Shown here: piece by piece, positions 1-64,000 of the stretch
Position numbering within the stretch: the first letter of the stretch is position 1
Layout: every line of letters begins with the position of its first letter
Source of the DNA: Nitrincola schmidtii
Lineage (GTDB): Bacteria; Pseudomonadota; Gammaproteobacteria; Pseudomonadales; Balneatricaceae
Direction of reading: 5' to 3'
Length of the DNA stretch: 64,000 nt
Assembly (NCBI RefSeq): GCF_008973715.1
Contig: NZ_WBOL01000015.1
Coordinates: 1-64,000, forward strand
Position numbers and translations under genes: made by a program
Notes under the pieces: model-generated
Seen by the model: only the letters and a program-made list of their open reading frames with translations
Told to the model about the DNA's origin: nothing
Database searches by the model: none

Positions 1-115
1 TAAGCTTTAATGCCTAACCTGAACAAGCGCCCACACGCATTACCTGATTAATTTGTTAAAGAGCGGCTTGAGATCTCTGTGCAACCCGATGTGTTGGGCT
101 GTTGTCTCAAGCGAG
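1..115 (-). promoter_or_regulatory. 5' leader of an rRNA operon with boxA (16S lies beyond the left edge)
   Basis: Read on the minus strand, positions 64-53 give GCTCTTTAACAA, the antitermination boxA that gammaproteobacterial rRNA operons carry ahead of 16S. Just upstream, CTTGAGA (111-105) and TCTCAAG (73-67) form a 7-bp inverted repeat, a boxB-like stem. Together with the promoter at 122-150 this marks the start of a leftward rRNA operon. In Pseudomonas an rRNA operon also lies beside the msrQ/msrP/pssA/ilv genes, which supports the reading. No rRNA sequence itself is inside the window. Confidence 0.8.
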
Positions 116-121
116 GTGCGT

Positions 122-150
122 ATAGTACAGATGGGATTTATGGAGGTCAA
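122..150 (-). promoter_or_regulatory. sigma-70 promoter of the rRNA operon
   Basis: On the minus strand TTGACC (150-145) is followed after 17 bases by TACTAT (127-122), a near-consensus -35/-10 pair. A GC-rich discriminator follows, as in stringently controlled rRNA promoters. The DNA upstream of the -35 is A/T-rich, like an UP element, and codes for the lysine-rich end of MsrQ. The -35 box contains the msrQ stop codon. Confidence 0.8.
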
Positions 151-752
151 CGCTTTTTTGAAAACTTTTTAGCAAAAAGTTTAATAACGATTCGATAGCC
201 TAGTAACACACTTAATAGAACGACATAGAGCAGCTGTTCGGCATAGCCCGCTCGTATCTGCATAAGGAAATGTATCATGGCTAAAATTGCTGCTGGATAG
301 ATTAAGTAGTGCAAACGAATCCAGTTACGCCCCAGCCTTTTCATCCATCCTTTTGTTGAAGTCACCCCCAAAGGGATCAGTAGTAGTAAACTTAATAAGC
401 CCACGATGATGTATGGCCTAGCCGTAAACTCTCTCCAAATGAGATCAACACGCCAACCTAGAATAAACGTAGTGAATGCCAATAGATGAAGCACCGCGTA
501 GAATAAGGCATATAAGCCTAGCATGCGCCGGTAGCGAACCAACCAGCCCAAGTAACGAATTTTTCTCAATGGCGTTACCGAGAGCGTAATCCACAGAAAC
601 CGAATTGCCCATATACCCGTTCCAAGCACGATAGCCTGAGCTGGGTCTGCACCTAATCCATCCGTTAGTATTTGAAAGATGATGAATAGAAGCGGCGCAA
701 GACATGCTAACCAAACTCCCCACCAGCGAAACTGATTGAAGTCTAGTACCAC
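147..752 (-). CDS. msrQ: MsrQ, haem-binding membrane subunit of methionine sulfoxide reductase MsrPQ
   Basis: Inner-membrane haem b protein that passes electrons from the quinone pool to periplasmic MsrP for repair of oxidised methionines. The 201-residue product has the family length, with five or six hydrophobic segments and histidines within them (for example near residues 88 and 148). It follows msrP with a 10-base overlap, so the two are probably translated together. The start is GTG at 752, since no ATG lies at this point. The last codons (KKFSKKR) overlap the A/T-rich upstream part and -35 box of the rRNA promoter. Confidence 0.9.
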
Positions 753-1750
753 TTACGTAAATCCATACCTGTGTAAAGATGCGCAACCTCTTCGGCGTAA
801 CCATTAAAGGGTAGCGTATCAATGATATTGGGATTAAAGAGCTGCGAAGGTAAACGTCGCTCTGTAGCCTGACTCCATCTAGGATGGTCAACCTGTGGAT
901 TGACGTTTGCATAGAAACCATATTCATGCGGTGCTGAAAGATTCCAGCTCGTATCAGGCATGGTCTCTCTAAGATTAATGGCAACGATGGACTTAATGCT
1001 CTTAAAGCCGTACTTCCAAGGAACAACCAATCTGAAAGGCGCGCCATTTTGAGGAGGCAAGCTATTACCATATAGGCCTACCGCCATAATGGTTAACGGA
1101 TGCATCGCTTCATCCATACGCAAACCTTCTCTATAAGGCCAATCAATCGTTGAAAAACTTGAGCGCTGACCAGGCATTTGATCAGGATCTAGCAGGGTCA
1201 CAAACTCTACATACTTTGCTTTACTGGTTGGCTCTGCGCGCTTAATAATATCCGCCAAGGGAATACCAACCCAAGGGATCACCATCGACCAACCCTCTAC
1301 ACAGCGCATGCGATAGATACGCTCTTCTAGCTGGGAAGGTTTAATTAAATCCTCCAGCTCATAGTGCGCTGGCTTATTGACTTCACCACTAATTTCGACA
1401 CGCCAAGGATCCGTCTTAAAACGCTGTGCATAGCGCAGGGGATCACCTTTACCCATGCCAAATTCGTAAAAGTTATTATGACCCGACACCAGCCTGTAAG
1501 GGGTCAAAGATTCATCTGTGGATAATCTCGAATCAGAGCGACCTTGTTTAAGAGCAGACTGAAGCCATTCTGGACCACTATATATTCGTTCTCCGGCCAA
1601 ATCATGCTGATCAGTTAATGCTAATAACTGACCACTGGCAGCCAAACCACCCATGGCCGCTAGGCCCTTTATGAACTGTCTACGCTGACGATAAATAGAT
1701 TCGGGTGTGATTTCCGATGATGGAATAGAGTTCTTTTTTCCAATCAACAT
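743..1750 (-). CDS. msrP: MsrP, periplasmic molybdopterin methionine sulfoxide reductase
   Basis: Catalytic subunit of MsrPQ, reducing methionine sulfoxide in periplasmic proteins. The N-terminus has a twin-arginine signal (RRQFIKG, near residues 23-29) followed by a hydrophobic stretch, so the cofactor-loaded protein is exported by Tat. The oxidoreductase molybdopterin-binding domain fills residues ~80-320; the Cys in RMRCVEGW is the expected molybdenum ligand. The length of 335 residues is normal. It is co-directional with pssA upstream and msrQ downstream. Confidence 0.93.
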
Positions 1751-1793
1751 GCCGCGTTTCCTCAGTTAAAAACATCTTAGCTTGTGTGACAAC

Positions 1794-2576
1794 TTATTTA
1801 GCTAGATGTTTCTTTCTACGAACAAACCATAGAAACGGACCCGAGCAGGCATATACCACAAACAGCAACCACAAAAACAACGCAGGGCTGATTGAGATGA
1901 CGCCAATTGCGAGTACTATCGCCGATAAAATTAGGAAGGGTACGCGGCCTTTTAGATCAACATCCTTAAAGCTGTAATACAGCACATTACTGACCATGAG
2001 CACACCCGCTAAGGCGACGTATATCGCGACCAGATAAGAAATATCGGAAGCTTCAATTTCATACCTAGTGCTCATCCAGATAAGTCCTGCAACTGCTGCT
2101 GCCGCCGCAGGACTTGGCAAGCCTACAAAATATCGCTTATCCACAGAACCTATTTGGGTGTTAAATCTCGCTAACCGCAGTGCGGTACCTGCCACATAAA
2201 GAAACGCAGCAAACCATCCAAACTTGCCTAAATCATCCAAAGCCCAAGTGAAAGCTACTATCGCAGGCGCGACACCAAAAGACACCATATCTGCCAAGGA
2301 ATCATACTCAGCACCAAATGGGCTTTGAGTATTGGTCATGCGCGCAACACGACCATCCAAACCATCAAATAGCATGGCAACAAAGATAGCAATGGCGGCG
2401 GCTTCAAACTGCCCATTCATAGAAGCTATCACAGCATAAAATCCTGAAAAAAGCGCGCCCGTGGTGAATAGATTGGGCAGTAAATACACGCCCTTATGAG
2501 GCTTTTGTCGCTCCTGCTCAGGCTCATTCACTTTTGCTGCATCAGATAAGCTATCTTGCGGCTCTTTGTCTGTCAT
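1794..2576 (-). CDS. pssA: CDP-diacylglycerol-serine O-phosphatidyltransferase
   Basis: Integral membrane enzyme that makes phosphatidylserine from CDP-diacylglycerol and serine, the first step to phosphatidylethanolamine. The CDP-alcohol phosphotransferase signature D-G-x2-A-R-x8-G-x3-D-x3-D is visible (from DGLDGRVARM to ADMVSFG). Several hydrophobic helices follow. At 260 residues it is the membrane-embedded type II enzyme, not the soluble E. coli type. It sits between ilvC and msrP as in Pseudomonas. Confidence 0.92.
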   Translation of the reverse strand: MTDKEPQDSLSDAAKVNEPEQERQKPHKGVYLLPNLFTTGALFSGFYAVIASMNGQFEAAAIAIFVAMLFDGLDGRVARMTNTQSPFGAEYDSLADMVSFGVAPAIVAFTWALDDLGKFGWFAAFLYVAGTALRLARFNTQIGSVDKRYFVGLPSPAAAAAVAGLIWMSTRYEIEASDISYLVAIYVALAGVLMVSNVLYYSFKDVDLKGRVPFLILSAIVLAIGVISISPALFLWLLFVVYACSGPFLWFVRRKKHLAK

Positions 2577-2638
2577 AAATACCCTTAGACCCTAATAAAG
2601 ATTTTATTATTCTACTTGAGAAAGCCACTGACCCCAAA

Positions 2639-3604
2639 TCATCGAGAAAATAGTGTCTCAAATTTCCAGCTTGATGAACGCCCCAATTCCCGTTTTGATT
2701 CAACCAACCACTTTTCTGCTTGAAGAAAACCCTGCTGGTACAGCGACTCTAAAAAACCCTTACGGGTATCAAAACGACTGGCGGCATCCATAGACGCCAA
2801 TATTTCATCAGGCTCTATTAGATGCATTCTCAATTTTCGCCAGCGAGACTCTTGCCTTCCTAACAACCAAGGATTTCGCCTTAAATGATGTTGATAATCT
2901 TTAACCAACTCAAGTTCACGCATAAATGCAGATTGGAACATTAATTCATTCATACGCTCAGTGATCGCAGCTGATTGCGTTGGTAAATCGGGTCTAATCA
3001 GAGGCTGCAGCAACACACACAAAAGATCGGAAGATGCTGCCTCCGTGATTAAAGGATGCAGTACTGGGTTACCTGAAAAACCGCCATCCCAGTAATGCTT
3101 CCCTTCAATTTCAACGGCTTTATACAAACTAGGTAAGCAGGCACTCGCAAGCATATGCTCTACCGACAACTCTGTCTCTCGAAAAAGCCGCAATGCACCC
3201 GTTTCTACTTGTGTGGCTGCTATGTGAAGACGAACAGGAGACGACGCTCTTAGCGCATCATAATCAATTAACTTTTCCAGCAACTCTTTTAATGGATTGT
3301 AATCAAACGGATTAAGATCATAAGGAGAAAGATGTTTAGTAAGTTTTCGCCACCAATCAACCGGTTTTTGTGCTGCGAAACTGTCTGGAAGTGCTAAACC
3401 TTGCCAAAATTGTTGAAGTAAGTCACGCGCACCGTCAGCACCATCGAGGCGCCAACCCTCAGCTAATACAACCGCATTCATGGTACCAGCACTGGTGCCA
3501 CTGATCGCTTCTGGCTGTAACCCAGCTTCAAGTAACTTATCGAGTACGCCCCATGTAAATGCTCCATGGGCACCACCGCCTTGCAAGGCTAGCGTTAGCT
3601 TCAT
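2639..3604 (-). CDS. Patatin-like phospholipase family protein
   Basis: Predicted serine acyl hydrolase with the patatin fold. The oxyanion motif GGGAHG lies near the N-terminus, the nucleophile elbow GTSAG at ~residue 36, and the catalytic aspartate in WDGGFSGN. About 321 residues and no signal peptide, so probably cytosolic or peripheral to the membrane. I chose the ATG at 3604 because AAAGGAGA lies 7 bases upstream; a longer reading to 3655 lacks such a site. It lies between ilvC and pssA and could act on phospholipids. The substrate is unknown. Confidence 0.85.
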   Translation of the reverse strand: MKLTLALQGGGAHGAFTWGVLDKLLEAGLQPEAISGTSAGTMNAVVLAEGWRLDGADGARDLLQQFWQGLALPDSFAAQKPVDWWRKLTKHLSPYDLNPFDYNPLKELLEKLIDYDALRASSPVRLHIAATQVETGALRLFRETELSVEHMLASACLPSLYKAVEIEGKHYWDGGFSGNPVLHPLITEAASSDLLCVLLQPLIRPDLPTQSAAITERMNELMFQSAFMRELELVKDYQHHLRRNPWLLGRQESRWRKLRMHLIEPDEILASMDAASRFDTRKGFLESLYQQGFLQAEKWLVESKRELGRSSSWKFETLFSR

Positions 3605-3667
3605 GCAAAAGTCTCCTTTAATGAACTTTTTAGCGACCTTACTAGCTAACATCATACCCTATAAACG

Positions 3668-3703
3668 CAAAAAACCCAGAGAGCCGAAGCTATCTAGGTT
3701 TTT
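3668..3703. terminator. Bidirectional intrinsic terminator after ilvC
   Basis: An 11-position stem (3674-3699, one mismatch and one wobble) around a TTCG loop (minus strand), with A/T runs on both sides giving a U-tract in either direction. It ends ilvC (minus strand) just past its stop and separates it from the patatin gene. Confidence 0.8.
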
Positions 3704-3721
3704 TAAAAGCCCTAAAAACGA

Positions 3722-4774
<1,053 letters not shown>

Positions 4775-4779
4775 TCACT

Positions 4780-4860
4780 GATGCAATAGCGCCACTCTAC
4801 TGCAATAGCATCATTGCGTAAAATGATATATTTGCAATACTATATTTTAATATTTGCAAC
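4780..4860. promoter_or_regulatory. Probable IlvY operator region between ilvC and ilvY
   Basis: The divergent spacer holds repeated TTGCAA-type half sites: TGCAATAGC at ~4782 and ~4801, ATTGCG at ~4813, and palindromic TTGCAA at 4832-4837 and 4854-4859. The last two are spaced by about two helical turns. LysR regulators bind such paired sites between divergent genes. The assignment to IlvY is inferred from position. Confidence 0.5.
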
Positions 4861-4888
4861 ATGCTATTTATTATCTGGATGGACAGCG

Positions 4889-5785
4889 ATGGATTATAAA
4901 GCTCTGCAACATTTTCTTCACTTGGCAGACTCACTTCACTTTAGCCGCGCCAGCGCTGCTTGCCATGTTAGTCCATCCACCCTCAGTAGAACGATAAAAC
5001 AACTGGAGGATGAGGCGGGTGTGACGCTGTTTATTCGTGACAATCGAAGCGTAACCCTAACCGCAGAAGGCATTCGCTTTCAACAATTCGCCAGAGAAGC
5101 ACTGTTACAGTGGGAAACCTTGCGCAGCAGTTTACAGAATGATCAACAAGAGTTGCATGGCGAACTGAGCATGTACTGCTCTGTAACAGCCAGCTATAGC
5201 TTTTTATATGACATTTTGAGTCAGTTTCGACAAGATTATCCTCGAATCGAAATCAAGCTGCATACAGGCGATCCAGCAGCCGCTATTCACCGCGTACAAA
5301 GTGGTACAGAAGATATCGCGATAGGGGCACGTCCAGATCAACTTCCTAATGACATCGCATTCAAATCCATTACCCAATCACCCTTAGTTTTTATCGCTCC
5401 CGCAGCTCAGCCAGATCTCATTACTCGACTCAGTGGGGTTGCAAAAGCCACTCACTGGAAAAATGTGCCGATGATTCTTTCTGAATCGGGATTGGCTAGA
5501 AAATGCTCGGATCAGTGGTTTAAACGACTGGGTGTCAAACCACTCATCTATGCTCAAGTGGGTGGTAATGAAGCCATCGTTAGCATGGTGAGTCTAGGGT
5601 TCGGTGTGGGACTGGTGCCACAAATTGTACTGGATAACAGCCCTCTGTCTTCACAGGTAACTGTATTGCATGCCACCCCGACTCTACCGGAATTTGAAGT
5701 CGGCATTTTTGCATTAGAAAAGAAACTTCGGCATCCACTGATTAACGCCTTTTGGTCGCAACTCGATAATTCGGGTAATGATTGA
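4889..5785 (+). CDS. ilvY: LysR-family regulator, probable IlvY
   Basis: Transcription factor expected to activate ilvC in response to acetolactate/acetohydroxybutyrate. Residues ~1-60 form the winged helix-turn-helix (SRASAACHVSPSTLSRTIKQLE), and ~90-290 the LysR effector-binding domain. The ATG at 4889 starts the protein at MDYKALQHF, the usual LysR N-terminus; an ORF extending to 4814 would run through the operator region. About 298 residues. It is divergent from ilvC, the arrangement known for ilvY-ilvC. Confidence 0.88.
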   Translation: MDYKALQHFLHLADSLHFSRASAACHVSPSTLSRTIKQLEDEAGVTLFIRDNRSVTLTAEGIRFQQFAREALLQWETLRSSLQNDQQELHGELSMYCSVTASYSFLYDILSQFRQDYPRIEIKLHTGDPAAAIHRVQSGTEDIAIGARPDQLPNDIAFKSITQSPLVFIAPAAQPDLITRLSGVAKATHWKNVPMILSESGLARKCSDQWFKRLGVKPLIYAQVGGNEAIVSMVSLGFGVGLVPQIVLDNSPLSSQVTVLHATPTLPEFEVGIFALEKKLRHPLINAFWSQLDNSGND

Positions 5786-5845
5786 GGTTTTGGCTTATTC
5801 AAGCGATCATTACACCTTTGTCTAAATCATTGAGCCTACCTTGTT

Positions 5846-7669
5846 ATGACTCCAGAGATGATGTTTGTCTTCGGCCTTCTAGCCGCTACCATTGTTCTAT
5901 TTATCATTGATAAGATCCGCATGGATATTGTCGCGCTGTTGGTTGTCGTTGTTCTAGCAGCATCCGGTATTATTTCACCATCAGACGCCATTTCTGGGTT
6001 TGGTAATAGTGTCGTCATTATGATTGCCGGTCTATTCGTTGTCGGCGAAGCCTTATTTAGAACTGGCGTTGCTGCCGCTGCTGGAAACTGGTTACTCAAA
6101 GTGGGAGGAGACAGCGAGACTCGCCTTTTACTCTTTTTACTTCCCGTTGTTGCTGTGCTGTCTGCGTTTATGAGCTCAACTGGAGCGGTTGCGCTTCTCA
6201 TCCCCGTGGTACTGAGTATGGCTCGCAAATCTGGCATGCAACCGGGACGACTGTTAATGCCTTTAGCCTTTGCTGCTTTAATGGGCGGCATGCTGACACT
6301 CATAGGAACTCCTCCCAACATTATTGTTAGCGGTCAGATGCGTGAAGCCGGTATTGAACCCTTCTCTTTCTTTGCGTTCACTCCAGTTGGCTTAAGTGTA
6401 TTGATCGTGGGTAGTTTGTATTTGGTATTTATTGGACGCTTTCTTTTACCTACTACTGAAATTCGCGATCCCGATAGCAGCCACCCAACATTGAGCGAAT
6501 TTGCAGATCGCTACGGTATTTCTGATCAGCTTCATAAACTTGTAGTTCAACCGGGCAGCCCATTGACCAATAAAACTCTGACAGAGGTGGGACTTCGAAC
6601 TAATTTTGAGATTACCGTATTTGCCATTCAGCGAAGTGGTAAGTTTCTTTCAACACTGATGCCCGTTTTATCGCATACCAAAATACAAGCATTGGATACC
6701 TTGATCGTTTATGGCACTGATGAAAAGATTGATGCGTTCAGCCAGGCGTGTATGGTTCGTCATCAGGGCTTCCCTGAAAGAGAAATTCAAAAAGTTCGTG
6801 AGCAATTTGGTGTTGCAGAAGTCTTGTTACCACCCAACTCAACACTGATCAATCAAACACTTAAAGAAGGTCGCTTTAGAGAAAAATTCAACCTAAGCGT
6901 GATCGGCGTCAGGCGTCAAAACTCACCCATAACGACTGAGTTTACTGTTACTAAACTAGAGGCAGGGGATACGCTATTATTAGCTGGTAGCTGGGACCAC
7001 ATCAGCACACTAGAAAGTCGTCGCGATTTAGTTGTCTTAGAAACGCCTGCTGAAATGCTAGAAATAGCAAGCAATCCAAAAAAAGCGCCCATCGCCATAG
7101 GCATCATGGCAACCATGCTAGTAGTGATGACCTTTAGCATAATCCCTAATCTAACTGCTGTGCTGATTGCTGCCTTGGCGATGATTTTGAGCGGCTGCGT
7201 GACCATGAATCAAGCTTACCGTTCATTAAATGCGACCAGCTTGGTGCTAATTGCCGGAATGCTTCCTTTAGCCATGGCGATGGAATCCAGCGGGGCCTTA
7301 AGTTATGTCGTCAATATCCTGGTAGAAAGATACGGCAACGCCAGCCCGCTATTCCTATGTGCAGGCCTATTTTTACTAACCTCTTTACTCAGTCAGTTTA
7401 TCTCCAACACTGCAACGACTGTGTTAATTGCGCCAGTAGCGATCAGTGTTGCACAACTACTTGGACTTAACCCAGCGCCATTTATGATGGTCGTTGCCAT
7501 TGCTGCATCGACAGCCTTTGCCACGCCTATTGCCTCACCCGTCAATACACTGGTATTGGGACCGGGTAATTACCGTTTTGTGGATTTTGCTAAGGTGGGT
7601 ATTCCACTGCAAATATTAGCACTTGCAGTAACCCTAATTCTGACTCCCTTGATCTTTCCGTTTAACTAA
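5846..7669 (+). CDS. SLC13/DASS-family permease with two RCK_C (TrkA-C) domains
   Basis: Inner-membrane carrier, probably Na+-coupled, for a divalent anion such as sulfate or a dicarboxylate. Two blocks of hydrophobic helices (residues ~1-200 and ~400-607) flank a soluble insert (~210-390) with two TrkA-C-like regulatory domains. The motifs SNTATTVLIAPVA and GTPPNIIVSG match the re-entrant hairpins of the family. At 607 residues the length is typical of bacterial SLC13 members with RCK_C. The substrate cannot be read from sequence. It is a single gene, convergent with ilvH. Confidence 0.85.
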   Translation: MTPEMMFVFGLLAATIVLFIIDKIRMDIVALLVVVVLAASGIISPSDAISGFGNSVVIMIAGLFVVGEALFRTGVAAAAGNWLLKVGGDSETRLLLFLLPVVAVLSAFMSSTGAVALLIPVVLSMARKSGMQPGRLLMPLAFAALMGGMLTLIGTPPNIIVSGQMREAGIEPFSFFAFTPVGLSVLIVGSLYLVFIGRFLLPTTEIRDPDSSHPTLSEFADRYGISDQLHKLVVQPGSPLTNKTLTEVGLRTNFEITVFAIQRSGKFLSTLMPVLSHTKIQALDTLIVYGTDEKIDAFSQACMVRHQGFPEREIQKVREQFGVAEVLLPPNSTLINQTLKEGRFREKFNLSVIGVRRQNSPITTEFTVTKLEAGDTLLLAGSWDHISTLESRRDLVVLETPAEMLEIASNPKKAPIAIGIMATMLVVMTFSIIPNLTAVLIAALAMILSGCVTMNQAYRSLNATSLVLIAGMLPLAMAMESSGALSYVVNILVERYGNASPLFLCAGLFLLTSLLSQFISNTATTVLIAPVAISVAQLLGLNPAPFMMVVAIAASTAFATPIASPVNTLVLGPGNYRFVDFAKVGIPLQILALAVTLILTPLIFPFN

Positions 7670-7689
7670 ACACTAGCCCTTAAAACGAC

Positions 7690-7715
7690 AAAAGCCGCTC
7701 AATTGAGCGGCTTTT
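7690..7715. terminator. Bidirectional terminator between the SLC13 gene and ilvH
   Basis: A perfect 13-bp inverted repeat AAAAGCCGCTCAA/TTGAGCGGCTTTT lies between two convergent genes, with A/T ends that serve both strands. Confidence 0.88.
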
Positions 7716-7735
7716 CGGTCGAACAACATGATGAA

Positions 7736-8227
7736 CTAAATGGTTAACACCTTCTCACCACGCGCTATACCGGAAACACCTGAACGCACCACTTCCATAA
7801 TGCTGGCATTACCTAAAGAGGCAATAAAGGCATCCAGCTTATCGCTAGAGCCAACCAACTGAACGGTGTATGTGTTCGGCGTAATATCGATAATCTGACC
7901 ACGGAAAATATCAGCGGTACGTTTGATCTCTGCACGCATCTGACCATTGGCCTTGAATTTGATCATCATAAGCTCACGCTCAATATGATCGCCTTCTGAC
8001 AGATCAACCACTTTAACAACATCAATCAATTTATTAAGTTGTTTAGTGATCTGCTCAATGACACGTTCATCACCTGTGGTCATCACCGTCATACGCGACA
8101 AGGTTGAATCATCTGTTGGTGCAACAGTTAAAGATTCTATGTTGAAGTTACGCTGTGAAAACAGACCAACAACGCGAGACAAAGCACCCGGTTCGTTTTC
8201 CATCAAAACTGAAATGATATGTCTCAT
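7736..8227 (-). CDS. ilvH: Acetolactate synthase isozyme III small (regulatory) subunit
   Basis: Regulatory subunit that binds valine and controls IlvI. The N-terminal ACT domain (residues ~2-75, beginning MRHIISVLMENEPGALSRV) is followed by the C-terminal ALS small-subunit domain; 163 residues as usual. The ATG at 8227 follows a GGAGAGGA site and lies 2 bases past the ilvI stop, so the two are coupled. Confidence 0.96.
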   Translation of the reverse strand: MRHIISVLMENEPGALSRVVGLFSQRNFNIESLTVAPTDDSTLSRMTVMTTGDERVIEQITKQLNKLIDVVKVVDLSEGDHIERELMMIKFKANGQMRAEIKRTADIFRGQIIDITPNTYTVQLVGSSDKLDAFIASLGNASIMEVVRSGVSGIARGEKVLTI

Positions 8228-8229
8228 GA

Positions 8230-9951
8230 TCAAGTCCTCTCCGTTTTGCTCAACCACATATCCCGCATAGAGCCTCTTGGCACTTGCATGGGATACACAT
8301 GCTCAAACGGATCAACGTAGATATCCATGAACACTAGGCGATCTTTCATAGCAAAGGCCTCACGCATGGCGCCTTCAAGTTCAGAATACTTAGTGACTTT
8401 CATACCCACATGACCATAAGACTCAACCAGCTTGATGAAATCAGGTAAAGAGTTCATGTACGACTGAGAATGACGTGATTCATAGTTCATATCCTGCCAC
8501 TGACGAACCATACCTAACGACTGGTTATTGAGGCAGACAATGACCACAGGAATGTCATACTGTTTGCAGGTCGACAATTCCTGAATATTCATCTGAATAC
8601 TTCCTTCACCGGTCACACAAACCACATCTGACTCCGGGAAGTTCAGCTTAATACCCATTGCAGCTGGCAAGCCAAAGCCCATGGTGCCCAGACCGCCGGA
8701 ATTAATCCAACGATTGGGTTTATTAAACTTATAGTATTGCGCCGCAAACATCTGATGCTGTCCTACGTCTGAACAGACATAAGCGTTACCATTGGTAACT
8801 TTAGATAGCATCTCGATAACTTGCTGAGGCTTCATCATTTCTGAATCATCAGTACGGTAGCGACCACCGTGGCGACCACGCCACTCATCGATCTGCTTCC
8901 ACCAAGCATCCAACGCATCTTGATCTGGACGCTTCTTGCTTTCTTTAACCAGCTGAATCATCTCTTCCAACACAGCCTTAGCAGGGCCTACGATAGGCAC
9001 ATCGGCTTGAACGGTTTTAGAGATTGACGCAGGGTCAATATCGACGTGAATGATACGAGCTGTTGGGCAGAATTTATCGACCGCATTGGTTACACGATCA
9101 TCAAAACGCGCACCGATTGCCAAAATCAAGTCGCTGTGATGCATCGCCATGTTGGACTCATAAGAGCCGTGCATCCCCAGCCAACCCACATATTGTGGAT
9201 CTGTCCCTGGGAAACCACCTAAGCCCATAATGGTGTTAGTCACTGGATACTTCAGCAAATGAGCAAATTCGGTTAATTCTGCGCTGGCATCACCCATGAT
9301 AATACCACCACCGGTGTAGATCATTGGGCGCTTGGCTGCCAATAACATATCCACCGCTTTACGGATCTGACCGGAGTGACCTTTTGTCACTGGGTTGTAT
9401 GAGCGTAACTTAACCGACTTAGGATATTCATAAGGGAAACGCTCTGTAGGCGTTGTCATATCCTTGGGAATGTCGATAACCACAGGGCCCGGACGACCTG
9501 TTTGAGCGATATAGAAAGCCTTCTTAATAATGCTTGGAATATCTTCAGCACGGGTAACCGAGAAGTTATGTTTCACGATAGGACGTGAAATTCCCAACAT
9601 ATCTGTCTCTTGGAAGGCATCTTCACCAATGAGGAAGCTCATGACCTGACCGGTAATGACGACCATTGGGATAGAGTCCATGTATGCGGTTGCAATACCA
9701 GTGATAGCATTGGTTGCACCAGGACCTGAAGTCACTAGTGCGACACCCGGCTTGTTGGTGGCACGGGCATAGGCATCTGCCATATGGGTAGCAGCCTGCT
9801 CGTGGCGCACCAGGATATGTTCGACTTCATCCTGCTGGAACAATGCATCATAGACATGAAGCAAAGCACCGCCTGGATAGCCGTAAATGTACTTTACACC
9901 CTCGTCTCTGAGGGCACGTACTACCATTTCTGCGCCTGAAAGTAATTCCAC
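8230..9951 (-). CDS. ilvI: Acetolactate synthase isozyme III large subunit
   Basis: Thiamine-diphosphate/FAD enzyme that condenses pyruvate with pyruvate or 2-ketobutyrate, the first committed step to Val/Leu/Ile. It shows the N-terminal ThDP domain ([12 protein letters not shown], catalytic Glu in VRHEQAA), the central domain, and the C-terminal ThDP-binding motif starting at [10 protein letters not shown]. 573 residues. The start is GTG (GTG-GAA-TTA), matching the MELLSGAEM start of relatives, with AGAGGAAA about 9 bases upstream. First gene of ilvIH. Confidence 0.96.
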
Positions 9952-10345
9952 TTAATTTTTCCTCTACTCAGCACCGATCTCATGTCGGCATTAAAACAGC
10001 TAAAAGTTCTGTATGCGGCGCTGCCCAGAGTAAAGGATCTCTCACTCTGTCAGACCTATCTGAGATTTAAGCTGGGTATTGCTTAACCTGCCGGATGCTC
10101 TAGGGATGTCCTGTTGAAAACCGACAGCTGTTACAATCGATAATAAGCCGAGTATTTTGGCATTGAGTCAACCCGTGATCAACCTTATAACTGTAATGTT
10201 TTTAACCTTATTGACCTATATTTGGACTAAAGAGGTATAAATTGACTAAGATCATCAATAAATACCTAACAAGTCGGTGTTTTTTCCTAAGACAGAAAGC
10301 GCTAAGCTGTATATCAAAATCGTCTTTACATACGAGGACAACAAG
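9952..10345. other. Gene-free spacer between ilvI and a small ORF
   Basis: This divergent spacer must hold the ilvIH promoter (minus) and a promoter for the small gene at 10346 (plus; TTGACC at 10211 and TATAAA at 10236 are possible but spaced 19 bases apart). I looked for a branched-chain leader peptide with an attenuator and saw no clear terminator hairpin with a run of Ile/Val/Leu codons. A minus-strand TTGACT near 10164 is a possible -35 for ilvI. Confidence 0.4.
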
Positions 10346-10618
10346 ATGAGCAACAATATTGCTGAGATAAAAAACAAAGATCGCGTTATTAACGAACTCA
10401 TGCGTTTTATTAAAAAAGTACTGGCAGAGCCTGATATTTGCGAAAAAGCATTAGCAATCGCCCGTAAACATATCGATCAAAAAGACGCTGATCACCTGAT
10501 TGCAGAAGAACTTTCTGCCATTACCAGTGTGAAAATCCCTATCGAATTTAGTGATGCGGATAAGTTATTCCTTCATGTTCTGAAAGAAGTAGTAAGAGAC
10601 GAACAAGCACTTTACTAA
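10346..10618 (+). CDS. Small protein of unknown function (90 residues)
   Basis: I do not recognise a family. The product is soluble, mainly helical in appearance, without signal peptide, membrane segment or cysteine cluster apart from a single Cys. The ATG at 10346 follows GAGGA by 8 bases; an in-frame upstream start at 10277 has no such site. It lies alone between ilvI and rlmJ, reading toward rlmJ. The clear ribosome site and normal codon use argue that it is real. Confidence 0.65.
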   Translation: MSNNIAEIKNKDRVINELMRFIKKVLAEPDICEKALAIARKHIDQKDADHLIAEELSAITSVKIPIEFSDADKLFLHVLKEVVRDEQALY

Positions 10619-10649
10619 GCTTTTCTAAATTTAACCTGCTAACGACTTC

Positions 10650-11501
10650 TCAGCAATCGCCAGCAGGTGGCGCAAGCCAGTAGAGTCGACGTTTTGCGCC
10701 GGCTCTCTGCGCCAGCAACTCAACTAACCAGGGTTCAGATAGATTGAGTGTTTCGTCAAGCTGCCAAGGGGGGTTAACAATCAGCATACCACTACCGTAC
10801 ATGCCCTGCTCTTGTGCGTCGCCAATCGTGAGTTCTGAGCACAACACGTTGGTAATCCCCGTGCATCGAATTTTCTCTAACATAAATTTCCATCGATCAG
10901 CGGACAACAATGGATACCAGACCGCAAAGCAACCATTTGGCCACCGCTTAACCGCTTTAGCGATAAACGAAGCGACCTGATCATATTCAGTTTTGACTTC
11001 ATAAGACGGGTCAACCAAAACCACGCCACGATTAGGCTTAGGTGGTAAAAGAGATAACACACCCTCGAAGCCATCACGATGGTGCACACCCACATTCAGG
11101 TGACCTGCAAATGCTTTTTTTAATTGCCGCGCTTCACCCGGATGAAGTTCCATTAAATGCAGTTGATCCGCCTCTCTCGATAGACCAGCCACTAAGGCTG
11201 GAGAGCCAGGGTAACGCTGCAAACTTGTCTCAGCGTTAATGGCACGAACCTGATCTACGTAATGTGCAACGGAGCTGGGCTGATTATAAGCCCGCCATAA
11301 ACGTGCAATACCCTCTTCAAACTCGGCTGTTTTCGTTGCCTCGTCGGAATCAAGTGCATAATACGCCTTGCCCGCATGTGTCTCTAAATAGCTCCAAGGC
11401 TTATTTTTTCGATTCAATGCCTCAATCAAACAGACTAAGATATGATGCTTATGGATATCAGCGAAATTTCCTGCATGAAAACCGTGTAAATAACTTAACA
11501 T
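10650..11501 (-). CDS. rlmJ: 23S rRNA (adenine2030-N6)-methyltransferase RlmJ
   Basis: SAM-dependent methyltransferase that modifies A2030 of 23S rRNA. The N-terminus MLSYLHGFHAGN and the catalytic motif (VLVDPSYE, in place of DPPY) are characteristic. About 283 residues, the family size. The ATG at 11501 lies 2 bases past the stop of the upstream GNAT gene, so translation is probably coupled. Confidence 0.93.
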   Translation of the reverse strand: MLSYLHGFHAGNFADIHKHHILVCLIEALNRKNKPWSYLETHAGKAYYALDSDEATKTAEFEEGIARLWRAYNQPSSVAHYVDQVRAINAETSLQRYPGSPALVAGLSREADQLHLMELHPGEARQLKKAFAGHLNVGVHHRDGFEGVLSLLPPKPNRGVVLVDPSYEVKTEYDQVASFIAKAVKRWPNGCFAVWYPLLSADRWKFMLEKIRCTGITNVLCSELTIGDAQEQGMYGSGMLIVNPPWQLDETLNLSEPWLVELLAQRAGAKRRLYWLAPPAGDC

Positions 11502-11503
11502 TC

Positions 11504-11998
11504 TCAACAATCCTGATACATGTAGGTGACTTGCCCACCATAAGCGGCAACTTTTTGCTGGCTCAATTTAATATCTAACACCTTAAAACCTAACTTTTTC
11601 CAATAACGCTCAGCATCACCGACTGCAGTTAGCGCCAACTTAAAAAAACCTAACTCTCTGGCGATTTTTTGATAGCCAGAAAACAACATCTGTCCAATAC
11701 CCTGTCCGGCCATCTTTGGTGAAATAGCCATATCATGCAGATACAAGCAATCTGCACCACAAGGAAGCTGGCAACTCGGATCATTCAATGAGGGCACCTG
11801 CGCAAATAGCCAGGGAATTGCAATAAGATAGCCTTGCACACCATCATCATTCACGACCACGAAACAGCTTGTTGGCGAAGCTGAACGTTTCGCCTCCAGT
11901 GCATCAATAGACTCAGGTTCAAGAACCTGTTGATAGCAAGCACACTGAACAGCCCACACCGCTGGCATATCTGAATAAAGCATCTGTCGAATTTTCAT
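11504..11998 (-). CDS. GNAT-family N-acetyltransferase
   Basis: Predicted acetyl-CoA-dependent acyltransferase of 164 residues. The acetyl-CoA loop is seen in ISPKMAGQGIGQMLF (Q/R-x-x-G-x-G/A type), and the C-terminal YWKKLGFKV segment is also typical. The substrate is unknown. It is the first gene of a two-gene unit with rlmJ. Confidence 0.82.
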   Translation of the reverse strand: MKIRQMLYSDMPAVWAVQCACYQQVLEPESIDALEAKRSASPTSCFVVVNDDGVQGYLIAIPWLFAQVPSLNDPSCQLPCGADCLYLHDMAISPKMAGQGIGQMLFSGYQKIARELGFFKLALTAVGDAERYWKKLGFKVLDIKLSQQKVAAYGGQVTYMYQDC

Positions 11999-12083
11999 GA
12001 CGCTAGTGTAATCAGATCATCTGAAAAAGTAACCCAGATGCAGTAGACTAAGATCCTTTAAGGTTATAGAAAACAGTGCTTAC

Positions 12084-12887
12084 ATGAGTGATCTCTCGAG
12101 TAGACTAAATCATATCGCCAATCAACTTTGGCAACTAGCGCCCGGTACTCGCACGCCAGTCGATCTGACTCAATTAAAACTTGTTGCCCACCGAGGTGCC
12201 CATGGCGATGGACCCAAAGGTTATCTACTGGAGAATACCTTAGCAGCCTTTGATCTCTGTTTAGAGCAGCAAATCTGGGGAGTTGAGTTAGATGTTCATC
12301 TAACCCAGGATCACCAACTGGTGGTGCATCATGATCCTCATTGTGGCCGACTGTTTCAACGCCCTGACTTGATCATCCAACACTGCACGGTTGAACAACT
12401 CAGGAGCGAAGTTCCAAAGATTCCATTACTATCAGAAGTGGTGGATCGCTATGGAAGGAAAATGCACCTGATGATTGAAATCAAATCTTCTTGGCGAAAT
12501 CAACCCATGCTAATAGATCAACTCATGCAGGAATTGTCATCGCTGACAGCAGAAAAAGATTATCACCTATTAAGCTTGGTGCCTGATTATTTAACAGGAT
12601 TTTCGGCTTTACCCACGAGTGCGCTGATGGATGTCGCTGAATTCAATACTGCTGATATCATCCACCAGACCCGTTGTTTAGGTCATGGTGCGGTTGCTGG
12701 TTCTTTTGCGTTACTCACGTCCAAACGTGTTAAAGAACTGCATGCAGCAGGAATCAAAGTAGGTACAGGAATGGTGGAGCACCCAGCGATCGTTAGAAGA
12801 GAGATGTTTCGTGGTATCGAATGGGTGTTTACCAACAACGCAGTTACGTTGATGAAAGCTTTAAAGGCACAAAACAACCATCGTTAA
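12084..12887 (+). CDS. Glycerophosphodiester phosphodiesterase family protein
   Basis: Metal-dependent TIM-barrel enzyme that hydrolyses glycerophosphodiesters to glycerol-3-phosphate and an alcohol. The catalytic signature is complete: AHRG, LLENT, VELDVHLT and VVHHD (residues ~32-93), with EIKSSW further on. No signal peptide, so probably the cytosolic type. 267 residues. Its stop codon overlaps that of the convergent MFS gene. Confidence 0.88.
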   Translation: MSDLSSRLNHIANQLWQLAPGTRTPVDLTQLKLVAHRGAHGDGPKGYLLENTLAAFDLCLEQQIWGVELDVHLTQDHQLVVHHDPHCGRLFQRPDLIIQHCTVEQLRSEVPKIPLLSEVVDRYGRKMHLMIEIKSSWRNQPMLIDQLMQELSSLTAEKDYHLLSLVPDYLTGFSALPTSALMDVAEFNTADIIHQTRCLGHGAVAGSFALLTSKRVKELHAAGIKVGTGMVEHPAIVRREMFRGIEWVFTNNAVTLMKALKAQNNHR

Positions 12888-14230
12888 GCACGACTTTCTA
12901 TCCAGTCTTCAGCAACCCTTTCGCCTCTGCGTTCATCCACCGGGATAACGGTTATAATGGCTAGAATAAACAGCACTAAACAGAACAAAATGGCGTCCGC
13001 TAATCCAAACGCCCACTGCAATAAGCCTAATCCAAAGATACCAAACACGGCTGCCAGCTTGGCTGACATGCCCCAAAAACCAAAAAACTCGGCCGCTTTA
13101 CTTCGAGGAGTTAACACCCCCACTAGCGCACGACCCGCTGATTGAGAAGCACCTAAACTCAACCCAGCCAAGACACCCGCCACTAAAAAAAGATACTGAG
13201 CTTGCCAGTCAACCGCAAAGAGTCGATGAGACAGCTGCGTTAATGCCGGTGTTTGCCAAATTGCTAAAATCGCAACCAGCCATAAACTTAAGGTAATGAT
13301 ATAAGTCGTTTTAGTCGACATCTTGGTTTGCAGCCAACCAAATCCGATTGCTCCCACTGCAGCGGTAATCTGCACCGTAATAAACATCAGCACACGAACA
13401 TTATCATCCCAACCAATCACTTGAGACCCATAAATAAATGAGAAAGCGATGATAATGTAGATGCCAGACATAGCAAAAAAGATCGATATTAATAGTCTGC
13501 GTAGATCTTGAAAATGATGCATCTCTTTCCACGTTTGCTGGATACGCTGAACACCCAACTGTAGCAACGGCAACTCTTTAGGACGAGACCGACGCTGACC
13601 ACGCTCCTTTAACCAAATAAAGGTAGGTATCGCAGCAAAGAGAAAAAAAGCCGCTGCAAAGGGCCCCACCCAACGAATAGTCTCATAATTATCGGCAGAG
13701 ACTTCTCCTAAAAAATAAAGCGTAAACGCCGTTGCGATAAGACCGCCGATATAACCTAATCCCCAACCTAGACCCGAAATCCAGCCTAAACTTTTTCGTG
13801 GACCCAGATCAGGCAAGAAACTGGCAATAAACCCTTCACCAATGGCATAGGCAAAGTTAGACAGAATAATCAGCAACATCGCCATAACAATCCAGCCCGG
13901 CTCGACAAAATACAGCAATGCCGTAGCCCCTACCGTTAAGCAATAACTAACCCACAAGAAACGCTTTCGACTGGCGGTATAGTCCATAATGGCACCACAC
14001 ACAGGATTCGCCACTACCACCATGAAGTAACTGACGGCTAACGCAATACTCCATAAAAGATTGCCCAACCGATAATCCGGCGCATCACCCACAATAATTC
14101 GCGTAAAGAGATCACCGTATATCACGGTAATAATCAGCAAGGTGTATGCTTGATTGGCGAAATCAAACATCGCCCAGCCAAATATTTCACGTTTAGGCGC
14201 CAGCGCTGCCATGTTGTGTGTGCTGTTCAA
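12884..14230 (-). CDS. MFS transporter, UMF1/Atg22-like family
   Basis: Inner-membrane carrier of about 12 hydrophobic helices, 448 residues. The N-terminal FGWAMFDFANQAYTLLI segment is the hallmark of UMF1/BtlA-type proteins. A basic loop (RGQRRSRPKE) separates the halves. Substrate unknown. It lies next to the serine hydrolase gene (2-base gap), so the two may share a transcript. Confidence 0.82.
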   Translation of the reverse strand: MNSTHNMAALAPKREIFGWAMFDFANQAYTLLIITVIYGDLFTRIIVGDAPDYRLGNLLWSIALAVSYFMVVVANPVCGAIMDYTASRKRFLWVSYCLTVGATALLYFVEPGWIVMAMLLIILSNFAYAIGEGFIASFLPDLGPRKSLGWISGLGWGLGYIGGLIATAFTLYFLGEVSADNYETIRWVGPFAAAFFLFAAIPTFIWLKERGQRRSRPKELPLLQLGVQRIQQTWKEMHHFQDLRRLLISIFFAMSGIYIIIAFSFIYGSQVIGWDDNVRVLMFITVQITAAVGAIGFGWLQTKMSTKTTYIITLSLWLVAILAIWQTPALTQLSHRLFAVDWQAQYLFLVAGVLAGLSLGASQSAGRALVGVLTPRSKAAEFFGFWGMSAKLAAVFGIFGLGLLQWAFGLADAILFCLVLFILAIITVIPVDERRGERVAEDWIESRA

Positions 14231-14232
14231 AT

Positions 14233-15540
14233 TTAAGGCCTGTTCATCAAGTAATTAGAAACTGCACCATAGGCAGGAATTGAGACGGGATCATTTGCCG
14301 CATTAGCCGCTACAGGATGACTGGCAAAACGAGCAATCACCACCTCTGCGGTAGGGTCGATATAGAGCGCCTGACCGTGGACACCTCGCGCCATAAAAGC
14401 ACCATGCTCATTATGGGTTACCCACCACATATTACGGTAGCTCCATCCTTCTAATAAAGAATAACCTGCTTTAGCAAATTTCTCTTTATCGCCACCAGAG
14501 CGAATATCAGCCACGACCTCTACCGGAATGATCTGCCGTCCATGGTAGTAGCCATGGTTACGAATCATTTCACCAAATCGAGCTAGATCACGTAATCCCA
14601 AATTAAGACCGCCACCAGCAAAGGGCGTTCCTATGGAATCAACGCTCATATAAGCATCCTGCTCGGCACCTAGCTTTTTCCAAATCCGATTGGAAAGAAG
14701 AGAGGCGACGTTTTCACCCGTCACTCGTGCTAGAACCCATCCTAGTGCATCGGTATTTGCAGTTCGATAGTGAAACGTATCACCATGATTGCCTTCGGAT
14801 TGAACCGTTTGTAGAAACTCATAATAACTTCTAGCTCCTTCATAATCTGCCGGCTTGGGCAATGGATTACCGGCAGCAGCATGGGCCCAAACTTCTGCAT
14901 TCGGATCACTATAATCTTCACTAAAACGAATACCCGTGGTCATATCCATCAATTGTCGAACGGTTGCACTACCAAAGGCAGAGGATGCCAGCTCAGGTAC
15001 GTAATCCGCGACACGCAAGGTTGGATCCAAAACACCTTCAGCAACCAACATGGCCGCTAAGGTCCCCGTAAAGGTTTTGGTCACTGACATAGCGCCATGC
15101 TGACCTTCAGGCTGCAACACTCCGAAATAACGTTCATACACCACTTCACCTTGATGCATCACTAAAATACCATCTGTGTAATTAAGGTGTAGTGACTCTT
15201 CCCAAGTGACAGGAGTATCAGCATTCAACGGTGTAAAGATTAATGCGTTTATCTCTTCGCTTAGTGTTCCATTAAGATAAGTGCTTAACGGTGACGCTTG
15301 ACCCAAACCACGAGACACATTGACAGTGGGCATTAACTGCCGAAAGTTAGAAACACTCCAACGCATAGCAGGAAAGGTAAAATAACTGCCATCTTCAAAA
15401 CGAATGGTTTTATCTGCTGGCGGTGGAGAACCAACCATCCATTGCAAAAGAGCAGGATCACTCTCTTTAGCATCGGGGAAGTCTGCAAACAAAGCAGATG
15501 AAAAAGTCATCACGAAAAAAAGAATAATCCTCTGCGGCAT
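14233..15540 (-). CDS. Secreted serine hydrolase, beta-lactamase (class C)-like
   Basis: Predicted periplasmic member of the serine beta-lactamase/penicillin-binding-like family (Pfam Beta-lactamase). The signal peptide (MPQRIILFFVMTFSSALFA) is followed by the nucleophile motif S-x-x-K in SVTKTF and a conserved tyrosine region (YRTANTD). About 435 residues. The start at 15540 gives a proper signal peptide; a longer reading to 15690 would run through the hairpin at 15646-15680. It is more likely an esterase or peptidase than a resistance enzyme. Confidence 0.78.
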   Translation of the reverse strand: MPQRIILFFVMTFSSALFADFPDAKESDPALLQWMVGSPPPADKTIRFEDGSYFTFPAMRWSVSNFRQLMPTVNVSRGLGQASPLSTYLNGTLSEEINALIFTPLNADTPVTWEESLHLNYTDGILVMHQGEVVYERYFGVLQPEGQHGAMSVTKTFTGTLAAMLVAEGVLDPTLRVADYVPELASSAFGSATVRQLMDMTTGIRFSEDYSDPNAEVWAHAAAGNPLPKPADYEGARSYYEFLQTVQSEGNHGDTFHYRTANTDALGWVLARVTGENVASLLSNRIWKKLGAEQDAYMSVDSIGTPFAGGGLNLGLRDLARFGEMIRNHGYYHGRQIIPVEVVADIRSGGDKEKFAKAGYSLLEGWSYRNMWWVTHNEHGAFMARGVHGQALYIDPTAEVVIARFASHPVAANAANDPVSIPAYGAVSNYLMNRP

Positions 15541-15636
15541 TATTCTTTTAAATGAAAATCGAGGTAACACCGAGAGAATGTTACAAACCATAGCCCAGCT
15601 CCTTGGTAAAAAGAATGACCTGAGTATAGCACTGAA

Positions 15637-15680
15637 AAATTTAACAGATGAGCTGGGCGAAAACCTCACCCAGCTCATCT
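15637..15680 (-). terminator. Intrinsic terminator after the DUF3541 lipoprotein gene
   Basis: A 12-bp perfect inverted repeat (AGATGAGCTGGG/CCCAGCTCATCT, 15646-15680) followed on the minus strand by an A/T-rich tract with five T residues. It sits between the lipoprotein gene and the serine hydrolase gene. Confidence 0.75.
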
Positions 15681-15723
15681 CTACTGACAAAGTTAAATCA
15701 GTCGGTTAGATCATTGATGTTTT

Positions 15724-16803
15724 TTAAAGGATACTTAAGGAATCCAGATCAAAATGAGGACCTACAAAAAGACGCTCAGGCCAGATCAATAGCATCACCG
15801 CTAAAACATTACGATGCTCTCCCTGCGCAAAGTCAGTTCTTCCCGTGGGCGAAGGAATCATTCGACTGACAGGATCATATGCAGCCACTAAACGCTGGCG
15901 TATCTGCTCTACAGCTGGATGATCAAGCTGACCGGTTAACGCTAAACTAATGCCCACTTCAGCAAGAATATCTTCCGTGGTGGTTTCTAATAAAATAGGA
16001 AGTTGTTCAATAAAATAATCAGTTATCCAAGCAAATGAGTCTTCAGGGAGGTGATCCTGATAATAACGACTAGCGGCTATCACAATATGTGTCAGGCCAT
16101 AAATTTTATTATGAAATTCTGAACGACTAAGAAGAGCGTCTCCTGATAACGGATAGATCTCTTGAAACCGCTGCATAAAGGCTTCTCGCAAATCCACCAC
16201 TCCTAGCTGGTACAAAAACCACACTTGATTGGCAGCTTGCGCGGCATAGTGTCGAATAGCGGCTTCATCCAGAAGAAAGCTTTCAAAATCAGCTTCTTTT
16301 AACACCTGTTTCAGCAAATCAACTTCATTTTCCGGTAATTGGCTTAGCAGTCCATAATACTCTAACTGCACTAACCGGAAGGCTAAGTCAGTATTGTATA
16401 ACATACTTGGATATCTACTGAATAAGATCGCACGTTGACGTTGCCGTTCAGTTCTCATGCTTCGCTGCTCTGTCATAAAACGATCTTGCATCGATACATA
16501 GTCAGCGTTAGACCTTAAACCTGTTACATCGCGATTAAATAGTCGCACTAAATGCGCTGCATGACGTTGCTGATACGGCAGAAAGGTTTCATCACCTGTC
16601 ACTCGATAAAGACGCTGGGCATAATGTCTTTGCAATGACATAGATAAGGTTTCCAACCCAGATTCGTAGTTAGCGCGAATCCCCTCAACGACCTGTTGTG
16701 AGGACGTGTAGATCTCGGTTTTTTGCGAACAGCCCTGCAACGCAAAAAGACACAGAAAAAGAAACCACAACACCGAAAACTGTTTTTTTGAAAGTTGCTG
16801 CAT
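15724..16803 (-). CDS. DUF3541-like lipoprotein of unknown function
   Basis: The N-terminus carries a lipoprotein signal peptide ending in the lipobox LQGC (Cys ~residue 25). The remaining ~335 residues are helix-rich and resemble the DUF3541 family of marine gammaproteobacteria (from memory). No catalytic motif is visible. 359 residues. It is the last conventional gene before the cassette array. Confidence 0.65.
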   Translation of the reverse strand: MQQLSKKQFSVLWFLFLCLFALQGCSQKTEIYTSSQQVVEGIRANYESGLETLSMSLQRHYAQRLYRVTGDETFLPYQQRHAAHLVRLFNRDVTGLRSNADYVSMQDRFMTEQRSMRTERQRQRAILFSRYPSMLYNTDLAFRLVQLEYYGLLSQLPENEVDLLKQVLKEADFESFLLDEAAIRHYAAQAANQVWFLYQLGVVDLREAFMQRFQEIYPLSGDALLSRSEFHNKIYGLTHIVIAASRYYQDHLPEDSFAWITDYFIEQLPILLETTTEDILAEVGISLALTGQLDHPAVEQIRQRLVAAYDPVSRMIPSPTGRTDFAQGEHRNVLAVMLLIWPERLFVGPHFDLDSLSIL

Positions 16804-17125
16804 GTTGATCTCTCTATGATCAGGATTGGCTTTTATTCACCTGATGACTGGGTTATGTCCTGTGCCAAGTATTCAGTGATGAGATTGAATCCTTGCGCAA
16901 CGCATCAAACATATCTTATACGGATAGCTTCGAATTTGCTTTCTTTGAAGTGAACTACTCACCGCTAAAGCGGTTGAGCTTCCAAACCAACAACCTTAGT
17001 CGCTAGTTTTTCTTTTTTGACGCTTCGCTGGTCACTAAGGAGCGATTGCTGCAGATTGTTATATGCCTTGCCTAGCAAAGCATATGCGCATAGACTATAC
17101 GCATTGTTCATATGGAGCAACCACC
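16804..17125. other. Gene-free left end of the integron array
   Basis: No convincing ORF. Positions ~16990-17071 contain a palindrome-rich stretch (CCTTAGTCGC ... CTAAGGAGCGA, then GTTATATGC at 17058) that resembles a degenerate attC and may be the array terminus. TATGCGCATA at 17083-17092 is a perfect palindrome just ahead of ccdA and could be its operator. Confidence 0.4.
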
Positions 17126-17371
17126 ATGAATTACGGATACAACACTCTAGCTCCCAAAAAACCAACTAATGTCAGTATAAACAGCGATTTACTTCAAAAA
17201 GCAAAAGACCTAAAGATAAATCTATCAGCAACTCTTGAACATGCCTTGGCTGAACAGCTGCGGAATGAACAACGCACCGAATGGCTCCGCGAAAACGCTG
17301 ACGCAATCCAAGCATACAATCAGTTCGTTGAAACAAACGGCACATTCAGCGATAGCGTTAGAAAGTTCTGA
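17126..17371 (+). CDS. ccdA: CcdA-family antitoxin
   Basis: Antitoxin and DNA-binding autorepressor of a type II module. 81 residues: an N-terminal ribbon-helix-helix (KKPTNVSINSDLLQKAKDL) and a C-terminal toxin-binding region (WLRENADAIQAYNQFVE) as in F-plasmid CcdA. The start at 17126 follows GGAG. Its stop overlaps the ccdB start by one base. It reads rightward, against most cassettes, and so needs its own promoter. Confidence 0.9.
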   Translation: MNYGYNTLAPKKPTNVSINSDLLQKAKDLKINLSATLEHALAEQLRNEQRTEWLRENADAIQAYNQFVETNGTFSDSVRKF

Positions 17372-17688
17372 TGGGCCAATTTTGCGTTTATATAAACCCA
17401 AACCCTGCGACTCGCGTCCAGTACCCTTATTTGCTGGACATACAAAGCGCTTTACTGAGTGAGTTGCGCACGACCATTGTTATACCGCTGACACCCTCCA
17501 AACTTGCCGCACCAATGAGAATGACTCGGCTAAACCCTACCTTTGATATTGACGGTAAAAGCTTTACTGTCATGACACAAGAGATTGCAGGTATAGATCG
17601 CAATCAGCTCGGTGCTCAAACGTATAACTTATCGTCGTATCGATCAGAAATAATCGCTGCACTCGATTTTATTCTCTCTGGGATATAA
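17371..17688 (+). CDS. ccdB: CcdB-family toxin (gyrase poison)
   Basis: Toxin of the CcdAB module; family members trap DNA gyrase on DNA. 105 residues, with CcdB landmarks YPYLLDIQS and TRLNPTFDIDG. The C-terminus ends in SGI where F-plasmid CcdB has WGI. As I recall, integron-borne Vibrio CcdB also lacks this tryptophan, so it need not be inactive. It overlaps ccdA by one base. Confidence 0.9.
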   Translation: MGQFCVYINPNPATRVQYPYLLDIQSALLSELRTTIVIPLTPSKLAAPMRMTRLNPTFDIDGKSFTVMTQEIAGIDRNQLGAQTYNLSSYRSEIIAALDFILSGI

Positions 17689-17756
17689 GCGGCGGTACGA
17701 ATTAAATATGAGACCAACCCCAGAATTATGCATATTATATTGAATGTAAATCCTAT

Positions 17757-17828
17757 GCTTAACGCCGCGCTCTGTGGAAATTTAGGAGCGCAATCGCGTA
17801 AATTTTCCGTAGCAGCGCATTGTTAGGC
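17757..17828 (-). other. attC recombination site
   Basis: Inverse core GCTTAAC (17757-17763) and core GTTAGGC (17822-17828) enclose an imperfect dyad (GGAAATTTAGGAGCG / CGCGTAAATTTTCC). It belongs to the oxidoreductase cassette to its right, whose stop codon lies in the core. Very similar to the sites at 18427 and 23064. Confidence 0.85.
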
Positions 17829-18401
17829 CAACGAGGCATGTCGCTTAACCTTCAGCAACCATTTGGCCCGCTGCGCCTCTGAAGTACCACGAACTGGGCC
17901 AAATGAAGTGATCTTAACTGGCTTGATGCCGCAGAACTCGAGAATAGTCTTTTTCATTTGATGATGCCCCGGCATGGTGTAGATGAACCTGTAATACCAT
18001 GGAGGGGTATCCATCGTAACGATGGCATGTGCGCTGCGACCTACCAGCAATCGATCCCACCATGGCGAATCCTTGCGGTACTTGAATGCATATCCCGGCA
18101 AGAAAATGCGATCAAACATTCCTTTAAGAATCGCTGGCATTGATCCCCACCAGATTGGGTAGACGAAAACCAGGTGCTGCGCCCAGCTGATTGATTCACG
18201 AATCTCGACAAGTGCAGGCTCCAACTCCTGCCGTTTGTTGTACCCGTGACGCAGCACGGGGTCAAACTCGACTTCTCCGAGTTTAAACAGCCTGACAGTA
18301 TGACCCGCTGCCCGCGCCGATGTAGCATACTCCTCCGCAATAGCATTGCAGAAACTCGATTCATCAGGATGGCCGAGAATAACTGTGATGTTCTTGGACA
18401 C
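17823..18401 (-). CDS. Flavodoxin-fold NAD(P)H oxidoreductase (quinone reductase-like)
   Basis: Predicted FMN/FAD-dependent reductase of the NQO1/MdaB/KefF family, moving two electrons from NAD(P)H to quinone-like acceptors. 192 residues: N-terminal VILGHPDESSFCNAI (phosphate loop), central VFVYPIWWGSMPAILKGMFDR and TMPGHHQMK all match the family. No signal peptide. The stop codon is supplied by the attC core at 17822-17828. A gene cassette reading leftward. Confidence 0.87.
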   Translation of the reverse strand: MSKNITVILGHPDESSFCNAIAEEYATSARAAGHTVRLFKLGEVEFDPVLRHGYNKRQELEPALVEIRESISWAQHLVFVYPIWWGSMPAILKGMFDRIFLPGYAFKYRKDSPWWDRLLVGRSAHAIVTMDTPPWYYRFIYTMPGHHQMKKTILEFCGIKPVKITSFGPVRGTSEAQRAKWLLKVKRHASLA

Positions 18402-18426
18402 AGTGAAGTTGCTCCCTATTATGTAT

Positions 18427-18498
18427 GCCTAACGCCTAGCTCACCGGAAAATTAGGAGCGCAGCGAGTAATGTATCCGCGTGCAGCAGCTGGTTAGGT
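18427..18498 (-). other. attC recombination site
   Basis: Inverse core GCCTAAC (18427-18433) and core GTTAGGT (18492-18498) with an inner dyad sharing AAATTAGGAGCGCA with the sites at 17757 and 23064. It follows the small membrane protein gene on its right. Confidence 0.85.
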
Positions 18499-18501
18499 GC
18501 A

Positions 18502-18903
18502 CTACGCCCAACCCCTTAGCCGAGCGGCAATGTACGGTGCAAGTGCCGTTGTCGCGAGAACAATAGGCCAGATGTTGCCATCTTTGAACGTATAGGCCTC
18601 AAGCAACTCGGGCCACGACTTGCCCTGCCAGAGCCCAAACGAAAACTCAAAAACGAGTGTAAGTGCGAGCCAGACCAGCCCAACGGCCCAGAGCTGAACG
18701 GGGAGGCTAATTTGTAGCCAAGGAAGCGATAAGTACGCCACGCCAATGATCAAGGTTGAAAGCAGCAACCCGCTAAGCACGAGTGCGGCAGGAGTTCCGA
18801 CCCCCGATATAAGTACAGACTCGCGCAGTGCTCCATTGGCAACGGCCAGTACAAGAATGCTAGCCCAAATCACCAATGCCTTTAAAGCGATTACCGTAAA
18901 CAT
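18502..18903 (-). CDS. Small membrane protein of unknown function
   Basis: 133 residues with four predicted membrane helices (about residues 4-24, 36-57, 66-88 and 111-128) and short loops. No family recognised. It is a single-gene cassette: the start lies 17 bases from the attC on the right and the stop 4 bases from the core on the left. Confidence 0.72.
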   Translation of the reverse strand: MFTVIALKALVIWASILVLAVANGALRESVLISGVGTPAALVLSGLLLSTLIIGVAYLSLPWLQISLPVQLWAVGLVWLALTLVFEFSFGLWQGKSWPELLEAYTFKDGNIWPIVLATTALAPYIAARLRGWA

Positions 18904-18919
18904 TGATTGTTCCTATAGT

Positions 18920-19024
18920 GCCTAATGCCGGTGTTCATTGGCAGCCTTGGCAGCGCGAAGCGGCGACAAGGCTGTCCGGTGGAGGGCCGCCAGGCCCGGA
19001 ACAAACTGGAACACTTGGTTAGGC
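18920..19024 (-). other. attC recombination site
   Basis: GCCTAAT (18920-18926, one mismatch to RYYYAAC) and GTTAGGC (19018-19024) bound a long G/C-rich dyad (GCCTTGGCAGCG / CGACAAGGC). At 105 bp it is the longest site here. Confidence 0.72.
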
Positions 19025-19029
19025 ATTTT

Positions 19030-19401
19030 TCAGTTCCTCGCACCGCAAGGAGTTGCTGGTAATTTGTCTGCCAGAGCTCGCTGCCATGCCGTTGCAACTT
19101 CCTGGGAACTGAATGTCCCTTTTAAGCTTCCACCAGAATTCGGCACCCACATTGTCGCCCTCAAAAACTCGCGACCACCGACAACAATGCGACTCAATCT
19201 ACCGCTGTTTGCTGCCGTGAACGTATCAAAACTCGCGGCACCAATTTCTGTTAACTTGACGAAAACAGGCCAGCCAAGATCTGTCTGTTCCCCTACTGCT
19301 GATTTCTGCACATAGGACGAGCACAGGTGAAACTCCAGATCAGTCTCTGCTACTGCAATGGCAGGAGTAGACAGCAAAAGAACAGCGATCCATTTAATCA
19401 T
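19030..19401 (-). CDS. Secreted protein resembling the SecDF P1-head domain
   Basis: 123 residues: a Sec signal peptide (MIKWIAVLLLSTPAIAVA) and then a compact domain. The run FVKLTEIGAASFDTFTAAN, a V-V-G-G-R strand turn, and GSLKGTFSSQEVATAWQRAL resemble the P1-head subdomain of SecD (x-L-T-x-x-G-A-x-x-F, and G-x-F-x-x-x-E-A). Two Cys could form a disulfide. It lacks all other SecD parts, so it is not a translocase subunit. Function unknown; the resemblance is from memory of the family. Confidence 0.6.
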   Translation of the reverse strand: MIKWIAVLLLSTPAIAVAETDLEFHLCSSYVQKSAVGEQTDLGWPVFVKLTEIGAASFDTFTAANSGRLSRIVVGGREFLRATMWVPNSGGSLKGTFSSQEVATAWQRALADKLPATPCGARN

Positions 19402-19408
19402 GACGATT

Positions 19409-19480
19409 GCCTAACACCCAGCGTAACCGGCGCCCAACGAAGCGCAGCGCAGTTGAGCATCCGAGTTGACGCTGTTGCTA
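19409..19480 (-). other. attC-like recombination site
   Basis: GCCTAAC (19409-19415) pairs with a degenerate core GTTGCTA (19474-19480). The inner part (CCAACGAAGCGCAGCG ... CATCCGAGTTGAC) resembles the sites at 19794 and 20490. Confidence 0.6.
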
Positions 19481-19489
19481 GAGCAGTTC

Positions 19490-19780
19490 CTATATCGCTG
19501 ACTCATAGCTGATCAACTCCATGTCAGCAGCCTGAGTACGCAGAGGGATAAGCTCCTGATAAGCCGCTGAGTTGTACCAGCTCTCTACGGAGTGAGGATC
19601 TGGAAAGCGAATAACAACCGCGTCTGTGTGATTGTGGCGTCCACTCAGTACGGCGATTTGTTTTCCCCGGAGCATTAACTCGGCGCCCCAAGGTGCTAGT
19701 GTAGCCGGCACTCGGTTTCGGTACTCAGCCCATTTTTCCACATCTTTCACGGTGATGTGACCAATAACGTATGCTGTCAT
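19490..19780 (-). CDS. DUF1330-family protein
   Basis: 96-residue dimeric alpha-beta barrel protein. The start MTAYVIGHITVKD, then YRNRVPATLAPWGAELMLRG and RFPDPHSVESWYNSAAYQELIPLR, are all typical of DUF1330. No catalytic role is established for the family. Single-gene cassette reading leftward. Confidence 0.88.
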   Translation of the reverse strand: MTAYVIGHITVKDVEKWAEYRNRVPATLAPWGAELMLRGKQIAVLSGRHNHTDAVVIRFPDPHSVESWYNSAAYQELIPLRTQAADMELISYESAI

Positions 19781-19793
19781 TTCTGTTTCCTTG

Positions 19794-19866
19794 TGCTAAC
19801 GCAAAGCGCATCGGCGACCTTGATGCAGCGAAGCGGAGACAAGGGCGTCCGAGTGCCGCGTTTGGC
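19794..19866 (-). other. attC-like recombination site
   Basis: TGCTAAC (19794-19800) and GTTTGGC (19860-19866), each one mismatch from consensus, with the inner motif GCAGCGAAGCGGAGACAAGG shared with the sites at 18920 and 20490. Confidence 0.6.
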
Positions 19867-19873
19867 TAAATTG

Positions 19874-20155
19874 CTATCGTTCACCCTCAAGGCCATGCCA
19901 CACTCGGAGAATAATGATGGCACTGGCATGAACTGAATATCGAACGACGTATTTTCCGAAAACCATATCTCGAACAGAGTCAGGCACCGGTGCCATTTCA
20001 ACTGGTGTGCCCATTTTGGGGAATTCTGGAAGTAATTCGATTTTGCCAACCAGTTCGATGGCAATCCTGGCTGCCGCCGACGGGCTGTGCACCGCAATGA
20101 ACTCCCTGAGGCGTTTCAAATCATCAATGGCTTCGTCCGTGTAAACCAGCTTCAC
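19874..20155 (-). CDS. RelE/ParE-family toxin
   Basis: 93 residues beginning VYTDEAIDDLKRLREFIA, the helical hairpin of ParE/RelE toxins, and ending in the strand pair (YVVRYSVHASAIIILRVWHG) that carries the active-site face. Whether it poisons gyrase (ParE) or cleaves mRNA (RelE) cannot be told from sequence. It overlaps its antitoxin gene by 4 bases. Confidence 0.85.
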   Translation of the reverse strand: MKLVYTDEAIDDLKRLREFIAVHSPSAAARIAIELVGKIELLPEFPKMGTPVEMAPVPDSVRDMVFGKYVVRYSVHASAIIILRVWHGLEGER

Positions 20156-20424
20156 TTACCTGACCTCGGCGCATCTTGCTCGTTTTCGGTTCCCCAGCTA
20201 TTAAGCCAACTGTGGACCTCGCTGGCATCAACAACCTTGCCTTGGGCAGCAGACTCCATTGCCTCTAACGTTTGTTTCCACCGCTCTTGCTCAAGCTGCT
20301 GCTTTGCTATGTATTCCGATAATGCCTGGTTGATTACCCAGCCTTTGCTACGGTTCAGCCTGCTGGCGATTGCTTCCAGATGCTGTTCAACTTCTGCTTG
20401 AAGGCGAACTGTGGTGACGCTCAT
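20152..20424 (-). CDS. CopG-type ribbon-helix-helix antitoxin
   Basis: 90 residues. The N-terminal ribbon-helix-helix (TTVRLQAEVEQHLEAIASRLNRSKGWVI) binds DNA; the acidic C-terminal tail should cap the toxin. It precedes the toxin and overlaps it by 4 bases, so the pair is one cassette. A promoter is likely in the 66 bases between it and the attC to the right. Confidence 0.85.
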   Translation of the reverse strand: MSVTTVRLQAEVEQHLEAIASRLNRSKGWVINQALSEYIAKQQLEQERWKQTLEAMESAAQGKVVDASEVHSWLNSWGTENEQDAPRSGK

Positions 20425-20489
20425 GACTATGACCCTCGAGTTTGGTGACTACAATGTATTACAGCATAGTCTACAAGGGTAGGCAAAAA

Positions 20490-20568
20490 ATTTAACGCTG
20501 AAGCGCGCCGGTGACTTTGAAGTAGCGAAGCGGAAAAAAAGGCATCCGAGTGACGCGCCTGGTTAGCT
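20490..20568 (-). other. attC recombination site
   Basis: ATTTAAC (20490-20496) and GTTAGCT (20562-20568) enclose TAGCGAAGCGG ... GCATCCGAGTGACGCGCC, like the sites at 19409 and 19794. The TTA of the core is the stop codon of the toxin gene on its right. Confidence 0.72.
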
Positions 20569-20865
20569 GTTCTCAAGCATGTATGCACGAAGCTGCCGCT
20601 CCTCTCGCATGACATAGAGGACGAGAACTCGCTTCTTATCCTCACGATAAAAAATACGGCACGGTGGAACCACTACCTCCCTGTATACCGAATTAGGGAG
20701 CTCTGGAGGAATCCGTCCGGAATGGGGAAAATCTTCCAAGCGATCGGTCTTATCGAAAACGTCCTGAACCAGATGACTTGCAGCAACAGGATTATCCAGA
20801 GCAATGTACTCAGCGATGGCATCCAGTTCTTGAAGCGCAGGCTCCGTCCAGATTACTTCAGCCAT
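20563..20865 (-). CDS. ParE/RelE-family toxin
   Basis: 100 residues with the ParE-type start (VIWTEPALQELDAIAEYIA) and end (REVVVPPCRIFYREDKKRVLVLYVMREER). It overlaps the upstream Phd-type antitoxin by 13 bases. The stop codon is in the attC core. This pair is distinct in sequence from the RelE/ParE-CopG cassette next to it. Confidence 0.86.
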   Translation of the reverse strand: MAEVIWTEPALQELDAIAEYIALDNPVAASHLVQDVFDKTDRLEDFPHSGRIPPELPNSVYREVVVPPCRIFYREDKKRVLVLYVMREERQLRAYMLENS

Positions 20866-21110
20866 TTACTCATTTTCTCCCTGGCCTCACTTTGGCTGTA
20901 CGTTCTTCCTTCAAGTACAGCAAGCTCTCCCCGTGAGAGCCCTTCAAGCAACTCAAGGCGACGTTGCATGAACTCGTAATCCTGCACATCGACAAGGTAT
21001 GCGGATGGCTGACCATGCTCGGTGATCAGTACCGGCTCTTTAGACAGGTGCAGGTCAGCCAAGATTTTTGTGGCTTGGCGCTTAAGATTTGTAACAAGCT
21101 CAACTTTCAT
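20853..21110 (-). CDS. Phd/YefM-type antitoxin
   Basis: 85 residues. The N-terminal Phd fold (LKRQATKILADLHLSKEPVLITEHGQPSAYLV) gives DNA binding and dimerisation; the C-terminal helix (SQSEAREKMSKWLK) should wrap the toxin. First gene of the pair. Confidence 0.86.
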   Translation of the reverse strand: MKVELVTNLKRQATKILADLHLSKEPVLITEHGQPSAYLVDVQDYEFMQRRLELLEGLSRGELAVLEGRTYSQSEAREKMSKWLK

Positions 21111-21174
21111 AGGCTCACCCTGAATCAGACTAACAGTATCACTATAGTATCACTTTTCGAGTGGCGGCAATACC

Positions 21175-21260
21175 AGCTAACGCCGCCCAGCACGCACGGC
21201 TTAGAAGTGAAGGCGAAGCCGCAACGGAATAGCTATCGCTGTACTTGGCCTTATTAGGGC
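21175..21260 (-). other. attC-like recombination site
   Basis: AGCTAAC (21175-21181) and ATTAGGG (21253-21259), with an inner segment GGCGAAGCCGCAACGGAA ... CTATCGC shared with the site at 23866. The right core has A for the invariant G, so it may be inactive. Confidence 0.5.
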
Positions 21261-21306
21261 ACTTAACTCATATTTGTACGGAAACTCCGTACATCAAGGT
21301 GCCTTC

Positions 21307-21579
21307 ATGGATACAATAAGTGTAAACAAATTTAGAGACAACCTGAAGAGCGTTGTAGAACAAGTAGTTAGCAGGAATGAACCACTCAAGGTAACTCGAC
21401 GAGCCGGAGATGCATCCGTTGTAATGAGCGCCGACGACTGGGAGCGAGAGCAAGAAACGCTTCATGTTCTCCAAAGCCAGAGCCTCATGCAACAGATTGC
21501 CTCCTCCCTTGAAACCCACAACCGTGGTAAAGGCTATATACCGACTGAAGAGCAAAAGAATGAGATCACTGGTATTTGA
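21307..21579 (+). CDS. yefM: YefM-family antitoxin
   Basis: 90 residues starting MDTISVNKFRDNLKSVVEQV, the Phd/YefM fold, with RRAGDASVVMSADDW typical of YefM. The ATG at 21307 follows AAGGTG. It reads rightward, opposite to its neighbours, and overlaps the toxin by 20 bases. Confidence 0.9.
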   Translation: MDTISVNKFRDNLKSVVEQVVSRNEPLKVTRRAGDASVVMSADDWEREQETLHVLQSQSLMQQIASSLETHNRGKGYIPTEEQKNEITGI

Positions 21580-21832
21580 AGGTAACACTTGGGAAGCGTA
21601 TGAAACTATGCACGAGAAGGACAAACAATTGCACGAGGCTTTGTGTAAATTACTCAAGGAAATGCTGCGTTCAAACGATCCTGCTTCAAGTTTAGGGAAG
21701 CCTGAGCCACTTAAGCACAGCCTCTCTGGCCTTTGGTCCAAGCGGATATCACAAAGAGATCGTTTGATATATCGGTTTGACGAAAAGTCCATTTATATCT
21801 TCGCTATTGGTGGTCACTACGATCAGCCCTAA
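21560..21832 (+). CDS. yoeB: YoeB/Txe-family mRNA endonuclease toxin
   Basis: 90 residues. The C-terminal GLWSKRISQRDRLIYRF and IFAIGGHYDQ motifs are diagnostic of YoeB/Txe ribosome-dependent RNases; the conserved Glu, Arg, His and Tyr are present. I start it at the ATG 21560, giving MRSLVFEGNTWEAYE, because longer in-frame readings lie inside yefM. Confidence 0.9.
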   Translation: MRSLVFEGNTWEAYETMHEKDKQLHEALCKLLKEMLRSNDPASSLGKPEPLKHSLSGLWSKRISQRDRLIYRFDEKSIYIFAIGGHYDQP

Positions 21833-21886
21833 CATCGGCCATAAGCCGTGCGATGCACGAGCGTCGGCTGCATGGCTTGGTTTTGT
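21827..21886 (-). other. Degenerate attC-like site
   Basis: CCCTAAC (21827-21833) and GTTTTGT (21880-21886) flank a dyad (CGGCCATAAGCCGTGCGATG / CGTCGGCTGCATGGCTTGG). Both ends deviate from consensus. Confidence 0.4.
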
Positions 21887-21927
21887 ATTACTACGCTGCG
21901 AAAACAAACCAACTAACTCACTCACAC

Positions 21928-22689
21928 TTATCCATTCGATTGAGCAGGTAATCTGATTTCTGGTGTTGAATGCGTGCGCTCCTCCGGTGGGGTCCAAAGC
22001 CTCTGTTGCCGAGGATTCCATCTCAGGCCATTCATTTTATTCTGATCGTCGCTTGTACCAAATCCAGGCATGTGAGCAATCCTATCGAAGAAATCCTCCG
22101 TGTGAAGAAGTGTCATCTTTACCTCATTCCAGTAGGTAGAAGATTGTTCTTGTCGATAACGCATCCCTGCTTCCATGCCGGAAAAGCGTCCTTCAGAAAC
22201 CAGATAGGCATCAATCTCTTCATTATCATAGCCCGCTAGGGAGGCGATTTGCTGTACATCTAGGCGGTAAGAAACTCCGCTTTGTACCCTTCCCTGGTTG
22301 ATGCGTGCCGTTCGGCGACACGTTTCTGCATTCAGATTTACCCCCGAGGAAAACAACGTGCTGGCCGATCGTACCTTGTCGCACAGCTGTTCGTCTCCGG
22401 AGCTCTCTGCAACCGCAGCAAAGCAGCGGCTTCTCAGCAGTGATACCTGATTCCCGACAGGTCCGAACCCTCCTCTACTCAAGCTTTGAGGATGAATCAG
22501 ATAGCATGGCTTGATGGAATGCAACTCGTTGGCCAAGGCGCGGTATTCGTATTCCAGCGCGTCAGGCTTTCTGGTGTCACCGAAGAGAAACTTGTCATCT
22601 GCATCAGTAAATAGCCCGCAGCCACTCAGTGACGCAGACATTATGAAAAAGACCACCAGGGAAAATATTCTTGCCATGAATTTACCCAT
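21928..22689 (-). CDS. Putative lipoprotein of unknown function
   Basis: About 253 residues with a lipoprotein signal ending in LSGC. The mature part contains further cysteines (in KPCYLIH, RSRCFAA, QLCDKV, ETCRR) that could form two disulfides, and a polar C-terminal third. No family recognised. The start is uncertain between 22689 and 22677; both keep the signal peptide. It is the largest single ORF in the array. Confidence 0.65.
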   Translation of the reverse strand: MGKFMARIFSLVVFFIMSASLSGCGLFTDADDKFLFGDTRKPDALEYEYRALANELHSIKPCYLIHPQSLSRGGFGPVGNQVSLLRSRCFAAVAESSGDEQLCDKVRSASTLFSSGVNLNAETCRRTARINQGRVQSGVSYRLDVQQIASLAGYDNEEIDAYLVSEGRFSGMEAGMRYRQEQSSTYWNEVKMTLLHTEDFFDRIAHMPGFGTSDDQNKMNGLRWNPRQQRLWTPPEERTHSTPEIRLPAQSNG

Positions 22690-23063
22690 CAGTTTTATTA
22701 ATACGTTAGCCGTGTCACACCCAGACCAGACACACAACGGCTTGCGGGCTAACCGGCCCGAGGCTTAGGGGTCCGCGTTGAAATCTCTGCTATGCACTGC
22801 TTTTAAGTATGCACATTTTAACTTACCTCTTCATTAGCGCCTAACGTTCGGAGCACTTAAGCACCATTTCCGAGCTCGATCATTTCCCCTTCAGAACACG
22901 ATTACGCCAATACAAAATCAGTGGAAAGATGACCACTGTGGGAGCAATGCATATCAGACTGCATTTAAGGCTAGCACTGATCCCAAACACTGTTTCCAGT
23001 CATGCACCGCTTTTAAGCGCAAAATTCCGACAAACTCCAGATGCTAAGACTCGATGCACTTGG
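22690..23063. other. Gene-free stretch inside the array
   Basis: No ORF that I believe. It holds attC-like ends (GGCTAAC at 22747, GCCTAAC at 22839) without clear partners, and a short repeated motif TGCACyGCTTTTAAG (near 22795 and 23006). It looks like one or two decayed or non-coding cassettes. Confidence 0.45.
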
Positions 23064-23135
23064 CGTTAACGCCGTGATCTGCGGAAATTTAGGAGCGAAA
23101 GCGAGTAAATTTTCCGAAGCAGCGCTTGGTTATAC
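23064..23135 (-). other. attC recombination site
   Basis: CGTTAAC (23064-23070) and GTTATAC (23129-23135) enclose the dyad CGGAAATTTAGGAGCG / GCGAGTAAATTTTCCG, nearly the same as the site at 17757. The core supplies the stop codon of the cupin gene. Confidence 0.78.
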
Positions 23136-23441
23136 GCTACCTTCACTCTCAACCACCAGTATTCTTACTTCCCCTCTAGGGTGAGCAACGTGTTCTGTAC
23201 CAATTGAAGCAAAAAAAATATCACCAGCATTCAATAAAACCGACTCTTCCTCGCCGTTCAATCGATAGAGCATATCAACCTGTCCATCCAATACGACGAA
23301 TACTTCTTCACCGTCATTAACATGCCACTTGTACGGTTGATCTGTCCAATGCAGGCGAGTAGTTATGCCATTCATATTGGCAATATCCGTTGTTCCCCAA
23401 GCTCGCTCAGCCTTAAATTCTTTACTTCTAACTACTTTCAT
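23130..23441 (-). CDS. Small cupin-domain protein
   Basis: 103 residues, single cupin barrel. The metal-binding motif 1 has the ligands in HVNDGEEVFVVLDG and motif 2 in GTEHVAHP. Such proteins bind a divalent metal; the substrate is not predictable. Single-gene cassette whose stop codon lies in the attC core. Confidence 0.86.
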   Translation of the reverse strand: MKVVRSKEFKAERAWGTTDIANMNGITTRLHWTDQPYKWHVNDGEEVFVVLDGQVDMLYRLNGEEESVLLNAGDIFFASIGTEHVAHPRGEVRILVVESEGSV

Positions 23442-23473
23442 AATCCTCTCCGAAAGTGGACGTTACGCTACTC

Positions 23474-23545
23474 GTATAACGCCGAGGTAACCGGACGCTT
23501 TAAAGCGTCAGCGTATAAGCGGTCCGGTTGACCGACTGGTTAAAT
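23474..23545 (-). other. attC recombination site
   Basis: GTATAAC (23474-23480) and GTTAAAT (23539-23545) enclose an imperfect palindrome around CGCTTTAAAGCG, with GTAACCGGACGC / GCGGTCCGGTTGAC arms. The core supplies the stop codon of the next ORF. Confidence 0.75.
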
Positions 23546-23857
23546 GCCGTACTCACGCTCAACTTTGGCAACCCGAACCCGAAAACTGGAATACCATTGC
23601 TGATGGCCAAGTCGCTGGGCCTCTCGATGCTCAGCATTTTTCTTCCAGTTGGTGATTGCTTCAAGGCTTGCCCAGTACGACACGGTAATACCTAGGTTCT
23701 CCCTAGCAGACTCAATACCGAGAAATCCGGGCTGCTCTGATGCCAATGCCACCATTCGTTCAGCCTTTTCATAGTACCCATTGTCACCTTTCGTGCGATG
23801 ACTGCTGAAGATCACCGCGTAGTATGGAGGTTCAGGTGTGTTGGCAATCTCTGACAT
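23540..23857 (-). CDS. Antibiotic biosynthesis monooxygenase (ABM)-domain protein
   Basis: 105 residues of the dimeric ABM/YgiN fold: YYAVIFSSHRTKGDNGYYEKAERM, PGFLGIESAR and TVSYWASLEAITNWKKNAEHR are typical. Family members are haem-degrading or cofactor-free oxygenases or stress proteins. The ATG at 23857 follows AGAGGAA. Leftward cassette with its stop in the attC core. Confidence 0.87.
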   Translation of the reverse strand: MSEIANTPEPPYYAVIFSSHRTKGDNGYYEKAERMVALASEQPGFLGIESARENLGITVSYWASLEAITNWKKNAEHREAQRLGHQQWYSSFRVRVAKVEREYGI

Positions 23858-23865
23858 AAATTCCT

Positions 23866-23937
23866 CTAAGCATTTGTAGTGGATGTGGAGGCGAAGCCGC
23901 AACGGAAAAACTATCGCGGTGCTAGGCCTTGTTAACT
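23866..23937 (-). other. attC-like recombination site
   Basis: The core GTTAACT is at 23931-23937; the left end (CTAAGCA at ~23866) is degenerate. The inner segment GGCGAAGCCGCAACGGAA ... CTATCGCGG matches the site at 21175. Confidence 0.5.
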
Positions 23938-24450
23938 CTTGGCTGTAAATGCGTCATGGTACGAAACTTCTCCTTTTGGGAACTCGCCGGAAAACGATAG
24001 CGCCTGAAAATACTCTGCAGGCACATCGGGTAGGACAAGCCCATCTACCACCTTGAGTCCGAAGCGCTCATAATAAGTAGGGTTGCCGAGCACCACGCAA
24101 CCTAAGGCATTCATTTCCTCAAGCGCAGCAAGTGAATTCTGCATCAGCTTAGTTCCAATACCGAGCCCTTGAAATTCAGGAAGCACAGATATTGGCCCAA
24201 GTCCAAACCAGCCAGTTACACCACCTGAAAGAATGACGGGAGAAATCGCCACATGACCAATAATTTCTCCTTCAGCTTTAGCCACCTGAAAAATCTTAAG
24301 CGCGCCCGCACGGCGAAGAGCATCTACAATATACTGCTCCATATGATCAGTATGAGGCGCGCTAAAAAAGGCCTGCTTTGTAACCTGATGTATTCTAGCG
24401 GCATCGCCGGATTTTTCGTTACTTAGTTCAATATTCAAGCTGGACCTCAT
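23932..24450 (-). CDS. GNAT N-acetyltransferase, YhbS-like
   Basis: 172 residues. Acetyl-CoA-binding motif in VLPEFQGLGIGTKLM, followed by GCVVLGNPTYYERFGL, the YhbS/putative acetyltransferase signature. The start at 24450 lies just inside the attC boundary at 24456; the longer reading to 24495 would include the recombination site. The substrate is unknown. Confidence 0.87.
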   Translation of the reverse strand: MRSSLNIELSNEKSGDAARIHQVTKQAFFSAPHTDHMEQYIVDALRRAGALKIFQVAKAEGEIIGHVAISPVILSGGVTGWFGLGPISVLPEFQGLGIGTKLMQNSLAALEEMNALGCVVLGNPTYYERFGLKVVDGLVLPDVPAEYFQALSFSGEFPKGEVSYHDAFTAKS

Positions 24451-24455
24451 AACCG

Positions 24456-24513
24456 AGTTAACGTTGGAATTCAGCAGCGGCCCAAGGCCGTCCAATAGAA
24501 TGGCTAGTTAAGC
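24456..24513 (-). other. attC recombination site
   Basis: AGTTAAC (24456-24462) and GTTAAGC (24507-24513) flank a dyad (ATTCAGCAGCGGCCC / GGCCGTCCAATAGAAT). The core supplies the stop codon of the sigma-factor gene. Confidence 0.65.
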
Positions 24514-25092
24514 ACATTTTCCTTTGCAGCTTGACGGCGAAAGGCAATGGTAGTCGCTGACCAAGCTGGCAGCCATCTCCACGTGGCAACACGCCAATAA
24601 CTTCTCCTTAAGCATCACACGGCCACGTGCCGCTCTGCTCTTGATGGCGGATACTGATACTGCCTGCTCTTCCGCAATCACGCGCATCGTCTCACCTTCA
24701 AGATCGGTCGCAATAAGTGTGTCACGATAGATCGGCGGAAGCTCCTTGATGAACATTTTGAGGCAACTTGCTACTTCCGTATGAAGCTGTATGTCCTCGA
24801 TCTGTTCAGGTTCCGACATGTTTTCGTCGAGTTCCAGTGTTTGATCACCGATTGCGCGATAGTGGTCAATCAAGGTTGTTCGTGCAGCAGCGAATAACCA
24901 GCCAGTCAGGCTGTCGATTCGACGTCCCGAACGCTTCGATGTCAGTGCCTTCACGAATATCTCTTGCAATAAATCATCCGCTAGCGTTGCATCGGGGACT
25001 CGCCTACGAAGATAACTTCGCAGGCTCTGCTGGAGTCGCGAAAAAGCGGCGCTCAAGTCCTCATTAGAGAGCGGCATCACGTCTTCAGCCAT
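24508..25092 (-). CDS. ECF sigma factor, SigZ-like, with Cys-rich tail
   Basis: 194-residue extracytoplasmic-function sigma factor. Region 2 spans ~residues 20-85 (LADDLLQEIFVKAL, SLTGWLFAAARTTLIDHYR) and region 4 ~120-170 (LPPIYRDTLIATDLEG, VSVSAIKSRAARGR). After region 4 a tail of ~30 residues carries five cysteines (LLACCH, DYHC, SSCKGKC), a possible metal or redox switch as suggested for SigZ. It overlaps the arsI/cadI-like gene by 8 bases. No anti-sigma gene is present. Confidence 0.87.
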   Translation of the reverse strand: MAEDVMPLSNEDLSAAFSRLQQSLRSYLRRRVPDATLADDLLQEIFVKALTSKRSGRRIDSLTGWLFAAARTTLIDHYRAIGDQTLELDENMSEPEQIEDIQLHTEVASCLKMFIKELPPIYRDTLIATDLEGETMRVIAEEQAVSVSAIKSRAARGRVMLKEKLLACCHVEMAASLVSDYHCLSPSSCKGKCA

Positions 25093-25585
25093 AGCAATGC
25101 CCTTGAACCTTCGCCGTCGCTTGAGGAATGCAACCGGTCTCACACTCCGAGAATTCGTCAGACGTACGTAAAGGGATACAGCAGGCTCCTGACTCCGTGG
25201 TGCAGCCCTCCCCAAACGCAAAAGCATCGGACATCGTTAGGAAATACTCCCATGCCATTCCCTGTGGATCGATGGTCCAGTGTTTTTCGCTCTTGGCATA
25301 ACAACAAGCGACCTCACCTTGATCCATCGCCGCACCACCTGCTGCATCGTCTGCCAACACCTTGAGACTAGCTAGTTCTTCAGGGGTCTCGGCCTGCATG
25401 CCAAAATGATTGAGGCCGGTCGGATGCCCCCGTGAAGAAATAGCAAAGTTAACACGCGGGTCTTCTAGCATCCACTTAGCATAATCCGGCTCCTGTTTGG
25501 ACGGCAGCTGTCCAAAAAGCTTGCTATAGAAGGTGATGCTTTTAGTGAGGTCGTTAACTGCAATATGAACGTGAAAGTGTTTCAT
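25085..25585 (-). CDS. ArsI/CadI-family VOC metalloprotein
   Basis: Vicinal-oxygen-chelate protein like ArsI (C-As lyase for organoarsenicals) and CadI. The start FHVHIAVNDLTKSITFYSKLFG, then YAKWMLEDPRVNFAISSRG and the vicinal cysteine pair in VACCYAKSEK, are diagnostic; His and Glu metal ligands are in the expected places (FHVH, LNHFG, AWEYF). The 166 residues include a Cys-rich tail (TESGACC, CETGC, HCYG). Which metal or arsenical is bound is not certain. First gene of a two-gene cassette with the sigma factor. Confidence 0.88.
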   Translation of the reverse strand: MKHFHVHIAVNDLTKSITFYSKLFGQLPSKQEPDYAKWMLEDPRVNFAISSRGHPTGLNHFGMQAETPEELASLKVLADDAAGGAAMDQGEVACCYAKSEKHWTIDPQGMAWEYFLTMSDAFAFGEGCTTESGACCIPLRTSDEFSECETGCIPQATAKVQGHCYG

Positions 25586-26371
25586 TTGAGGCTCCTAAAA
25601 AAGTTAAAAAGCGCATTGTGTTCGACGCCCTTGTATAGACGGAATACCTCACAAATGGTCGCACAATGAAACGGAGCCACATACTGCATAACAAATAAGC
25701 GGTTATACGGCGGCGCAGCCGCAGCTATAACAGCCTGTTGAACGCCGCTCAGTACTTAATCTAGGGAATTTGCTTTTAATGATCGGTGGGGTTCCTTGGT
25801 AGTCACACCTAAAACTCGAACCAGCACTGTCGCTTAACTCGATCTCAATCCCTTAAATTTTTATCTACTTTGTGACTTTATGTAGCCTTTATAGCCATAT
25901 TTCTTATGTTTGCCAACAGAGTAGCCTCAGGTACAACCTGATCAGATATCGCGTCGTAATACTCGTGCGAGGTTAACTAACTACTGTTCAGCAACGCCAA
26001 AGATACTTCGTTGCGCAGTGTTATCATCGACTCACTCGTGCACTCACATAAACAGGTCTCTAGCTCATGGCCACATGATGGACAATGGGCATGGTTTGAG
26101 CTGATCGATGATAACTCACTCTTCTGCTTCGTTTCTCTAAGTGCACTTACCATCAGTCCTCTAAATCGTTTAGAGAGTGCCTCACTGACAATAGGTATCT
26201 TTTATGTCGACTCTTCCAGGTTTGTGAGGGCGTAATGACACCTGAAGGAATTAAACAGTGAAAATGCACATGTCGTGTTAATACCTAGTTAAAGTAAGGC
26301 ACAGGGAGTAACTGTTCCTTTTGTTTTTCGCATCATGCACGGCTTGCATTCGTTTGGCACTTAGGACAATT
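25586..26371. other. Gene-free stretch where attI and the integrase 5' part would be expected
   Basis: About 790 bases. Apart from the attC-like site at 25686-25743 I see no credible gene. Several short ORFs (for example 26011-26235) have no ribosome site or recognisable product. I found no readable N-terminal integrase sequence. Probably decayed integron-platform DNA. Confidence 0.5.
25686..25743 (-). other. attC-like recombination site, right-most in the array
   Basis: GCATAAC (25686-25692) and a consensus core GTTGAAC (25737-25743) enclose GGTTATACGGCGGCGCAGCC / GCAGCTATAACAGCC. It implies a further cassette to its right, now without a clear ORF, or a remnant of attI. Confidence 0.5.
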
Positions 26372-26563
26372 TAGGAAAAAATCAGCTGCCATACATTTCG
26401 TCACTCTTTTGCGACTCATCTGCTTCAAGCTGGCAGCGATATTCGCACAGTGCAAGAATTATTGGGCCATAACGATGTGAGTACTACCCAAATTTATACC
26501 CATGTGATTGGTCAGCACTATGCAGGCACAACCAGCCCATTAGATCGTTTACACCACTGCTAA
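26372..26563 (+). pseudogene. intI: C-terminal fragment of an integron integrase (IntI)
   Basis: The + frame ending at TAA 26561-26563 encodes [17 protein letters not shown], then [20 protein letters not shown] and THVIGQH ... TSPLDRL. This is box II of tyrosine recombinases (H-x-x-R, then the LLGH His, then the catalytic Tyr in IYTH), and the wording is that of IntI rather than XerC/D. Only about 60 residues remain of the usual ~320; an in-frame stop (TAG, 26372) and unrelated sequence precede it. The orientation is divergent from the cassettes, as expected. Confidence 0.85.
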
Positions 26564-26575
26564 AAAAAGATCCCT

Positions 26576-26606
26576 AAACAAAAAAAGCCCGCCGAAGCGA
26601 GCTTTT
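26576..26606 (-). terminator. Intrinsic terminator after clpB
   Basis: Minus strand: AAGCTCGC-TTCG-GCGGGCTT stem-loop (26604-26585) followed by a T run. It ends the clpB transcript between clpB and the integrase remnant. Confidence 0.87.
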
Positions 26607-26629
26607 GATAGGTGGCACTAGCGAAGGGA

Positions 26630-29206
26630 TTAACGGAAAGTAAACTTCCCTGCTTCCACATCCACACCGATTTCACTACCGGGGGGATAATCGCCAGCCA
26701 GTAGTTTTTGCGCCAGCGGGTTTTCGATCCATTGTTGGATTGCACGCTTTAATGGACGTGCACCGTAAATGGGTTCGAAACCAACATCGACCAGTTTTTC
26801 CATGGCGGTTGGTGTCATGGTTAGGCGCAGATCGAATTCGGCCAAGCGCTTACGTAAGCGATCTAGCTGAATGTTGGCGATGCCTGCGACCTGATCTTTA
26901 CGCAAGCTATGGAACACCACCACTTCGTCGATACGGTTGATGACTTCGGGGCGGAAGTGCATACCGACGACTTCCATAACCGCATTTTTCATCAATTCAT
27001 AATCGTCATCGTCGCTGAAACCCTGTATCAAATCAGATCCCAGGTTAGAGGTCATGACGATGATGGTGTTACGGAAGTCAACAGTGCGACCTTGCCCATC
27101 GGTTAAGCGGCCATCTTCCAGCACTTGTAGCAAGATGTTAAAGACATCAGGGTGTGCTTTTTCCACTTCATCTAATAGAAGCACAGAGTAAGGTTTACGA
27201 CGCACGGCTTCGGTCAGGTATCCGCCTTCTTCATAACCCACATAGCCTGGAGGTGCACCAATTAAGCGAGCTACGGAGTGTTTCTCCATAAACTCGGACA
27301 TATCGATGCGAACCATCGCCTCTTCAGTGTCGAAAAGGAAGTTCGCCAGCGCTTTACACAGCTCGGTTTTACCCACACCCGTCGGTCCTAAGAATAGGAA
27401 GCTACCACTGGGGCGTGCAGGGTCGGATAAACCAGCACGTGAGCGACGAACGGCATTGGATACCGCAACCACGGCTTCACTTTGACCGACTACGCGACTG
27501 TGAAGTGCGTCTTCCATACGCAGCAGCTTGTCACGCTCGCCTTCCAACATTTTGCTAACGGGGATGCCGGTCCAACGCGCAACCACTTCGGCCACTTCTT
27601 CTTCGGTGACTTTGTTGCGTAGCAGTTTAGTCTCATGGGCACCCTGTTCGACCGAGTCTGCCGCTTGCAATTGTTTTTCCAGTTCAGGAATACGGCCGTA
27701 TTTAATCTCAGATGCTTTCGCTAGATCGCCTAAACGTCTTGCTTGTTCTTCCTCTAAGCGCGCTAACTCAAGCTTCTCTTTAACTTGAGCAGAGCCTTGC
27801 AGCGTGGCTTTTTCCGCTTTCCAGATCTCATCAAGGTCAGAGTATTCTTTCTCTAACTTGGTGATATTCTGCTCTAGCTCTTCTAAGCGCTTGCGCGTCG
27901 CCTCGTCTTTCTCTTTCTTTAGCGCTTCCCGTTCCATTTTTAGCTGAATCAAACGACGCTCTAAGCGATCCATGGATTCAGGCTTGGAATCCATTTCCAT
28001 ACGAATACGTGAAGCCGCTTCATCCACAAGATCGATGGCTTTATCCGGTAATTGTCGATCGGTGATGTAACGTTGGCTAAGCTTGGCGGCAGCAATAATT
28101 GCAGAGTCAGTGATATCGACACCGTGATGCACTTCGTAACGCTCTTTCAAGCCACGTAAAATCGCAATAGTGTCTTCTTCGCTGGGTTCATCGACAATCA
28201 CTTTTTGGAAACGACGTTCAAGTGCTGCATCTTTTTCGACATACTGGCGGTATTCATCCAAAGTGGTCGCGCCAACACAGTGCAATTCTCCACGCGCCAA
28301 CGCAGGCTTGAGCATGTTACCAGCATCCATCGCGCCTTCGCCTTTACCGGCACCGACCATGGTGTGCAGCTCGTCAATAAACAGAATGATTTGACCTTCC
28401 TGTTTCGACAGCTCATTCAATACTGCTTTTAAGCGTTCTTCAAATTCGCCACGGAATTTTGCGCCCGCAATTAATGAACCCATATCCAAGGCCAGCACAC
28501 GTTTGTGCTTTAAGCCTTCGGGAACTTCGCCATTGATGATGCGCTGTGCTAAGCCTTCGACGATAGCGGTTTTACCGACACCGGGTTCGCCGATAAGCAC
28601 GGGATTGTTTTTGGTTCGGCGCTGAAGTACTTGAATCGTGCGGCGTATCTCTTCGTCACGGCCAATCACAGGATCAAGTTTGCCGTTTTCAGCGCGCTCG
28701 GTTAGGTCAACACAGTATTTATCTAAGGCTTGACGAGATTCTTCAACATTAGGATCGGTCACGGCCGCACCCCCACGCATGTTGTTGATTGCTTCGATGA
28801 GTTTTTCACGCGTTACGCCCGCTTCTTTCAGGACACGGCCCGCGTCACTCTTATCATCCACCATTGCCAATAGCATTAATTCACTGGCGATATATTGGTC
28901 GCCACGTTGTTGTGCCAGTTTATCGGTCAGGTTGAACAGACGAGCCATATTTTGTGATAGGCGAATTTCACCGTCTGGATCGTTGACTTGCGGCAAACGA
29001 TCCAGTGCTTCACCGATTTTGCGAGTCAATAAAGGTAACTGAGCACCTGCTTGGCCCAGTAATGGACGAACCGAACCATCACGCTGCTCAATAAAAGCAG
29101 CGAGTAAGTGGATAGGTTCCATAAAGTTATGATCTTTGCCGACCGCTAATGACTGAGCATCAGTCAATGCGTCCTGCAACTTAGAGGTAAATTTATCGGG
29201 TCTCAT
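26630..29206 (-). CDS. clpB: ClpB disaggregase
   Basis: Hexameric AAA+ chaperone that, with DnaK, pulls proteins out of aggregates. Clp N domain at residues 1-145, first Walker A GEPGVGKT (~205), a long coiled-coil middle domain (~410-525), second Walker [10 protein letters not shown] (~605), and the C-terminal D2-small domain. 858 residues, full length. A sigma-32 promoter lies directly upstream. Confidence 0.98.
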
Positions 29207-29267
29207 GCCCTTCTCCTTAATTCTGCATCCTGCGGCATCTTTGCAGCCGCTGTTACTGTTGCTGAAT

Positions 29268-29297
29268 TAAATGGGGCTTGAAACACCTCAATTCAAG
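29268..29297 (-). promoter_or_regulatory. sigma-32 heat-shock promoter of clpB
   Basis: Minus strand: CTTGAAT (297-291), 14-base spacer, CCCCATTTA (276-268), matching the CTTGAA / CCCCATNTA consensus. It lies about 60 bases upstream of the clpB ATG, after yfiH, so heat shock can raise clpB independently of rluD-yfiH. Confidence 0.9.
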
Positions 29298-29322
29298 TGG
29301 TTATTTTTTAAACAGTCAAAAA

Positions 29323-30057
29323 TTATTCTTCAATCCAGATCAAGCTGACCATACGACCTGTTTGTCCGTCACGACGATAGGAGTAGAAGTACTCACTATC
29401 GGTGAAGGTGCAGAAATCACCGCCATAGATATCAGTGACACCCGCGGCATTCAGGCGAATGCGGGCTAACTGATAGATATCCGCCAACCACTTTTCAGGA
29501 TTGGTGGGTGAACGCACAAAGGCATCGGAGGCGATGGGTTGGTTTTCACAGAAAGCCATAAACACATCATCGCCCACTTCGAAAGCCAAAGGACCAATCG
29601 CAGGACCTAACCAGACCTGAACCTCTTTCGGGTCGTCGAAGACAGCCAAGGTGTTCTCTAAAACACCAGCCGCCAATCCTCGCCAGCCCGCATGCGCAGC
29701 AGCCACTCGCGAACCCGAACGATTACTGAACAGCACCGGCAAGCAATCTGCGGTCATAATAGCGCAAGCCACACCGGGTTCATCGGTCCAGCAGGCATCT
29801 GCCGCCACGGGAAGATCATCTGGGTCGGCTTTAACCACCGCGCAGCCATGAACCTGTTCGAGCCATTGGGCTGGTTTTTTCAAACCCAGGGCTTTCTGCA
29901 GTATTTCTCTGTTGTGCTCGACGTGTTCAGGATCATCACCCACATGATAAGCAAAATTAAGTCCTGCGAAAGGATCTTTGCTGACGCCATCTATTCGCGT
30001 GGTGGTCAAGGCATGAACACTGGGCTTAACGGGCCAACTGGCTCTGATCAGTTTCAT
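29323..30057 (-). CDS. pgeF: YfiH/PgeF, laccase-domain purine nucleosidase-like / peptidoglycan editing factor
   Basis: 244-residue protein of the DUF152/Cu-oxidase_4 family. Metal/active-site residues are in LEQVHGCAV, TADCLPVL and AAHAGWRGLAAG. Family members have been assigned purine nucleoside phosphorylase/adenosine deaminase-like activity and a role in keeping wrong residues out of peptidoglycan. Co-transcribed with rluD (6-base gap), the common arrangement. Confidence 0.92.
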   Translation of the reverse strand: MKLIRASWPVKPSVHALTTTRIDGVSKDPFAGLNFAYHVGDDPEHVEHNREILQKALGLKKPAQWLEQVHGCAVVKADPDDLPVAADACWTDEPGVACAIMTADCLPVLFSNRSGSRVAAAHAGWRGLAAGVLENTLAVFDDPKEVQVWLGPAIGPLAFEVGDDVFMAFCENQPIASDAFVRSPTNPEKWLADIYQLARIRLNAAGVTDIYGGDFCTFTDSEYFYSYRRDGQTGRMVSLIWIEE

Positions 30058-30063
30058 CGTGTA

Positions 30064-31029
30064 TCACTCGTGATCGTTATTTGCCGCATCCTGTTTAAGC
30101 AGGATACGAAGAGATTCGAAGTCTTCAGGCAGATCGACTTCCCAACTCATCTGCTGACCCGTTTGAGGATGCCAGAGTTCCAATTTTTTTGCATGCAAGG
30201 CTTGGCGACGAAGGTGTTTTAACGCATCTTGCAACTCTTCAGAACAACCTTTCGGCAAACGGAAGCGACCGCCATACATAGGGTCACCCACCAACGGATA
30301 GTTAATGTGTGCCATGTGGACACGTATTTGATGAGTACGTCCCGTTTCTAATTTCAGGCGAATATGGGTGTGGGCGCGGAATTTTTCTAATACGCGATAG
30401 TGAGTAATCGCTTCTTTACCAACACCAACAACTGCCATCTTTTGACGATTCTTGGAGTGACGTCCCATGGGTTCATCCACACAGCCACCGCCGGTCATCA
30501 CACCCTGCACAATGGCTTCATATTCGCGTCCCATACTCCGATCTTGAAGCTGAGCCACTAAGTCGGTCTGTGCCTGAATGGTTTTAGCCACCACCATTAA
30601 ACCCGTGGTTTCTTTATCCAATCGATGGACGATGCCTGCTCTAGGTACATGAGCGATGGCTGGGCAATGGTGTAACAGCGCATTCAGTAACGTGCCATCG
30701 GCATGGCCAGCAGCGGGGTGTACAACCAAACCTGATGGCTTGTTAAGAATCAAAATATCATCATCTTCATAGACAATATCCAATGGAATCGACTGGCCGA
30801 CATGACGCTCTATCGCCTGAATTTCAGCAGAGATGACGATCTCTTCACCGCCGTTAAGCTTATCGCGTGGACGTTTTGCCTCACCATTAACGCGCAACGT
30901 ACCCTCTTTTATCCAACCTTGCAGTCGTGAACGTGAGTAATCGGGGAAAAGTTGCGAAACCGCTTGGTCCAGTCGTAAACCGAACATTTCTGCGGGTACG
31001 GTGGCTTGTAAATCAACCTGTTCTGACAT
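30064..31029 (-). CDS. rluD: 23S rRNA pseudouridine synthase RluD
   Basis: Makes pseudouridines 1911, 1915 and 1917 in helix 69 of 23S rRNA. An N-terminal S4 domain (residues ~15-75) precedes the catalytic domain with the active-site Asp in HRLDKETTGLMV. 321 residues. Divergent from bamD, as in most gammaproteobacteria. Confidence 0.96.
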   Translation of the reverse strand: MSEQVDLQATVPAEMFGLRLDQAVSQLFPDYSRSRLQGWIKEGTLRVNGEAKRPRDKLNGGEEIVISAEIQAIERHVGQSIPLDIVYEDDDILILNKPSGLVVHPAAGHADGTLLNALLHHCPAIAHVPRAGIVHRLDKETTGLMVVAKTIQAQTDLVAQLQDRSMGREYEAIVQGVMTGGGCVDEPMGRHSKNRQKMAVVGVGKEAITHYRVLEKFRAHTHIRLKLETGRTHQIRVHMAHINYPLVGDPMYGGRFRLPKGCSEELQDALKHLRRQALHAKKLELWHPQTGQQMSWEVDLPEDFESLRILLKQDAANNDHE

Positions 31030-31165
31030 CGTATACCAATCTTTGCTCTGGAGTGTTTTAGCTTAGCATCGGGTTGTGTTTTAATAGGCCCGATAAATGT
31101 ACTCTCAGTATAACTGAAACCGATCTGAAAGGTCTTATTCAGTCAACATCTCAGGATAAAGCGAT

Positions 31166-32143
31166 ATGCAACTTGTCAAAGTGATTGGCACCCTGATTCT
31201 CATTATGACCATGTCTGGTTGTTCATGGTTTGGTGGGGACAAAGCAATTCCCGATATTCCCGAACAGGTTCTTTACGATGATGCCATGAGCGCTCTCGAT
31301 GCCGGAAACTGGTCCTTAGCAATAGAACGCTTGCAGTTATTGGAAGCACGTTATCCTTTTGGGCGCTATTCTGAGCAAGCTCAGTTAGAACTCATTTACG
31401 CTTATTATCGAAATCGTGAGCCTGCTGCTGCGCGCGCTGCTGCTGATCGTTTCGTGCGTTTGCATCCAAACCATGAAAATATCGACTACGCCTATTATCT
31501 AAAAGGTTTAACCTCCTTTGAAGAAGATCGTAACTTTTTGGCGAGATTTTTACCCTTAGACGAAACTCAACGTGATCCGGGCGCGGCACTGGATTCATTT
31601 GAAAGTTTTTCAATCCTGTTAAATCGCTATCCCGATAGTGAGTTTGCTCCGGATGCACAACGTCGTATGCAGTACCTGAAGAACCGCTTGGCGACTTATG
31701 AAATCCATGTAGCTAGCTTCTATATGAAGCGTGAAGCTTGGGTAGCAGCAGCCAACCGTGGTCGTTATGTGGTTGAAAACTTGCAAGAGACGCCTGCGGT
31801 GCCTGATGCCTTAGCCATCATGGCAGAGTCTTATACCAAGTTAGGTATGCATGATCTGGCTGAAAACGCACTTGAAGTTCTTCGCGTTAACTTTCCAGAT
31901 TACGTGATTCTTCCTTTCTCGCCTCAGCGCTTCGATCTACTTTATACAGCGACGTTTGGTTTGTTAGGTGAAATTGAACCTGCCACGCCGGCGCGTCCCG
32001 TAAATCCTGATCGTATTCGTCAAACTGAAGCGGAAAACGCACCGAGCAGTGGTAATCGTTCATTACTACACCGTATCAGTTTTGGCACGCTGGGTAGTGA
32101 TGGTACTGAAGAAAGTGGTGAGTTGATCGAGCAAGGTCAATAA
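31166..32143 (+). CDS. bamD: BamD, outer-membrane assembly lipoprotein
   Basis: Essential partner of BamA in outer-membrane beta-barrel insertion. Lipobox MSGC (Cys ~19), then five TPR-like repeats (about residues 30-245; for example [37 protein letters not shown]). At 325 residues it has a ~70-residue polar C-terminal extension compared with E. coli BamD, as in Pseudomonas. It ends at a strong terminator. Confidence 0.96.
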
Positions 32144-32174
32144 AACGCTGATGTGCGGATACTTCTTAATAGAC

Positions 32175-32200
32175 AAAAGCTACCTTCGGGTAGCTTTTTT
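32175..32200. terminator. Intrinsic terminator after bamD
   Basis: AAAAGCTACC-TTCG-GGTAGCTTTT stem-loop followed by T residues, 30 bases past the bamD stop. Confidence 0.9.
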
Positions 32201-32254
32201 GGTTATTTCAACACGGATGTGACCTATGTTAGAAACTTTCACATCTAAAATAGT

Positions 32255-32280
32255 TCTGTTATGTTATAACAAAATTAACA
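32255..32280. promoter_or_regulatory. Zur-like operator of the zinc operon
   Basis: The perfect palindrome TGTTATAACA (32262-32271), extended as TTATGTTATAACAAAATTAAC, resembles the gammaproteobacterial Zur box (ATGTTATA-AT-TATAAC type). It lies 40 bases ahead of a His-rich periplasmic protein gene. Assignment is by similarity and context. Confidence 0.6.
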
Positions 32281-32311
32281 CATCTCGTTTTTCATTTGGA
32301 GCAATCTCACC

Positions 32312-32938
32312 ATGGTTAAACTAACACTTCCTCTTATAATCGCCGCTGGCAGCCTTACTTTTGCTAACCTAACTCTAGCAAATAATCACTCACATGATCA
32401 CCATTCATCCCATGATCATGACCATGAGCAACACGCGTTAGATTCTCATGTTCATGGTATCGCTAATCTAGATATTGTTCTTGAGGACACTATGTTACTG
32501 GTCAGTATCAAAGCACCTGCTGCTGATTTAGTGGGTTTTGAACACACTGCCTCGTCAGATGAAGACAAAAATAAAGTGTATGACATGCTTGGAAAAATGG
32601 AGCTCGCTGATGTGCTTTGGACGCTTCCCGAAGCGGCACAGTGTGAGCGCCAAGATGTTCATGTAGAACATGATTTATTAAAAGATGATGGTCATAGTGG
32701 CCATGATCATGGTCATAAGCACGACCATGACCACAAGCACGATGAGGATCATGCGCACAGTGATGTATTGGTAGATTACCATTATGAGTGTGCGAACCCG
32801 GAACAATTAGGCAGTGTACGTGTCAATCTATTCGACAACTTCCCTTCACTGCATGACATTCAAGGACAGTTGATTTTACCGAGTGGTCAGAAAGGCCAAA
32901 CCTTAACCCCTGCACAAAATATGATTCAATTTAACTGA
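32312..32938 (+). CDS. zrgA: His-rich periplasmic zinc-binding protein (DUF2796, ZrgA-like)
   Basis: Probable zinc-capturing protein. Signal peptide (~residues 1-23, ending LALA region), a first His cluster (NHSHDHHSSHDHDHEQH, ~24-40) and a second (HDHGHKHDHDHKHDEDHAH, ~132-150) within a DUF2796 domain. Two cysteines may form a disulfide. 208 residues. The stop overlaps the ABC ATPase start (TGATG). The Zrg name is inferred from the Vibrio operon with the same protein types. Confidence 0.8.
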   Translation: MVKLTLPLIIAAGSLTFANLTLANNHSHDHHSSHDHDHEQHALDSHVHGIANLDIVLEDTMLLVSIKAPAADLVGFEHTASSDEDKNKVYDMLGKMELADVLWTLPEAAQCERQDVHVEHDLLKDDGHSGHDHGHKHDHDHKHDEDHAHSDVLVDYHYECANPEQLGSVRVNLFDNFPSLHDIQGQLILPSGQKGQTLTPAQNMIQFN

Positions 32939-33651
32939 TGACAAATACCGCTGCCATTGAACTCAAGCAACTGAAGTTTGCTTGGAAAGCTAAAGACTGG
33001 AAAGCTAAAGAAATCGTACTTGATATCCCTCAACTCCAGATCCCTAAAGGGGAGCAAGTATTTCTTAGAGGCGCCTCAGGCAGCGGTAAAAGTACATTGC
33101 TTAACCTGCTCGGTGGCTTAATGTCGCCGCAGCAGGGTCAAATAAAGTTGCTGGATCAAGCATTAGAGAATCGCTCTCAGCGCTTTCGCGATCGTTTTCG
33201 CGCTGATCATATTGGCGTATTGTTTCAACAGTTCAATTTGCTGCCTTACCTAAACCTTGTCGATAATGTGACCTTACCTTGTCGCTTCTCTACCCTGCGT
33301 CGTCAGAAAGCGGGTAACCCAGAAGCAACAGCAAAACAACTATTGGAGGCCTTAGGTTTAGCTCAATATATTGACCGACCCATACAAACAGCCGAGCTGT
33401 CTATCGGCCAACAGCAACGTGTGGCCGCCGCTAGGGCATTGATCGGTCAACCCGAGATTCTGCTAGCGGATGAACCCACCTCTGCACTGGATAGCGACAC
33501 CCGAGATCAATTTTTATCCTTACTTTCAGAGCAGTGTGCCAAGCATCAGATGACGCTGGTCTTTGTTAGCCACGATGTGAGCCTTAGTCACCACTTTGAT
33601 CGCGTGATCGACCTATCCGAGATCAACCAAGTCGAGGCTACGCCATGCTAA
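32938..33651 (+). CDS. ABC transporter ATP-binding protein (LolD/MacB type)
   Basis: Cytosolic ATPase subunit, 237 residues: Walker A GASGSGKST (~residue 47), Q-loop FQQFNLLPYLN, signature LSIGQQQRV, Walker B ILLADEPTSALD, and the H-loop SHDVS. It belongs to the class that works with FtsX-like permeases. It overlaps both neighbours, so it is tightly coupled in the putative zinc operon. Confidence 0.92.
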   Translation: MTNTAAIELKQLKFAWKAKDWKAKEIVLDIPQLQIPKGEQVFLRGASGSGKSTLLNLLGGLMSPQQGQIKLLDQALENRSQRFRDRFRADHIGVLFQQFNLLPYLNLVDNVTLPCRFSTLRRQKAGNPEATAKQLLEALGLAQYIDRPIQTAELSIGQQQRVAAARALIGQPEILLADEPTSALDSDTRDQFLSLLSEQCAKHQMTLVFVSHDVSLSHHFDRVIDLSEINQVEATPC

Positions 33652-34901
33652 CACTGGCCCTAAAAAGTCTTTGGAACCGTCGTGGTACCGCTGCGCTGAC
33701 ACTACTAACGATTGCGATCAGCGTTCTGTTACTGACTGGCGTCGATAAACTTCGTCATGATGCTCGAGAGGGGTTTTTCAATACCGTGTCTGGCACTGAC
33801 CTTATCGTCGGTGCACGCAGTGGATCCTTGCCTTTATTACTTTACTCCGTGTTTAACATCGGACAACCGACCAACAACATACGTTGGAGTAGTTATCAAC
33901 AAATAGCTAGCAATGATCAAGTGGCTTGGAGCATTCCGATTACACTGGGAGACTCACATCGCGGTTTTAGAGTCGTGGGGACCACCGGTGCTTATTTCGA
34001 GCATTATCGCTTTGGCAAGAACCAACCCGTAAGCTTTTCCCAAGGCCATCAATTTGATGATTTATTTGATGTCGTTATCGGTGCTGAAGTGGCACGTGCA
34101 CTGAATTATGCCATCGGTGACAAGGTCGTGATTGCTCACGGACTTGGTCGAGGCAGTTTTGCGAATCATGACGACAAGCCGTTTCAAGTCTCAGGTATCC
34201 TGCGGCCTACCGGAACCGCAATTGACCGCAATCTTTTCATCAGCCTCGCTGCATGGGAAGCCATTCATATGGATTGGCGAGCCGGTACTCGAATTCCAGG
34301 GTTGAATGTGGACGCCGATCAAGCGCGCGAAATGGATTTAACACCCACGCAAATTACCGCGTTTTTATTAGGTCTGGAATCACGTATCAGCACCTTTCAT
34401 TTGCAACGCGCTATCAATAATTTTCGTGCAGAACCTGTGCAAGCGATTCTACCGGGCGTTGCACTGCAAGAGCTATGGCAAGTGATGTCGATTGCTGAAC
34501 GAACCCTGATTATCATTTCTGGCTTTGTGGTGTTTGCCGGTTTTACAGGGATGCTAGGCATGCTACTGACCAGTTTAAATGAACGACGCCGAGAATTAGC
34601 GGTCTTACGTGCGGTAGGCGCCAGTCCTTTCCGTATTGTGATTTTATTGGTGTTTGAAGCGGTTTTACTGACCTTTTTAGGCATTTTGCTGGGTTTACTG
34701 CTGCTCGCCTTGATCACGTTGGGTGTTCAGGACTGGTTAGCGCTCGAGTATGGCATCTTTTTAAGCTCACCCGGCTGGCCAAATGCAACTCAGTGGAAGT
34801 TAATGGGTGCGGTGCAACTGGCCGGACTTTTCACTGGACTCATTCCCGCTTGGCGCGCATATCGCTATACTCTGGCAGATGGTTTAACACCCAGACTGTG
34901 A
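33645..34901 (+). CDS. FtsX/MacB-like ABC permease
   Basis: 418 residues: an N-terminal membrane helix (~15-35), a large periplasmic MacB-PCD-like domain (~40-270), then three helices (~283-310, 330-360, 380-400). Such type VII ABC permeases usually move lipoproteins or transmit mechanical signals rather than import ions, so its role in zinc uptake is an inference from the operon. It overlaps the ATPase gene by 7 bases. Confidence 0.88.
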   Translation: MLTLALKSLWNRRGTAALTLLTIAISVLLLTGVDKLRHDAREGFFNTVSGTDLIVGARSGSLPLLLYSVFNIGQPTNNIRWSSYQQIASNDQVAWSIPITLGDSHRGFRVVGTTGAYFEHYRFGKNQPVSFSQGHQFDDLFDVVIGAEVARALNYAIGDKVVIAHGLGRGSFANHDDKPFQVSGILRPTGTAIDRNLFISLAAWEAIHMDWRAGTRIPGLNVDADQAREMDLTPTQITAFLLGLESRISTFHLQRAINNFRAEPVQAILPGVALQELWQVMSIAERTLIIISGFVVFAGFTGMLGMLLTSLNERRRELAVLRAVGASPFRIVILLVFEAVLLTFLGILLGLLLLALITLGVQDWLALEYGIFLSSPGWPNATQWKLMGAVQLAGLFTGLIPAWRAYRYTLADGLTPRL

Positions 34902-34950
34902 ACCGTTAAAACTCTTAATCGAGCTGGATATCTATGCTGACCGGAGGCGT

Positions 34951-35511
34951 ATGCCTAAACTGCTACTAACGGCCTTTTTGGCTTTTTTCCTGTATTTACC
35001 TGTGCATGCTGATGATGCAGTGGTGTTTACCTGGGATGAGTTAATGCCGGAAGATTATGTATTAACGCTTGCTGATCTGATCGGTGACTTTGGTATCGAT
35101 CCCTTCACTTTCGATATTATTGATGATTATAGCCCCGAGGCAGAGCAGATGATGGATCATATGTTGCAAGTCCTTGCTTCGGCTCCTATTCGAGAAGAAC
35201 TGGATGGCAAGATGATCTCTATTCCGGGTTTTGTGGTGCCACTAGAAGCAGAACAAACCCGAGTGTTTCGTTTCTTCCTAGTGCCCTACTTCGGCGCCTG
35301 TATCCATGTTCCGCCTCCCCCCTCTAATCAAATTATTGATGTTCATTTTGAACCAGGTACAGAGGTAGAAAATCTTTGGGATGCCGTTTGGGTCACTGGA
35401 CGACTCAACACGGTTGATTTTCAGCACGAGATGGGAGCATCAGGTTATCGCTTGGAAGCCTTCCAAATCACCCCCTATGACTGGGACTCAGCCGAAGAGG
35501 GTGAATGGTAG
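34951..35511 (+). CDS. DUF3299 periplasmic protein
   Basis: 186 residues with a signal peptide (ending VHA) and a DUF3299 domain including ISIPGFVVPLE and PYFGACIHVPPPPSNQI, the conserved Cys-His-Pro segment. It is preceded by a strong GGAGG site. It commonly accompanies the DUF2796-ABC genes, so it probably serves the same zinc-related system. The activity is unknown. Confidence 0.85.
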   Translation: MPKLLLTAFLAFFLYLPVHADDAVVFTWDELMPEDYVLTLADLIGDFGIDPFTFDIIDDYSPEAEQMMDHMLQVLASAPIREELDGKMISIPGFVVPLEAEQTRVFRFFLVPYFGACIHVPPPPSNQIIDVHFEPGTEVENLWDAVWVTGRLNTVDFQHEMGASGYRLEAFQITPYDWDSAEEGEW

Positions 35512-35551
35512 TTGCTAACTCTATCATCACTTTTTATGGCGCGGGACAGAG

Positions 35552-37180
35552 CTACTCCCCCGCGCGCCATCCAGAGGTAATTGGATAACGACGATCACGT
35601 CCAAATCCTCTCTGAGTGATTCTAGGGCCTATCGGGGCTTGTCTACGCTTATACTCATTGATATCCACTAGGCGAATCACTCGATTCACAACCGCTTCCT
35701 CAAACCCCTCATCAATAATCGCGTGAGCACTGTAATCCTGCTCCACATACAATTCTAAGATACGATCTAAATCAGCATAATCAGGCAAAGAGTCTTGATC
35801 CTTTTGATCTGGCGCTAATTCAGCTGAAGGTGGACGGTCAATCACTCGCTGAGGAATAGCGGGTGAGCGTTTGTTGCGATGCTCGGATAGGCGATAGACC
35901 AGAGTTTTAGGCACATCTTTGAGTACATCAAAACCACCGGCCATATCGCCGTATAGCGTTGAATAGCCTACCGCCACTTCACTCTTATTACCTGTTGTCA
36001 GTACCAAGGCACCCGTTTTATTGGAGATCGCCATCAGTAAAACACCACGACAACGCGCTTGCAGATTTTCCTCGGTGGTATCCGCTTTTCGCCCTTCAAA
36101 TTCAGGAGCCAGTTGCTGCATAAAGCTCTCGTAAAGAGGCTCTATAGAAATAGAACTGTATTCAACACCTAACAGCTTTGCCTGAGCCTCTGCATCTTCA
36201 ACACTCATGCTTGCGGTGTAGCGGAAAGGCATCATCACCACTTTCACACGCTCTGGACCTAACGCGTCTACCGCAATAGCAGCAGTTAAACCCGAGTCGA
36301 TACCACCCGACAATCCAAGTACAACACTAGGAAAGCGGTTTTTTTCGACATAATCCCTGACACCTAACACCAGCGCTTCATAAACCGCATCTTCATGACT
36401 CAATGCAGGCACCGAAGGCTGTAATGGAATCACCTCACCAGACGCTAGATTCAGATCAACACAATCCAATGATTCAGCAAAATGAGCCGAGGCAAAGACT
36501 AGCTGACCCTGCGCATTCACCACCATTGAGCCACCGTCAAAAACCAACTCATCCTGACCGCCAACCTGATTGACATAGAGAATCACCGCGCCACTTTCTT
36601 GAGCACGCTGAGCCAGCACTTGCTGTCTCACATAGGTTTTTCCGGCATGGAAAGGGGATGCATTCAGGTTCAAAATCAATTGCGCCTGCTGTTCTTTTAA
36701 CTGAGCGACTGGCTCACTGTGCCAGATATCTTCACAGATACTTAATCCGATACGGCACCCTTTAAAACTAAACGTACCTGATTGTGTTCCTGCAACGAAA
36801 TAGCGTTTTTCATCAAACACTTGATAATTTGGCAAACACTGCTTGGCGTATTCGAAGATCAACTCACCATCCAGAATAACACCCGCCATATTGTAAAGCT
36901 GGCCGTTGTGATAACGAGGATAACCAATTACCAGAGCAATACCTTGTACACCGTCTTTCAATTGCTGCAATGCCTTATCAACACGGCGCTCAAGACTTGG
37001 GCGAAGCAACAGATCTTCCGGAGGGTAACCCGTCAAAGCTAACTCTGAACAGAGAAGAATATCCGCTTGATGTTGATCACGCGCGGTTTTTGCCGCCTGT
37101 AAAATACGTTCAACATTACCGGGAATATCACCGACAACAAAATTCAACTGGGCCATCGCGACCCGAAGGGTATCAGTCAT
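35552..37180 (-). CDS. nadE: Glutamine-dependent NAD+ synthetase
   Basis: Last step of NAD synthesis, amidating nicotinic acid adenine dinucleotide. The N-terminal nitrilase-type glutaminase (residues 1-260; catalytic Glu in SELALTGY, Lys near AKQCLPNY, Cys in SICEDIWH) makes ammonia for the C-terminal synthetase with the ATP loop SGGIDSG (~295). 542 residues. Monocistronic, convergent with the DUF3299 gene. Confidence 0.96.
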   Translation of the reverse strand: MTDTLRVAMAQLNFVVGDIPGNVERILQAAKTARDQHQADILLCSELALTGYPPEDLLLRPSLERRVDKALQQLKDGVQGIALVIGYPRYHNGQLYNMAGVILDGELIFEYAKQCLPNYQVFDEKRYFVAGTQSGTFSFKGCRIGLSICEDIWHSEPVAQLKEQQAQLILNLNASPFHAGKTYVRQQVLAQRAQESGAVILYVNQVGGQDELVFDGGSMVVNAQGQLVFASAHFAESLDCVDLNLASGEVIPLQPSVPALSHEDAVYEALVLGVRDYVEKNRFPSVVLGLSGGIDSGLTAAIAVDALGPERVKVVMMPFRYTASMSVEDAEAQAKLLGVEYSSISIEPLYESFMQQLAPEFEGRKADTTEENLQARCRGVLLMAISNKTGALVLTTGNKSEVAVGYSTLYGDMAGGFDVLKDVPKTLVYRLSEHRNKRSPAIPQRVIDRPPSAELAPDQKDQDSLPDYADLDRILELYVEQDYSAHAIIDEGFEEAVVNRVIRLVDINEYKRRQAPIGPRITQRGFGRDRRYPITSGWRAGE

Positions 37181-37501
37181 TAAGGATATCTGCTCTTTTC
37201 ATCAAGGCTAAAAAGGTCACTCGTGATGAGTGTTATTGATCTCTATTTTGCAGTTTTTCAACACCCAGTACCAGAGATACTGCCGAGATGACTCGCGAAG
37301 ACATATTAAATGAGTAAAACGAAAATTAGTATGTTGTAACCAGCACACACTCTGGGAGAGACATAGGATTCAATATGACTGACCGTCTGCCGCATGGATG
37401 CGGCAGCCGAGCCCCCATGGATGGGTTTACGGCGTGTTAGACGTATTGAAGCCTATGACTCTTATCACCCTCTGTGCTTTTTGAAATAGGTTTCTTTTCT
37501 A
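37181..37501. other. Spacer between nadE and fimT
   Basis: No gene. It contains the palindromic repeat at 37386-37440 and presumably the nadE promoter near its left side. Nothing else is clear. Confidence 0.5.
37386..37440. repeat. REP-like palindromic element with GCATGGATGC hairpin
   Basis: CTGCCGCATGGATGCGGCAG forms a hairpin with an ATGGAT-type loop, followed by CCCATGGATGGG, a second small hairpin of the same design, and TTTACGGCGTGT. Elements ending ACGGCGTGT with (CC)ATGGAT(GG) hairpins are frequent in Pseudomonas and relatives, as I recall. The two direct repeats at 50527-50610 share the GCATGGATGC core. Confidence 0.65.
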
Positions 37502-38020
37502 TTATTTGATTTCCTCTCTTACTCTTCCTGACATAGATAAAATCAGACGATATTCTTTTTCTGGGTTGCCCGCATGGATACTGAACGTTCCGTTGGAAAA
37601 GCCAGTGACACTTCCATCAGGTTGATAGGTTAAACTGTCACCGCGATTCCAATAAACGGTCACTTGTGATTTGAAGGTTGTAACGCGAATCACATCTTCT
37701 GGTTTGGTAGGTAAACGGTTTCTGTCATGATCGACAAACATGATCAATCCTGACCATTCTGTTGCGCCTGTTAATGCATCACCAACACAGGTTTGTTGAT
37801 CATTACTTCGACAAATTGTTACCCACTCTTGACGAGTCACAGATTCAATTCGAGCTAGGGCTAAATGCGTTCTAAGCTGTTCGGCTGCTGTTTCTTGACG
37901 CGTCTGTTCCACTAAGGCTGAAAAGGATGGCACGGCCACTGTGGCTAAGATAACGAGAATCACAATGGCGGTCATCAGCTCTAACAGACTGAACCCAGAT
38001 TGATAATCTTTATGACCCAT
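37502..38020 (-). CDS. fimT: GspH/FimT-family minor type IV pilin
   Basis: Minor pilin that helps start pilus assembly. 172 residues: the prepilin peptidase site G^FSLLELM (residues ~9-16), a hydrophobic helix (~17-38), and a GspH domain. The ATG at 38020 overlaps the pilX stop codon by one base. Last gene of the four-gene minor pilin operon. FimT and FimU cannot be told apart here. Confidence 0.82.
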   Translation of the reverse strand: MGHKDYQSGFSLLELMTAIVILVILATVAVPSFSALVEQTRQETAAEQLRTHLALARIESVTRQEWVTICRSNDQQTCVGDALTGATEWSGLIMFVDHDRNRLPTKPEDVIRVTTFKSQVTVYWNRGDSLTYQPDGSVTGFSNGTFSIHAGNPEKEYRLILSMSGRVREEIK

Positions 38021-38460
38021 CAATACAACTCCATCCAATGATCTAGATGGATATTGCCGCTATCAGGGGATCGGTAAAAACGAACGCGCAGATGGGTTTC
38101 ACTGAGTGCGCCAGCCTGGTTAATAATGGCTCCTTCAACATTTAACGTCACCTGATTGGCTTGCCAAATTAACGCACTCTCAGGGATGTCAAAGTAACTT
38201 TGCTTAGCGAAGTTGGCCCATTCTCCAGTGGGCCAGTGAGCGCTTTCCCAGTATTCAGGGTTTGAACTGATCCATTCGTAGAAAACAACCACACCGGTAT
38301 CTGCGGCTTGATCAGCCATCATTTTTAACTGAAACTGATGGCTCATTCGCTGTTGCAGTTGTGAATTTACTGAAGCGCTGAAGGTTAGCAGAGCGACTAC
38401 CGCTAAAAAGATGAGTGTAATAACGAGCACACTACCCGTTTCTTTGTGGTGATAAAACAT
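38020..38460 (-). CDS. pilX: PilX-like minor pilin
   Basis: 146 residues with the PilX N-terminus (KETGSVLVITLIFLAVVALLTFSAS), where the usual Phe+1 and Glu5 of pilins are replaced, as in PilX of Pseudomonas. The ATG at 38460 is preceded by GGAGG at 5 bases. It follows pilW by 22 bases. Confidence 0.82.
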   Translation of the reverse strand: MFYHHKETGSVLVITLIFLAVVALLTFSASVNSQLQQRMSHQFQLKMMADQAADTGVVVFYEWISSNPEYWESAHWPTGEWANFAKQSYFDIPESALIWQANQVTLNVEGAIINQAGALSETHLRVRFYRSPDSGNIHLDHWMELY

Positions 38461-38482
38461 CGATACCTCCATGTATCTTGCT

Positions 38483-39028
38483 TTAATATCGTCGAAGTGC
38501 GGCGCTATAAATCATCGGTTGCTGATCCTCATTGATTCCGGAAAGCCTGAATTCAAACTCCACTGATCTAACCAAACAACAACTATCTGGTGCAGAATCA
38601 TACTCAGATGCCTCGATGCGCCCATCATCATTTTTATCCACACCATAGGCAAATCGAACGGATTTAACGCCACTGATTAAGGAATGTCCATTACAGCGAA
38701 GTTGGTCATCACTTACCGTAAATCGATTAATATAACTACTACCTGATTCTTGCAATTGACCTAAGCAATTACGACTACCCTCTTCTGCGGCATAGGTAAG
38801 TACCAATACTTTTTCGTCACTAACCATTTCTATCGCATAGGCTTGTCGTATGGCTCGTCTTAACTGCAGCACAGTGAAGCGCTCAATCTCTTGAGATGAC
38901 GTTAGGCGCAATTGGGTTTGCCAACTTGATTTTCCAGCAATTAAAAAAGTAGAGATTCCCAGTAACAGGATTGAGCTGATCACCAGAGAAACCAACAACT
39001 CTGTTAGTGTAAAACCTTGTTGTTTCAT
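38483..39028 (-). CDS. pilW: PilW-like minor pilin
   Basis: 181 residues. Prepilin site G^FTLTELL (residues 5-12), hydrophobic helix to ~30, then a PilW-type globular part with several cysteines (SRNCLG, LRCNG, DSCCL). One base from pilV. Confidence 0.85.
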   Translation of the reverse strand: MKQQGFTLTELLVSLVISSILLLGISTFLIAGKSSWQTQLRLTSSQEIERFTVLQLRRAIRQAYAIEMVSDEKVLVLTYAAEEGSRNCLGQLQESGSSYINRFTVSDDQLRCNGHSLISGVKSVRFAYGVDKNDDGRIEASEYDSAPDSCCLVRSVEFEFRLSGINEDQQPMIYSAALRRY

Positions 39029-39029
39029 C

Positions 39030-39407
39030 TTAGCAGTCTATGAAAACAGGTTTATGGTTCAACCATACCTGAGTGGGAGCCAGAATATCTGTCGAGGCAT
39101 GGCTAAACACATCAGGAAAAGCATCGATCAAATAGCTTTCTCTTTCCGTGTCATTCATGTTCGAAAGGTAACAACGCTGCTGCCACAGCCGCTCGATAGC
39201 TTCGCCATGCAGGAGTGCAAGTCGAGAATCTTGATAACTTTGATAGGCGGATTGTAGATTTTTTAACTGAAGCTGAGTGAGGGCTAAGCTGCCCATCGAG
39301 AGAAGCAGCAGCGTGATCATTACTTCAGGAAGACCAATCCCACACTCTAGTCGAGAGTGAAGATTTAGCTGTATGTGTGGGTATTGAATAGAGTCAGAAT
39401 GAATCAT
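39030..39407 (-). CDS. pilV: PilV-like minor pilin
   Basis: 125 residues. Unusually long leader before the prepilin site (GIG^LPEVMITLLLL; cleavage after ~residue 25), then a helix and a small domain with cysteines. Leu replaces Phe at +1. First gene of the minor-pilin operon. Confidence 0.8.
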   Translation of the reverse strand: MIHSDSIQYPHIQLNLHSRLECGIGLPEVMITLLLLSMGSLALTQLQLKNLQSAYQSYQDSRLALLHGEAIERLWQQRCYLSNMNDTERESYLIDAFPDVFSHASTDILAPTQVWLNHKPVFIDC

Positions 39408-39562
39408 GAATCACCTCTTCCTTGAGATATTTAAATCAAAGTTTACCACTCCTTGGTATACGATAATTCAGATTAGTAGTTAGCCATTAACACGTCAAGA
39501 GTTTAGATATATTTGATCCAGACAGTGCAAAGCCACTAAAAAATAAGTGCGTAAAACAACTA

Positions 39563-41146
39563 CTAGCCTTGCTCACGCAACCGAAATGCACTATCTGCCA
39601 GCTCGGCACCGGCTTCATCGTATACATGAAATACTTGATGTGCACCCAATGCTTTCAGAACTTGAATCTCGTCAGCATATTCGACAATAGCTGTTACTTG
39701 GCCAGAAAAACCTCGATTAACCAACTGTTCCATCGCATAAATATTACCATGATGACTCGGCATGGTAAGTAGTATCATTTTAATTTCAGGATGACTCGCA
39801 ATGTTATCCCAAAAATCTGAATCGCTTGCATCTCCATGCAGAGCATGGAAGCCCGCAGCATTAATTTCATCAACTTTATCTGCGTTATTATCAATACCTA
39901 ACACTCTCACATCATATCCGTCTTTAAGTCGAGTGTACGCGCTTCGACCAATCTTACCCATACCTAACACAATAGCATCCGCATCGCTGATTGTGAGCAC
40001 CTTATCCGCATGATGAAGCTTATCAACGGGTGCTTGAGGTAAGAACTTATCAAGATAGAGATAGACTTTTTCACTCGCGCTATTAAGAGGTGATGCCAAC
40101 ACAAAACTTGCAGCAACAGCGATCGACAGCACAACCAACCAAGCCTCATCAAACCATCCCTGAGATACAGCGAGTGCTGCTACAATCAAACCAAACTCTG
40201 AGTAATTACTCAAACTGAGTGTAGCCAATGTAGACGTTCGATTTCGCAATCTGAATCGATTGAATATTAGTAAGAATAAAATACTTTTGATCGGTATTAA
40301 GAAGAGCAGTAGCGCCGAAAGGAATAATAAGTCCCATGTAGGTAAAGCCATCAAACCTATAGAAAGGAAAAAACCAACCAACAAAAATTCTTTAAGGTGA
40401 AATAGAGATTTCGCAAGATGATGCGACGCTTTGTGCGGTGCCAAAAGCATACCAATAATTAATGCTCCTAAATCACCCTTAACACCTACCGCTTCAAAGA
40501 GCCCATAACCCAGCACTAAAGCAAGCAAGATGCCATAGAGTATTTGCATCTCTCCATGACCTACCTTATCAAGTAAGTAACGAAGAAAAATCGATAAAGG
40601 TAGGAGTAAAAATAAGCCTAAAGCCCAAATACTGGGAAGTTGTCCCGTTGACGCAGATAAGAAAAGAACAGCAAAGATGTCCTGCATTATCAATACGCCG
40701 ATCGCCAATCGTCCATAAAAAGACTGCATTTCACTGCGTTCTTCTAGGACTTTAACGGCAAAAACAGTACTCGAGAATGCTAAGGCAAACGATAAAAGTA
40801 AGAATGTCTGCCAATCACTATTCGCTAACAGGGCAATTCCTGTTAATTTAAAGAGAGATAAAACTGCAATCAGAATGCCACTCGACAACACCATATGCCC
40901 AGTCGCACCCAACCAGACCTCTGTGCGTAGCAGAGTTCTGACATCCAATTTTAAACCAATGGTAAACAATAAAAGCGTGACACCAAGGTTAGATAAGGAT
41001 TCCAACGTTGGTGTCATGGAGTAGCCAAGATAATTTAACGCAAAGCCCGCTGCTAAAAATCCAACCAAGGGTGGTAAACGCACCAGCATGGCGCCCAGAC
41101 CACCCAAAAAAGCTGCAATAATAAAAGCGAACTCTTCGTATTCCAT
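39563..41146 (-). CDS. CPA2-family cation:proton antiporter with TrkA-N domain
   Basis: Kef/Ybal-type inner-membrane antiporter, probably K+/H+. Residues 1-365 hold about 12 hydrophobic helices (FTIGLKLD, ALAFSSTVFAVKVLEE, GDLGALIIGMLLAP); residues ~390-510 form a TrkA-N nucleotide-binding domain (IVLGMGKIGRSAY). 527 residues. It lies 42 bases past fkpB, in the place where related genomes carry ispH and pilE/pilY1. Confidence 0.88.
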   Translation of the reverse strand: MEYEEFAFIIAAFLGGLGAMLVRLPPLVGFLAAGFALNYLGYSMTPTLESLSNLGVTLLLFTIGLKLDVRTLLRTEVWLGATGHMVLSSGILIAVLSLFKLTGIALLANSDWQTFLLLSFALAFSSTVFAVKVLEERSEMQSFYGRLAIGVLIMQDIFAVLFLSASTGQLPSIWALGLFLLLPLSIFLRYLLDKVGHGEMQILYGILLALVLGYGLFEAVGVKGDLGALIIGMLLAPHKASHHLAKSLFHLKEFLLVGFFLSIGLMALPTWDLLFLSALLLFLIPIKSILFLLIFNRFRLRNRTSTLATLSLSNYSEFGLIVAALAVSQGWFDEAWLVVLSIAVAASFVLASPLNSASEKVYLYLDKFLPQAPVDKLHHADKVLTISDADAIVLGMGKIGRSAYTRLKDGYDVRVLGIDNNADKVDEINAAGFHALHGDASDSDFWDNIASHPEIKMILLTMPSHHGNIYAMEQLVNRGFSGQVTAIVEYADEIQVLKALGAHQVFHVYDEAGAELADSAFRLREQG

Positions 41147-41188
41147 ACGTTATTCCATGTTCTTATGATTTATTATTTGCTTTTTAGA

Positions 41189-41632
41189 TTAAGCGTTTGC
41201 CAACGGCTGAACTTCTAAAATTTCCACCTCAAACAGGATCGTTTTACCGGCTAGTGGATGATTAAAATCCACGGTGACACGCTCGTCACTGAACTCAGTA
41301 ACAACGCCAGGCACTTCACCACCAGGCTCTTGGAAAGTAACCACTAAACCCGGCTCTAAATCCATATCTTTAAACTGACTACGTGGCATTACCTGAATAT
41401 TACTGGGATTATGCATGCCAAAACCACGCTCAGGAGCGATGGTTAGATCAAGGTGATCACCCGGCTTCAGGCCAGAAAGCGCCATTTCAAACCCCTCTGG
41501 AATATTGCCGTCACCAAATACAAACTTGGCAGGATTAGCCGCAAAGTTAGAATCGATGACCTGTCCATTTTCCAACTTAATCGCGAAATGCATTGTGACT
41601 GCTGTACCTTGTCCCACTGTAATGTCATTCAT
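41189..41632 (-). CDS. fkpB: FKBP-type peptidyl-prolyl isomerase FkpB (SlpA family)
   Basis: Cytosolic prolyl isomerase/chaperone of 147 residues. SlyD/SlpA-type FKBP fold: TVGQGTAVTMHFAIKLENG, GDGNIPEGFEMALSGLKPGD, with the inserted flap domain. It overlaps lspA by 4 bases. Confidence 0.93.
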   Translation of the reverse strand: MNDITVGQGTAVTMHFAIKLENGQVIDSNFAANPAKFVFGDGNIPEGFEMALSGLKPGDHLDLTIAPERGFGMHNPSNIQVMPRSQFKDMDLEPGLVVTFQEPGGEVPGVVTEFSDERVTVDFNHPLAGKTILFEVEILEVQPLANA

Positions 41633-42183
41633 GATTTTTCCTCATTGGAAGTTGATGAACCTTGAGTTCTACCCGAAACAAACACCATATCAAAGATCAG
41701 AATGGCGGCACCAACCGTTATCGCACTGTCTGCAAGATTAAATGCAGGAAAGTACCAGCCACCATAGTGCACAGAGATAAAATCGACAACGTAACCATGG
41801 ATGATACGATCATAAAGGTTACCTAGAGCACCCCCCATAATCAGCGCAAGCGCTGTTCGCATCCACCATTGTTTAGCAGGTGTAGCACGTAACCATTGTA
41901 GTAATACCACACAAACGCCTATGGCGACTAGTGCAAAAAACCAACGTTGCCATCCACCTGCACCTGCCAGAAAACTGAAGGCTGCGCCAGGGTTATGCAG
42001 CAAGGTTAAATCAAAGAAGGGCAACACTGGAACAGGTTGGGCATAGGTCAAATAAGTGGATGCCAACCATTTTGTGCCCAGATCCAGCAGGATGACCAGA
42101 AACGTTAACCCTAACCACTGCAAAGCGCCTGCTTGCGCAGGCACTCCAAAACCCAGAACAGTCGATGAGTCTGCGTTACGCAT
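41629..42183 (-). CDS. lspA: Lipoprotein signal peptidase
   Basis: Aspartyl protease that removes lipoprotein signal peptides after lipidation. Four membrane helices; catalytic Asp in [19 protein letters not shown] (both D) and LADSAI. About 184 residues starting at 42183; it overlaps the ileS end by 8 bases. Confidence 0.95.
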
Positions 42184-44992
42184 AGAAACGTTGTTCACCT
42201 TCACCAGTCACATTATCCACACAACGTGTGCACAGTTCTGGGTGTTCTTCATGGCTGCCCACATCTTCACGATGGTGCCAGCAACGCGCACACTTTGGAT
42301 GCTCTGAAGACACGACGGACACTTTCAAGCCATCGACTTGCGTGACACGTGCATCGGCACCCTCTTCTAAAGGCTTCAAGGTCGCAGAAGAGGTGATCAA
42401 CACGAAACGCAACTCATTACCTAGCTGAGCTAAGTCTGCTTTCAGTGCATCATCGACATAAAGGACCACTTCTGCCGCTAGGGATGCTTTCACCAGCTTT
42501 TCGTTACGCGCATCTTCAAGACACTTGTTCACCGCGTCTTTAACTGCCATGACTCGACGCCAGTAGGCATCGCCTAAGCTATCTTCAGCGGATAGCGTAA
42601 ACAAACCTTCGTACCATGTACTTAACAAGACACTTTCACGACGGCTACCGGGCAGCACTTCATAAATTTCTTCTGCCGTAAAGCTAAGGATCGGTGCAAT
42701 CCAGCGCGTTAAGGCTTCAGCAATATGATACAAGGCTGTCTGACAGGAACGACGTGCCAAACTATCTACCTGAGTGGTGTACTGACGATCTTTGATGATA
42801 TCCAGATAGAAGCCACCCAATTCATGTACACAGAAATTATGCACCGCTTGGTAAACATCTAAGAAACGATAGTCATCATATGCAGCGATAATCTTTTGCT
42901 GTAAACGCCAGGTCGCATCAACCGCCCAACGATCCAAAGTGAGCATCTTTTCTGGATCAACCAAGTCAGAAGAAGGGTCAAAGCCATTCAGGTTAGCCAG
43001 CAAGAAGCGCGCGGTATTGCGGATACGACGATAGGAATCTGCTGTACGTTGCAGTATCTGCTTAGATACCGCCATTTCCCCAGAGTAATCGGTTGCAGCT
43101 ACCCAAAGGCGCAGAATATCGGCACCCATACTATCGGTGACTTCTTGCGGAGCGATGACGTTGCCCAAGGACTTGGACATTTTGTAGCCTTTCTCATCCA
43201 CGACGAAGCCATGGGTTAACACCTGCTTGTAAGGGGCAACACCATTGATCGCAATTGAGGTTTTTAAGGAGGACTGGAACCAACCACGATGTTGGTCAGA
43301 ACCTTCTAAATACATGTCGGCCGGGAATTGCAGCTCTTCACGTGTTCTCAGCACAGAATGGTGTGTCGTACCCGAATCAAACCAGACATCGAGTGTATCG
43401 GTCACTTTATCGTAATCAGCCGCTTCATCCCCTAGCAACTCAGCCGCATCTAGCTCAAACCATGCATCAATACCGTCTTTTTCGATACGCAACGCAACAG
43501 CTTCGATCAGTTCTTGCGTACGCGGATGCAACTCGCCGGTTTGCTTATGTGTAAATAGCGTGATCGGCACACCCCAAGTACGCTGACGCGATACACACCA
43601 GTCTGGGCTTTGCTCAAACATCGCTTCGATACGTGCTTGACCCCAGCCAGGGAACCACTGCACACCTTTGATCGCCTCTAAGGCATCTGCACGCAGGTTT
43701 TTATCATCCATCGACACAAACCATTGTGGTGTAGCACGATAGATTAACGGTGTTTTGGTTCTCCAGCAGTGTGGATAGCTGTGCTGGAATTTTTTCAGAT
43801 GCACCAGTTTTTTCTCGCGCTCGAGTGCATCACAGACAGGATCATCGGCCTTATACACATGCACACCAGCAAACTCTCCCGCCGCATCACTATAGGTACC
43901 ATTGGCCTGAACTAGGTTCAGCGTACCTAAACCATAGGCTTGACCAACAACAAAGTCTTCCATACCGTGATCTGGAGCTGTATGAACGGCACCGGTACCT
44001 GCATCAGTTGTGACGTGATCGCCAAGGATAACGGGCACATGACGGTCATAAACGGGGTGTTGAAGGAGCTGTCCTTCCAATAATTTGCCTGAACAACGTG
44101 CAATAACCTGGTACTGCTGAATACCCCAGCGAGCCATAATGTCATCGACCATATCGGCTGCCAGAATCAAGCGCTCTTTACCTTGATTAACGGCAGTTTC
44201 CACTAGGGCATAATCCAATTCAGCATTCAATGAAACCGCTTGGTTGGCAGGAATAGTCCAAGGCGTGGTCGTCCAGATCACAATGGATATCGGTCCATAA
44301 CCCGCATCTGTACCAAACAATTGCAGTACAGCGTCGGTATTGACCACGCTGAAGCGCACATCGATTGCAGTAGAGGTTTTGTCTTGATACTCAACTTCTG
44401 CTTCAGCTAAGGCTGATTGACCGACTACGCTCCAGTAAACGGGCTTGTAACCTTTCACTAAGTGACCGTTTTCAATGATACGACCGAGTGAACGAACGAT
44501 ATTGGCTTCGGTTTCAGCATTCATGGTTAAGTAAGGCTGATCCCAGTCACCGATTACACCCAAGCGGATAAAATCATCTTTTTGACCTTCGATCTGCTTT
44601 TGCGCGTAGTCACGGCAATGTTGACGAAACTCACGGAAAGGCACTTTATCGCCGGCACGACCAATGGTCGTTTCAACCTTGTGTTCGATGGGTAGACCAT
44701 GACAATCCCAACCCGGAATATAGGGCGCATCGAAACCGCTCAGGGTTTTCGATTTAACGATCATATCCTTGATCACTTTATTGACCGCATGACCGATATG
44801 AATACTGCCGTTAGCGTAGGGAGGGCCATCGTGCAGAATAAACTTGCGACGCCCCTGACCCTCTTCACGTAAACGTGCATAGAGGTCCATTTCAGCCCAG
44901 CGCGCCAATCGAGCAGGTTCACGTTCTGGCAGATTACCACGCATTGGAAACTCAGTTTCCGGCAGGTTCAATGTAGGTTTGTAATCGGTCAT
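42176..44992 (-). CDS. ileS: Isoleucyl-tRNA synthetase
   Basis: Class I synthetase, 938 residues, the usual bacterial length. HIGH motif in [11 protein letters not shown] (~residue 60), CP1 editing domain, KMSKS in YKMSKSLGN (~600), anticodon-binding domain, and a C-terminal zinc site (CARCWHH ... CTRC). The ATG at 44992 lies 1 base past the ribF stop. Confidence 0.98.
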
Positions 44993-44993
44993 A

Positions 44994-45950
44994 TCAATTA
45001 ACTTCCGCTTGTGAATGCTGCTCAGGCGTGTGTTCAAACCAGCGCCGAGCGGTTTCAATATCTAAAAAAATTTGTGTTTTTAACGCTTCAAGACCTTCGA
45101 AACGCTTTTCGGGACGCAGAAAATGTAGAAATTCCACCTGCATCAATTGCCCATAGATCTCTTCTTGCCAGTCAAATAGATGTACTTCAAGTACGGGTAA
45201 TCGACCATTCACTGTCGGCCTGACACCGACATTACTGATACCACGCACTTCATGTCCATTGAAGCGCGCTAGCACCGTATACACACCTTGCAAGGGACAA
45301 CGAAAGCGATGCATTCGCACATTCGCGGTTGGCACCCCCAGTTGTCGACCTATCTTGTTGCCGTGCTGTACACGACCTGTCACACAATAGGGACGACCTA
45401 ACAGGGTTTCAGACAACTCGAAATCGCCACGCATCAAGGTTTCTCTTAGGCGCGTACTGCTAACACGTTGATCTTGAATTTCGTAGGTGTGTGTATGTTC
45501 AACGGTAAAGCCGTGCGTCTTTCCTGCGGCTTCAAGCATGGCGTAATCACCCGTACGATCACAGCCAAAGCGAAAGTCATCACCCACGACAAAATGACGA
45601 ACATTCAAGCCATTCAACAGCAACTCATCAACAAACGCCTGTGCGGACATGCTGCGTAAACGGGCGTTGAACGTTAAGCACAAAACCCGATCAATGCCTT
45701 CATCACGAAGCAGGCGTACTTTTTCGTCAAAGCGTGTTAATCGCGGAGGTGCCTCGCTACCGGCAAAAAACTCCCGTGGCTGTGGTTCAAAAATAATCAC
45801 TACACTGGGCAAGCCTAACTCAGAGGCTTTAGATTTTACCTGATCCAACACTTTTTGATGCCCTAAATGCACGCCATCAAAATTACCAATGGTTGCTACA
45901 CAACCCCGGTGTTTGTCGCGCAAATTATGTAAGCCTCGGATCAGTTCCAT
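44994..45950 (-). CDS. ribF: Bifunctional riboflavin kinase/FAD synthetase
   Basis: Makes FMN and FAD. Residues 1-180 are the adenylyltransferase ([25 protein letters not shown]), and ~185-310 the riboflavin kinase ([20 protein letters not shown]). 318 residues. Upstream partner of ileS. Confidence 0.97.
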
Positions 45951-46026
45951 GCCAGTGTCTTAAGTCGAGAAATGAACCGCACATTATAGTCGAAAAAGCG
46001 CCTCATTATCAGCCCCAAATGCCCTG

Positions 46027-47580
46027 TCAGGCTCTTAAATGCCTTAGACGTAAGCCCATAATGAACTGAACACACAGATAGACCAGCATCCCACCCATCA
46101 CCAACAGTACCATTTGCTCTATGCGTTGCCACAACCCCATCTGCAACCAAGCGTCTGTTGAGTTTCTAAAGAAGATTAGAAAAGCCAACATCGCCACATT
46201 GGCAAGCCCATTACGAATCAGCACTTTCGACCAACCGGGCTGCCACTGCAGCACATCGACTTTTCTAAGACCATGCAACAACATAGCTGCGTTTAAGAAA
46301 GCAGATAAGGATGTTGCGAGCGCCAAACCAACATGATCTAAGGGCCATACCAAAATCAGGTTAAACACCATATTCGCCGCCATTGCCCAAATAGCAATAC
46401 GCACCGGTGTTTTCATATCTTGACGTGAAAAGTATCCAGTCGCCAACACCTTGATCAGCATAAATGCCAGCAATCCAATCGCATAGGCCTTCAAACTCAT
46501 TCCTGCCATCAAGACATCACGGTCTTGCATCTGACCGTAATGAAACAGTGTCGCGATCATGGGCTCAGCCAGCACAATCAGAGCAAGGGCTGCAGGCAGA
46601 CCGATTAGCAAGATCATTCTAAGCGCCCAATCCAGTGTCGCTGCAAAACGCTGGGGACTTTTTTCCGCATGATTGCGCGATAAGGCTGGTAAAATAACGG
46701 TCGCAATGGCGATACCAAACACGCCTAAAGGCAACTCGACCAAGCGATCAGAGTAGTAAAGCCAAGAAACACTGCCATTCTGCAGGAAAGACGCCAACAC
46801 GGTATCTAACAACAAATTGATTTGCGCAACTGAGACACCAAACAGTGCTGGCACCATCAACTTCATAATGCGCTGAACACCTTCATCCTTCCAGCCCGGG
46901 GTGGGTCGTGGCAATAATCGTAAACGCGCTAAGAAAGGCAGCTGAAAAAGTAGCTGCATTACTCCGGCTAAGAACACCCCCCAGGCCATTCCCATAATCG
47001 GCGGGTCCATCATCGGACTGATCCATAACGCCGCACCTATCAAACACACATTCAGGATCACTGGTGTAAAGGCCGGAATAGCGAAGCGCTCATAGCTATT
47101 TAAAATAGCACCACAAAATGCAGTTAAGGAGATCAACAATAAATACGGAAAGGTGATACGCAGCATTTCAGCCGCTAGCGGGAAACGCTCATCATCTGCC
47201 AAATAAAAGCCCGGAGCAAAAAGTGCAGCCAACAGCGGTGCCGCCATCATCGCCGCCAGCGTAATCATCAACAAGGTTATGCCCAGTGTGCCAGCCACTC
47301 GATTGACCAGTAACTGCACGGCATTCAAATCGCGTTGAGTGCGATACTCTGATAACACCGGCACAAAGGCTTGTGCAAAAGCACCCTCAGCAAATAAGCG
47401 TCGTAAAAAGTTAGGAATTTTAAAGGCCACGAAAAAGGCATCTGCATGACCACCCGCACCAAAAACCGAAGCAACAATGACGTCTCGGGCTAGCCCCAAA
47501 AACCGTGACAACAGCGTCATAATGCCGACCACACCGCTGGATCTTAGCAAACCGCTTTTTCGTTTTTCTGACGCTTCCAA
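46027..47580 (-). CDS. murJ: Lipid II flippase MurJ (MviN)
   Basis: MOP-superfamily membrane protein that flips lipid II for peptidoglycan synthesis; about 14 hydrophobic helices. MTLLSRFLGLARDVIVASVFG and FAEGAFAQAFVPVLSEY are family motifs. No ATG is available: I chose TTG 47580 (GGAG 9 bases upstream, ~517 residues, near E. coli length). An alternative TTG is at 47637. Confidence 0.92.
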   Translation of the reverse strand: MEASEKRKSGLLRSSGVVGIMTLLSRFLGLARDVIVASVFGAGGHADAFFVAFKIPNFLRRLFAEGAFAQAFVPVLSEYRTQRDLNAVQLLVNRVAGTLGITLLMITLAAMMAAPLLAALFAPGFYLADDERFPLAAEMLRITFPYLLLISLTAFCGAILNSYERFAIPAFTPVILNVCLIGAALWISPMMDPPIMGMAWGVFLAGVMQLLFQLPFLARLRLLPRPTPGWKDEGVQRIMKLMVPALFGVSVAQINLLLDTVLASFLQNGSVSWLYYSDRLVELPLGVFGIAIATVILPALSRNHAEKSPQRFAATLDWALRMILLIGLPAALALIVLAEPMIATLFHYGQMQDRDVLMAGMSLKAYAIGLLAFMLIKVLATGYFSRQDMKTPVRIAIWAMAANMVFNLILVWPLDHVGLALATSLSAFLNAAMLLHGLRKVDVLQWQPGWSKVLIRNGLANVAMLAFLIFFRNSTDAWLQMGLWQRIEQMVLLVMGGMLVYLCVQFIMGLRLRHLRA

Positions 47581-47792
47581 ATCTGCAATACTCCATCCGT
47601 TTGTGGTATTCTTGCCACTGTTCGGCCAATTGCGCAAATAATAGCGTGCTTTAAGGGCCGCTCATAGCATACGCGCGAGAGAATTCGTGATAAACAGTTG
47701 ACAATACCTTCGTAAGCAGGAATAATTTCGCGTCTGTTTTCCGGCACTACTACCGCCGTAATTTGATCAACCTAAGTTTAAAGGAGCCGACT

Positions 47793-48056
47793 GTGGCTAA
47801 TTCCGCAGGATCCCGTAAACGTGCTCGCCAGGCGGAGAAGCGTCGTCAGCAAAACGCTAGTCTGCGCTCCATGGCACGTACCTACTTGAAAAGAGTTATC
47901 AACGCTATCGCCGCTGGTGATAAAGCTGCTGCTGAAGCGGCATTCAAAACAGCACAGCCTGTTTTGGATAGCTCTGCAAACAAAGGCATTTTTCACGCCA
48001 ATAAGATTGCGCGTCACAAGAGCCGTTTGTCTGCAAAAATCAAAGCAATGGCTTAA
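47793..48056 (+). CDS. rpsT: 30S ribosomal protein S20
   Basis: 16S-binding primary assembly protein, 87 residues, lysine/arginine-rich helices ([20 protein letters not shown]). GTG start at 47793 after AAGGAG; rpsT often uses a weak start codon under autoregulation. Divergent from murJ. Confidence 0.97.
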
Positions 48057-48070
48057 TACAAGCTATTGTA

Positions 48071-48097
48071 AAAAAACCGGCTAAGGCCGGTTTTTTT
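48071..48097. terminator. Intrinsic terminator after rpsT
   Basis: AAAAACCGGC-TAAG-GCCGGTTTTT stem-loop with a T tract, 15 bases past the rpsT stop. Confidence 0.92.
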
Positions 48098-48151
48098 GTG
48101 TCTGCTCAAAGCACTAAACTCTCAAAGAACTAAACTCTCAAATCACTAAAC

Positions 48152-49273
48152 CTAAGCTAGCACCATATTATCGCGATGCACTAACTCTTCTTCACCCATA
48201 AACCCCAATAAACCAGCAATAGCCTTGGTTGGGTGACGCATAATACGACGCGCATCATCCGCGCCATAATTGACCAAACCACGCGCAATAACGCTACCCA
48301 TCTCATCCTGAATCATCACCATCTCTCCTCGAGAGAAGTCACCGGTAACATTCAACACGCCCGCAGGCAGCAAACTTCTACCACCGTTTGTCAGTGCCTT
48401 GACAGCACCCGCATCGACAATGAGCGCCCCTCTAGCCTGCAAATGACCTGCAATCCATTGTTTACGTGCCACCATGGGCTCACGATCAGGCGTTAACAAG
48501 GTTCCCAGTGATTCACCAGCAAACAGACGACTCAGGACATTCTCTTCACGACCACTGGCGATGACAGTCACCGCCCCAGAACGGGCCGCTAAACGAGCCG
48601 CACGCACCTTAGTGATCATACCGCCACGACCTAACAAGCCACCATCACCGGCAACAGCCTGAACCCGCTCATCTTCAGCACGCGCCTCGACAATCAACTC
48701 AGCATCGGGATCTTGTCGCGGATCGGCCGTAAACAGCCCCTTCTGATCGGTTAGAAGAATGAGTGCATCCGCTTCAACGGCATTAGCCACCAATGCACCA
48801 AGCGTATCATTATCACCAAAACGAATTTCGCTAGTGACCACCGTATCATTTTCATTAACAACGGCAACCACACCCAGCTCAATCAAGGTACGCAAGGTTG
48901 AGCGAGCATTCAGGTAACGCTTACGATTAGACAAGTCATCATGAGTCAGCAACACCTGAGCGGTATGGACACCATGCTTCCAAAAGCAAGCCTCCCAGGT
49001 TTGTACCAAGCCCATTTGACCCACAGCAGCAGCGGCTTGCAGTCGAAATACTTCACTAGGACGCGTTTTCCATCCCAAACGATTCATACCCTCGGCAACG
49101 GCACCTGAAGAGACCAATATCACTTCAATACCTGCTTCACGCAAATGAACCAACTGCTCAACCCAACGTGAAATCGCTACTTCATCCAATCCTTGACCAT
49201 CATTCGTCAACAATGAACTACCGATTTTAACGACCCAACGCCCTCGACCACCTAATCGCTCACGCCCTGACAT
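48152..49273 (-). CDS. proB: Glutamate 5-kinase
   Basis: First step of proline synthesis. Amino-acid kinase domain at residues ~8-255 ([28 protein letters not shown]) and a C-terminal PUA domain (~275-365). 373 residues. Lies downstream of obgE. Confidence 0.96.
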
Positions 49274-49289
49274 GCTTTTTTATACTCCG

Positions 49290-50501
<1,212 letters not shown>

Positions 50502-50526
50502 CTATGCCTTTCTAAATTTTTACATC

Positions 50527-50610
50527 ATCGCCGCTCCTGCGCATCCATGCGCTCGCGGCCCTTGCGCATCCCTTTCAATCGCCGCTCCTGCGCATCCATG
50601 CGCTCGCGGC
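50527..50610. repeat. Two 33-bp direct repeats containing a GCGCATCCATGCGC hairpin
   Basis: Identical units at 50527-50559 and 50578-50610, 51 bases apart. Each is itself nearly palindromic (CCGC ... GCGCATCCATGCGC ... GCGG). On the minus strand the core reads GCGCATGGATGCGC, the same design as the element at 37386. They lie between rpmA and obgE. Confidence 0.75.
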
Positions 50611-50631
50611 ATACCGTACGTCCCTGTACAT

Positions 50632-50660
50632 AAAAAAAGCCCCGCTAGGCGGAGCTTTTT
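50632..50660 (-). terminator. Intrinsic terminator after rpmA
   Basis: Minus strand: AAAAAGCTCCGC-CTA-GCGGGGCTTTTTTT stem-loop, 21 bases past the rpmA stop. Readthrough may still feed obgE. Confidence 0.9.
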
Positions 50661-50680
50661 AGTATGCGCGTAAAGGCTGC

Positions 50681-50938
50681 TTATGCAGGAACGACAGTAA
50701 CGTACTGACGTTTTTGAGCGCCTTTAATAACAAACTTAACTACGCCGTCTGCAGTTGCAAACAGAGTGTGATCTTTACCAAGACCTACGTTTTCACCCGC
50801 GTGGAACTTAGTACCGCGCTGACGAACTAGGATGTTACCAGCGATAACGGCTTGACCACCGAAACGCTTAACACCTAGACGCTTAGACTGTGAGTCGCGA
50901 CCGTTGCGCGTTGAACCACCCGCCTTCTTATGAGCCAT
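50681..50938 (-). CDS. rpmA: 50S ribosomal protein L27
   Basis: 85-residue L27 with the N-terminal [15 protein letters not shown] that reaches the peptidyl-transferase centre. Follows rplU by 33 bases. Confidence 0.98.
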
Positions 50939-50971
50939 TATATCTCTCCTATGCGTATTTCGGCAGCGTGC

Positions 50972-51283
50972 TTATGCACTGATACCGGTAATCTTAACTT
51001 CGGTGAACCACTGACGGTGGCCCTGACGCTTCATGTGGTGCTTACGACGACGGAATTTGATGATCGTAACTTTGTCTCCGCGACCGTGGCTTACCACTTC
51101 TGCAGACACTTTAGCACCTTCAACAACCGGCGCACCGACAGTGACGTTGTCGCCATTGCTAACAAGCAATACGCGATCGAATTCCACTTTACCGCCTTGC
51201 TCTACCGCTAATTTTTCAAGCTTAAGAGTTTGACCTTCCTGTACACGGTACTGCTTACCGCCACTTACAATTACTGCGAACAT
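50972..51283 (-). CDS. rplU: 50S ribosomal protein L21
   Basis: 103 residues, [17 protein letters not shown] start and the [18 protein letters not shown]-terminal signature. First gene of rplU-rpmA-(obgE-proB). Confidence 0.98.
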
Positions 51284-51526
51284 AATTTTCTCCAGGTTAC
51301 GCTTGTCTGGCTACTAGAAACGAAACCTGCTTCTAAGGGCTGTTTTTCAGCTAAATTGAAAAACATGCTAAAACCCTATAACAGGGAGCGTGATTTAGAC
51401 AAGCTCAGGGCGCGCAATTATACAGAGCAAGCCTTATAAGTTCAACCTTTATAGCCGATTAAATCTAAGCAGACAAATTGTCAAAAAATGTAAACTCACT
51501 CCAGACAAGGGTTCTTATAACGTGGA

Positions 51527-52118
51527 TCATTCCGCATACAAATAACAGCCCTTCTCATGATCATTCACCATCCCCACAGCTTGCATAAAGGCATAACAAA
51601 TCGTGGGGCCTACGAATTTAAAACCGCGTTTCTTTAATGCACAACTCATAGCAACCGACTGATCTGTCTGCGTGGGGATCTCATCATAAGCCAACCCTTG
51701 ATTCACGACAGGCTTCCCATCAACAAAACTCCACAAAAACTGACTCAAGGTTTGCCCTTCCGACACAAGCTCCAAAACACACCGCGCATTATGGATTGCC
51801 GCCGAGATTTTTAGGCGATTACGAACGATACCTGTATTTAGCATTAAGCGGGCGACATCCTGCTCCGTAAAAGCAGCCACTGTTGCCACCTCAAAATCAC
51901 AAAATGCCTCGCGGTAAGCCTCTCTTTTACGCAAAATCGTTATCCAGCTCAATCCAGCTCAATCCAGCTTGTGCGCCTTCTAGGATTAACATTTCAAATA
52001 AATGTCGATCATCATAAACAGGCCGTCCCCACTCATTATCATGGTAGGCAATATAAATAGGATCATCAGTACACCATTGACAGCGCTGGACAGGCGTATT
52101 TATCTGATTTACACCCAT
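51527..52118 (-). pseudogene. tag: DNA-3-methyladenine glycosylase I, frameshifted
   Basis: Base-excision enzyme for 3-methyladenine, split into two frames. The 5' part (52118 to ~51940) encodes QRCQWCTDDPIYIAYHDNEWG ... AGLSWI, then runs into a stop; the 3' part (51952-51527) continues SWITILRKREAYREAFCDF to MVNDHEKGCYLY. The zinc ligands (Cys and YHDNEWG His; NDH and GC) exist in the two halves. At the break the minus strand has GCTGGATTGA twice plus GCTGGAT; removing one 10-bp copy restores one frame of normal length. Confidence 0.9.
51942..51970. repeat. 10-bp tandem repeat that breaks tag
   Basis: AATCCAGCTC-type decamers at 51941-51950, 51951-51960 and 51961-51970 (the first and last differ by one base). 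A gain of one unit explains the frameshift by slippage. Confidence 0.88.
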
Positions 52119-52200
52119 GGTCGAAAGCCTCTGTTTCTTGACATCATGACCCGTACTCCCTAGCATTCAGCCATCATTAATTTTCCAGCCAAACGAATTC

Positions 52201-53169
52201 ATGCAGCCACATCAGCTTAATCCACTTATCGAACCCCAGTTCGATGCCGTCACCGACTTCATTTTGAACAACCTTGGGTCTAATGTTCCTTTGGTTGAGA
52301 AAATGGGTCACTACATTGTTGAAAGCGGTGGCAAACGTCTTCGTCCGTTATTAGCATTATTAAGTGCCAACGCCTGTGGATACAAGGGTGAGCTGCATAT
52401 TCGTTTAGCCGCGGTGATTGAATTTATCCACACCGCCACACTGTTGCATGATGATGTCGTCGATAATTCTGAACTACGCCGTGGCAATGCGACCGCAAAT
52501 GCTAAATGGGGTAATGCGCCCAGCGTACTCGTCGGTGACTTTCTGTATTCCCGCTCATTTCAGATCATGGTTGAAATTGGCCGCATGGAAATCATGCAAG
52601 TCATCTCGAATGCCACCACCGTGATCGCCGAAGGTGAAGTGCTTCAACTACTCAATCAGCGCAATCCAGACACAACTGAAGACAGCTACATGCAGGTGAT
52701 TCTGGGCAAAACGGCGATGCTATTTGAAGCAGCTACTGAATGCGGTGCCATTTTAGCGGATTCAACTACCGCTGAAAGAGAAGCACTTCGACTTTATGGC
52801 CGCTATATTGGAATCGCTTTCCAAATTACAGATGATGTGATGGATTACCTTTCGACCGCAGATGAAATGGGTAAAAACGTCGGTGACGATCTCGCCGAGG
52901 GCAAGGCGACGCTGCCATTAATCAGAGCGATGCAAGTCGGTACTGATGAGGAACGCCAGCTGATTCGCAATGCCATTCGACAAGGCGGACTGGACGATCT
53001 ACAACCTATTTTGAATATCGTCAAACGATCTGGCGCGATAGAGTACGCGCAAAACGCGGCAAATGAGCAAGTCGAACTGGCTAAAAGCGCACTCAGCGCC
53101 ATAGCTGATAGCTCATTCAAGGACACGTTATTGACCCTTGCAGAACTGGCTGCAGCGCGTAAAAAATGA
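52201..53169 (+). CDS. ispB: Octaprenyl diphosphate synthase
   Basis: Makes the ubiquinone side chain by adding isopentenyl diphosphates. First aspartate-rich motif in LLHDDVVDNSELRRG (~residue 84) and second in QITDDVMDY (~211). 322 residues. Classic neighbour, divergent from rplU-rpmA, here with tag in between. Confidence 0.96.
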   Translation: MQPHQLNPLIEPQFDAVTDFILNNLGSNVPLVEKMGHYIVESGGKRLRPLLALLSANACGYKGELHIRLAAVIEFIHTATLLHDDVVDNSELRRGNATANAKWGNAPSVLVGDFLYSRSFQIMVEIGRMEIMQVISNATTVIAEGEVLQLLNQRNPDTTEDSYMQVILGKTAMLFEAATECGAILADSTTAEREALRLYGRYIGIAFQITDDVMDYLSTADEMGKNVGDDLAEGKATLPLIRAMQVGTDEERQLIRNAIRQGGLDDLQPILNIVKRSGAIEYAQNAANEQVELAKSALSAIADSSFKDTLLTLAELAAARKK

Positions 53170-53292
53170 TTTTTAAGGCCGAAATGACCGATGACTGTGC
53201 AAATATTCAGCAACAATTCGTGCCTCTGCTACACTCAGACGGTATAATCGTTTAAATAATTTGAATTTAACGTTTTGGACAGACATAACTTC

Positions 53293-53808
53293 ATGACTAG
53301 ACCCTCCTCTTTTGAACGCGAAGATCTCCTTAAATGCGGCTACGGTGAAATGTTCGGCCTTGGCAATGCACGCTTACCTGTCGGCAATATGCTGATGATG
53401 GATCGTATCATTACGATTACAGAAGATGGTGGTGAGTTTGGTAAAGGTGAAATTATTGCTGAACTGGATATCAATCCTGATCTTTGGTTCTTTGAATGTC
53501 ATTTCCCTACCGATCCCGTCATGCCTGGCTGCTTAGGTCTAGACGCCATGTGGCAAATTGTCGGTTTCTTCCTTGGCTGGAAAGGCAACAAAGGTCGCGG
53601 ACGTGCGCTAGGCGCCGGTGAAGTTAAATTCTTTGGTCAAGTGCTGCCAACAGCAAAAAAAGTGACCTACCATGTCCAGTTAAAGCGTGTTATTGAACGC
53701 AAACTGGTGATGGGTATAGCCGATGCCAGCATGTCAGTTGATGGACGTGAGATCTACACCGCTAAAGATTTGCGTGTAGGCTTATTCACATCAACAGATA
53801 ACTTTTAA
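53293..53808 (+). CDS. fabA: 3-hydroxydecanoyl-ACP dehydratase/isomerase
   Basis: Introduces the cis double bond of unsaturated fatty acids at C10. Hot-dog fold; catalytic His in [19 protein letters not shown] and Asp within GLDAMWQ. 171 residues from ATG 53293 ([13 protein letters not shown]). Followed by fabB in an operon. Confidence 0.97.
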
Positions 53809-53860
53809 TCAGACACTATAATAATCAATCAAGTTACGTCATAGCAGAGAGAGTCAACAC

Positions 53861-55078
53861 ATGCGACGCGTCGTGGTTACCGGAATGGGCATCATTTCTT
53901 GTTTAGGAAATGATCAAGATACAGTTCTCGAATCCCTAAAAGAGGGACGCTCCGGCATACGTTTTCAGCCGGAATATGAAGAAATGGGCTTTCGTAGCCA
54001 AGTCGCAGGTCAAGTTGATGTCGACCTTGATAGCTTGATTGATCGTAAACTTCGCCGTTTTATGGGTAATGCATCTGCTTATGCTTATCTATCCATGAAA
54101 CAAGCGATTGAAGATGCTGGCTTGACTGAAGATCAAGTCTCTAATGTTCGTACCGGATTAATTGCGGGCTCTGGTGGCGCATCTTCTGCCGACATCGTTG
54201 AAAGTGCTGATATTTTACGAGATAAAGGTGTGCGTCGCGTCGGCCCTTACCGCGTTACCCGTACCATGGGTTCAACCGTGTCAGCCTGCTTAGCCACTCC
54301 TTTCAAAATCAAAGGAGTTAACTATTCGATTACTTCTGCATGTGCGACCAGTGCGCACTGTATTGGTAATGCAATGGAACTCATCCAATTAGGCAAACAA
54401 GACATCATTTTTGCCGGTGGTGGTGAAGAACTGCACTGGTCCTTAAGTGTCATGTTTGATGCGATGGGCGCGCTCTCTAGCAAGTATAACGATACACCTG
54501 AAAAAGCATCACGCGCCTATGATGCTAACCGAGATGGTTTTGTTATTGCGGGTGGCGGCGGTATGTTAGTTCTTGAAGAACTGGAGCATGCTAAAGCACG
54601 TGGCGCGAAGATCTATGCTGAAATCGTGGGCTATGGTGCGACCTCTGATGGTTACGACATGGTGGCTCCTTCTGGTGAAGGCGCTGTACGCTGCATGCAG
54701 CAAGCTATGGCTACTGTTGATGGCCCTATCGATTACATCAACTCGCATGGCACCTCGACACCTGCTGGTGATATTCAAGAACTCAAGGCAATGCGCCAAC
54801 TGTTTGGCGATAAGATGCCTTCGGTTAGCTCGACTAAGTCTTTAGCAGGACACTCACTCGGAGCTACCGGTGTGCAAGAGGCTATCTACTGTATCCTAAT
54901 GCAACAGAACAATTTCGTCTGCGCTTCAGCTAATATTGACGAGCTGGACCCAGAAGCAGTGGGCTTGCCAATTGCGACTGAACGTAAAGACAATGTTGAT
55001 CTTCAACGCGTGATGTCTAACAGCTTTGGTTTTGGCGGCACTAATGCAACCTTAGTTCTGCAGAAATATAACGGCTAG
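53861..55078 (+). CDS. fabB: 3-oxoacyl-ACP synthase I
   Basis: Elongates unsaturated acyl-ACP. Active-site Cys in [16 protein letters not shown] (~residue 160), His in [11 protein letters not shown] and GHSLGATG. 405 residues. 52 bases downstream of fabA; ends at a strong terminator. Confidence 0.97.
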
Positions 55079-55099
55079 AGATAAGCACAGGTTACAACG

Positions 55100-55127
55100 A
55101 AATGCGCCCGCTACTGCGGGCGCATTT
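55100..55127. terminator. Bidirectional terminator between fabB and the acyltransferase gene
   Basis: Perfect 12-bp stem AAATGCGCCCGC/GCGGGCGCATTT around TACT between convergent genes; the T tract is short. Confidence 0.8.
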
Positions 55128-55129
55128 GT

Positions 55130-55852
55130 TTAAGCACCAATACGTTTCATCTGCTCAATCATCCATGCTTCGACTTCTGTATGGACATCATCCACAGTAC
55201 GACCTTCCGTCTGAACAGGCTGACCTATCACCAGTTTGACGGTACCGGGATATTTAACAAACGACTGACCTGGCCAACAATGTCCAGCATTATGAACCAC
55301 AGGCACGATCGGCACTTGGTTTTTTACTGCTAACATCGCACCACCCTTATTGAAACGGCCCAATTCCCCTACAGCCACTCGTGTTCCCTGTGGAAAAATC
55401 AATATTGGAATACCATCTGACAATCGCTCGCTGCCTTGACGCAGCAATTGCTTAATCGCTTCTCGACGCTGAGAACGATCCAATGCGATTGGCTTTAAAA
55501 GTCCAAGCGCCCAACCGAAAAAGGGAATTTTAAGTAACTCTTTTTTAAGCACCACCGCTTGTGGGCGAAACACGATCTGAAAGTACAGAGTCTCCCACTC
55601 ACTTTGATGATTTGAAAGCGCCACATAGGGTTGATTCTTAGGTAAATTTTCAAGACCCTCAACATCCGTTTTAACGCCACAGGTCACTCGCAACCAAAAA
55701 ACATAGAAGTAATTGATTCCAGTTAAAAACACAAAACGTGCACGAAATGGTAATAAAGGTCCTATCAGCAAACAAGGAATCGCATAGAGTATCGTAATCG
55801 GATAAAAACCTATCGCAAACAGCAGTGCTCGGAGTTTAAGCATTCGTTTCAT
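55130..55852 (-). CDS. 1-acyl-sn-glycerol-3-phosphate acyltransferase (PlsC-like)
   Basis: 240-residue membrane acyltransferase. NHQSEWET carries the H-x4-D/E-type motif with Glu, FPQGTR is block III. N-terminal hydrophobic helices anchor it. The start at 55852 overlaps the upstream acyltransferase by 17 bases, pointing to coupled translation. Confidence 0.88.
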   Translation of the reverse strand: MKRMLKLRALLFAIGFYPITILYAIPCLLIGPLLPFRARFVFLTGINYFYVFWLRVTCGVKTDVEGLENLPKNQPYVALSNHQSEWETLYFQIVFRPQAVVLKKELLKIPFFGWALGLLKPIALDRSQRREAIKQLLRQGSERLSDGIPILIFPQGTRVAVGELGRFNKGGAMLAVKNQVPIVPVVHNAGHCWPGQSFVKYPGTVKLVIGQPVQTEGRTVDDVHTEVEAWMIEQMKRIGA

Positions 55853-56975
55853 CCTTAAGTTGCCCTTCAATCCTTTCACGATTAAACACGGGGTTGGCAT
55901 ACATCGCTTTTAAAAACACTTTGGCATCATCATCTACCTGATCAAGACGCTGACTAAACACCTTCTTGGACTCATCTGACTCAGGACGATCTGCTGCCGC
56001 CAGATGAGTCGCATGAAGATAATAACCACCCAAGATTTGACGATCTATCTCTGCTGCTAGTGCTTCAGGGGTTTCAAACTGGCCGCGAATAGGCTCACCA
56101 AAATCGACATGCACGTGACCTTTATTACCGGTAATCCCGCGCACAATACTATCAATATCTTCGAACTCAGCTTTTTGATAAGCGCCATCTTTCGCTTTTG
56201 CGGCTAATTCCCGTGCTTTTACCGCATCACAAGGATCCAGCTCATACGAAATAGACACAGGCACGATATTCAATCGCTCAACCATCTCTGCAAAACTGCG
56301 TTGTTTGCGGTGAGACATATAAAACATTTTTAACAGTGTTGGATCGGTTTTATCATTGCCATCCTTAGAACGCCCTTCTCGCTGGGCAATCCAAACGGAA
56401 TGACCCGTTTGCACACTATGATCAATATATTCTGATAACTGCGTCATTGCCGCCATCATTTCACGGGGGGCTTTTAGTGACCGCTTAACAATAAAGCTTT
56501 TATTTAAGCGCATCAGATCGGATACATAGGGCTTGCGAAGCAAGTTATCGCCAATCGCGATACGTACCGTGTTCATACCATATTGGTACAAGGCCCAATT
56601 TACAAAAGCGGGGTCCATAGCGATATCGCGATGATTGGAAACAAACAGATAAGCTTCCTGAGGGTCTAAGCGATCAATACCGCTGCAACTTAGTTTAGTC
56701 GTCGTGCGACTGATCATCTTCGTCATATAACCCGCCACCATCATTTGAAAACTGGTGATACTTTCAATCTCACCCACTTTGGCGGCCAACGCAATCCTAA
56801 TAACGGGTCTTAGTAAACGCCGTAAGAACTTGGGTAAACGAGGAAATTGATAGTGTGTAATGACATCGACGAGTTCATTATCACGAACCATTCTGCTTAA
56901 GACTTCAGACACTTCACTGTCCCGATAAGGACGAATCGACTGAAAAGGGTCAGTAGTAAGATCTTGTGCGCTCAT
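55836..56975 (-). CDS. PlsB/GPAT-like acyltransferase family protein
   Basis: 379 residues with a phospholipid acyltransferase domain: VSNHRDIAMDP (H-x4-D) and VWIAQREGRSKDG (block with conserved R/G). It lacks a long PlsB N-terminus, so the substrate (glycerol-3-phosphate or lysolipid) is open. ATG 56975 chosen; the upstream TTG at 56996 is weaker. Pairs with the PlsC-like gene. Confidence 0.8.
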   Translation of the reverse strand: MSAQDLTTDPFQSIRPYRDSEVSEVLSRMVRDNELVDVITHYQFPRLPKFLRRLLRPVIRIALAAKVGEIESITSFQMMVAGYMTKMISRTTTKLSCSGIDRLDPQEAYLFVSNHRDIAMDPAFVNWALYQYGMNTVRIAIGDNLLRKPYVSDLMRLNKSFIVKRSLKAPREMMAAMTQLSEYIDHSVQTGHSVWIAQREGRSKDGNDKTDPTLLKMFYMSHRKQRSFAEMVERLNIVPVSISYELDPCDAVKARELAAKAKDGAYQKAEFEDIDSIVRGITGNKGHVHVDFGEPIRGQFETPEALAAEIDRQILGGYYLHATHLAAADRPESDESKKVFSQRLDQVDDDAKVFLKAMYANPVFNRERIEGQLKDETNA

Positions 56976-57355
56976 GGACACCGTAATAACCTGCAAAGAA
57001 AAAAGCGCATTTTAGCCTGTTCCAACCGAAATTACAGTGATTAGGTGTTATCGAAAGACAGAACACGACTATTGAATAGTCTGAAGGGTTACCCTTTTGC
57101 AGCGATGATGTATAATTTCGACCCTTCATTCGAACACTTCTTCAGAGGAAAATCACTTGATCTTAAGTCCGCCCTAGCGTTCTTTGAGCGATGCAACGTT
57201 ACCCTGGTCTCGACTCCGAGTCAGTTATCAAAGCCATCCTGTAAAGGTAAACAGTAAAGCTTTGAGCCAGCATTTCATTTGCATTGTACGATCATGTGAA
57301 ACATCCATCTTGTTCTCTCGACAGCACATCACTTAACTGAAATACGGAAACCTCT
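56976..57355. other. Gene-free divergent spacer
   Basis: Between the acyltransferase pair and sulP. A 70-codon reading frame at 57045-57257 has no ribosome site or recognisable product. Promoters for both sides must lie here, but I cannot place them. Confidence 0.4.
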
Positions 57356-58834
57356 ATGCTTCTTTCTTCTACACGCCAAGATTGGCTTGGTAATGTGCGT
57401 GGCGATTTATTGGCCGGCCTTGTTGTTGCCTTAGCACTGATTCCCGAAGCCATTGCCTTCTCTATTATTGCTGGTGTTGATCCTCGCGTCGGTCTCTATG
57501 CCTCCTTCTGTATTGCTGTGATTATAGCCATTGTCGGTGGGCGACCGGGGATGATATCTGCCGCCACAGGCGCCATGGCACTATTGATGGTCACGCTCGT
57601 TCGTGAACACGGGTTGGAATATTTGCTCGCCGCTACTTTATTAACAGGCGTACTGCAAATCATCGCGGGTTATATCAAGCTCGGCAGCTTGATGAGATTT
57701 GTATCTCGTTCAGTGGTCACCGGATTTGTGAATGCCTTAGCCATCTTGATTTTTATGGCGCAACTTCCCGAATTAACGAATGTAACTTGGCATGTCTATG
57801 CCATGACAGCCGGTGGTTTAGCTATTATTTACCTGTTTCCCTATATCAATAAAACCATTCCATCCCCCTTAGTTTGTATTGTGGTATTAACAGGGCTTGC
57901 CTATTGGGTGGGGTTAGATATTCGTACCGTCAGCGACATGGGTGATCTGCCCGATACGCTTCCAGTATTTCTATGGCCAGACGTTCCATTAAACCTAGAA
58001 ACCCTATGGATCATTTTGCCTTATTCAGCCGCCCTCACCATTGTAGGCTTATTAGAATCATTAATGACCGCAACGATTGTCGATGATTTAACAGACACTA
58101 AAAGTGACAAAAACCGCGAATGTAAAGGCCAAGGCATTGCCAATATTGGTGCCGGCCTAATGGGCGGCATGGCCGGTTGCGCAATGATTGGTCAGTCAAT
58201 TATCAACATTAAATCCGGTGGTCGTGGACGCTTATCAACCATGACAGCCGGTGTTGTGCTATTAATTATGGTGGTATTTTTAAGTGATTTGATTGGCATG
58301 ATTCCCATGGCTGCTTTAGTAGCTGTGATGATCATGGTGTCCATCGGTACCTTTAGCTGGAGTTCCATTACCGATCTTAAGAAACACCCCATGTCGACCA
58401 ATCTAGTGATGGTTGCAACGGTCGTTGTGGTCGTTGCTACACACAACCTTGCCTACGGCGTGTTTGTCGGCGTTTTGATTGCTGCGATTAACTTTGCCAA
58501 TAAAGTAGGCAAATTTTTGTATATCGGCTCTGATGTCAATGAAGAGAATACACGCACCTATCATGTTGTTGGCCAAGTCTTTTTTAGCTCTGCAGATCAT
58601 TTTACCGACTCCTTTAACTTCAAGGAGGATCTTGATAAGGTCATCATAGACCTAACGCGTGCTCATTTCTGGGATATCACAGCCGTCGCCGCATTGGATA
58701 AGGTCGTTATTAAATTCCGTCGTGAAGGCATTGACGTTGAACTGATCGGCATGAACGAAGCCAGTGCCACCATTGTTGACCGTTTCGGGGTTCATGATAA
58801 ACCTGAAGCCATCGAAAAACTGATGGGTCACTAA
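57356..58834 (+). CDS. SulP-family inorganic anion transporter with STAS domain
   Basis: Inner-membrane carrier for sulfate, bicarbonate or a similar anion. About 10-14 helices (residues ~1-390; IPEAIAFSIIAGVDPRVGLYAS is the SulP signature), then a cytosolic STAS domain (~395-490; VIIDLTRAHFWDITAVAALD). 492 residues. Followed after 13 bases by a universal stress protein gene, a known pairing. Confidence 0.92.
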   Translation: MLLSSTRQDWLGNVRGDLLAGLVVALALIPEAIAFSIIAGVDPRVGLYASFCIAVIIAIVGGRPGMISAATGAMALLMVTLVREHGLEYLLAATLLTGVLQIIAGYIKLGSLMRFVSRSVVTGFVNALAILIFMAQLPELTNVTWHVYAMTAGGLAIIYLFPYINKTIPSPLVCIVVLTGLAYWVGLDIRTVSDMGDLPDTLPVFLWPDVPLNLETLWIILPYSAALTIVGLLESLMTATIVDDLTDTKSDKNRECKGQGIANIGAGLMGGMAGCAMIGQSIINIKSGGRGRLSTMTAGVVLLIMVVFLSDLIGMIPMAALVAVMIMVSIGTFSWSSITDLKKHPMSTNLVMVATVVVVVATHNLAYGVFVGVLIAAINFANKVGKFLYIGSDVNEENTRTYHVVGQVFFSSADHFTDSFNFKEDLDKVIIDLTRAHFWDITAVAALDKVVIKFRREGIDVELIGMNEASATIVDRFGVHDKPEAIEKLMGH

Positions 58835-58847
58835 TAAGGAATTCATA

Positions 58848-59699
58848 ATGAGTAAAGTGATCGCTTCTATCGACACCTTTAACCATACCGCGGAAACCGT
58901 ATGCGATTTCGCGGCATGGAGCAGCCTGCAAATGCACGCCCCGCTGACGCTGCTGCATATTCTTGAAAAATCTGACAAGCCTGTCAAAACCAACCTCAGC
59001 GGCAGCATTGGACTCGGCGCTCGAGAGCAGCTTATGAATGAGCTATCCGAACTCGATGAGAAACGTTCGAAGATTCTAAAAGAACAAGGGCGCCTCATGC
59101 TGAAAGAAGCAAAACAGCGTGCTGCAAATGACGGAGTCGAAGATGCAGAATCCTTACAGCTACATGGCGACCTAATCGAGAACTTGTTAGAACTTCAACA
59201 GGATATTCGTCTACTCGTGATAGGGCGTGAAGGCAGCCACGAAGAGTCACCTTCCCATATTGGTTCACACTTAGAAAGTGTTATCCGAACCATGCACCGC
59301 CCCATGCTGATTACTGTTGGTGACTTCAAAGCACCTGAGCGCTTTATGATTGCCTATGACGCCAGTGAAACGGCCAAAAAAGCAGTCGACATGGTCGCTG
59401 GAAGCCCACTATTAAAAGGCATTCCTTGCACTCTATTAATGGTAGGTGCGGATACCAATACATCACATGAACAATTAAAGGAAGCTACTGCTAAACTTGA
59501 AACAGCAGGCTTTATCGTTGACCCACAGTTAAAAGCTGGTGAGGTCGATAAGGTGATAGATCAAACGGTCACCGAATTGAAGATTGATCTACTGGTCATG
59601 GGAGCTTACGGACACTCGCGTATTCGCCAATTTCTAGTAGGTAGCACGACCACCAAATTGCTTCAACATAGCCGCATTCCGGTTCTGTTGCTGCGTTAA
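58848..59699 (+). CDS. Tandem universal stress protein
   Basis: 283 residues with two Usp domains (about 1-150 and 155-283). The second ends LLVMGAYGHSRIRQFLVGSTTTKLL, the G-2x-G-9x-G-S/T nucleotide-binding motif. Probably cytosolic and linked to the SulP carrier's regulation, by context. Confidence 0.9.
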   Translation: MSKVIASIDTFNHTAETVCDFAAWSSLQMHAPLTLLHILEKSDKPVKTNLSGSIGLGAREQLMNELSELDEKRSKILKEQGRLMLKEAKQRAANDGVEDAESLQLHGDLIENLLELQQDIRLLVIGREGSHEESPSHIGSHLESVIRTMHRPMLITVGDFKAPERFMIAYDASETAKKAVDMVAGSPLLKGIPCTLLMVGADTNTSHEQLKEATAKLETAGFIVDPQLKAGEVDKVIDQTVTELKIDLLVMGAYGHSRIRQFLVGSTTTKLLQHSRIPVLLLR

Positions 59700-59808
59700 T
59701 ACTCAATAAGAGGTGAACACTTCCCGTTAACCTCTTAACTTGCCATTTAATTGCACCAAAAGCTGAGCATGGTAGAGTATAAGCATTCGCCATAAGGAAA
59801 AGGTGCCA

Positions 59809-61173
59809 ATGCCTAAGTTTTCAAGAAACATTCGACTTTTCTTTGCACTCATCAGCGATTCAATTCGTGTACTGATCCCCTTTATTTTAATCGGTGCTGG
59901 GTTCTTTTATATTGCTTGGCAGTTTGTTGAACCGGCACCTCCCAATAAATTCAGCATGGCGACAGGCAGTGTCGGTGGCGCATACGAGCAAATAGGAAAA
60001 CGCTACGCAGAGTCTTTTGCTGCAAGTGACTTTGAACTTGAACTGGTCAATAGTGGTGGTTCAGTTGAAAACTGGAGTCTATTACTGGATAGCAAGGTCG
60101 ATGCTGCGCTGGTGCAAAGTGGTACTCTTCCCGAGCTTGATGATATTCCTCTTGAGGCAGTTGTCAGCATCGCGCTAGAACCTTTGTTTGTGTTTTATCG
60201 TCCGAACCAAGTCAACCTTGCTGATACTGATTTCCTGACTAGACTGGATCAACTGTCAGGTATGCGTATCGCCATTGGCGGTGATGGCAGCGGCACTCGT
60301 CAGCTTGTCTATATGCTTTTAGAAGCCGCAGGTCTTGCAGAGTTTTATGAAGCTAACGCACAACTGATTGAAATAGGTGGCGAAGCCGCCGCAGAAGCGC
60401 TTCAATCAGGAGAAGTGGACGCAGCCGCCTTTGTGATGGCACCGGACGCACCATTAATGACGAGTCTGTTAGCCGATCCAGAGCTACAGGTAATGAATTT
60501 CTCTAGAGCTCCTGCACTAGAAAGACGTTTTCCATTCTTAACCCAGGTCACGCTCCATCAAGGTGTCGTTGATCTACAGTCGAATTTACCCAATCGCGAT
60601 ATACAACTGATCGCCCCAGCGACTTACATTGCGATTCGACAAGGCGTTCATCAATCTATTGTTCAGCTGCTTATTGAAGCCGCTAAAGCGGATCAAAACC
60701 GCATCAATCTGATTACAGAGATCAAGCACTTCCCTTCTCTACTCTATACAGATATTCCGATTGCTTCAGATGCGCAATATTTTTATGAACGCGGTCCAAA
60801 TATCCTGCACAGACATTTCCCTTTCTGGGTGGCTTCGCTGATCGATCGCATGGCGATACTCATCATTCCTCTCTTAGCCATCCTAATCCCGCTAATGCGC
60901 ATGGCACCACCCGCCTTCCGCTGGCGTATACGTCGTCGTATTTACCGCTGGTATAAACGCCTAAGAGTGATTGATGATGATCTAGCTAAGCCAGACTTAC
61001 CGATAGAGCTAATTCAAAGTGATCTAGATTTAGTCAGGCAGTTCGAAAACGAAGTGGCGGATACGGTTGTACCTCTGTCGTATATGGAAGAGTTCTACAA
61101 CCTAAGGCTTCATGTTGCCTATATCCGCAGTCGACTGGAAGAGCGATTAACGATGACTACTCAGCGCCAGTAA
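59809..61173 (+). CDS. Membrane-anchored TAXI-family TRAP solute-binding protein
   Basis: 454 residues. Instead of a cleaved signal it has an N-terminal helix (~20-42), then a periplasmic TAXI domain (~50-340; ATGSVGGAYEQIGKRYA, IGGDGSGTRQL), a second helix (~348-370) and a basic cytosolic tail. No TRAP permease gene is near. ATG 59809 follows AAGGAAAAGG. It may be a sensor or work with a distant transporter. Confidence 0.82.
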   Translation: MPKFSRNIRLFFALISDSIRVLIPFILIGAGFFYIAWQFVEPAPPNKFSMATGSVGGAYEQIGKRYAESFAASDFELELVNSGGSVENWSLLLDSKVDAALVQSGTLPELDDIPLEAVVSIALEPLFVFYRPNQVNLADTDFLTRLDQLSGMRIAIGGDGSGTRQLVYMLLEAAGLAEFYEANAQLIEIGGEAAAEALQSGEVDAAAFVMAPDAPLMTSLLADPELQVMNFSRAPALERRFPFLTQVTLHQGVVDLQSNLPNRDIQLIAPATYIAIRQGVHQSIVQLLIEAAKADQNRINLITEIKHFPSLLYTDIPIASDAQYFYERGPNILHRHFPFWVASLIDRMAILIIPLLAILIPLMRMAPPAFRWRIRRRIYRWYKRLRVIDDDLAKPDLPIELIQSDLDLVRQFENEVADTVVPLSYMEEFYNLRLHVAYIRSRLEERLTMTTQRQ

Positions 61174-61558
61174 CCATATGCGCTTGAAGTTGTGTTTTTT
61201 GCTCTTCGCTTAAAGGCATGGTTTTACCTGCAGCGAAATCATAACGCACCATCGTCGCTTCGCCTTTGGCACCGAGTGTTCCATTTTGCCAAACCTCTTG
61301 ATGTACGCCAAACGAACTTCCACCGATTCGACTTACGGTTGTGCGAACTTCAACATCCTTGCCGTAAAATAACTCGCCAACAAAATCGACTTCGATTCTA
61401 GCCAGGATAAGCTGCCATTTTTTCATATCTAAATCAGGTGTAAAAATCTTGAAAAGATCGTTTCTAGCCGCTTCAAACCACTGGGGTACGCGAGTATTGT
61501 TGATATGACCTAAACCATCGGTATCATAGAACGCAGGTGATATTTGCTGAGTGAACAT
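61157..61558 (-). CDS. Acyl-CoA thioesterase, hot-dog (4HBT/YbgC-like)
   Basis: 133 residues. The catalytic motif YDTDGLGHINNTRV with Asp and the following helix (WFEAARNDLF) match 4HBT-type thioesterases. The substrate is unknown. It overlaps the end of the convergent TAXI gene by 17 bases and lies 15 bases after the ABC1 kinase gene. Confidence 0.87.
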   Translation of the reverse strand: MFTQQISPAFYDTDGLGHINNTRVPQWFEAARNDLFKIFTPDLDMKKWQLILARIEVDFVGELFYGKDVEVRTTVSRIGGSSFGVHQEVWQNGTLGAKGEATMVRYDFAAGKTMPLSEEQKTQLQAHMVTGAE

Positions 61559-61573
61559 GATTCAATTCCTTGA

Positions 61574-62890
61574 TTAGTCTAACTTTAACCAAGGCTGCAG
61601 TATATCACGACATGCTAAAGAAACCTTAAGTCTTGCAAATAACAGATACAAACCTGCTAATTTTCGATGCAAGAACAGCGCATCAACCGGAGGGGAGTGC
61701 CAGTATCCTTCCTGCAAACTTAGCTCCATACCCTGATCACGCAGACGCCTGGCTAAATCAGTCGAGCCAAAGTCGTATCTCTTTGCTCTTAAAGGCTCCA
61801 TCGCTAGTTCAAACAGTTGCAGAACTGCATGTTGCTGGCTCGAGGTAATCTCTTTATTAAAGTAGCCGATTCGAGTGGCAGCTTGCAGTAAACCCTCTCG
61901 ATCTTGCTGAAGACCAGCAGCAAAAAGCTGGCGATAGGCCTCGACAAGGTCCGAACCATATTCTCGTGTAGCGCCAAAATCTAATAACACCAATTGAGAT
62001 GTTTCTGGGTCATACATAAAGTTGGCAAAGTTAGGATCAGTTTGAACTCGCTTAAACTCAAACAATTCGCGAAATAGTAACGAAAGTAATAGCTCAGCAC
62101 AGCGATTTCTTTCAGCCAAAGGATACTCAAGAAGAGACTCAACAGGCACACCAGACTCAAAACTCATACTGAGTAAATTACGACTACTGAGCTCAGGATA
62201 ATAAACTGGCACTCTAAAACGATTATCGTCAGACAAAAGCTGACGGTACTCCTTAAGATGGCCAGCTTCGAGCATATAGTCAGCTTCTGCATGCAGTTGA
62301 AGCTTGGCCTCCTCGACTAACTCATCAGCAATGACGCCTTTTGGCAGCAACCGTGATATTTTCAATAGGCTAATCACATTATCTACATCGGAGTCGATAC
62401 TTTTAGCAATTCCAGGATATTGAATTTTTAACGCAAGACTATTTCCATGAAGATCTAAAGCACGATGAACTTGACCAATCGAAGCTGCAGCAATTGGTGA
62501 AAAGCCAAATTGCTGAAATTGATCCTGCCAATCGGCACCTAAATTCTCTTCTAACACGCCCGCAAGCTGAAGCATCGGCATAGGGGTCGCTCCTGCTCGC
62601 AGCGTTGCGAGTAACTCTGCCAATTCTGGAGGCATGAGATCTCCGGCATCCATCGATAGTAACTGCCCTAACTTCATGGCAGCTCCACGAAGATGCGAGA
62701 GCTTTTCAGCGACACGACGAACATTGGCAGGCGTTAATAACAAATCGCGAGCAACAGGTCGGTTCCCAGAAGCTAACTGTCTTGCACCTTCAGCCACCAT
62801 TCCACTAGCCACGCGTGTGACTAACCCGCCCATGTGAGCCATACGAGAAAAACGCCCTGAGGGCACTGGACGAGAATAGTTATCTTTCAC
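61574..62890 (-). CDS. ABC1/UbiB-family atypical kinase
   Basis: 438 residues. The KxGQ-like motif (MKLGQLLSMD, ~70), the Ala-rich loop and Lys (ALKIQYPG), and the metal site LLDFGATRE are present. UbiB itself is normally longer with C-terminal membrane helices, so this is an AarF-type paralogue of unknown function, perhaps in lipid or quinone metabolism. Confidence 0.85.
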   Translation of the reverse strand: MKDNYSRPVPSGRFSRMAHMGGLVTRVASGMVAEGARQLASGNRPVARDLLLTPANVRRVAEKLSHLRGAAMKLGQLLSMDAGDLMPPELAELLATLRAGATPMPMLQLAGVLEENLGADWQDQFQQFGFSPIAAASIGQVHRALDLHGNSLALKIQYPGIAKSIDSDVDNVISLLKISRLLPKGVIADELVEEAKLQLHAEADYMLEAGHLKEYRQLLSDDNRFRVPVYYPELSSRNLLSMSFESGVPVESLLEYPLAERNRCAELLLSLLFRELFEFKRVQTDPNFANFMYDPETSQLVLLDFGATREYGSDLVEAYRQLFAAGLQQDREGLLQAATRIGYFNKEITSSQQHAVLQLFELAMEPLRAKRYDFGSTDLARRLRDQGMELSLQEGYWHSPPVDALFLHRKLAGLYLLFARLKVSLACRDILQPWLKLD

Positions 62891-62957
62891 TTAAACCTCC
62901 TTTTTGACACTCATACGCCACAAAGGTTGATTTAGTCCACAGAAACCATGTGGAAGA

Positions 62958-63881
62958 TCAGAAGATATCGGCTGGACTGATCGATTGACCATTAAGGTCT
63001 TCAGGTGAGGTTGCTCGGATAGGCATACCCAATTCATCTTGGCCACGCTCAAGAATGATTTCAACACGACGATTTCGGGCACGATTGGCTTCGGAGTCAT
63101 TAGGAACTCGCGGTCTGGCAGAGGCATAACCGGCAACGGTAAAGCGATTCTCATTGACACGTCTATCGGCAAATAGCTCATCTGCCACGGCTAAAGCTCG
63201 CGCTGCAGATAAGTGCCAATTAGATGGAAAGGTATTATTGCTAAAAGGAACCGAGTCCGTATGACCTTCAATAGCAACGGTTCCCGGTATGGAAATCAAC
63301 AAGTCGCGGATCTTAGCAAGAATGGGAATATAATCATCTTCAACAAAAGCAGAACCCTGTGCAAAAGAACCTTGCTCACGTAGGCGAATGATGACCTTAG
63401 TTCCTTCAGTCTCAACTTCTACAGCACCTTCACCAATCTCAGAAGCCAGCGCCATAGAGAATTGAATCGCATCCTGCCTTGCTTGTTCTTCTTGCTGTTG
63501 CTGCTGATCGTTGGCGGCCTCTCGATCTTGTACAACCGCTTCACCCTCTTGAGAGCGAACATCTAAGGTGTGTAGTTCGACAGCGGTGGTCATCTGCCTG
63601 ACTTCATTTAGCGGTGTAGGCTCAGGTCGACCAGGGCTAAACTCTTGCGCGATGATAGAGGTTCCCTTAGGAATATCTTCAACTTTGATCTGTGCCTGAA
63701 CACCAAAAGCTTCGCGCATCGAACCCGCCAATTGCTTAAAGCGCAAAACGTCCATTTCAGAAAAAGATAACAACAACACGAAGAAACACATCAACAGTGA
63801 CATTAAGTCACCGAAGGTCGCTAACCAGGCGGGGAGGCCCGGTTTACAGGGGGGACAGTTACATTCTTCTTCTGCGCTCAT
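62958..63881 (-). CDS. pomB: Flagellar motor stator protein PomB/MotB
   Basis: 307 residues. The single membrane helix carries the ion-binding Asp in TFGDLMSLLMCFFVLLL (~residue 25); a plug region and linker follow, then the C-terminal OmpA-like peptidoglycan-binding domain (IEGHTDSVPF; NRRVEI). Sequence after the helix (SFSEMDVLRFKQ, IPKGTSIIAQEF) resembles Na+-type PomB. Follows pomA. Confidence 0.93.
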   Translation of the reverse strand: MSAEEECNCPPCKPGLPAWLATFGDLMSLLMCFFVLLLSFSEMDVLRFKQLAGSMREAFGVQAQIKVEDIPKGTSIIAQEFSPGRPEPTPLNEVRQMTTAVELHTLDVRSQEGEAVVQDREAANDQQQQQEEQARQDAIQFSMALASEIGEGAVEVETEGTKVIIRLREQGSFAQGSAFVEDDYIPILAKIRDLLISIPGTVAIEGHTDSVPFSNNTFPSNWHLSAARALAVADELFADRRVNENRFTVAGYASARPRVPNDSEANRARNRRVEIILERGQDELGMPIRATSPEDLNGQSISPADIF

Positions 63882-63887
63882 CGGATA

Positions 63888-64000
63888 CTAGCCTTCCGTG
63901 GAAGCTGCATTGGCAAAACGTTTTTTCTCAGGTAAATAATTACGCAGCATCTGATCGATGACACGTGGGTTTTGACCCGCTTGAATTGCTAATAAACCAT
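63888..64000 (-). CDS. pomA: Flagellar motor protein PomA/MotA, C-terminal end (cut by window)
   Basis: The minus strand from the right edge reads GLLAIQAGQNPRVIDQMLRN then YLPEKKRF...STEG and stops at 63888-63890. This is the PomA C-terminus. The gene continues beyond 64000. The gap to pomB is 6 bases. Confidence 0.92.
   Translation of the reverse strand, partial: GLLAIQAGQNPRVIDQMLRNYLPEKKRFANAASTEG

What the first reader, a model, noticed from the sequence alone, without database searches (positions are those of the whole stretch)
16985..26563. Chromosomal integron array that has lost its integrase
About 13 coding cassettes with attC-like sites lie between chromosomal genes. The only integrase sequence is a ~60-residue C-terminal stub. 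The array can probably no longer capture cassettes by itself, yet many attC ends remain close to consensus. Such arrays outside Vibrio are less described, and this one is rich in enzymes and stability modules.
Basis: partly seen in the sequence, partly recalled or inferred. Interest (0 to 1): 0.8.

Follow-up and report, generated by a model that had tools for sequence, protein, structure and literature searches.

The report
Integron array that lost its integrase
A bacterial chromosome carries a row of captured gene cassettes whose capture enzyme has been reduced to a stub, with the wreck of a jumping gene where the capture site should be; related jumping genes sit exactly on integron capture sites in several other bacteria.

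Summary
A covariance model trained only on attC sites of other genomes finds 10 sites at E<=0.018 in the window, all on the minus strand at 17757-24513; three more were placed by eye or score weakly. Cassette-length pieces recur singly in 8 of the 10 other Nitrincola genomes, never as a block. The integrase is a 62-residue C-terminal stub orthologous to an intact IntI beside clpB in a sister genome; TIGR02249 finds no other intI in this genome. So this is a sedentary chromosomal integron turned CALIN, a known kind.

In sister genomes such elements abut the attI core exactly, in two of them different element types at the same nucleotide of a 97% identical attI. Of 76 distinct element left ends, 12 lie beside an IntI, 14 abut an attC, 6 have attC only downstream, and 44 show none of these. 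Many element ends look like those of a gene cassette. Most likely such an element entered at attI here, and a deletion then removed its left end, attI and most of intI. My ten open-access searches showed no description of IS91-family elements at attI; one paper notes an IS91-like element beside an attC.

The parts
15724..16803 (-). DUF3541 gene, chromosomal left border of the array
   Evidence: PF12060; homologues (40-75% identity) in 8 of the 10 other genus members
16975..17066 (-). possible degenerate attC of the ccdAB cassette (by eye)
   Evidence: not found by the CM
17063..17371 (+). ccdA antitoxin, inverted cassette
   Evidence: PF07362
17371..17688 (+). ccdB toxin
   Evidence: PF01845; 17039-17688 (G009: 17061-17688) recurs at 77-80% in G009, G010, G006, G002
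17757..17828 (-). attC
   Evidence: CM R1 29.3 bits
17823..18401 (-). flavodoxin-fold oxidoreductase cassette
   Evidence: PF02525; NF007280 below its cut-off
18427..18498 (-). attC
   Evidence: 32.5 bits
18502..18903 (-). 133-aa ORF, no family
18920..19024 (-). attC (core GTT changed to ATT)
   Evidence: 27.3 bits
19030..19401 (-). 123-aa ORF, no family
19409..19483 (-). attC (core AAC changed to AGC)
   Evidence: 31 bits
19490..19780 (-). DUF1330 cassette
   Evidence: PF07045
19794..19871 (-). attC (core AAC changed to AGC)
   Evidence: 26 bits
19874..20424 (-). ParE toxin and CopG-like antitoxin cassette
   Evidence: PF05016, PF01402; 19798-20498 recurs at 94-98% in G010, G002, G009
20490..20568 (-). 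attC
   Evidence: 25.3 bits
20563..21110 (-). ParE toxin and Phd/YefM antitoxin cassette
   Evidence: PF05016, PF02604; 20561-21170 recurs in G002 (93%) and G009 (81%), in pieces in G010
21175..21259 (-). attC (core AAC changed to AAT)
   Evidence: 30.4 bits
21274..21832 (+). YefM-YoeB cassette, inverted
   Evidence: PF02604, PF06769; about 21178-21833 recurs in G008 (92%), G002 (91%), G005 (84%), and 21199-21833 in G010 (94%)
21828..21885 (-). weak attC of the lipoprotein cassette
   Evidence: E=0.3 at 21831-21882
21928..22737 (-). putative lipoprotein cassette (by eye), no family
23064..23135 (-). attC
   Evidence: 18.2 bits, E=0.018
23130..23441 (-). cupin cassette
   Evidence: PF07883
23474..23545 (-). 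attC
   Evidence: 35.5 bits, E=3.7e-7
23540..23902 (-). ABM-domain cassette
   Evidence: PF03992
23863..23940 (-). degenerate attC (core GTT changed to CTT), by eye
   Evidence: not among the CM matches
23932..24495 (-). GNAT acetyltransferase cassette
   Evidence: PF00583
24456..24513 (-). attC
   Evidence: 19.3 bits, E=0.009
24508..25585 (-). first cassette: ArsI/CadI-like VOC protein (25085-25585) and SigZ-like sigma factor (24508-25227)
   Evidence: NF041414 112 bits (cut-off 116), NF007215 141.9 bits (cut-off 212), both below cut-off; PF00903, PF04542, PF08281
25687..26370 (-). IS91-family element remnant: right end (about 25690) next to the first cassette, two internal deletions, left end lost
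   Evidence: three pieces 94/91/88% identical to G007:C209=L078; the full copy encodes a Zn_Tnp_IS91+Y2_Tnp transposase and a tyrosine recombinase
26371..26563 (+). C-terminal stub of intI
   Evidence: TIGR02249 254-315; 85.7% nucleotide identity over 251 columns (stub plus flank) to the intact intI region of G007
26630..29206 (-). clpB, chromosomal right border; an intI also lies beside clpB in G007, G003, G009

Best explanation
This is a sedentary chromosomal integron of a Nitrincola species, anchored beside clpB, that has become an integrase-less array (CALIN). Shown: attC sites, cassettes that recur separately in relatives, an orthologous intI stub, no other intI found, and an IS91-family remnant whose right end abuts the first cassette. 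Inferred: an IS91-family element (tyrosine recombinase plus HUH-type transposase) inserted at the attI core, between attI and the first cassette, as its relatives do in sister genomes; a deletion then fused the inside of the element to intI (profile position 254, about residue 259 of the 321 in G007), removing the element's left end, attI, any attI-side promoter and about 80% of intI (about 2.2 kb if lengths were as in G007). The array can no longer capture cassettes by itself; it could still donate cassettes to an IntI acting in trans, and the 7 of 12 sites with both core triplets intact are the likelier substrates.
For: attC by an independently trained model. Cassettes recur singly near predicted bounds, several with attC matches on their edges there. 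Stub orthologous to an intact intI in the same clpB-adjacent place in G007. Remnant aligns to a full IS91-family element. Related elements abut attI exactly in G001, G002, G010 and G003, and lie beside IntI in Rheinheimera, two Arsukibacterium, Alkalimonas, a gammaproteobacterial MAG and others. At the attI of G002 and G010 (97% identity over 570 bp) two element types sit at the same nucleotide.
Against: The left junction of the element is lost in this window, so its landing at attI is inferred. The order of events is unknown: intI may have been broken first. intI is also broken or absent at the clpB locus of G003, G009 and G004, where neither the type A remnant nor the type B end was found, so no IS91 element is needed for the loss. 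44 of 76 surveyed element left ends showed no integron context by the three tests.
Confidence: 0.8

Rival explanations
1. The integrase was lost by ordinary drift and deletion, as in Xanthomonas; the IS91-family remnant is incidental and arrived independently.
For: intI is broken in G003 and G009 and absent in G004 at the clpB locus, with no type A remnant or type B end found there. PMC12444791 describes repeated intI inactivation, citing frameshifts, stop codons and large deletions (passages).
Against: The remnant lies exactly between first cassette and stub, with its right end on the cassette's core and its broken side fused to intI; IS91-family elements sit at attI in four other genus members (G001, G002, G003, G010).
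Confidence: 0.3
2. The IS91-family unit is a gene cassette in the strict sense, put at attI by IntI itself, not by its own transposase.
For: The left core GTTGAAC or GTTGGAC fits GTTRRRY. In 15 of 30 loci looked at, a clear right end was found: a RYYCAAC-type core, stem-loop, then GTT; in 8 of these 15 the core is GTTCAAC, exactly complementary to the left core GTTGAAC. Type B ends in a 115-nt site of attC form with GTCCAAC and GTTGGAC. All 59 attC matches lie in the orientation of the element in their locus (strands compared).
Against: 44 of 76 sites show no integron by the tests used, and the class-wide sample gave no IntI-adjacent case. The type A right end is a weak attC match (12.1 bits in the window). 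In 5 of the 15 loci the right core is GTCCAAC with a left core GTTGAAC, one mismatch, and in L155 it is GCTCAAC.
Confidence: 0.3
3. The hairpins are not attC sites and the genes are an ordinary accessory cluster.
For: Five of 12 sites have a changed core triplet, and Rfam has no match in the window.
Against: CM matches at E<=0.018 are confined to one strand and one 7-kb stretch; cassette-by-cassette recurrence near those bounds.
Confidence: 0.02
4. The array is still served by an integrase elsewhere in the genome.
For: The genome is a draft of 34 contigs and holds two more attC matches at C31.
Against: TIGR02249 finds only the stub and two Xer-like recombinases in it; completeness is listed as 100%.
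Confidence: 0.04

Closest known systems
CALIN / inactivated sedentary chromosomal integron (Xanthomonas; CALIN of IntegronFinder)
   Same: attC array without integrase at the ancestral integron place; intI truncated or deleted in a lineage-specific way (PMC12444791, PMC9024848; passages)
   Different: Here the break point is occupied by an IS91-family remnant between first cassette and stub
IS91-like element ISShvi3 beside an attC in Shewanella (PMC9229058, passage)
   Different: One named case in one genus; the passage read has no attI occupation, no shared cores at both ends and no link to intI loss
IS1111-attC group (IS110 family; Tetu and Holmes 2008, Post and Hall 2009, seen only as references)
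   Same: Insertion sequences that target integron recombination sites
   Different: DEDD transposase (abstract of PMC11187229 in the listing) and, as I recall, insertion inside attC; the elements here have IS91-type domains and a GTT core on both sides
ISCR1 in complex class 1 integrons (abstract of PMC6218425 in the listing; passage of PMC8876359)
   Same: IS91-like element associated with integrons
   Different: ISCR1 is tied to the 3' conserved segment; these sit at attI or attC cores

Membership tests
Sedentary chromosomal integron / CALIN | two or more attC sites in one orientation | tested here: met
   10 CM matches at E<=0.018, all minus strand
Sedentary chromosomal integron / CALIN | no functional intI nearby (CALIN) | tested here: met
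   62-residue stub only
Sedentary chromosomal integron / CALIN | cassettes individually mobile | tested here: met
   cassette-length pieces recur one at a time in 8 of 10 other genus members; copies in G002:C5 and G005:C66 have attC matches on both edges
Sedentary chromosomal integron / CALIN | integron platform ancestral at this chromosomal place | tested here: met
   intact orthologous intI beside clpB in G007; another intI lineage beside clpB in G003 and G009
Complete integron | intact intI and attI | tested here: not met
   about 80% of intI and the attI region are absent
Complete integron | attC sites recombined by IntI | not testable with these tools
   needs a recombination assay
IS91 family (element remnant) | zinc-binding plus HUH (Y2_Tnp) transposase in the full copy | tested here: met
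   PF14319 and PF04986 in the L078 and L059 copies; the window copy is broken
IS91 family (element remnant) | tetranucleotide GTTC/CTTG target (recalled) | tested here: inconclusive
   clear right ends are followed by GTTA, not GTTC; no transposition seen
IS1111-attC group | DEDD transposase of IS110 type | tested here: not met
   IS91-type domains instead

The most novel reading that the evidence does not exclude
A group of IS91-family elements found in many gammaproteobacteria has taken on the outer form of integron gene cassettes (5' core GTTRRRY, 3' attC-like hairpin whose first core is complementary to its own 5' core) and enters integrons precisely at att cores, often attI. From there they help to produce integrase-less arrays and orphan attI copies; the window is one such broken platform.
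Probability: 0.45. Interest if true: 0.78.

Novelty: new variant of a known kind. Interest (0 to 1): 0.6.

Why it matters
How complete integrons turn into the very common integrase-less arrays is mostly put down to degradation. Here a specific, repeatedly observed occupant of the capture site is named, with exact junctions in several genera, which makes two questions testable: whether IS91-family transposition targets attI/attC, and whether such elements can be moved as cassettes by IntI.

Tried and rejected
Simple pattern scans for RYYYAAC...GTTRRRY and hand-made stem scorers were not specific enough in the window, so a covariance model was built instead. Rfam gave no match. PADLOC gave no match at E<=0.01 for 10 proteins. 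The idea that the stub might be the element's own tyrosine recombinase was rejected: that gene lies on the opposite strand, and the stub matches intI of G007. A search of 293 genomes of the order with the type B transposase gave matches in 5, two of which, L219 and L223, had an intact-length IntI upstream; only L219 shows the known left end. Folding energy of the 75 bases before the element did not separate element flanks from random GTT places: only L179 and L239 fell below 5%. The class-wide left-end survey (21 places in 11 of 369 genomes) gave no IntI-adjacent case and two attC-abutting ones, L232 and L242 (L243 is a near copy of L242's flank), so the association is not general over the class. 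Dropped before the count: places without GTT before the motif (12 of 67, among them the Rhodobacter group; 5 of 28), places within 80 bases of a locus end, and near-identical flanks (L271, which has IntI, was merged with L256). In one search one of two Xer comparison proteins came out empty, so only one served. I did not build a tree of the element's recombinase.
Full report
The window lies on a 93-kb contig of a 3.14-Mb genome, G000. Its genus is Nitrincola: genus member G010 shares contig lengths and sequence with Nitrincola tibetensis xg18, and a G007 contig is identical to one of the MAG Oceanospirillales bacterium DLM2.Bin78.

Observation. Between a DUF3541 gene and clpB lie 13 cassette-like units: ccdAB, a flavodoxin-fold oxidoreductase, two unassigned ORFs, DUF1330, parE-copG, parE-phd, yefM-yoeB, a putative lipoprotein, a cupin, an ABM protein, a GNAT acetyltransferase, and an ArsI/CadI-like plus sigma-factor unit. 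For a test independent of the window I built a covariance model from 21 attC-like sites of other genomes; its pairs covary (85.3% of cells paired, shuffled mean 64.0%; covariation 0.519 against 0.164). In the window it finds 10 sites at E<=0.018, all minus strand, from 17757 to 24513; the site expected at 21831 has E=0.3; the next matches are the right end of the IS91 remnant (E=0.76) and 51579 (E=1.4). Two further sites were placed by eye. In 5 of the 12 sites from 17757 rightwards one core triplet is changed. The training sites were chosen to have both triplets, so this is not a fair comparison with relatives.

Cassettes. A search of the genus with 8.7 kb of the array shows the units one at a time: 19798-20498 in G010, G002, G009 (94-98%) and part of it in G001 and G007; about 21178-21833 in G010, G008, G002, G005 (84-94%); 20561-21170 in G002 and G009; 17039-17688 in G009, G010, G006, G002 (77-80%). 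Cassette-length matches occur in 8 of the 10 other genomes; G003 and G004 have only short, attC-sized ones. The first two bounds agree with the predicted attC-to-attC bounds within a few bases. Some units share an array elsewhere (17039-17688 and 19798-20498 on G002:C5), but no genome holds the block. In G002:C5 and G005:C66 the model finds attC on both edges of such a copy; I did not check the context of every copy.

Integrase. TIGR02249 finds only positions 254-315 at 26366-26551 here, and no other integron integrase in G000. In G007 an intact intI (321 aa) lies at the same place beside clpB (ClpB 97% identical). G003 and G009 carry another intI lineage beside clpB (45-49% identity to the G007 IntI), frame-broken in G003 and missing an inner C-terminal part in G009. 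G004 has attC sites after clpB but no intI there; its integrase matches lie on other contigs. So the place is an old integron platform with repeated integrase loss. That much is a known kind (PMC9024848 and PMC12444791, passages).

The IS91 remnant. Positions 25687-26370, between first cassette and stub, match a repeated element. The full copy, G007:C209, encodes a transposase with Zn_Tnp_IS91 and Y2_Tnp domains (384 aa) and a tyrosine recombinase (288 aa). The window keeps its right end and three pieces at 94, 91 and 88% identity; two inner stretches and the left 1.1 kb are gone, and the broken side is fused to intI.

Where such elements sit. In G001, G002 and G010 an IS91-family element abuts the exact point where, in G007, the first cassette joins attI. 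G003 shows the same kind of junction beside a truncated intI. G006 has the junction and an attI-like flank, but no intI was found in the 1.5 kb held. G002 and G010 have attI regions 97% identical over 570 bp, occupied at the same nucleotide by two different element types. Elsewhere an IntI lies 219-255 bp upstream of the element in Rheinheimera, two Arsukibacterium (broken in one, L182), Alkalimonas and a gammaproteobacterial MAG.

Count. From the loci I took 77, ran the attC model on them, and classified 76 distinct left ends preceded by GTT: 12 have IntI on the opposite strand, 161-330 bp away (in 4 of the 12, L064, L120, L182 and L272, the IntI is broken or partial); 14 abut an attC ending at the junction (one of them, L072, at E=0.077); 6 more have attC only downstream; 44 show none of these. 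The classification required opposite-strand IntI and same-strand attC; independently of that, all 59 attC matches lie in the element's orientation. Of the 44, at least seven (L123, L142, L150, L251, L256, L257, L264) have an attI-like flank by homology, over 87-322 bp. A control on 2,180 random GTT triplets of the same loci gave a stem score of 8.0 or more in 0.5%, against 6 of 55 element flanks; folding energy did not separate the two. Caveats: loci were chosen by similarity to the Nitrincola element, and several loci have only 1.5 kb of flank. The class-wide sample (21 places in 11 of 369 genomes) gave no IntI-adjacent case and two attC-abutting ones. In the order-wide sample (37 places in 20 of 390 genomes; 28 loci examined, 23 with GTT) five places had IntI beside them and four abutted an attC by the model. 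The association is thus strong in some marine and soda-lake type hosts and not general.

Form of the ends. The left end reads GTTGAAC (type A and relatives) or GTTGGAC (type B), which fits the core GTTRRRY. Right ends were sought in 30 loci; 15 gave a clear form, a RYYCAAC-type core, a stem-loop with a 3' side ending near CTTANNN, then GTT of the flank, and the other 15 gave none or an implausible match. In 8 of the 15 the core is GTTCAAC, exactly complementary to the left core GTTGAAC, as in the attC of a free circular cassette (recalled); in others it differs by a base. Type B ends in a 115-nt site of attC form, GTCCAAC to GTTGGAC. Either the elements are moved as cassettes by IntI, or their own transposase inserts at att cores while keeping a core on both sides. 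The evidence does not decide.

Mechanism for the window. Shown: right end of a type A remnant on the first cassette's core (GTTATGC); stub beyond. Inferred: insertion at attI, then deletion of the left end, attI and about 80% of intI. Consequence: no integrase and no attI, so no capture by the array itself; movement of cassettes in trans remains possible.

Literature. Ten searches (on IS91, attC, attI, CALIN and related terms; on Nitrincola with integron). Beyond the ISShvi3 remark in PMC9229058 (passage) I saw nothing on IS91-family elements at attI. The library is open access only, and most listed papers were seen as listings.

Noticed in passing
L173 887-1039, L176 4591-4737, L194 4529-4681, L210 3095-3244: In four loci of purple-sulfur-type and related bacteria a C-terminal intI stub of about 50 residues lies head-to-head with the C-terminal half of the element's tyrosine recombinase, joined by a palindrome near the homologous catalytic motif.
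   Followed up: partly
L256/L271, L251/L267, L264/L245, L142/L144: Within one genome a second attI-like copy (87-283 bp, 81-96% identical) precedes a copy of the element, with no intI found in the flank held; perhaps read-through transposition past the left end. The L144 attI used in the comparison has its IntI but no element at attI.
   Followed up: partly
G000:C31:200645-200717 and 201883-201953: Two more attC matches elsewhere in the window's own genome, one at 55 bits, better than any in the window.
   Followed up: no
G003:C1:393359-394307, G009:C10:192989-193753: A different IntI lineage sits beside clpB in two relatives, so the same chromosomal place hosts two integrase lineages.
   Followed up: no
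G005 (contigs C32, C55, C109 and others): 52 attC matches at E<=0.1 in a genus member with no intI over the family cut-off; the genome is listed with 8% contamination.
   Followed up: no
L082 4501-4729, L083 4320-4715, L084 3829-4231: Short internally deleted derivatives of the element; L083 (G010) and L084 (G002) share the same deletion point, like a non-autonomous family.
   Followed up: no
L059 13517-16160: Two type B elements in tandem directly at attI of G001, the second at the 3' core of the first.
   Followed up: partly
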